A DNA stretch of 25,790 bases from a virus: the IMG/VR virus record IMGVR_UViG_3300048589_000640, positions 1 to 25,790 of that record; one strand, given 5' to 3'. Shown here piece after piece: positions 1 to 25,790 of this stretch (position 1 is its first letter; every line of letters starts with the position of its first letter). The notes beneath the pieces are model-generated. The model made no database searches and had not been told where the DNA came from. It saw only the letters and a list, made by a program, of their open reading frames with translations. The position numbers and the translations under genes were made by a program.

Positions 1-220
1 GCGCCCGCACCTCGCTCCACCCATCAATCCAGCCCGACGGCACCGGCAGGCGCTGGCCACCGGCCACGCTAGTCACGTCTTCGACGCGCACGCGCGGGGC
101 GTCCGCCGAATAGCGCGACACCGCCGTGGTGTTGGCGGTGTCGCGCTGTTCGGTCGAGATGACCTGGTCGCGATCGCGAACCAGGTCATCCACCAGCGAC
201 TGGAAGGCAGCCAGCAACAT
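1..220 (-). CDS. Phage structural-region protein, N-terminal part (runs off the window)
   Basis: An ATG at 220 opens a frame that stays open for 73 codons to the window edge. It begins MLLAAFQSLVDDL and continues with a natural-looking mixed composition, including RYSADAPR. It starts four bases after the stop of the major head protein and runs in the same direction. Genes at this position in Mu-like phages are small head-completion or head-tail proteins, so a virion or assembly role is likely by position. I do not recognise the family with certainty. The C-terminus is outside the window. Confidence 0.75.
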   Translation of the reverse strand, partial: MLLAAFQSLVDDLVRDRDQVISTEQRDTANTTAVSRYSADAPRVRVEDVTSVAGGQRLPVPSGWIDGWSEVRA

Positions 221-223
221 CGG

Positions 224-2542
224 TCAGGCGACGATGGCGCCGTAGAAGCCCCGGTAGTCGCGCACGGCGCCGCTGTACACGTGCCGGATCTTGTACTTGA
301 TCTGGTCGTTGCTGAAGAGGCTGCCCTGCGTCGGGTTGTCCTGGATGAACAGGCTCGGCTCCTCCCCGCCGTAGAAGCCAATCTCGATCAGCGGCACCTG
401 CGCGTTGTCGGCCGTCGCGAACCAGTTGTTCGTGTCGGTCCAGTAGTCCACCACGTGCACCGTCGGCTTGCGGCTCTGGACAAAGGTCTCGTCGTTGTTC
501 GTGTTGCGCACGAACAGGTCGAACGCGGTCTCCTCCAGCTCAGACGGCACCGCCAGGTGACGCAGCGTGAGACCGAGGCGCTTGGCGCTGGTGAGTTCGG
601 TCTGCTTCTTGACCGCCAGACGCGCGGCCGCAAAGTTGGCGGCGTTCAGAGCAGCCGTGCCAAGGTTCGCATGCGTCGCATGGAACAACGCCACGCCGTC
701 GTACACCGTCGGGTTGGTGGCCAGGAAGTTGTAGACGAACTCGTACAGCGTGCGACCCGCCGCAGTCGCGAGCGCCAGCGGGATGCGCCGAAGCATGCCG
801 ACATCGTCGTTGGCGACGGCCTCGAGGCTGATGGTCTCCGTGCCGCCGCGCTTGGTCACCGCGTAGGTGGCCTTGTCGTCACCCGGCGAGGTCAACGGAT
901 CATAGGCGCCGTTCTCGGCCACGGCCGGCAGATTGCCGTAGCCGCCCATCCGGGTGCGCTCCTGGGTGCGGAAGTCGGTCACCGGCACCACGTCGCACAG
1001 CCAGCGCCAGTCGCTGTAGGACTCCAGCGCGCCGTAGTCGCGGATCATCGCGCGCGTGATCGAGTCGCCCAGGATGTCGCCGAAGGTCGCGGCACTGATG
1101 GCTTCCGCGAAGCGCGTGCCCGCGACTGCTTCCCGCAGGCGCGCCATGTCGCATTCCTGGATCAGGCCCGAGATGCGGCGGTCGCCGGTCACTTCGATGT
1201 AGGCCTCCCGGAACGAGCGCGCCGGCTTCTTCGGGTCGAAGAAGTCGTCGAACATCTGGGTGACCTTCTGGCTGCGATCCTGGCCAGCCTCGACGCGCAT
1301 GTCACCCAGACCGGTGATGCGGGCCCCTTCGGTGACGCGCAACAGGTACTCGCGCTCGTCCTTGATCGCCCGGGAGACGTCGTCAGCGGCGATGCTGGTG
1401 GCCTCGACAAAGCGCTGGATGAGGCGGTCCTTGCTCGCCTGCGGCAATGCGGCGGCGCTGATCGCAGTACGCGCGTCAGCCCGGGCTTCAATCAGCTTGA
1501 ATCGAGCTTCGATGGTGTCGACCTGTCCCCCGGCCAATCCATTGGCCGGGGCGGTCGTACCGCTCTCTGCTGGTGGGGTGTGCGGGGTGGCCACCGCTTC
1601 GCGGTAGGCCGTGAGGACGGCAGCGTCATCGGCGTTCACCAGGCTGGCGGCCAGCACGGCGTTCGCAATGGCAATCTGGGAAATCATCTGCGTGCGCAGC
1701 ATGTCGGGCTCCTGGTGGGCTTCAACGAAACGAATGACTTGCCCGCCGGCGCCGGGCTCGATGATGAGATCCACGCTGCTCACCTTGATGAGCTTGGTGG
1801 CCTCCCGGAACTTGCCTTTCTGCTTGGCGGTGCCCTCGGCGTCGATCGACAGACCGAACAGATCGGTCATGCCGCGCGCCACGCACTCACGCAGCGTCTT
1901 GGCCACGCTGCTGCTCTCGAGCACGTCGAGAACGGCCTGCACTTCGCCGCCATTGGCTTCGACGAAGCGGGCGTCAGAGAGCTTGCCGACCAGGCGACGG
2001 AAATCCTTGGCGTCCGCCTTGCCCTGGATGTGCTCGACATCGGACTTCACGAACACGCGCACGCCATCGAACAGCGGCGCGGCTTCGCGCAACACTGCTC
2101 GGGGATAGTCGACGCCGTTCAGGCTGGTGCCCGCGCGAATCACGCGCACCAGGTAACGGGGCGGGACAGAAGCATCGCCTGCGAGCGCCTCGACGAAGAT
2201 CGAAGCGCCCGCAGGTCCTGCCTCCCGCGCCCCCGCGGACGGATGGCCCTCGCGCATGGCGACGGGCGTGTGATCGAGCACGACTTCAACGGCCGAGCCC
2301 AAGGTGATGACGTTCTTGTCGTCCAGCGTCCAGGGGTAGGCATACAGCCTGCCCTCGCGCTGGATGACGGCGCGGTCCGGGTAGACGGCGACGATGTTGA
2401 CCCAGTCGCCTTCGCGAATCGCGGCCACCTTGCGCACGGCGCCACGGATCAGCTCGATGACCTGGTGGAGTTCAGTCGCGGCCGCCTCGCGCAATGCGGT
2501 CTCGCCAATCAGGCCACCGGCAGGGATCACCGGCCGGATCAC
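224..2542 (-). CDS. Fused prohead protease-scaffold-major head protein
   Basis: This 772-residue protein combines functions that Mu spreads over separate genes. Residues about 110-280 resemble prohead proteases (RYLVRVIRAGTSLNGVDYP, FGLSIDAEG). Residues about 280-425 are Ala/Glu-rich and scaffold-like. Residues about 465-772 resemble the Mu gpT major head protein, with W-rich segments and an ending GFYGAIVA. It would make the capsid shell and process it during assembly. GTG at 2542 is chosen because it overlaps the upstream stop as GTGA and has AAGGA about six bases before it; a GTG at 2560 is the alternative. An F-x-E-A tetrapeptide recurs through the protein, and a perfect 11-bp palindrome sits in the protease-scaffold linker. 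The domain calls are by family resemblance; I did not identify the catalytic residues. Confidence 0.9.
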   Translation of the reverse strand: MIRPVIPAGGLIGETALREAAATELHQVIELIRGAVRKVAAIREGDWVNIVAVYPDRAVIQREGRLYAYPWTLDDKNVITLGSAVEVVLDHTPVAMREGHPSAGAREAGPAGASIFVEALAGDASVPPRYLVRVIRAGTSLNGVDYPRAVLREAAPLFDGVRVFVKSDVEHIQGKADAKDFRRLVGKLSDARFVEANGGEVQAVLDVLESSSVAKTLRECVARGMTDLFGLSIDAEGTAKQKGKFREATKLIKVSSVDLIIEPGAGGQVIRFVEAHQEPDMLRTQMISQIAIANAVLAASLVNADDAAVLTAYREAVATPHTPPAESGTTAPANGLAGGQVDTIEARFKLIEARADARTAISAAALPQASKDRLIQRFVEATSIAADDVSRAIKDEREYLLRVTEGARITGLGDMRVEAGQDRSQKVTQMFDDFFDPKKPARSFREAYIEVTGDRRISGLIQECDMARLREAVAGTRFAEAISAATFGDILGDSITRAMIRDYGALESYSDWRWLCDVVPVTDFRTQERTRMGGYGNLPAVAENGAYDPLTSPGDDKATYAVTKRGGTETISLEAVANDDVGMLRRIPLALATAAGRTLYEFVYNFLATNPTVYDGVALFHATHANLGTAALNAANFAAARLAVKKQTELTSAKRLGLTLRHLAVPSELEETAFDLFVRNTNNDETFVQSRKPTVHVVDYWTDTNNWFATADNAQVPLIEIGFYGGEEPSLFIQDNPTQGSLFSNDQIKYKIRHVYSGAVRDYRGFYGAIVA
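1528..1551. repeat. Perfect 11-bp inverted repeat inside the head polyprotein gene
   Basis: CCCCGGCCAAT (1528-1538) and its exact complement ATTGGCCGGGG (1541-1551) are separated by only two bases. On the minus strand this encodes the linker around PANGLAGG, between the protease-like and scaffold-like parts. Transcribed, it would form a very stable hairpin in the middle of the reading frame. There is no T-run after it on either strand, so it is not a classical terminator. Confidence 0.7.
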
Positions 2543-2739
2543 TCGACGAGTTCCTTCCACACGCGCACGTCGTCACTGACGACACGCACGTTGACCGCTT
2601 CAGCGAGCACTGTGACCTTGCCCTTCGGCGTGTAGCCCTCGGGCTTGCCAGGGGTCAGATCAGCATTCGCCGCAGCGCGCGCAGGCGCCTTCGCGGCGAG
2701 TTTGGCCGGCGGCGCGGCGGGGGACTTGGTCTGGGACAC
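2539..2739 (-). CDS. Small basic protein ahead of the head polyprotein
   Basis: A GTG start at 2739 with a strong AGGAG six bases upstream opens a 66-residue frame. The N-terminal half is Ala/Lys/Pro-rich and probably disordered. The C-terminal half (KGKVTVLAEAVNVRVV...VWKELVE) looks like a short folded strand-helix unit. Its stop overlaps the start of the protease-capsid gene as GTGA, so the two are translationally coupled. It is the first gene after the late promoter motif at 2804-2827. I do not recognise a family. A head-assembly accessory role is inferred from position only. Confidence 0.75.
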   Translation of the reverse strand: MSQTKSPAAPPAKLAAKAPARAAANADLTPGKPEGYTPKGKVTVLAEAVNVRVVSDDVRVWKELVE

Positions 2740-2803
2740 GGTTCGCTCCTGTCGGCATGAATGCGCGATGCAGGAGCGAATCTAGTGATGGGTGGCGGCG
2801 GGT

Positions 2804-2827
2804 ACTTTTAGCCGATGCTACTGAGCG
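2804..2827 (-). promoter_or_regulatory. Candidate late promoter of the head-protease operon (PI-like)
   Basis: Read on the minus strand the motif is CGCTCAGTAGCATCGG followed by CTAAAAGT. It matches the motif at 10349-10372 at 21 of 24 positions. It lies 65 bases upstream of the GTG at 2739 in a 244-bp gap that is otherwise without a supported gene. TAAAAGT could serve as the -10 element and the CAGTAGCA half as activator-contacted DNA. Mu has an activator-dependent late promoter (PI) at the equivalent place, before its protease gene. Confidence 0.65.
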
Positions 2828-2983
2828 GCGCGACCCGCCGGGACGCGTGTAAACGAGAGTAGCACGCACTTTCGCGTGCCCGGCAAGCGATCGAGGCCGG
2901 CCACGGTCGGGGCAGCGGGGGCTATGGCGGCGGTGTGCTGCTCGGCGGAATGATCCAGGCGCAACCGGGGCCTGGCACTCGCC

Positions 2984-3814
2984 TCAGACGTCAGGGTCGC
3001 GGTGCACCACAAGTTTGCCGGCCAGATCCTGCATGTCCACCCGCACCGTGCTCTTGCCCCAGCCGCTGCCATCGACCACAGGAATGTGCCGGCAGCCGCA
3101 GTTGATGGTGTTGCGCGCGCTGCCGGCCGGGTCGCGCGGGTACATGAGCTTCTCACCGCCGACATCAAAGGGCTCGTTCACCGGCCGCACCTGTCCGTGT
3201 GCCTGGACGTGATCACGCCGCGGGTGCTTCTTGCCGCTGTGCACCCAGCGCTTCTTCAGGCCCGGCAGTTGCTGCGTCGCATCTTCCATGCTGGCCTGCG
3301 CCGCGGCGCTGTTGATGCGGCCGATCTCGGTGTAGACGATCATGCGTGCGCGATTGCGCGCGGCGCCGCCCAGCAGCTGCTGCACACGCGTGACGGCAGT
3401 GGACAGCGGCTGCGTGCCGATCAGCACCTGGCCAAGCTGGGTGTTGATGCGATTGCGGGTGGCGGTCGTTATGTCGGCGATCAGCTCGGTAAGCGCTACC
3501 CGCATCGACATCAGCTGACGCTGGTTGATGCGCGGGGTGAAGTCGAGGCCTTGGGCTGCCAGTGGGCCGGAGACCTCAGCCATACCAGCCCTTACCGCGG
3601 CCGACGTTCCCGACTCCGTTGCCGCCGTGGCGCCCCTGCGGAACGCCTCCAGATGCCGCGTAACGTCAGCCTGCAGCGCCTCGAGCCGTTGGCGTGACAA
3701 ACCATCGCCCGATTCGCGGGCGAGCCGCGCGGCGATCAGCCGCTGAGCGATCTCCAGTTGCTGCAGTACCTGCGCGATGGTGTCGGCGCGAATGCGAGCG
3801 AGATCATTCGACAT
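2984..3814 (-). CDS. Mu F-like minor head protein
   Basis: This 276-residue protein belongs to the Mu gpF / SPP1 gp7 head-morphogenesis family, attached to the portal region and needed for head assembly or DNA delivery. The C-terminal third carries the family signature: KKRWVHSGKKHPRRDHVQAH, then PFDVGGEKLMYPRDPAGSA, then NTINCGCRH. The N-terminal two thirds are helical. ATG at 3814 is chosen because it begins a natural sequence (MSNDLARIRADT) and overlaps the portal gene's end by 11 bases. The longer open frame to 3955 has Trp/Arg-rich shadow composition and is rejected. Its position directly after the portal gene fits the family. Confidence 0.92.
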   Translation of the reverse strand: MSNDLARIRADTIAQVLQQLEIAQRLIAARLARESGDGLSRQRLEALQADVTRHLEAFRRGATAATESGTSAAVRAGMAEVSGPLAAQGLDFTPRINQRQLMSMRVALTELIADITTATRNRINTQLGQVLIGTQPLSTAVTRVQQLLGGAARNRARMIVYTEIGRINSAAAQASMEDATQQLPGLKKRWVHSGKKHPRRDHVQAHGQVRPVNEPFDVGGEKLMYPRDPAGSARNTINCGCRHIPVVDGSGWGKSTVRVDMQDLAGKLVVHRDPDV

Positions 3815-5222
3815 CGCCGGCGGCGCCCGTGCCCTCAACCTTGTTCGTGCCGGAATCGAACATCTCCTGCAGGGCCGCCTCCAGCTCGGCGTCGACATCG
3901 ATATCCACGCCCAGCTGCTGGGCCAGCGCCGCCACCACACGCAAGGCCGTTTCACGTGTCAGAAGATTCTCGGCGACCAACTGCAGCACCGACGCCGTCG
4001 CCTGCTGCAGTGCGGCGGCATACTTGGTCGTGTCCTTGCTGGTCATCTCCGGCCACGCCACGCCCAGCGTCGCCAGCTGCTCGGCTTCCTTGGCTGAGAG
4101 TTCGCGGTCGAGCGCCCCCCAGTGTGAGCGGATGACGTACTGCCCGACCTGCTCGAGCATGTAGCCGATCAACGCTCGCCGCATTTCCAGCATGCGCTCG
4201 GTGGGCTCGGTCATGCTGCTGCCGGTGCTCTTGTTCACGTCCTCGGCGCCGCCGTACCAGTGCTCCGGCACCGTCGCGCCGCCCAGCATGTGATTTCGGA
4301 TAAGCCGTGCCGCGGCTGCCGCGTCATAGGCATTGAGCGCCGGCGACTCGGCCTTCCAGGTCTCGCCCTCGTTGTGCACCCGCACGCTGTTGGGCCGTGG
4401 AGCCGTGATCGTCTTGGCACGCGCCGTGACCTCTTCGGGCGTGGCGCCTGTGAGTGTCACGTCCCAGATGAAGGCCCGCACGGCACTGGCGCGGTCGATC
4501 TCACCGAACAGGAACTGGTCGTAGGCGTCGAGCCAATCCATCTGCGCGAGCAGGTCAGACACCCCGCGCGTCGCGTTGCACAGTTCGTTCACCCGGAAGA
4601 AGAAGCAATCGCCATCGGTGAACGTCTGGCGGATCGCTTGCGTGCCTTCTACGAAGGCCGCCTCCGGCACGTTGACGATGATCCGATAGCGGCGCGCCTG
4701 ACCCTTGCGGTTCTTCTTGGTGACGATGCCAATCGGTTGCTCGCGGTTCTCCGGGTCGGTGACCACGGTCGCGATGGTCGCCGGATCCAGATAGCCCAGG
4801 CGCACCATGCCCGTGGTCGCGGATCGGAACACTGGCCAGCACTGCTCGCCAAAGATGGAGAGCTCGCGCACCCGCTTGGGTAGCTTGATGTCCCAGGCAT
4901 TCAGACCGTCTTTCCAGTGGCGGGTGAGTGCCGCCTGGGCGTCGTCGTCGTCGATGCGCCAGGTCACACCCTTGGCCAGCAGGTACGCCAAGGGCAGCTC
5001 GACCAGGCGGTTGGCCAGCAGGTTCGTACGCCACAGGTACTCGCCGAGTCGCTGCATGCGCTCGTGCGTCATTGGCTCAAGATCACGGCGGCCGTCACCT
5101 GTCAGCCGACGCCAGCCGTCGTCCTCCGTGTCGATGGTCGTGCCCACGGCTTCGCGGAGCGGCTCGGACGCCGGCGCCGGGGTGGGTGCAAAGATCGATT
5201 TGAAGCGGTCAAGCAGGCTCAC
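3804..5222 (-). CDS. Phage portal protein
   Basis: A protein of 472 residues between large terminase and minor head protein, where the portal is encoded. It would form the ring through which DNA is packaged. Family-like features are an N-terminal stretch on residence in the outer ring (WRRLTGDGRRD), a central segment CNATRGVSDLLAQMDWLDAY, and a C-terminal GSSMTEPTERMLEMRRAL helix. It does not look closely like the DUF935 portal (gp29) of Mu, so the head module may be of different ancestry. GTG at 5222 is preferred over GTG at 5261 because GGAGA lies about seven bases upstream and a possible late promoter (5265-5288) would otherwise abut the start. The portal call is confident; the exact subfamily is not. 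Confidence 0.87.
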   Translation of the reverse strand: MSLLDRFKSIFAPTPAPASEPLREAVGTTIDTEDDGWRRLTGDGRRDLEPMTHERMQRLGEYLWRTNLLANRLVELPLAYLLAKGVTWRIDDDDAQAALTRHWKDGLNAWDIKLPKRVRELSIFGEQCWPVFRSATTGMVRLGYLDPATIATVVTDPENREQPIGIVTKKNRKGQARRYRIIVNVPEAAFVEGTQAIRQTFTDGDCFFFRVNELCNATRGVSDLLAQMDWLDAYDQFLFGEIDRASAVRAFIWDVTLTGATPEEVTARAKTITAPRPNSVRVHNEGETWKAESPALNAYDAAAAARLIRNHMLGGATVPEHWYGGAEDVNKSTGSSMTEPTERMLEMRRALIGYMLEQVGQYVIRSHWGALDRELSAKEAEQLATLGVAWPEMTSKDTTKYAAALQQATASVLQLVAENLLTRETALRVVAALAQQLGVDIDVDAELEAALQEMFDSGTNKVEGTGAAGDVE

Positions 5223-5264
5223 GGTCGAATCTCCGGGCGGGTGCAGCTGCAAACTGGCCACAGG

Positions 5265-5288
5265 ACTTTTGCTGAATTTCCCTGGGCG
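5265..5288 (-). promoter_or_regulatory. Weak third copy of the late promoter motif, before the portal gene
   Basis: Both outer blocks of the late motif, CGCCCAG and AAAAGT on the minus strand, are present with exactly the spacing found at 10349-10372, but the middle is different (14 of 24 matches overall). It lies in the only clear gap (between 5320 and 5222) among the tightly packed head genes. It could boost portal and minor-head expression. It could also be coincidence. Confidence 0.3.
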
Positions 5289-5319
5289 GACGCGGGCGGT
5301 TGAGTCGCTACCATCGCCG

Positions 5320-6960
5320 CTACACCGGCCGCCTGACGCTCAGGCCGCCGCGCGTGCGGTCGCCGAACATCGAAGTGCGCATGCGTCCGCGCATGGCGTC
5401 GGGGAGTTGATCCCTGGGATCAGCATCGACGGTCTCACCAGCGGCCGGCGCAACCTCCTCACGGGTGGCCGCCCACATCAGCAAGCCAGCGATCGCGCCG
5501 TCGCCATGTCGGTCTCCGCCGTCGCTGCCCTTGGTACGGGCCTCGCTCATGCGGGGATGGCCGTTCACGAGAACCACCGAGCGGTGGTCTGCGATCCAGT
5601 CCTCGTCCCCGAAGGTCGCGATCTCGCCATCCTCGTAGGCCTGGTGGTAGCGCGGGAAATGGTTGTCGTACCAGGCGCCCGTCGCCTGCACGCACTCGAC
5701 GCGCTGGTGTCCCAGCAGCTGCAGCGCAGCCTCGGCATGCGACTGACCGTTGCCGCGCGCATCGAACTTCGCGTGGTGGAGCAGCGGCAGTTCCTGCAGC
5801 AGCCACAGCGTGATCAGCTTCTGGCAGTCGAACGGGATGTTGCGCAGTTCGAAGCGCAATGGAGTGGACCAGCCTCGATGCAGGAGGAGCTTCTGACCGA
5901 CCACGCCGATCGAGAGGTCGCCGCTGCGGCCAAAGTCCTGGCCGAACACCGTTCGAAGTGCGGGCGGCAGCGCACGCACGACGGGCGCAAGCACCTCGTC
6001 GATCCATTCCTGGGTGATGCGCAGCCGCTCGGGGTCGGTCACGAACGTCGCCGGCTTGGTGTACTGCACGACAACGCACCCCTCGGCGGCGCACTTCTCC
6101 AGCAGCAACCGGCTGAAGAACACGCCGCTGCCCCGCTTGGGGATGCACTCCAGCTCTTCGTCGGCCGACTCCGTCGACGTGTAGCGGATACGGGAGTCGC
6201 GAACGAACGTGACCTCGGACTCCGCCGACCAGGACTTCCGGGTCACCAGGCAGATGCGGCGATAGAGCCCCTCGCGGATTGCATCGCTGAAGCGCACCCG
6301 GTGATGGGACCAGTTCAGCGTGCCGGCAATGCACCGCTTCACATACTCATTGAAGGGGTTGTCCTCGCCATTGTGCGTCCCGCCGATCGAGATCCGGCCG
6401 CCCCACGTCTGGTAGGCCAACGCGCCGTCGATGACGGTATCGAGGTGCAGGTGGTGTCCTGCTTCGTCGATCCGCGCATGGCCCTGTCGGCCACGCCAGT
6501 TGTGCGGCATTGAGGAGAGCGCCTCGATCTTGTTGCCGTTGGCCAGCGTCACGCGGTAGCGGACGATGTCGCGCTTCTCGTTCCCGATCAGCGCCTCTTC
6601 GAAGCCCACGTCGATCTCGGAGAGGATGGTCTGGAACCACCGCGCGAAGGTGGCGCAGTCGCCGATGAACTCGGCAGCCATGGACTGGTTATAGCCCATG
6701 TAGAACTGGTCCATGCCCCCATCATCGAGCGAGGCTTCCAGCACCGCCTCCGGTGCCCAGGCTCCCCAGGTGAAGCCGATGCGCCGTCCCTTGTCACAGA
6801 TGCGTACCACCGACATGTCCAGGTGCCAGCGCTGCTGGTAGGGCAAGAGGATGTAAGGGATGCGCTCCCGATCCATGTCATCGCCGATCACCGCACCCGC
6901 GCGGTGGCGCTGAATGTCGTCGACAAGCTCCAACGCTAGCTGGCGCTCCTCGGGTGTCAC
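5320..6960 (-). CDS. terL: Terminase large subunit, Mu gp28-like
   Basis: A 546-residue packaging ATPase/nuclease that cuts and pumps DNA into the prohead. The likely ATP-binding segment is GRRIGFTW (residues 58-65), the Mu gp28-type arginine-rich variant of Walker A without the usual GKT/S. The Walker B candidate is HARIDEAGHH, with D165-E166. The segment GQDFGRSGD contains D342, which fits the first acidic residue of the RNase H-like nuclease. The start is GTG at 6960, overlapping the DUF3486 gene's stop. Length matches gp28-type terminases. It is followed by the portal gene and preceded by the small subunit, the standard packaging order. Confidence 0.92.
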   Translation of the reverse strand: MTPEERQLALELVDDIQRHRAGAVIGDDMDRERIPYILLPYQQRWHLDMSVVRICDKGRRIGFTWGAWAPEAVLEASLDDGGMDQFYMGYNQSMAAEFIGDCATFARWFQTILSEIDVGFEEALIGNEKRDIVRYRVTLANGNKIEALSSMPHNWRGRQGHARIDEAGHHLHLDTVIDGALAYQTWGGRISIGGTHNGEDNPFNEYVKRCIAGTLNWSHHRVRFSDAIREGLYRRICLVTRKSWSAESEVTFVRDSRIRYTSTESADEELECIPKRGSGVFFSRLLLEKCAAEGCVVVQYTKPATFVTDPERLRITQEWIDEVLAPVVRALPPALRTVFGQDFGRSGDLSIGVVGQKLLLHRGWSTPLRFELRNIPFDCQKLITLWLLQELPLLHHAKFDARGNGQSHAEAALQLLGHQRVECVQATGAWYDNHFPRYHQAYEDGEIATFGDEDWIADHRSVVLVNGHPRMSEARTKGSDGGDRHGDGAIAGLLMWAATREEVAPAAGETVDADPRDQLPDAMRGRMRTSMFGDRTRGGLSVRRPV

Positions 6961-7544
6961 GCTGGCGGCGGCTCGGATGCGTCAGGCTTGATGCCCAGGA
7001 ACTCGGCGCGAATCGCCGCCCACTGTTCGCGAGTGAGGCCCTTCGCCTTGGCCACCTTCTCCGCTGCCTGTGCCTGCCGCTTGAGGGCGATCTGCTCAGC
7101 GGAGACGCGACGCTTGAGGCTGCCACCGTCGGCGCGCTCGACGTGATCAAGGGCCTTCGCGGCGAGCATCAGCTCCTGCGCGCTCACCGGATCCGCATTC
7201 TCTTTGCCTTCGGCCGCTTCATCAGACCGCCGTCGCAGATCCGCCACCACACGACCAGCCAGCAACTTGAGCGTCTCGGAGATCATCACGCCGGTGTCGC
7301 CGTCGGGGTTCTCGCTCAGCTCCTTGGTCCACAGGCGCGCGACTTCCTGCGCCTCGCGGTACTCATCCAGCTGCTCGCGCGCTTCCTTGAGCCAGCGCCC
7401 AACCGACGACTTGCTCACCGCGGCGCCGGCGGCATTCATCGCCTCGGTTGTACTCAGAATGGTGGCCGCCGGATCACGCGCCGCGCGCTCGGCGATCTTC
7501 CGTGCCTTGGGCGGCTGCTTGTCGATGGTGGACTTGCCGGCCAC
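6957..7544 (-). CDS. DUF3486 family protein (Mu gp27-like small terminase)
   Basis: This 195-residue protein matches the DUF3486 family by its position just before terL and by its layout: an N-terminal helix-turn-helix-like segment (TEAMNAAGAAVSKSSVGRWL), a long charged helical middle, and a C-terminal tail (LTREQWAAIRAEFLGI). In Mu this family is thought to supply the DNA-recognition subunit of the packaging enzyme. Start is GTG at 7544, three bases after the preceding stop. It overlaps terL by four bases (GTGA). Confidence 0.88.
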   Translation of the reverse strand: MAGKSTIDKQPPKARKIAERAARDPAATILSTTEAMNAAGAAVSKSSVGRWLKEAREQLDEYREAQEVARLWTKELSENPDGDTGVMISETLKLLAGRVVADLRRRSDEAAEGKENADPVSAQELMLAAKALDHVERADGGSLKRRVSAEQIALKRQAQAAEKVAKAKGLTREQWAAIRAEFLGIKPDASEPPPA

Positions 7545-7547
7545 CGC

Positions 7548-7838
7548 TCAGCCCTCGATCAGCTGGACGCCGGGAAAGTCCAGGTCACCGCTGACCACCG
7601 CCTGGCCGCGTGCCGTGATCGTCAACATCGTCACCCCCGCCACCTCGCGGCGCTGGATCAGTCCGTGGCGCTCGAGCCAGGCGATGTCGATGTCGACGGT
7701 GTCGGGGTCGGCCTTGTAGCCCCAGCCGTTGAGCGTCGTGCGCAGCAGCTGCACGCTGCTGCCGCTGCGGTTGCTCTGCGCGAGGATGGCCAGGATGCGC
7801 CCCCGCCGATACGGCATCTGCTGTTCGATCAAGTTCAC
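7548..7838 (-). CDS. Winged-helix phage protein, VpaChn25_0724-like
   Basis: A 96-residue protein with a winged-helix layout: MPYRRGRILAILAQSNRSGS, then LLRTTLNGWGY, then IAWLERHGLIQRR, ending with a beta-wing and ITARGQAVVSG. Small proteins of this type sit between the DUF2730-like and DUF3486 genes in many Mu-like phages. The role is unknown; DNA binding is suggested by the fold only. Start is GTG at 7838, overlapping the upstream stop as GTGA. Confidence 0.82.
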   Translation of the reverse strand: MNLIEQQMPYRRGRILAILAQSNRSGSSVQLLRTTLNGWGYKADPDTVDIDIAWLERHGLIQRREVAGVTMLTITARGQAVVSGDLDFPGVQLIEG

Positions 7839-8254
7839 GATGCACCTCGTGCGGTCTGCAGGATGCGCAGCTGCTCGCGCAGCATTCGCGCCACTTCGGT
7901 CAACTCGCCGCGCGTCTCAGCCTGTTGCTCTGCCACGCGGTTGATCTTGTCGTGCAAGGGCCCGAGGTCGCGGGCGTGCAGACCATGCTTGTCCTGCTGG
8001 GACTGGTGCCCTTCGATGCGTGACACGATGGTGCGGACGTCGGCCAGCGACTCACGCAGCTCAACGACCGTCCGATCCGTGTGCGCCTTGGTGTCCTTAT
8101 CGCCCGCGGCGATGGCGTTGCGCAGCTCGTCGATCGCCTCGCGCAGTTCGTCCAAGGTGGCCGATTGCCGCCACACCAGGATCAACGCGCAGATGGCCAC
8201 CACGGCGCACACCAGGCAGAACGCTATCGCTGCCACCCAACCGTACTCACCCAT
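7835..8254 (-). CDS. DUF2730-like membrane-anchored coiled-coil protein
   Basis: ATG at 8254 is preceded by AGGAGG four bases upstream, the strongest ribosome-binding site in this cluster, and gives 139 residues. Residues about 6-29 form one membrane segment (VAAIAFCLVCAVVAICALIL). The rest is a charged heptad-rich coiled coil. This layout and the neighbourhood match the DUF2730 family of Mu-like phages. The function is not known. A longer frame starting at 8284 is not needed, given the ribosome-binding site. Confidence 0.83.
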   Translation of the reverse strand: MGEYGWVAAIAFCLVCAVVAICALILVWRQSATLDELREAIDELRNAIAAGDKDTKAHTDRTVVELRESLADVRTIVSRIEGHQSQQDKHGLHARDLGPLHDKINRVAEQQAETRGELTEVARMLREQLRILQTARGAS

Positions 8255-8468
8255 ATCGCCTCCCTGCTTGTCGCTCGAAGTCACGCGCGCACTCGGCGCA
8301 GTACTCTGTGGCGCCCAGCGCTCGCAACCGCGCCAGCGCGATGGGCTCGCTGCATCCTAAGCAGCAGCCGTTGGCAGGGGTGGCGGGCCGCGGCCGGCCG
8401 GCATGCGCCTTCAGGGCCATGTCGCGCGCCGACTGCTCGATCTGCTGGGCGTGGTCGACGTCGTCCAT
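8247..8468 (-). CDS. TraR/DksA-type C4 zinc-finger protein
   Basis: This 73-residue protein has a C4 zinc finger, CLGC ... CAEC, with the intervening ARLRALGATEY typical of phage TraR/DksA proteins. An N-terminal acidic helix (MDDVDHAQQIEQSA) matches the part that enters the RNA polymerase secondary channel in TraR. It may modulate host transcription; that is inferred from the family. ATG at 8468 overlaps the preceding stop as ATGA and is preferred to the longer frame to 8507. Confidence 0.9.
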   Translation of the reverse strand: MDDVDHAQQIEQSARDMALKAHAGRPRPATPANGCCLGCSEPIALARLRALGATEYCAECARDFERQAGRRYG

Positions 8469-8752
8469 CAGCGCGCCTCGAAGCCATCCCCGAACACGCC
8501 GGTGCAAGGCGACGTGATGTGCACCACGCGCGTGGGCAAGGCATAGCGAAGGGGCGGGCCGCCGCAGGCGTCAATCTCGGCGCCAGCCGGCAAGGCCCAC
8601 AGCGTGCCGTCAGGCAGGCGCACCACTCCCGACGCATCCATTCGCACGATGAAGGGCGGCGCGGCCACGGCCGTCGGCTCGTCAGCCAGTGCGTCGAACA
8701 GCACCAGCACGCCCACCACCAGCGCCAGCAGCAGCACGACCCGAACGATCAT
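8468..8752 (-). CDS. Small membrane or exported protein in the lysis cluster
   Basis: ATG at 8752 overlaps the Rz1 stop (ATGA) and gives 94 residues. The first about 24 residues are a single hydrophobic helix (VRVVLLLALVVGVLVLF) serving as a signal anchor or signal peptide. The remainder (ASGVVRLPDGTLWALPAGAE ...) is a small soluble domain with three cysteines. It sits between Rz1 and the zinc-finger gene. I do not recognise it. A role in lysis or in the cell envelope is inferred from membrane targeting and position. Confidence 0.75.
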   Translation of the reverse strand: MIVRVVLLLALVVGVLVLFDALADEPTAVAAPPFIVRMDASGVVRLPDGTLWALPAGAEIDACGGPPLRYALPTRVVHITSPCTGVFGDGFEAR

Positions 8753-9063
8753 GGTTTCCACTGCCACCACCAGCGCGTCTTCATCGGCGGCTTACTCACG
8801 GCCTGAGCCCACTGCGCCAGCTCCGCTTGGCGGATTGCACAGTCGTCCAGCAGACCCATCGCCTTCACGTGGTTGTCCACCAGAGTCTTGCCGCGGTCGT
8901 TCTCCGCCGGCGGCGGACGCAGGCACGGCGCCAGCAGCTCCTCGCGCGGCGGCTCCACCCGCACGGCCCGCGTTGGCTTCATTCCACAGCCGGAGGCCGT
9001 CATCGCCAATGCGGCAATCATCAGCAGGACCGGGCGCGAACAGCCAGTCGAGAAGGCGCGCAC
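8749..9063 (-). CDS. Rz1: Rz1-like outer-membrane spanin lipoprotein, nested in Rz
   Basis: A GTG at 9063 opens a frame inside the Rz gene. It encodes a short lipoprotein signal peptide: MRAFSTGCSRPVLL, then MIAALAMTASG, then the lipobox cysteine at residue 26. The mature part is proline-containing and ends in a tryptophan-rich tail (RWWWQWKP). Nested Rz/Rz1 pairs complete lysis by fusing inner and outer membranes. The longer frame to 9156 would bury the signal peptide and is rejected. Length is 104 residues, somewhat longer than classical Rz1. Confidence 0.78.
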   Translation of the reverse strand: MRAFSTGCSRPVLLMIAALAMTASGCGMKPTRAVRVEPPREELLAPCLRPPPAENDRGKTLVDNHVKAMGLLDDCAIRQAELAQWAQAVSKPPMKTRWWWQWKP

Positions 9064-9292
9064 GCTGCGCGTCGGCAAACGCCTGTTGGTCGCGGCGGGC
9101 GCGGGCGGCGGCATCGGTGATCTGTCGGAGTTCAGTGAGGGTGGACTGCTGCGCATCGAACACTTCCTCCAGATCGTTCAAGGCCACCGACGACTCACGC
9201 CAACCGCGCACCGTCCAGCCGCTGGTGAAGGCCAAAACAGCGACGGCCACGAGGGCCGCCAGCACCGGCTTGATGGCTAGCGCCTGGATCAT
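8792..9292 (-). CDS. Rz: Rz-like inner-membrane spanin
   Basis: ATG at 9292 overlaps the transglycosylase stop as ATGA. The 166-residue product has one N-terminal membrane segment (PVLAALVAVAVLAFTSGW), then a periplasmic coiled coil (LNDLEEVFDAQQSTLTELRQ) and the motif CRIGDDGLRLWNEAN, close to the RIPxxGVRLYN-type motif of Rz-family proteins. The C-terminal part is Gly/Ala-rich because the same bases also encode Rz1 in another frame. It acts with Rz1 at the last step of lysis. Confidence 0.83.
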   Translation of the reverse strand: MIQALAIKPVLAALVAVAVLAFTSGWTVRGWRESSVALNDLEEVFDAQQSTLTELRQITDAAARARRDQQAFADAQRARLLDWLFAPGPADDCRIGDDGLRLWNEANAGRAGGAAARGAAGAVPASAAGGERPRQDSGGQPREGDGSAGRLCNPPSGAGAVGSGRE

Positions 9293-9921
9293 GTCGGGCA
9301 CACCGGCTCACCGGGCCAGCCGGCCGCGAGGTAGGCAGGCTCAACCGTGTGCAGGATGCGGCGCACATAGCCGCGGTTCTCCCGCATCGCCCACCCGGCG
9401 CGGGCCGAGTGCAGCTCCACCTGGTCAAACCACGCTGACGCATCAGCACCGGCGAACGCCGCGCGCCGACGATCGCGCTGAACCCAGCCCAGGCCTCCGT
9501 TGTAGCCGCTGAGCGTCATCGCCCACCGATCGCATTCACTGGCCGTGTCGCTGACGCGTCGATACAGCCAGCGGTCGTAGCAGACGGCGGCGCGCATGCT
9601 CCAGTTGGGATCCCACACGTCGGGCGGGCCAAGGTTCGGGCAAACCGACGGAATCCACTGCGCCGTCGCCGGCGTGAACTGCGTCAAGCCCTGTGCGAAG
9701 CGGCTGGCGGCGGCAGGGTTCCAGCGCGACTCCTGGTGCACCTGGGCGGCGATGCGCGCGGCCGGACGCAGGTCACCAAAGTGCGCGGCCACCTCGTGCT
9801 CCAGCTTGAGCCGATAGAGCACCGACGTCGCAGGGATGCTCACCGGATCGGCTGGCGCCGGTGCGGCCAACGCCACGCAGGCAACCAACAGCCCCAGGGC
9901 AACGTGCGCAAGGCGCTTCAT
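9289..9921 (-). CDS. Lytic transglycosylase (SLT family) endolysin
   Basis: A 210-residue peptidoglycan-cleaving enzyme. It has an N-terminal signal peptide (MKRLAHVALGLLVACVALAA). The SLT fold motifs follow in order: catalytic Glu at residue 64 in VHQESRWNP, then GLTQFTPATAQW (79-90), then SGYNGG (138-143). It probably acts after export, released or activated when the holin permeabilises the membrane. ATG at 9921 overlaps the holin stop (ATGA). It lies between holin-like and spanin genes, so use as the phage endolysin is more likely than use as a virion enzyme. Confidence 0.92.
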   Translation of the reverse strand: MKRLAHVALGLLVACVALAAPAPADPVSIPATSVLYRLKLEHEVAAHFGDLRPAARIAAQVHQESRWNPAAASRFAQGLTQFTPATAQWIPSVCPNLGPPDVWDPNWSMRAAVCYDRWLYRRVSDTASECDRWAMTLSGYNGGLGWVQRDRRRAAFAGADASAWFDQVELHSARAGWAMRENRGYVRRILHTVEPAYLAAGWPGEPVCPT

Positions 9922-10316
9922 TGGATGAGCCCCGCCGAGAGCATGGCAGCACCAACGATGAACGCGCGCCGCTTCTCCGCCGCCATTCGAGCCACATCGA
10001 GCGCGGTGGTGCCCAGCGAATCGCTCGGGTCAGTGCGGAACTGCGACGGCCGCGAGTGCGGATGCAACAGGCGGTCGATCCAGTAGCCCAGGTAGGCGAG
10101 GCCTGCGACCTTGCAGATCAGCCAGGCGAAGATGCCGAGCTTGCTGGCATTGGCGGCGTCACCCCCGCCGGAGAGGATCGGATTGGGCGTGGCGATCAGC
10201 CACAGCGCAACGGCGCAGACCAGCGCCAACGGCCATGCACGCGCGAAGTCCACCACGCGCGCGACAGCGGTCGCGACAATGGCCTTGAGTCTTTCGAGGA
10301 GAGCGGATGTGTCCAT
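9918..10316 (-). CDS. Putative holin
   Basis: This 132-residue protein has hydrophobic segments near residues 28-44 (PLALVCAVALWLIA), 58-80 (LGIFAWLICKVAGLAYLGYW) and 118-131 (FIVGAAMLSAGLIQ), with a charged middle. It is the first gene of the lysis cluster and is directly followed by the transglycosylase. Holins are recognised mainly by size, membrane segments and place, so this is inference. ATG at 10316 has no strong ribosome-binding site but lies 33 bases after the late promoter motif. Confidence 0.75.
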   Translation of the reverse strand: MDTSALLERLKAIVATAVARVVDFARAWPLALVCAVALWLIATPNPILSGGGDAANASKLGIFAWLICKVAGLAYLGYWIDRLLHPHSRPSQFRTDPSDSLGTTALDVARMAAEKRRAFIVGAAMLSAGLIQ

Positions 10317-10348
10317 GCCGGCGATGCTGCCGGCGTCGGCTGGCGCGA

Positions 10349-10372
10349 ACTTTTAACCGTTGCTACTGGGCG
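10349..10372 (-). promoter_or_regulatory. Candidate late promoter of the lysis operon (Plys-like)
   Basis: Read on the minus strand the motif is CGCCCAGTAGCAACGG followed by TTAAAAGT. It is 21/24 identical to the motif at 2804-2827 and ends 33 bases before the holin ATG. Mu's activator-dependent Plys promoter lies at the equivalent place. The most likely activator is the Mor-like protein at 23973-24353, because no separate C gene is visible in the window. Confidence 0.68.
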
Positions 10373-10422
10373 CTGCGAACTCGATCAAGCGCGAGGCGAT
10401 GATATCCCATGGCCAGAAGAGT

Positions 10423-10491
10423 TGCCGCCGGCACAGCTTTGCCCTGCTACTGCTCCGCGGCAGGGCGCGCGATCACTGGCTTCCGGCGGCA
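10423..10491. repeat. Nested inverted repeats in the lysis-methyltransferase gap
   Basis: A perfect 9-bp outer pair (10423-10431 / 10483-10491) encloses a perfect 7-bp pair (10441-10447 / 10460-10466). The arrangement could fold into a two-stem structure in RNA from either strand. No T-run follows, so a simple intrinsic terminator is not supported. Confidence 0.5.
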
Positions 10492-10654
10492 GGAACAGTC
10501 TGCGCGTGGGCCCCTGTTGCCGGCTATCGGGAAAGGTGGGTGTCCCGTGTAGGAGTTTTCCTACTCAGAGAGGAAGTCGACTTGCTATTCCCAGCCGCAG
10601 CGAAGCAGCGCGCAACTCTCAGAATTGTTGTCTCTGGATGAAGCAGCACTATGT

Positions 10655-11512
10655 TCAAGCCACCGCTGACCGCGACGTGATAACTTCGTCAGGCGTAGCC
10701 AGCTTGTCTGCAAAGATCATCACCTCCGCGCCCTGATATCTCGACTGTGCGCTATAGGTCAGGCTGAAGGGCTGCTGGCGATAGCCTAAGTAAAGCTCGC
10801 GAATCTCCGGGACGTCGTCGTAGCTAACGAGCCAAGGCTGGGAGATCTGACCGACCATGCGCGCAATCTCAGCGTGGTCGCTGTGCTTGTAGTGGTGCTC
10901 GTAGAGCCCAGAACCCTTTACGTAGTAGGGGGGGTCCAAGTACACCAACGACCGCTTCGGCAACTGCGGAAGCACCTCCGTGAGCATGTGCGCTGCGTCA
11001 AGATTGTAGAGGTTGATTCGACGGCGCCAACGACCAATCCGCTCAATGCGGCTGATCAAATCTTCCTTGTTAAACCTCGCGTCCAACTTCCATTCACCAG
11101 CCTGCGCCTTTCCGCCAATCACGCCTCCCAGGACTATCCCGGACCGGTTCGTGCGATTCAGGAAGAAGGTCGAAAACGCCAGGTCGAGCGGAGAGGGGCA
11201 ATCCTCGGTCTGAACCTCACGTTGGCGTTGCCACTCCCGCATCGTGACTCGGGTTCGGCGAATTCGACCACAAAGCGCCTCGTTCTCGTTCAACACTGCC
11301 CACCAGAAGGCGTGCACGGCACGATTGATGTCATTGATGTGGATGTGCCTTGCGTACTCCAGCCCGAGCAAGGTTATGGCAACGCCAGCCCCTCCAGCAT
11401 AGGGTTCCACATAGTCGCCACCAACCAGTCGATTTGCGACCATCACATCCGCGACATATTGCGCGAGTCGCCCCTTTCCGCCCGGGTAGCGCAGTGGAGT
11501 GTTGAATTGCAC
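10655..11512 (-). CDS. Dam-type DNA adenine methyltransferase (D12 class)
   Basis: A 285-residue N6-adenine methyltransferase. The AdoMet-binding start is LRYPGGKGRL (residues 7-16), followed by EPYAGGAGVA (36-45). The substrate region NRTNRSG is at 119-125, and the catalytic DPPYY at 193-197. Full family length suggests an active enzyme; GATC or another short target cannot be read from sequence. GTG at 11512 is used, with AGGGGA about nine bases upstream. It lies 34 bases after the ParB-like gene in the same direction, as a two-gene unit. Several stretches are visibly lower in GC than the flanking phage genes, suggesting acquisition as cargo. Likely roles are protection of phage DNA from restriction, or the methylase half of a modification-dependent defence. 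Confidence 0.93.
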   Translation of the reverse strand: MQFNTPLRYPGGKGRLAQYVADVMVANRLVGGDYVEPYAGGAGVAITLLGLEYARHIHINDINRAVHAFWWAVLNENEALCGRIRRTRVTMREWQRQREVQTEDCPSPLDLAFSTFFLNRTNRSGIVLGGVIGGKAQAGEWKLDARFNKEDLISRIERIGRWRRRINLYNLDAAHMLTEVLPQLPKRSLVYLDPPYYVKGSGLYEHHYKHSDHAEIARMVGQISQPWLVSYDDVPEIRELYLGYRQQPFSLTYSAQSRYQGAEVMIFADKLATPDEVITSRSAVA

Positions 11513-11546
11513 GGCGCTTATCCCCTATCGGCAGTGGCCCGTTCTA

Positions 11547-12935
11547 TCAAGGTTTCGCCTTCTTGGCCAGCGTCGAACTCTCGGTTGCGGCGAAGATACG
11601 AACGAAGTACTCGTGCCACTTCGCCCAGATCTTCTTAACTTCCGAAGCATCAGGCTCTGCCTTGAGGTTGTGCACGAAGTCATGGAGGTTGTCGATGAAG
11701 TGAATCGAGTCCGTTGATTGAACTCCCTTGCGCGCCTCGGCTAGATCCTTCTCCTTCCCGGAAGGATCAAGCGCCTTCAAGGTCGCCTTGATCTTTGCTT
11801 CCAGTGACAGCCCCTTCTCCGACCAGTTCTTCCAAGCCGGCTTGCCAGGCTTACCTGCTGGAAGAGGCACCTTCATTGTCTTGAGGTAGTAGTCGGTGCT
11901 GAGCTCGACGAAAAGGCGGCAAAGCACTGCCGCAGAGTTCGTCAGCGTCGCCACGTTGATATCCCTTGCTTCCTTGTAGAGTTCGGTGAGCCGCCTGTCC
12001 TTAATCTTCAACACGTGCTGCGACCCAGACAGCGCAAGCATGGTGCGATCAGCTTGCTTCGGAGTCGGACGGGTCGTCTTCTGGGTGCTCTTGGGTATCG
12101 TCTTCGCTGCATTTCCACGAGACGTGGGCTCGCCGGTACATGCCCTGTCGGAGAAGTCGTCGATGAGTGCCCAGCGCTGACCCTTCGAACGGATATCGTT
12201 GACGTTGAAGCCATCTGAAGTCATCCGCTCGACCAGGGCCCTTAGCAACTTCGCGCCTTTCGCGTCGTCGCCATTCTCGAAGCTCACGTCTCCTGACTTC
12301 GATATCTTCACGCCCAAGGTGGATGCCATGTACGGCATCTGGAGAACGCGGTCTAGGTTTGTCGTCTTACGACGAGTTGCGGTGTCCAACTTAGCGGGCA
12401 ACTGCGATTGATCACGCAAGAAGTCGAGAACCGCCTTAGACGGCCGAACGCGGCCGCGGTAGGCGTCGGCCCGACTGGTCGCTTCTGACTCCCACTGCGC
12501 AAGCCCGCGTCCGCTCTTGGGGTTGTGCTTTCTTTCGATCCAGGTGAACGCGGTGTCCTTGTCGGGCAGTTCGGTGCATGAAACAGATCGGATCGGGTGC
12601 TTGTTAAACCGCTTCGAGAGCTTGACGAAGCTCTGGTACTGCTTCGTTCCAGATGCCAATCGCGGATCCTCCATCATCCGTATGGCAGTGAGGCGGCGGT
12701 TGCCCTCGCAAACAGTGAAGTGTCCGGGTTCGTCGTCGTCCGGGATGACGATGAACCGCTCTGCCGGGCTCAGTCCGTGTTCAAGGATGTCGGCAGCGAG
12801 GTTGACCAGCTTCTCCTTCTGATCCTCAAGCATGGCGCGGTAAGTCGCCCTGACATCATCGTATTCGCCGAGGCGGAAGTTCGAGAGATCAACGGACAGC
12901 AGATCGATGTCGATTTCATGGTTCTTTGCGCTCAC
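11547..12935 (-). CDS. ParB/Srx-fold protein with helical C-terminal domain
   Basis: A 462-residue protein. Residues about 40-90 match the ParB/sulfiredoxin-like N-terminal fold: LVNLAADILEHGL, then FIVIPDDDEPGHFTVCEGNR with the E-G-N-R-R core at 77-81, a variant of the ParB GERR box. A segment TWIERKHNPKSGRGLAQWES (131-150) recalls a group of ParB-like proteins that are not chromosome-partitioning factors. The C-terminal part (about 310-450) is helical with an HDFVHN motif at 418-423, loosely like helical domains of defence proteins. GTG start at 12935 has GGGGGAG just upstream. No ParA and no clustered parS-like repeats were noticed, so partitioning is unlikely. The paired methyltransferase suggests a nuclease or DNA-modification role; this is inference. 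Confidence 0.82.
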   Translation of the reverse strand: MSAKNHEIDIDLLSVDLSNFRLGEYDDVRATYRAMLEDQKEKLVNLAADILEHGLSPAERFIVIPDDDEPGHFTVCEGNRRLTAIRMMEDPRLASGTKQYQSFVKLSKRFNKHPIRSVSCTELPDKDTAFTWIERKHNPKSGRGLAQWESEATSRADAYRGRVRPSKAVLDFLRDQSQLPAKLDTATRRKTTNLDRVLQMPYMASTLGVKISKSGDVSFENGDDAKGAKLLRALVERMTSDGFNVNDIRSKGQRWALIDDFSDRACTGEPTSRGNAAKTIPKSTQKTTRPTPKQADRTMLALSGSQHVLKIKDRRLTELYKEARDINVATLTNSAAVLCRLFVELSTDYYLKTMKVPLPAGKPGKPAWKNWSEKGLSLEAKIKATLKALDPSGKEKDLAEARKGVQSTDSIHFIDNLHDFVHNLKAEPDASEVKKIWAKWHEYFVRIFAATESSTLAKKAKP

Positions 12936-12986
12936 GACTCCCCCAGTGGTAGTTCACAAGATCAGCAACTTCTTAAGCAGAGATTG

Positions 12987-13973
12987 CTACTCCGCCTTGG
13001 GTGCTGGCCGCTCAGGCACGATGTCCGCTGCCGTGATCGCCTTGCTGATCTTCTGGATCTCCCCCAGCACCTCCACGGTATTGGCACGGTAAATCTGACC
13101 ATTGTCGGTGCGCACGGCCGCAACCCAGGCAATCGAATAGAACGCGGTAGCGGCATCCGATTCGCTCCACAGGTTCCACTTCAGCTCTTCGACGTGCCGG
13201 GCCTGTGCCGGAATGTCGACTAGCTTTGATCCGCTGAGCAGGCGCTGCCGCTCGCCAAACACGTCAAGGACGAGGTAGTGCACCTCGAAGGCTCTGACCG
13301 CCATTTCGCCTGCAGTAAGCGTGGCATTCGACTGGTATTGGTATCCGCCCCGCACTCGATCCGGAACATATTTCGGCGATGCGGCAGTGCCATCCGCGAG
13401 CTGCAACGGCAGCTGCGGATCGTTGATCACGTGCCACTCGCGGGTCAGAGTCGACCCCTTGTTCAGGGCAATGCCATATCCCAGATCAACAACGACCGAA
13501 CCTGAAGAACCCTTGGTGACTGTCAACGGTTGCGCGCCGCTGGGCGTGCTCCAAACCAGGGCGACGACCAGCGCAATGGCCGGGGCGATCTGCCCAATGA
13601 TGGCAGCGCCGGTAGAGTTCTTGCGGGACGCATCCTGGCGGCGTTGCCTGTTCCTCCACGCCTCCAGCGCCCGTTCTCCCCACGCCCACAGTACGAGCGT
13701 CGCCAGTAGCAGCGTGGCTGTCTGGATCATGGAGTACGACACCGCGTAGCCGCGCTGATAGGCAGGTGCGGCCTCCATCGAAATCTGCCACACGTAGGCA
13801 CAGAAAGCGGTCATCGCGATCAGGGACATGGTGCCCCAGATCCTGATGTCGCGCTGCGTCCTTGCGCGTTGTTCTGCCCGATACACGTCGCAACCGCTGC
13901 ACAACCGCATCTCATATGCAGCGATGCTGTTGTCCTTGGCGCTGATGTTCACCCGCTTGTTCTGGCTGCGCAT
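12987..13973 (-). CDS. Three-pass membrane protein with extracytoplasmic domain, unknown function
   Basis: A 328-residue protein with hydrophobic segments at about 45-63, 77-98 and 122-142. A C-terminal domain of about 180 residues is rich in beta-type sequence (GSVVVDLGYGIALNKGSTL) and lies on one side of the membrane. A CSGC pair occurs near residue 25. ATG at 13973 follows a clear GGGGGAG. It lies between the repressor-like gene and the ParB/methyltransferase pair, all in the same direction with short gaps. I do not recognise a family. Possible roles are superinfection exclusion, another lysogenic-conversion function, or the third part of the cargo unit. None is shown by the sequence. Confidence 0.8.
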   Translation of the reverse strand: MRSQNKRVNISAKDNSIAAYEMRLCSGCDVYRAEQRARTQRDIRIWGTMSLIAMTAFCAYVWQISMEAAPAYQRGYAVSYSMIQTATLLLATLVLWAWGERALEAWRNRQRRQDASRKNSTGAAIIGQIAPAIALVVALVWSTPSGAQPLTVTKGSSGSVVVDLGYGIALNKGSTLTREWHVINDPQLPLQLADGTAASPKYVPDRVRGGYQYQSNATLTAGEMAVRAFEVHYLVLDVFGERQRLLSGSKLVDIPAQARHVEELKWNLWSESDAATAFYSIAWVAAVRTDNGQIYRANTVEVLGEIQKISKAITAADIVPERPAPKAE

Positions 13974-13993
13974 GGCTCCCCCTGAATGGCTTG

Positions 13994-14010
13994 CACCGGA
14001 CGTCCCGGTG
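13994..14010. other. Hairpin between the membrane-protein and repressor-like genes
   Basis: CACCGG (13994-13999) and CCGGTG (14005-14010) form a perfect 6-bp stem with a 5-base loop, in the 97-bp gap between the two genes. On the plus strand TTTGG follows; on the minus strand no T-run follows. It could limit read-through from the repressor-like gene into the cargo genes. Confidence 0.4.
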
Positions 14011-14070
14011 TTTGGTAGGTGTCACCACCAGGCCACGTTTCGCAGTCAGCCTGACCGTGTTTGCATTTCG

Positions 14071-14709
14071 TCACAATTTGCCGGTCGTCAGGCGCACGCG
14101 CGCACCACCGCTGACGTGGCCCACGGCGGTGCTGCCGTGCGAGGCGGTGACGTTCGTGATGCGTGCCCCCTTCTTGCCTGCCGCTGCATCCTGCTGGCTG
14201 GAGTCCGTCAGCGCCCACTTGCGCATCGCTTCCGGCGTAGGTTCCTGACCGGTGGTCAGCTCGTAGTCGAGCGCCCAGGCTTCCAGGAAGGCGTGCACCT
14301 GGTCTGCGGTGCCGGCGCCGGTCTCGATGGCGGCGGTGCCGCTTCCGACGCAGGCGTTGTACACCGCGGCGCGGTGGCGGCCGCGCACGATGAAGGGCAT
14401 CACCAGGCCAGGAATGCGCCGCTGTAGCTCTGCCGAGAGGTTGTGCTCGACAGCCTCCAGCAGGTCAGCGTTGAGCTTCAGGGGGTCGAAGTCTTTGGGT
14501 GCGCCTTCGGGTGCTTCGTACTTGCTGGGCCACAGCCGATACAGCGGGATGTCGGTGATCTCGCTGATGCGTTGTTCCACTCGCTTGGAACGCCCCACGC
14601 CCTTGATGACTTGTCGGACGCTCTTTTCCGAGATCTCGAACTCAGCAGCAATTGTTGTCGGCGACTCGCCGGCCTTTTTCAAAGCTGCACGAATGTCCTC
14701 AGGGTGCAT
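14071..14709 (-). CDS. Ner-fold transcription regulator with long C-terminal domain (probable repressor)
   Basis: A 212-residue protein. Residues 1-63 are a Ner/Nlp-like helix-turn-helix domain (MHPEDIRAALKKAGESPTTI ... IPLYRLWPSKY), ending in the WPxxY element known from Mu Ner. The rest (about 64-212) is a different domain of unknown fold, perhaps for oligomerisation. ATG at 14709 is chosen because MHPEDI aligns with the start of the paralogue at 15136 and GGAG lies six bases upstream; a GTG at 14730 would add seven residues. It is divergent from the early operon, the usual position of a transposable-phage repressor. That role is inferred from position and fold; it is not like the Mu c repressor in sequence. 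Confidence 0.82.
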   Translation of the reverse strand: MHPEDIRAALKKAGESPTTIAAEFEISEKSVRQVIKGVGRSKRVEQRISEITDIPLYRLWPSKYEAPEGAPKDFDPLKLNADLLEAVEHNLSAELQRRIPGLVMPFIVRGRHRAAVYNACVGSGTAAIETGAGTADQVHAFLEAWALDYELTTGQEPTPEAMRKWALTDSSQQDAAAGKKGARITNVTASHGSTAVGHVSGGARVRLTTGKL

Positions 14710-14723
14710 GAGGCGCTCCGCCG

Positions 14724-14752
14724 TTGACACGCGGCAGAAGTTGAACTAAGGT
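14724..14752 (+). promoter_or_regulatory. Candidate early promoter
   Basis: TTGACA at 14724-14729 is followed after 17 bases by TAAGGT at 14747-14752. Transcription would start near 14760 and run into the Ner-like gene at 14815. It overlaps the leader of the divergent regulator, and the inverted repeats at 14756-14789 lie immediately downstream, as expected for a repressed early promoter. The -10 match is only moderate. Confidence 0.5.
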
Positions 14753-14755
14753 CGC

Positions 14756-14789
14756 TTCCGTGGGTCGGAAACGGACTCCGATACCGACC
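14756..14789. promoter_or_regulatory. Overlapping inverted repeats, candidate operator of the lysis-lysogeny switch
   Basis: TTCCG-TGGGT-CGGAA is a perfect repeat at 14756-14770. GGTCGG (14763-14768) pairs with CCGACC (14784-14789). CGGA-C-TCCG lies between them at 14772-14780. The three dyads share bases, so binding at one would compete with another. They fall in the 105-bp divergent region between regulator genes that share a Ner-like domain. Confidence 0.55.
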
Positions 14790-14814
14790 TGTTCACGTCT
14801 GCCGAGAACATTCA

Positions 14815-15132
14815 ATGGACGCACTCCTCATCAAATATGCGTTGCGCGCCAAGGGACACTCGATCGCCGCAATTGCGCGCACGTGCACCAACTCCGTGAC
14901 CGGTGAACCGCTCGCCGAAAAGAGCGTGCGCGCGGTTATCCAGCGCGATAGCCGCTCGGCCCGCATCGAACGCCTGATTGGGTCCCTCTTGGGGTTGCCG
15001 CTGCACCACGTTTTCCCGGAGTGGTATGCGGAAGACGGCAGCAAGATCAAACATCGCCGCAAGCGCTATAGCAGCACCGTCGACAGCCTCGCACGCCTCA
15101 ACGCAATGCTTTCTGAGCAGCAGGCGGCCTGA
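14815..15132 (+). CDS. Ner-like DNA-binding regulator, first gene of the early operon
   Basis: A 105-residue protein with a Ner/Nlp-type helix-turn-helix: IKYALRAKGHSIAAIARTC, then EKSVRAVIQRDSRSARIERL, then LGLPLHHVFPEWYAED. The last element aligns with the WPSRYQ end of Mu Ner. In Mu, Ner turns down early and repressor transcription. A basic tail (KIKHRRKRYSS) follows. ATG at 14815 has only a weak ribosome-binding site. The next gene starts four bases after its stop. Being first in the operon is typical of ner. Confidence 0.85.
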   Translation: MDALLIKYALRAKGHSIAAIARTCTNSVTGEPLAEKSVRAVIQRDSRSARIERLIGSLLGLPLHHVFPEWYAEDGSKIKHRRKRYSSTVDSLARLNAMLSEQQAA

Positions 15133-15135
15133 CCC

Positions 15136-15588
15136 ATGCACCCGGCCGACATCAAGGCTGCACTCAAGAAGGCTGGCGCCACTGCAGCGGCTATTGCGCG
15201 CGAGCGCGGCGTCAGCCAACCCACCGTCAGTGAGGTAATCCTGGGCAACAGGCGCTCGGCTCCCACGGAGTTGCGTGTCGCAGAGATCACTGGCCTGCCG
15301 CTGTCTCATCTCTGGCCCCAGTGGTACTCGCCAGGACCTGGTGCGCCTGAGGAACGAGGCATCAGCCTTGTCGGCTTTCGCGCGCGACTGGGCGCTGAGC
15401 TGGATCGGCTCGACCTCAGTCCAGAAGCTGTCGCTGCCGTTGCACGTGTCTCGGTGGATGACGTCAGCAGCTGGCGGAGCGACGGCGGCGCGTACCCGAC
15501 GGTGCCATCCCTGATCTGGCTCGGCCAGGCCACGCGCATCGACCTGGCCTACGTGATGACCGGACGGCGCGAGGTGACCCATGGCTGA
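15136..15588 (+). CDS. Second Ner-like regulator with an added C-terminal helix-turn-helix-like domain
   Basis: A 150-residue protein. Residues 1-65 are a Ner-type domain (MHPADIKAALKKAGATAAAI ... LPLSHLWPQWYSPG), closely resembling the N-terminus of the divergent regulator at 14071-14709. Residues about 72-145 (FRARLGAELDRLDLSPEAVA ... IDLAYVMTGRREV) look like a second, XRE/CI-like helical DNA-binding unit ending in the YVMTG motif seen in many phage repressors. ATG follows the previous stop by three bases. It may be the true lysogeny regulator, a second Ner, or an antagonist of the minus-strand protein. Confidence 0.83.
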   Translation: MHPADIKAALKKAGATAAAIARERGVSQPTVSEVILGNRRSAPTELRVAEITGLPLSHLWPQWYSPGPGAPEERGISLVGFRARLGAELDRLDLSPEAVAAVARVSVDDVSSWRSDGGAYPTVPSLIWLGQATRIDLAYVMTGRREVTHG

Positions 15589-15623
15589 CCTCACCGCCGG
15601 TCGCATGTCGCGGCGCAAGGCGT

Positions 15624-16076
15624 TCATCGCCGTGCGTCCTGCGGTGCTACGAACACATCCGGCCATAGCTGGTGAGCCGCAGCATCCGCTTCTGGCGAGT
15701 CGCCAACCATCGCTAGAAGTACTGCACGCCACACGTCTTCCTGCTTCTGCGGCATCCAGTGCGCTTGGCCTCGGTCACGCATGTCTGACCACAGACCGTG
15801 GTAGTGCGCCCAACGGCAGCACATCACCGTGATGGTGTCTCGATCCAGCGGCTGGATGATGCCCATGACGTCTTGGCCGTTCTCCGCAAGCGCCATCCGC
15901 ACCAGGGTGCGGTCAACGTCGTCGGTGTGCGCATCCACCATTGCAGCAAGCTGCTCCGGCGGAAGGCCATGTCCAAAAATCTCCAACCCGCCCGCGTGCA
16001 ACAGGCGAACGTTGGAGAGCAACTGTTCGGACTTCGTGATCCAGAAGTCCATGTCGGGGACGAGGCGGAGGCTCAT
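15624..16076 (-). CDS. Unknown 150-aa protein running against the early operon
   Basis: ATG at 16076 opens a 150-residue frame with balanced, protein-like composition: MSLRLVPDMDFWITKSEQLL, then GLPPEQLAAMVDAHTDDVDR, then WAHYHGLWSDMRDRGQAHWM. The plus-strand frames over the same bases look like shadows. It faces the end of the second Ner-like gene and is divergent from the gene at 16163. An 8-bp palindrome TTGCGCAA (16104-16111) lies in the divergent gap. I do not recognise a family. An opposing small gene in an early operon is often a later-acquired cargo gene (moron), for example an anti-defence gene, but nothing in the sequence proves that. Confidence 0.68.
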   Translation of the reverse strand: MSLRLVPDMDFWITKSEQLLSNVRLLHAGGLEIFGHGLPPEQLAAMVDAHTDDVDRTLVRMALAENGQDVMGIIQPLDRDTITVMCCRWAHYHGLWSDMRDRGQAHWMPQKQEDVWRAVLLAMVGDSPEADAAAHQLWPDVFVAPQDARR

Positions 16077-16162
16077 GCCGCCATTTCACCCCGCACAAGG
16101 CAATTGCGCAACAGCAAACAAAGCGCGCGATTGGAACGGCCACGCCAGCGCTGGGGTGTCCA

Positions 16163-16627
16163 ATGCGTAAGCGCGTTTGGAGAACCTGGCAGCCCACCTG
16201 TCTGGCCGAGGCGGTCGAAGGTTGTCTGGGCTATGCCCTGCACGAGCACCATCGCAGTGTCGAGCAAGTGGCCGATCTGGTCGGCGAGTCGAAGTGGACG
16301 ATCTACAAGTGGGTGCAGGCCGGCGGCATTCCGGCCAGAAAGATCGCAGGGTTCGAGCACGCCTGCGGCACGCACTACGTCACGCGCTACCTGGCCGCCA
16401 GCGCCGGCAAGCTGCTGATCGATGTGCCTACCGGTCGCCGCGCGGCGCCGTCGGACATCGCCGCGCTGCAGGCGGAGTGCACCAACGCTGTCGCCGCCTT
16501 GATCGAGTTTGCCGCCGGACGCGCCAACGCGGTTGACACGCACGCCCATCTCACCGCCGCCATGACTGCCCTCGCACAAGAGCGGGGGCATGTGGAGCGG
16601 CATTCTCAACCGGAGCTTTCCTTATGA
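16163..16627 (+). CDS. Helix-turn-helix regulator resembling phage CII/CP76 proteins
   Basis: A 154-residue protein. The N-terminal half contains a helix-turn-helix (SVEQVADLVGESKWTIYKWV) followed by GIPARKIAGFEHACGTHYVT and LIDVPTG. This arrangement is seen in phage regulatory proteins of the CII/CP76 type, where an activation or establishment role is known. The C-terminal half is helical. ATG at 16163 has no clear ribosome-binding site. Its stop overlaps the next ATG (ATGA). Family membership is moderate by eye; DNA binding is likely. Confidence 0.75.
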   Translation: MRKRVWRTWQPTCLAEAVEGCLGYALHEHHRSVEQVADLVGESKWTIYKWVQAGGIPARKIAGFEHACGTHYVTRYLAASAGKLLIDVPTGRRAAPSDIAALQAECTNAVAALIEFAAGRANAVDTHAHLTAAMTALAQERGHVERHSQPELSL

Positions 16628-16908
16628 CGAACCCCCGCGTCCTGGCGGCTTTGCGTCGGCGGCTTGATGTCCAGGCCCTGGCCCAGTTGCGCACCCTCGC
16701 CGTTGCTCAGGCCGAGCAGCTCGAAGCTCTACGGGTAGAGAACGAAAGCCTGCGCACCGAACTGAGTTTGGCGGAGCACTGCTCAGACAGCTGGCGCTAT
16801 GACGCACTGCGCTTCCAGGACGAACTCTGCCAGCAGACCGGCGGCCAACCGGGCCTGACCAAAGCAGGTGCCTTGGTGGTTGTGCCGGCAGTGGGGCGTG
16901 GCTCGTGA
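16624..16908 (+). CDS. Small coiled-coil protein, unknown function
   Basis: ATG at 16624 follows GGAG by eight bases and overlaps the previous stop. The 94-residue product is a long amphipathic helix in its first half (LAQLRTLAVAQAEQLEALRV, then ENESLRTELSLAEH), suggesting a coiled-coil dimer, followed by a short non-helical tail. No recognised family. It belongs to the run of small early genes before the transposase. Confidence 0.72.
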   Translation: MTNPRVLAALRRRLDVQALAQLRTLAVAQAEQLEALRVENESLRTELSLAEHCSDSWRYDALRFQDELCQQTGGQPGLTKAGALVVVPAVGRGS

Positions 16909-17207
16909 GCGCCCCATCGCTGCCGCCCTCCAGAACGCTGTTCGCCAGCCTGCAGGTGCTGCTTGGTGCCTTCATTGAAGACGCGACGCAGGAAGCCAGG
17001 CAGTCGGGAGATCCGAGCGAGCTGCTGGCGTTCATCCATATCGCACAGTTGCAGATCGATCTGGTGCGCCAGATGCACGCCGCGCTTCTCCTGGCCGACG
17101 CGAAGCAGACGGATGCCGAGGCAGCAGACCCGCGCGCCGCCATCTGCAAGGCGCTGGCGCTGGGCCAGATGCTGGTGTTCTTGCCGCCGTCAGAGGGCGG
17201 GCCATGA
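16905..17207 (+). CDS. Small helical protein, unknown function
   Basis: GTG at 16905 overlaps the previous stop (GTGA) and gives 100 residues, mostly helical (LFASLQVLLGAFIEDATQEA, then LLAFIHIAQLQIDLVRQMHA). Its stop overlaps the next ATG. The tight coupling on both sides supports a real gene. I do not recognise the family and see no motif that shows a function. Confidence 0.72.
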   Translation: MSAPSLPPSRTLFASLQVLLGAFIEDATQEARQSGDPSELLAFIHIAQLQIDLVRQMHAALLLADAKQTDAEAADPRAAICKALALGQMLVFLPPSEGGP

Positions 17208-17512
17208 GCGACTCCGGCTACACCAACGCCGCGCAGCAACGCGTGCTGGCAGCCACATTGGTACTGGCCGGCCACGAAGCCGTTGGCCTCGCACCCAGTC
17301 AGCTGGCCAAGGCGCTTCGCACGTCGGCGAGCAACGTGACGCGCGACCTCGCAAACCTGGTGACCGCAGGCATCGCTGAAAAGCTGGAAAGCGGCAACTA
17401 CCGGCTGGGGCCGCGGCTGGTGCAGGTCGCCATCGCACACCAGCGCGGGCTGGCCGACATCAAGGCCCGGGTCGAAGAAATCGAGCAGCGCTACTCCCGC
17501 CACCCCCGATAA
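17204..17512 (+). CDS. IclR-like winged-helix DNA-binding protein
   Basis: This 102-residue protein consists of one winged helix: QQRVLAATLVLAGHEAVGLA, then PSQLAKALRTSASNVTRDLA, then GIAEKLESGNYRLG, the pattern of the N-terminal domain of IclR regulators without their ligand-binding domain. A helical tail follows (VEEIEQRYSRHPR). ATG at 17204 overlaps the preceding stop and has GAGGG upstream. It is likely a small phage regulator. Confidence 0.8.
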   Translation: MSDSGYTNAAQQRVLAATLVLAGHEAVGLAPSQLAKALRTSASNVTRDLANLVTAGIAEKLESGNYRLGPRLVQVAIAHQRGLADIKARVEEIEQRYSRHPR

Positions 17513-17533
17513 CCCCTCCAGGAAGCAACCCAC

Positions 17534-18373
17534 ATGCCCCGTAACCCCAAGCCCGCTGCGCAAGCCATGGCACCCACCCTGCCCACCGCTTCGCCGCCGG
17601 AATTCCACAACGAGCAACAGCTGGTGGTAGCGCGCGACCACGAACTGCTCACAATCGATCTGCGATTCGCGCTGGACCACGAGCCGTACGACTGTGCGCG
17701 AACCATCAGCTATGGACGCGCCGCGGTGACGATGGAGGCACAGTCCATTCTCGTCATCGGCCGCGCCTGCCTGCTGCTGAAGGAGCACGAGTCACCCGAG
17801 CAGTTCGCAGCGTGCGTGGCGCAGATCGGCATCAGTGAGCGCTCGGCACGCAACTACATGGCCGCCACCCTGCGCTTCGGCAGCGAGGCCCGCAAGTTGG
17901 CCACGGCGAACCTTTCCGCCTCCAAGTTGATTGAGCTGGCCCATGAGCCCGATGAGGACATCGATGCGCTGCTGGAAGGCGGTACCGTGGCCAACCAGAC
18001 GCTCGACCAGATCGAGCGCATGAGCGTGCGCGAGCTGCGCGAGGCCATTCGCGAGGCGCGCAAGGACAAGGCGGCCATTGACGAGATCGTCCGCGAGAAG
18101 GACGAGCGCATCAACACGCTGACCAAGAGCCGTCGCCGCATTGAGCGCAGCGGTGCGCGCGTGCAGGCAGACGAGCTGCTGACCGACATGGACGCGGCCG
18201 CCGTTGAGGCGGCATCGGCCATCCGAGTACTGCGCGACACGGCGAGCTCGATCCGCTGCCTCTACCAGGACGCCGGCGAATCGCTCGATGAAGAGGTCAT
18301 TGCGCGCATCGAGCAGAACCTTGATCTGGCCCGAGGCTGGGCGGCCGACTTGGCTGAAGAGCTGGCGAAGTAG
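17534..18373 (+). CDS. DUF3102-like helical protein before the transposase
   Basis: A 279-residue protein with GGAAG nine bases before its ATG. The middle resembles DUF3102-type proteins: SILVIGRACLLLKEHESPEQ, then IGISERSARNYMAATLRFG, a ParB/KorB-like helix-turn-helix segment. Residues about 150-200 are a highly charged coiled coil (MSVRELREAIREARKDKAAI). The C-terminal part is helical. It lies directly before the transposase gene (three-base gap), so it may bind phage DNA or assist transposition; that is inference from position. Confidence 0.78.
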   Translation: MPRNPKPAAQAMAPTLPTASPPEFHNEQQLVVARDHELLTIDLRFALDHEPYDCARTISYGRAAVTMEAQSILVIGRACLLLKEHESPEQFAACVAQIGISERSARNYMAATLRFGSEARKLATANLSASKLIELAHEPDEDIDALLEGGTVANQTLDQIERMSVRELREAIREARKDKAAIDEIVREKDERINTLTKSRRRIERSGARVQADELLTDMDAAAVEAASAIRVLRDTASSIRCLYQDAGESLDEEVIARIEQNLDLARGWAADLAEELAK

Positions 18374-18376
18374 GCC

Positions 18377-20155
18377 ATGCATCCGGGCGAGATCGCAGAG
18401 CTTGACTTGCTGCGCGGCGTGGCCGATCGCCTGCACAAGGCCGCGCATGGCTCGCGTGAGGCGGTGGTGCTGGACGCCTGCCGCATGCTTGGCTGCAAGC
18501 GCGGTGCGCTGTACACCAAGCTGCGTAAGGTGGGCTGGTGCAGCGGCAGGGCACTGCGCGCCGACAAGGGCGACTGCAGGGTAACCGAGGCGGAAGTGCG
18601 CGCGGTGTCCGCCATCATGATGGCGTCAAGGCGCATGACCGGCAAGATTCTGCTGCCGGTCTGCGATGCCATCGACATCGCGCTGGCCAACAGCAAGCTC
18701 ACTGAGCGTGTCGCGCCGAGCACCATGTTGCGCTTGATGCGCAAGTTCGACTGCCATCCGACGCAGCTCCAGCGGCCCACGTCGCACGTCGGCATGGCGT
18801 CCTTGCACCCCAACCATGTGTGGCAGCTCGATGCCTCGGTCTGCGTGCTGTACCGACTGAAGAACGGCCGTACCAAAGTGCTGGACGAGCGCACGTTCAA
18901 CGCGCGAAAGCCGGCCGACCTCGCGAAGATCCTCAACGAGCGATTGCTGCGCTACGCCATCACGGATCACACGACGGGCGTCGTCATCGCGCGCTACTAC
19001 GTGGCCGCCGGCGAAGACCAGCGCACGCTGTTCGACTTCCTGATGTGGGCCTTCCACCCCCAGACGGGCCGGGTGATGCACGGGGTTCCGTGGATGCTGG
19101 TGTGGGACGCGGGCAGCGCCAACCAGAGCCACGCGATTCGCAACCTGCTCACGGCGCTGGGCATCCGCCACTGGGCACATGTGCCTGGCAACAGCCGCGC
19201 CAAGGGCCAAGTGGAGCGCATGCACGACATCGTCGAGCGGAAGTTCGAAGGCCGGCTGTCGTTCCTCAATGTCGAGAGCGTTGAACAGCTCAACGCCGAG
19301 CTGGACGTTTTCCTGATCTCCTTCAATGGCGTGGCAAAGCTGACGCGTGGAACGCACCAACACGTGCGCAACGCGCTGTGGCAGACGATACGGCCCGAGC
19401 AGTTGCGCCTTTGCCCCCCGGTCGAGACATGCGCCGTGTTGATGCACAGCAAGCCCGAGCTGCGCACGGTGACTGGCAACCTCACCATCACGTTCAAGCC
19501 GCGCAACTCGGTGCGGCATACGTACAGCGTGGCGGACGTACCCGCAGTGCGGTCGGGTGAACAGGTGGCTGTGGCCATCAACCCCTACTGCTCCCCCGCG
19601 ATCTTCGTGATCGCACAGGACGAGTCTGGTAGCACGCGCTACTTCGAATGCGAGCCGCTGGAGATCAACGAGGCCGGGTTCATTCATGGTTCGCCCGTGT
19701 TTGGCGAGTCCTATGCGGCCCACGCCGACAGTGACGTCGATATCGCCCGCAAGCAGGCTAACCTCGCCGCCTACGGTGAGCGCGATGGCGGCGACGCACT
19801 CGCGGCCAAGGCCAAGGGCAGAGTGGCCTTCGCCGGCCAAATCGATCCGTTCAAGGATCTGCGCGAGAAGGCCGCTGCGACACCCCACTTCATGCGGCGC
19901 GGGGGCACGGACCTCGATCTCCCCAACCCGATGCACGTCGAGCCCCGCCACCACTCGATGGTGGACCTGTTGTTCGCGCTGCGCCGGCGGCTTGGCGACC
20001 GCTTCGGGGCGCGCGAATCCGAGGCTGTCCAGGTATGGCACCCCGACGGGCTGCCCGACGACCAGCTGGAGACCCTCTTTGAGCGCCTCGAGCAGCTCGA
20101 CGCCGCCGGCACGCCGCCGGCCACCGCAGCGCCGCGCCTGGTCGCGGTGCGATAG
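18377..20155 (+). CDS. Mu-type DDE transposase (A protein)
   Basis: A 592-residue transposase that cuts the phage ends and joins them to target DNA. The catalytic triad can be placed: D152 in WQLDASV, D244 in LVWDAGSAN, and E280 in GQVERMHD, with 35 residues between D244 and E280 as in retroviral-type integrases. An N-terminal helical DNA-binding part (SREAVVLDACRMLGCKRGAL) precedes the catalytic core. A beta-rich Mu-type C-terminal region (LTITFKPRNSVRHTYSVADV) and a tail that could contact the B protein follow. The sequence is nearer in style to BcepMu-like transposases than to Mu A. The ends it should recognise are the repeats near 24451-24491. Confidence 0.95.
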   Translation: MHPGEIAELDLLRGVADRLHKAAHGSREAVVLDACRMLGCKRGALYTKLRKVGWCSGRALRADKGDCRVTEAEVRAVSAIMMASRRMTGKILLPVCDAIDIALANSKLTERVAPSTMLRLMRKFDCHPTQLQRPTSHVGMASLHPNHVWQLDASVCVLYRLKNGRTKVLDERTFNARKPADLAKILNERLLRYAITDHTTGVVIARYYVAAGEDQRTLFDFLMWAFHPQTGRVMHGVPWMLVWDAGSANQSHAIRNLLTALGIRHWAHVPGNSRAKGQVERMHDIVERKFEGRLSFLNVESVEQLNAELDVFLISFNGVAKLTRGTHQHVRNALWQTIRPEQLRLCPPVETCAVLMHSKPELRTVTGNLTITFKPRNSVRHTYSVADVPAVRSGEQVAVAINPYCSPAIFVIAQDESGSTRYFECEPLEINEAGFIHGSPVFGESYAAHADSDVDIARKQANLAAYGERDGGDALAAKAKGRVAFAGQIDPFKDLREKAAATPHFMRRGGTDLDLPNPMHVEPRHHSMVDLLFALRRRLGDRFGARESEAVQVWHPDGLPDDQLETLFERLEQLDAAGTPPATAAPRLVAVR

Positions 20156-20162
20156 GACTGTC

Positions 20163-20477
20163 ATGAACTTCGCACTCTCCTTCGACGAACCGCCGCTTCT
20201 CTGCGAACAGCCGGTCGGTGGTCTGTTCGTCTGCCACAACCCAGCTACCTGCGACCTGGTGCTGATGCGCGTGTGTCCCCCCGAACCGAACGCCGTACCC
20301 AAGCCGGACGATCTGCACACCGTCGTGGTTCTGGGTTCCCGCGGCATCGGCCGGCGCGACCCCGGCTACGTGCCGGCCGGCGCGCTCCTGGAGCTCGACG
20401 GCAAGTCCCCCGTCACTGTCCTCGATCAGGACGGCCCGGTGGCCTTGTCCGTCCTGCGCCGTCACGACGGGACCTGA
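20163..20477 (+). CDS. Small protein between transposase and B gene, unknown
   Basis: ATG at 20163 with AGGA five bases upstream starts a 104-residue protein (MNFALSFDEPPLLCEQPVGG). It contains mainly beta-type segments (LHTVVVLGSRGIG, SPVTVLDQDGPVALSVL). No recognised family. Downstream is a G/C-rich dyad before the next gene. Its place between A and B genes suggests an early function. Confidence 0.75.
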   Translation: MNFALSFDEPPLLCEQPVGGLFVCHNPATCDLVLMRVCPPEPNAVPKPDDLHTVVVLGSRGIGRRDPGYVPAGALLELDGKSPVTVLDQDGPVALSVLRRHDGT

Positions 20478-20523
20478 TTCCACCGCCGTGGCGGCGGTTC
20501 CGCCACACCCTCAGGAGTGCCCC

Positions 20524-20823
20524 ATGTCCAACGCCCCCGCTTCCATCAGCTACCTGCCCGGCGTCTCGAGGCCGGCCTGCGTGCGCGACGCGCAGCCCGG
20601 CGACCTGTTCGTCCTGGCCGACAAGCTCGCGCTGTTCGCACCTCTCAACCACCAGCACGTCGACGTGGTGGATACCACGCACCGCTGGTGTGTGGTCATC
20701 GCTGCCAGAACCGCCGAGGCCGGCCCGCCTGGCAAGTTGGTTGCCATCCCCTGCAGCACGCCGATGACCAAGATGCGGGTGATCGGCGGCTTGCAGATCG
20801 GGCCTGTCGACCAGGTGCACTGA
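20524..20823 (+). CDS. Small protein directly before the MuB-like gene, unknown
   Basis: ATG at 20524 is chosen because AGGAG (20513-20517) lies six bases upstream; the in-frame extension to 20488 is non-gene-like. The 99-residue product (MSNAPASISYLPGVSRPACV) is probably a small beta-rich domain: GDLFVLADKLALFAP, then HRWCVVIAARTA, then KLVAIPCSTPMTKMRV. It resembles the previous small protein in size and general character. No family is recognised. Confidence 0.75.
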   Translation: MSNAPASISYLPGVSRPACVRDAQPGDLFVLADKLALFAPLNHQHVDVVDTTHRWCVVIAARTAEAGPPGKLVAIPCSTPMTKMRVIGGLQIGPVDQVH

Positions 20824-20824
20824 C

Positions 20825-22042
20825 ATGCGCACTGGCCGCCCCCGCACCAAGCCTGCCGAGCCTTACCCGCTTCGCGATCTGATGGGCCACCACGGCATCA
20901 CGCTGCGTGACATCGCGGTGGCCGGGAGCATGTCGGTATCGTCCGCCTCCCGAATGCTGCTGCACAGGCACTGGCCCGGCCACGTTCTGGCCGACCGCTG
21001 CCGCAGCGGAATCGAACAGATGTTGCGCGACCGCGGCGTGCCCGAGGTCGACATCAAAACGGCATGGGGAGGCGACCTGCAAGCCGCCCCCCACACCGCC
21101 TCCAGCAACCCACCCCGCGTAGACAGCCCGAACGCCAATCCGAGCGCTGTCGACGCGGTCATTCCCTATGAGCTACCGGAGCTTGAAATGCTATCACCCG
21201 CCGCACGTGAGCACTTCCGCCTGCCCCGCAACCCCTTCCTGGACGATATCCAGGGGCCGGGCGACGTGTTTCTCAGCAAGGAGCAGAGGTACATCCGCGA
21301 GAGCATGTACTACGCCGCCAAGCACACTGGCCTGCTCGCTGTCATTGGCGAGTCCGGCAGCGGCAAGAGCACGCTGCGCCGCGACTTGCTCGACCGGCTG
21401 CGCCGCGACAACGAGCCCATCGTGGTCATCCAGCCGAAGACCATCGACAAGTCCGCGCTCACCGCCGCGCACATCTGCGACGCCATCACGGCCGACCTCA
21501 GCACCGAGGCACCGCGCATGTCGCTTGAGGCCAAGGGGCGGCAAGTCGAACGCATCCTCTCGAACAGTGCGCGCTGCGGCAACAGCCATGTGCTGGTGAT
21601 CGAAGAGGCGCACGACCTGACCAACTACGCGCTCAAGTACTTGAAGCGCTTCTGGGAGCTGGAGGATGGCTTCAATCGGCTGCTTGGCGTGGTGATGATC
21701 GGCCAGCCCGAACTGGCGAAGAAGCTCGACGAGCGCACCAACTACGATCTGCGCGAGCTGATCCGCCGCACCGAAATCGCCACGCTGCGACCGCTCAACG
21801 GCGACCTGGAGAACTACCTCGCCCTCAAGTTCAAGCGCATCGGCGTCGCCCTGGCCGATGTGTTCTGCGCTGACGCTTTCGACGCGATCCGCAGCCGGTT
21901 GATTCGACGCAAGCAGAACGCTCAGGACGTGGAGTCTCACGCCTATCCGCTGCTGGTCCACGCGATTGTCATCAAGGCAATGAACGCGGCGGCCGAGTTG
22001 GGCTTGCCCAAGGTCAGCGGTGAGCTGATTGGGAGGCTGTGA
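20825..22042 (+). CDS. MuB/TniB-like AAA+ ATPase, transposition target selector
   Basis: This 405-residue protein has an N-terminal helix-turn-helix (LRDIAVAGSMSVSSASRMLL) and an AAA+ domain with Walker A GESGSGKST (175-183) and Walker B VLVIEE (256-261), followed by AHDLT. The C-terminal RRTEIATLRPLNGDLENYLA and later helices match the MuB/TnsC/TniB family. Such ATPases coat target DNA, deliver it to the transposase and give target immunity. ATG lies one base after the preceding stop. Mu B is 312 residues, so this one has extra N-terminal length between the helix-turn-helix and the ATPase. Confidence 0.93.
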   Translation: MRTGRPRTKPAEPYPLRDLMGHHGITLRDIAVAGSMSVSSASRMLLHRHWPGHVLADRCRSGIEQMLRDRGVPEVDIKTAWGGDLQAAPHTASSNPPRVDSPNANPSAVDAVIPYELPELEMLSPAAREHFRLPRNPFLDDIQGPGDVFLSKEQRYIRESMYYAAKHTGLLAVIGESGSGKSTLRRDLLDRLRRDNEPIVVIQPKTIDKSALTAAHICDAITADLSTEAPRMSLEAKGRQVERILSNSARCGNSHVLVIEEAHDLTNYALKYLKRFWELEDGFNRLLGVVMIGQPELAKKLDERTNYDLRELIRRTEIATLRPLNGDLENYLALKFKRIGVALADVFCADAFDAIRSRLIRRKQNAQDVESHAYPLLVHAIVIKAMNAAAELGLPKVSGELIGRL

Positions 22043-22254
22043 TGGCCGCCCGACCGAAGCAGCGCCACCGTTACGCGACGATGCGTTTCGTGCTCTGGGC
22101 GTTGAAGCAGGATCACGTGCCGACTGTCTCTGAGATTTGCACCGAGTTCGATGTATGCGAGCACTCCGCGAGGTGCTGGCGCCGTGACTGGCTCGACGTG
22201 CGTGCTCCCCAGCTCGGAGCGACAAGCGCAACTCACCCAAAGGTCGGCCCATGA
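22042..22254 (+). CDS. Small helix-turn-helix protein after the B gene
   Basis: ATG at 22042 shares a base with the B-gene stop (TGATG) and has GGGAGG about five bases upstream, so it is preferred to the GTG at 22039. The 70-residue product carries a helix-turn-helix: MRFVLWALKQDHVPTVSEIC, then EFDVCEHSARCWRRDWL. Such small proteins follow the B gene in BcepMu-like phages. It probably binds DNA; its target is unknown. Confidence 0.78.
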   Translation: MAARPKQRHRYATMRFVLWALKQDHVPTVSEICTEFDVCEHSARCWRRDWLDVRAPQLGATSATHPKVGP

Positions 22255-22532
22255 GCGCCGGGCTGACGATGCCGGACGAGACGCTGGAGTGGTTGGGCGA
22301 CCGCTTCACTGCGTCGTCGCTGCGCGACGGCATGACTTTCGAGCAGTTTCTGGCGCTGCCGCAGGCGACGCGTGAGCACCGCCTCGCGCTGCAGTCCGAC
22401 ATCGATGCCGTTGAGCGGCAGGCGGCGCAAGCCCTGCCTCCGCGCAGCACCAGCCACAACCGCACCGTGATTGAGCCGGTGAAGCCGCCTGTGCGGCTTC
22501 GCCGGAATCCCTGGTTCTTTCGCCGGCGCTGA
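22251..22532 (+). CDS. Small basic protein, unknown function
   Basis: ATG at 22251 overlaps the preceding stop (ATGA). The 93-residue product (MSAGLTMPDETLEWLGDRFT) is helical in its first two thirds and ends in a strongly basic tail (VRLRRNPWFFRRR). The bases coding for the tail include a stable hairpin (22476-22505). No family recognised. Confidence 0.7.
   Translation: MSAGLTMPDETLEWLGDRFTASSLRDGMTFEQFLALPQATREHRLALQSDIDAVERQAAQALPPRSTSHNRTVIEPVKPPVRLRRNPWFFRRR
22476..22505 (+). other. Stable hairpin at the end of the small basic gene, before gam
   Basis: GAAGCCGC (22481-22488) and GCGGCTTC (22493-22500) form a perfect 8-bp stem with a CTGT loop. The stem extends past one mismatch through CCGG on both sides (22476-22479, 22502-22505). 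No T-run follows. It could slow polymerase or set the 3' end of processed mRNA between the transposition genes and gam. Confidence 0.5.
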
Positions 22533-22589
22533 TGCGCGGCACCTGGACTCTGCCGCCCCCGCGGAACTCCAGCCCTTCAAGGAATCCCA

Positions 22590-23114
22590 ATGAGCACCAT
22601 GAACGACATCGAAACTCTGGCCAAGCAGCTCGCCGACGCGCGGGCCGAACTGGCCGACCGCCTGCAGCGCATCAAGGACGAGCAGGAATCCGTCAAGCGT
22701 CGCTACCTGCAAGGCGCCAAGAACTCCGTCGAGCGCGTGCGCGCCGCTCACCTGGCGCTGTCCGAGGCGGTCGAGGCTGCACCCCAGCTGTTCGTCAAGC
22801 CCAAGACCCGGGTGTTCCACGGCCTGCGTGTTGGCTGGATGAAGCAGCGCGGCAAGCTGCTGTGGGACAAGGCTGAGAACGTGATTGCCGCCCTGCGCAA
22901 GCTGCTGGGAGCGGAAGCAGAGCAGTACATCGACACCAAGGAGACGCCGAGCAAGGAGCGCCTCGAGAACCTGCCCGCCGCGCAGCTGCGCCGCATTGGC
23001 GTCACCGTTACCGACGACACCGACGCCGTCGTGGTCAAGGCCACGGGCGGCGACATCGAGAAGCTGATCGACGCCCTCATCGGCAATGAAGAGGTCGAGG
23101 AGCTGGTGTCCTGA
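22590..23114 (+). CDS. gam: Gam-like host-nuclease inhibitor / DNA-end protector
   Basis: This 174-residue protein has the length of Mu Gam and the same layout: a long N-terminal coiled coil (IETLAKQLADARAELADRLQ), then VFHGLRVGWMKQRGKLLW, then YIDTKETPSKERLENLPAAQ, a segment like RTKQEINKEAIL in Mu Gam. Gam binds double-strand DNA ends like Ku and blocks exonucleases. AAGGAA lies six bases before the ATG. Its stop overlaps the next ATG (TGATG). Confidence 0.88.
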   Translation: MSTMNDIETLAKQLADARAELADRLQRIKDEQESVKRRYLQGAKNSVERVRAAHLALSEAVEAAPQLFVKPKTRVFHGLRVGWMKQRGKLLWDKAENVIAALRKLLGAEAEQYIDTKETPSKERLENLPAAQLRRIGVTVTDDTDAVVVKATGGDIEKLIDALIGNEEVEELVS

Positions 23115-23482
23115 TGGACCGCGAAGCCGCCCTCCGCAAACTGCGCGCCTGCCTTCGCCTGGCGTCCTCTTCGAACCCGAACGAGGCCGCCACCGCCCTG
23201 CGCCAGGCACAGGCGATGATGGCCGCCTACGGCCTTTCCGTCGACGACGTCGACAAGGACGAGATCCGCGAGCACGCCGCCAGGACCCGGAGCCGTGGTG
23301 GCTACCTGCCGGCCCATGTGTGGGAACTCGCCTGCCTGGTGGCTAAGCTCTTCCGTGGCTTTGTCTACCAGAATATGGACTCGTCGAGTGGAGTCGATTT
23401 GGTTGCGCGAGTCGGCAAGAAGGTCGCAGGCCGCCTGCTCGACGGTGCTATTCACGATGCCTTTCCGGTGGTCAGGACGTGA
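23114..23482 (+). CDS. DUF2786 family protein
   Basis: The N-terminal about 40 residues (MDREAALRKLRACLRLASSS, then NPNEAATALRQAQAMMAAYG) match the DUF2786 signature, common in transposable phages between gam and gemA. The rest, to residue 122, includes HVWELACLVAKLFRGF and GKKVAGRLLDGAIHDAF. The function is not known. ATG overlaps the gam stop, and its own stop overlaps the next GTG. Confidence 0.87.
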   Translation: MDREAALRKLRACLRLASSSNPNEAATALRQAQAMMAAYGLSVDDVDKDEIREHAARTRSRGGYLPAHVWELACLVAKLFRGFVYQNMDSSSGVDLVARVGKKVAGRLLDGAIHDAFPVVRT

Positions 23483-23976
23483 GCCGCGCTCGCTCCGGCA
23501 AACCCGCGCAGTCGGCTCGCTCGGTCGACCTGGCCAAGATCCACATTGCCGCGACCGCACTCGGCATGATCAAGCCCGGCGACCGGGACACCTATGTCGC
23601 CATGCTGCGCGAGGTCGCCAAGGTCGACTCCGCTGCGGACCTGGACGCCGCCGGCCGAGCCAGGGTGTTGGCGCATCTGCGCAGCTGTGGCTGGGCAGAT
23701 CCCTCTCACCAGAAGCCTCCCGAAAGCACCGTGCGCTACGAACGCGGCACGCCGGCCGCACTGATCCGCTGGCTGTGGACACAGCTGGCCAAGGCCGGCC
23801 TGGTGGACGACAGCTCAGAGCGCGCCCTGCGGCGCTACATCGCCAACCATGCAGGCCTGGGCACGCCGCCAGAAACGATCACCGAGCGCGACCCTCGCCA
23901 CCTGGACCGCAAGGAAACCAGCCAGGTCATCGAGCAGCTCAAGCGCTGGCTCGCGCGGAAGGACGGTCAGGCATGA
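23479..23976 (+). CDS. gemA: GemA family protein (Mu gp16, DUF1018)
   Basis: A 165-residue protein of the GemA/DUF1018 family: LAKIHIAATALGMIKPGDRD, then YVAMLREVAKVDSAADLDAA, then VLAHLRSCGW, with the C-terminal LIRWLWTQLAKAGLVDDSSE segment also typical. In Mu, gemA affects host gene expression and DNA supercoiling. GTG at 23479 overlaps the preceding stop (GTGA). The stop overlaps the mor start (ATGA), so the gemA-mor order is as in Mu. Confidence 0.92.
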   Translation: MSRARSGKPAQSARSVDLAKIHIAATALGMIKPGDRDTYVAMLREVAKVDSAADLDAAGRARVLAHLRSCGWADPSHQKPPESTVRYERGTPAALIRWLWTQLAKAGLVDDSSERALRRYIANHAGLGTPPETITERDPRHLDRKETSQVIEQLKRWLARKDGQA

Positions 23977-24353
23977 CCGACGAACGCCATAGCTCCAACG
24001 CACAGCGCGTTCCCGAGCTCATGGTGGCGCTGGCCGACGTTGCCCAGCGCGTCATCCTGGCGCGCTGCCCGGAGTCGCTGGACCCGGACATCGGCAGTGA
24101 GATCGCGCGCGCATTCTGCATCGAGTTCGGTGGCGAACTGGTCTACATCCCCAAGGGTCACCACCTGGCCAAGCACGCCCGCGACCAGGCCCTGTACGAG
24201 TACTTCGTCCGGTCCGGCCGCAACGCTCAGGCCACCGGAAAGCAATTCGATCTCTGCGTGCAGCAGGTCTATCGGCGGATCAACATGATCGAAGAAGGCG
24301 AGGCCGCTCGTATCCAGCCCTCGCTGTTCGGCGGCGAGAGCACTGAGGGTTGA
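23973..24353 (+). CDS. mor: Mor-family transcription activator
   Basis: This 126-residue protein belongs to the Mor/C family: an N-terminal dimerisation part (VPELMVALADVAQRVILARC), then IAREFC-like IARAFCIEFGGELVYIPKGH, then a C-terminal helix-turn-helix (ATGKQFDLCVQQVYRRINMI). In Mu, Mor activates the middle promoter and C the late promoters. Here it is the last early gene and no second family member is visible. I infer that it directly activates the late motif seen at 2804 and 10349. A possible terminator follows at once. Confidence 0.92.
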   Translation: MTDERHSSNAQRVPELMVALADVAQRVILARCPESLDPDIGSEIARAFCIEFGGELVYIPKGHHLAKHARDQALYEYFVRSGRNAQATGKQFDLCVQQVYRRINMIEEGEAARIQPSLFGGESTEG

Positions 24354-24356
24354 TCG

Positions 24357-24395
24357 AGGCCGTTCTGGCCTTGCGCCGCCTTTCATCAGGCGCAA
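24357..24395 (+). terminator. Tandem hairpins after mor, possible early-operon terminator
   Basis: AGGCC-GTTCT-GGCCT (24357-24371) is followed by TTGCGCC (24371-24377) pairing with GGCGCAA (24389-24395). The sequence after them is CACTCTTTC, with only a short T-rich stretch, so an intrinsic terminator is plausible but not textbook. The place, between the last early gene and the phage end, suits a terminator. Confidence 0.5.
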
Positions 24396-24450
24396 CACTC
24401 TTTCAAAGTTGCCGCCCAAGTGTTCCCATGGTTTCCCACCATTTCCCGGA

Positions 24451-24491
24451 TTATCGTGCTCACCCCGGTCTATTTATCGTGCTCCCCGACA
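24451..24491. repeat. Phage end: two transposase-site-like direct repeats and terminus
   Basis: TTATCGTGCTC occurs at 24451-24461 and again at 24474-24484, 23 bases apart. Reading inward from the proposed end, the complementary strand begins TGTCGGGGAGCACGATAAAT. TG at the 5' end is the rule for Mu-like ends, and TGT is common for elements with a TniB/MuB-type partner. Three TTCCC-containing units at 24422-24450 lie just inside. The exact end (24491) is inferred, because the other end is not in the window to compare. Confidence 0.6.
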
Positions 24492-24844
24492 CGCTGAAGC
24501 GTCTGCAGCCGCGGTGCTTGCCGCGGGCTCGCGAAGCGGCTGGATCAGCATGGTTCAACGCGCGCCCCGGAATGGTGCAGTGCGAGATTGACGGCGACCC
24601 GGCTGGCTGTAATCTGCGCTCGCACTTCCGCACGGGGGCACGGCGGAAGCAGCGACCCGACCCGTCCGTCGTCCGGGCGAATTCCTGAGTTTGGTTCTCC
24701 GCAGATCAGCGGCGGTGCGGCGGCGTGTTGTTTGAAGCAGTGCGGAACGCGAAGCGCGGCCTGGCCGCATTCGCTGCGGTTGCTCGTTCGGCGGCGCGGG
24801 AAATCTCTCGCGTCGAATCCCTGGTCCTTCGAAGGAGTCTGGCA
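24492..24844. other. Bacterial leader region between phage end and protease gene
   Basis: These 353 bases hold no open frame that looks like a gene. Two hairpins are visible: CCGCGG-TGCTTG-CCGCGG (24509-24526) and CTTCCGC with GCGGAAG (24625-24631 / 24643-24649). No convincing -35/-10 pair was found. The region probably contains the natural leader of the protease gene, which the phage has left with at most about 350 bp of its original upstream DNA. Confidence 0.5.
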
Positions 24845-25790
24845 ATGCGTCATGTCGTACCTGCTGCACTGGCTTGCGCGATTTCGTTGTGTCTCATCGG
24901 CAGCGTCGACGCGCGCAGCGTCGCCAAGCCGGATGCCGGTTTCCGGCTCGGTGATGCGACCGTCCTGCCGTCGCCCGACCTGTCCAAGCTGACCGCTGAA
25001 GACGCCAAGACCATCGGCGGCGCCTACCGCTACGGGGTGCAGATTCCGGTCAGCGGCATGCGTATCGGTCAGAAGGGCTTTGGCAGCTGGAGCAGGACCG
25101 CCAAGGGCCAGTCGGTGTGGACTTGGAAAGCCGTCTCGCCGGCGGCGCGCACCATCGACATGCACTTCTCGCGTCTTGTTCTGCCTAGCAGCGCCACCCT
25201 GATCATCAAGGGCGAAGGCGAAGGCAATCAGCGCTTCATCGATGCCAGCCAGCTGAGCGGAACCGAGTTCTGGTCGCCCTACATTGCCGGCGAAAGCGTC
25301 ACCCTGCAGCTGGTGGTGGACGCCGCGCAGCAGAAGCAGGTGGAGCTTGAGCTGGCGGCAGTGACCCACGGCTACCGCGGCATCTTCGACACCGCCGACT
25401 CGCTCGAGAAGTCCGGCTCGTGCAACGTCGACACCATCTGTGCCACCGGCAATGCCTGGCGCGACCAGATCGACGCCGTCGGCCAGTACACCTTCAGCCA
25501 GGGCGGCAGCTCCTATGTCTGCACCGGTACCCTGCTGGCCAATACCTCCAACAGCACCACGCCCTACTTCCTCACCGCCAACCACTGCCTGAGCACGCAG
25601 ACCGTCGCCAGCACCATGGTGGTGTACTGGAACTACCAGAGCGCGACCTGCCGCACGGTGGGATCGACCGCCAGCGGCACGCCGATCAACAAGAGCATCG
25701 CCAGCCATTCGCAGTCCGGCGCCACCCTGCGGGCAACCCGCTCGGCCAGCGACTTCACCCTGGTGCAGCTCAACTCGGCGGTACCGACGG
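24845..25790 (+). CDS. Secreted lysyl-endopeptidase-like serine protease, N-terminal part
   Basis: AGGAG (24833-24837) lies seven bases before the ATG, and the frame stays open for 315 codons to the window edge. It has a signal peptide (MRHVVPAALACAISLCLIGS, then VDARS). A propeptide of about 165 residues follows, and then the mature-type start SGSCNVDTIC (from residue 190). This matches Achromobacter-type lysyl endopeptidase, which begins with SGSCN and paired cysteines. The trypsin-fold catalytic His247 is in TANHC and Asp303 in SDFTLVQLN. The catalytic Ser lies beyond the window. It is secreted and cleaves proteins, probably after Lys or a related residue. It is host DNA beside the phage. 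Confidence 0.9.
   Translation, partial: MRHVVPAALACAISLCLIGSVDARSVAKPDAGFRLGDATVLPSPDLSKLTAEDAKTIGGAYRYGVQIPVSGMRIGQKGFGSWSRTAKGQSVWTWKAVSPAARTIDMHFSRLVLPSSATLIIKGEGEGNQRFIDASQLSGTEFWSPYIAGESVTLQLVVDAAQQKQVELELAAVTHGYRGIFDTADSLEKSGSCNVDTICATGNAWRDQIDAVGQYTFSQGGSSYVCTGTLLANTSNSTTPYFLTANHCLSTQTVASTMVVYWNYQSATCRTVGSTASGTPINKSIASHSQSGATLRATRSASDFTLVQLNSAVPT

Follow-up and report, generated by a model that had tools for sequence, protein, structure and literature searches.

Paired dyads at the lysis and head operons of a B3/BcepMu-type phage as probable operators of a single Mor-family activator

Genome plan of the window and the two motif copies

We examined a 25.8-kb stretch of viral DNA (IMG/VR virus record IMGVR_UViG_3300048589_000640, positions 1 to 25,790; hereafter the window) and found that its genome plan is that of phages B3 and BcepMu. 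The early genes lie on the plus strand and comprise HTH_35 regulators, transposase A (18377-20155, +), transposase B (20825-22042, +), Gam, GemA and a Mor-family activator gene (23973..24353, +; 126 aa), which is the last recognised gene of the early operon and matched PF08765 with an E-value of 3.5e-16. In phmmer searches the window Mor matched the structures of Mu Mor (1rr7, E 4e-7) and Mu C (9l0x, E 7e-6). The late genes lie on the minus strand, in the order holin, lytic transglycosylase, Rz, Gp27-type terminase small subunit, large terminase, portal, MuF, a 66-aa gene and a protease-head fusion. The first lysis gene is the holin (9918..10316, minus strand, ATG at 10316; PHROG 1528, E 2.7e-10; Pfam Holin_2-3), which is predicted to be leaderless, and the second is the lytic transglycosylase (SLT; 9289..9921, minus strand; PHROG 669, E 1.2e-41; Pfam SLT). 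The head operon opens with the 66-aa gene (2539..2739, minus strand), which has homologous short genes in relatives and starts at GTG 2739 behind an AGGAG Shine-Dalgarno sequence; the head maturation protease/major head fusion follows (224..2560, minus strand; PHROG 29592, E 8.5e-204; PHROG 4523, E 2.1e-46; PHROG 133, E 8.4e-44).

Of the three HTH_35 (Ner/Nlp-like) proteins encoded around the early/late divide (14071-15588), two are rightward and one is leftward. The minus-strand stretch 10655-12935, upstream of the lysis operon and co-directional with it, encodes a D12-class adenine methylase and a 462-aa protein (PHROG 9592, unknown), so that read-through into the holin is possible. Beside the end of the Mor gene, an ORF at 24725-25789 (+) resembles, as judged by eye, a host secreted serine endopeptidase, and the prophage therefore probably ends just before 24725.

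The original prediction had placed a conserved 24-nt late promoter motif at the heads of the lysis and head operons. Copy 1 (PI-type; 2804..2827, minus strand) reads CGCTCAGTAGCATCGGCTAAAAGT from 2827 to 2804, and copy 2 (Plys-type; 10349..10372, minus strand) reads CGCCCAGTAGCAACGGTTAAAAGT from 10372 to 10349. Their 21/24 identity and the common blocks named for them were confirmed on the minus strand, as were the distances of 33 and 65 nt, measured from the motif 3' ends to ATG 10316 of the holin and to GTG 2739. Each copy contains a dyad: AGTAGC-ATCG-GCTAAAAG in copy 1 (2822..2805, centre between 2815 and 2814) and AGTAGC-AACG-GTTAAAAG in copy 2 (10367..10350, centre between 10360 and 10359). 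The blocks CAGTAGCA and TAAAAGT are thus present, and they are the two arms of one dyad; likewise, the motif is conserved at both operon heads, but what is conserved is a dyad operator and not a whole promoter. A scan of the window for the 20-nt core, allowing up to 3 mismatches, gave these two copies only.

Dyads and promoter geometry in related phages

We gathered 77 related contigs by portal search; in the close clade the portal is about 60-79% identical, and hosts among relatives are Rudaea and Lysobacterales MAGs. The dyad of copy 1 recurs at the protease head of relatives and that of copy 2 at their lysis head, so the motif lies at exactly the two positions at which the original prediction expected related phages to conserve it. 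The window-clade form is (T)TTAGC-N4-GCTAAAAG. In particular, AGTAGC-N4-GCTAAAAG is common to L008, L023 and the window, and other close-clade head dyads are CTTTTAGC-N4-GCTAAAAGA (L005), TTTAGC-N4-GCTAAAAG (L007) and TTAAC-GCGC-GTTAAAAG (L014). Four long contigs (G003, G009, G014 and G017; about 41-43 kb) contain exactly two good copies each. The tail region had been suggested as a place for further copies; for the window's clade we scanned the tail half of each of G002, G003, G009, G014 and G017 and, at up to 5 mismatches, found no convincing third dyad.

We also carried out a motif-free search, which took, for each genome, the 650-700 nt preceding the protease gene and looked for their best recurrence upstream of the portal. 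Most other genomes gave a lysis-head dyad that was 18-22/22 identical within the genome and differed between clades: GGCCGAC-N4-GTCGGCCTTA or GGCCAGC-N4-GCTGGCCTTA in Comamonadaceae phages (the GGCC clade), CCGGACAG-GTGTCCGG in L021, TATGGAAG-AG-CTTCCATA in L025, TTTACTAACTTAGGTTAAAAG in L026 and L077, and GGCGCACCATGGTGCGCC in L072. A few genomes, including the window, had another best match by the motif-free score, and for these we relied on the known dyad; KP12 and Mu gave no long common operon-head dyad by the same simple method. Identity within a genome together with change between clades is the trace expected of a co-evolving trans-acting protein. Among cultured phages, only Microcystis phage Mae-JY22 (PP438414; L117/L220) was a close relative by its portal (49%); its recorded cyanobacterial host deserves a check, since its relatives sit in proteobacteria.

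Downstream of each dyad we located a -10 element by its computed spacing. The predicted -10 of the head/protease promoter is TAGATT (2779..2784, minus strand), at +31..+36 from the dyad centre, supported by the fixed spacing and the nAnnnT pattern across clades; that of the lysis promoter is CAGCAT (10324..10329, minus strand), a weak element placed by the same spacing and pattern. Both lie about 20 nt downstream of the motif. From the -10 spacing, transcription would start at about 2773-2771 at PI and at or adjoining A10316 at Plys. The holin ATG is at +44 from the dyad centre, as in relatives, and since the first lysis ATG comes 7-8 nt after the -10 at Plys, the lysis message would be leaderless. 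In an alignment of the GGCC-clade sites by dyad centre, every one of the 54 unique sites had A at +34 and T at +38 (54/54), the bases that matter most in a -10, with boxes such as CACAGT, GACAGT, GAAAGT and CACGAT and a preference for CA at +44/+45. In the window's clade, nAnnnT is at about +31..+36 (TAGATT, CAGCAT, GATCAT, CACTTT) and is less strict, T+36 being present in 65%. Canonical -10 spacing would put the dyad centre at about -42.5 in the window clade and -44.5 in the GGCC clade, and no usable -35 was found, the dyad itself occupying the -35 region. The Mu Mor dyad spans -51 to -36, centred at -43.5, at a promoter that also has no -35 (PMC4287176). TAAAAGT was considered as a -10 box and rejected, because a better-placed nAnnnT is conserved at a fixed distance further downstream; given that geometry, TAAAAGT is read as an operator arm. 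Many GGCC-clade PI promoters also have an inverted repeat, GTGCC-N6-GGCAC, that runs across the upstream edge of the -10 (e.g. L039, about 14575-14592).

The Mor-family protein and its candidate operators

We searched 55 distinct relative contigs and found Mor-family genes in 36, each as the sole family match, two of these matches being weak. Close-clade contigs with a Mor-family gene have one each (PF08765), in line with the earlier description of a phage type lacking a visible C gene, and no distinct C gene following a Mor-dependent middle promoter, as in a Mu-type cascade, was found in the window clade.

In the GGCC clade, a sister of the window's clade, the operator and the Mor recognition helix change together: GGCC-GA-C operators occur with the helix TER[QH]xxRI and GGCC-AG-C operators with TEG[QH]xxRI. 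Operator type (GA or AG) and Mor residue (R, or G/S) agreed in 25/25 genomes; in some AGC rows the automated pattern had taken an N-terminal TE-x-H, and the recognition helices read by eye were TEGQ, which left the class unchanged. The switching residue corresponds to an early recognition-helix position in Mu Mor (1rr7). Each trait switched three times on the portal tree and two on the Mor tree, too few switches for an independent-pairs test of operator against residue to reach 0.05. Further contigs were found by operator scan alone and then searched for Mor; G072, recovered by the operator pattern alone, has AGC-type operators and a TES Mor, and its sister G064, as well as G062, have GAC-type operators and TER. 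These findings, with the Mor-family gene in the window itself, lend support to the proposal that the motif is a likely binding site for the Mor-like protein.

G064 (IMGVR_UViG_3300012816_000022) carries two different Mor-family genes (35347-35676 and 38962-39243; L221, L224), both with a TER helix, a possible Mor/C-like duplication. Mor was not found in GGCC-type L043, L052, L056, L065 and L068, nor in L003; for L043, L052, L056 and L068, the predicted TER-helix Mor was sought by Pfam, by protein query and by an HMM on the early half. These four (GAC type) and L065 (GGCTGAAC) have operators at both operon heads and no recognisable Mor, and they may be either cut contigs or phages with a replaced activator.

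Two cultured Pseudomonas phages, B3 (L247) and Fc02 (L249), share the window's genome plan, with mor as the last early gene. In B3, the dyad TTTTCG-N6-CGAAAAG is at 11566, 19835 and 26818. In Fc02, the dyad TTTTCGC..CTTCCAAAAGA occurs exactly three times in the genome (11702, 20100 and 25607), preceding the holin, the protease and the tape measure, which are the heads of three induced clusters: strand-specific RNA-seq of Fc02 described three rightward clusters induced after the early (mor) operon, the first beginning with holin-endolysin, and the passages that describe these clusters propose no promoters for them (PMC9936078). The third operator, at the tape-measure gene, is present in B3 (26818), Fc02 (25607) and several GGCC-clade phages (L127, L133, L153), and a leaderless start is predicted there in L127 and L153. 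The annotated B3 protease start (19857) falls between the operator and the -10; a start at ATG 19887, which follows the -10 by 7 nt, is more likely.

Taken with the operator/helix co-variation, the position of the Fc02 dyads at the heads of clusters induced after mor suggests that the Mor-family protein probably activates the late genes directly, without a C relay. We therefore regard it as very probable, on sequence comparison, that each of the two motif copies is the dyad operator of a late promoter, one Plys-like and the other PI-like, in a B3/BcepMu-type phage, and that both are bound by a single Mor without a C relay.

Three other readings of the dyads were weighed. As for a chance repeat, the window has 2 direct 24-mer pairs at 21/24 or better, against a mean of 0.28 and a maximum of 2 in dinucleotide-shuffled windows, so about 0.3 pairs this good are expected window-wide and the 21/24 identity by itself is weak evidence. 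The positions, however, are not chance: the expectation for both members of a pair to lie within 120 nt ahead of these two operons is about 1e-5, and the recurrence of the dyad at both operon heads in close relatives settles the matter against this reading, to which we give practically no weight. An origin as terminators, or as RNA hairpins at the borders of operons, with no protein site, might be suggested by the GC-rich dyad of the GGCC clade and the T-rich stretch behind it, and separate terminator-like sequences do lie directly upstream of PI in L005 and L007. Yet in the window's clade the arms are rich in A/T and no T-run follows them, the spacing to nAnnnT is fixed, and the copies are near-identical within a genome and not between clades, all of which makes such an origin very improbable. 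Binding by another phage protein, such as the lysogeny repressor or an HTH_35 protein (three are encoded at 14071-15588), would make the dyads sites of repression; palindromes are typical of repressor operators, and some GGCC-clade contigs have operators without a recognisable Mor. Against it, it is the Mor recognition helix that co-varies with the operator, the dyad centre has the same place relative to the -10 as in the Mu Mor site, with no -35 for unaided polymerase, and the copies are at late operon heads only, with none at the early/repressor region. Repression is thus unlikely, if less so than the other two readings.

RNA hairpins at the starts and a model of late expression

A second and separate prediction concerns the RNA around both starts. 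At PI of the window, a start-masking RNA hairpin is predicted at 2744..2778 (minus strand) from arm co-variation between phages and from pairing probabilities. Its 5' arm, CGCTCCTG (2778-2771), lies between the -10 and the predicted start, and its 3' arm, CAGGAGCG (2751-2744), holds the Shine-Dalgarno sequence of GTG 2739. Elsewhere the pairing arms are CACTCCATCG with CGATGGAGTG (L039), GTCTCCGC with GCGGAGAC (L010) and TGCAACTC with GAGTTGCA (L077). A genome's own PI arms scored 17.9, against 13.8 +/- 0.5 for arms exchanged between genomes (0/5000 permutations, and again 0/5000 with one row per arm type). In 39 genomes, the mean unpaired probability of the PI Shine-Dalgarno was 0.16 in read-through RNA, 0.45 in RNA from the predicted start and 0.36 with a shuffled 5' arm; it was lower in read-through than in initiated RNA in 38/39 genomes, and the window itself gave 0.01 and 0.38, respectively. 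PI-started transcripts are predicted to lack the 5' arm of the hairpin, a prediction from canonical -10 spacing only.

At Plys, an inverted repeat GCCGGC-AGCATC-GCCGGC (10317..10334, minus strand) surrounds the -10 and abuts the holin ATG, and its arms also co-vary between phages (own arms 15.8, exchanged arms 13.7 +/- 0.4; 0/5000). The effect on the AUG is weaker than at PI, with unpaired probabilities of 0.30 in read-through RNA, 0.60 in initiated RNA and 0.40 with a shuffled arm (p 0.01). In the window the values were 0.28 and 0.39, with 0.30 for the shuffled arm, so that the Plys hairpin effect in the window itself is close to nil.

The computed pairing potential leads us to favour, with some reserve, a model in which both promoters lie within RNA hairpins that would mask the downstream start codon or Shine-Dalgarno in vivo in read-through transcripts only. 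The start-flanking repeats might instead be DNA sites of a second regulator, or plain structure near the Shine-Dalgarno, with no masking of read-through RNA; at Plys the -10 lies in the middle of the repeat, a placement that a repressor site could have, and the modest effect of the repeat on AUG pairing (compared with the shuffled arm) would fit. The PI loop, in turn, varies from about 10 to 40 nt with pairing kept through arm changes, which suits RNA and not a protein site, and the 3' arm regularly overlaps the Shine-Dalgarno. We consider the absence of a mask rather unlikely, though it is the most serious of the alternatives.

In the model we prefer, which combines Mor-bound dyads with masked starts, the early operon would be transcribed after induction through to mor, and a Mor dimer would then occupy each dyad about 42.5 bp upstream of the start and recruit host RNA polymerase to a poor -10 without a -35. 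The lysis and head genes (and, downstream, the tail genes) would start together, without the Mu relay through Pm and C. Read-through messages, whether from the methylase and other genes upstream of the holin or from the packaging operon upstream of the protease, would reach these genes but be poorly translated, with the starts of the lysis and head genes folded.

The proposed arrangement resembles Mu Pm in its Mor-family activator and in a dyad upstream of a -10 without a -35, centred there near -43.5 (PMC4287176); it differs in dyad sequence and in that its sites would drive lysis and head genes directly, with no C-making middle operon. With the C-activated Mu promoters Plys, PI and PP it shares the genes served (lysis, protease/head and, in relatives, tail) and a Mor/C-family activator (PMC4461284), whereas no C gene was found here, the Mor-like protein is the sole family member in window-clade contigs, and there are two sites only. 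B3 and Fc02 are alike in that mor ends a leftward early operon, the late genes are rightward and within-genome dyads mark the lysis and protease heads; their dyad sequences differ, and they have three sites (the tape measure too) against two in the window. In T4 gene e (lysozyme), early read-through RNA hides the start in a hairpin, and the late promoter lies within the part encoding the 5' strand (PMC3014915). The hairpins computed here would likewise hide a Shine-Dalgarno or AUG in long transcripts, but they are unrelated in sequence, and the prediction is stronger for the Mor-dependent PI than for Plys. Activation of the Mor/C type is thus of a known kind; the proposed wiring is new, and so, possibly, is the predicted translational guard.

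As a whole, the scheme in which, in B3/BcepMu-type phages, one Mor commands all late genes through a clade-specific operator, with specificity set largely by one helix residue and with a start-masking hairpin at each late promoter, seems to us evenly balanced between right and wrong. If true, lysis and head genes would be translated only from Mor-started transcripts, so that two locks would protect against premature lysis caused by prophage read-through, and in the predicted masks the T4 gene e control of lysis timing would have an independent counterpart. The operators, found in many genomes including B3 and Fc02, would give a sequence-level answer to how late genes are switched on in Mu-like phages without C, and the operator/helix pairs would make up a naturally occurring series of specificities in the Mor/C family, for which PDB structures exist.
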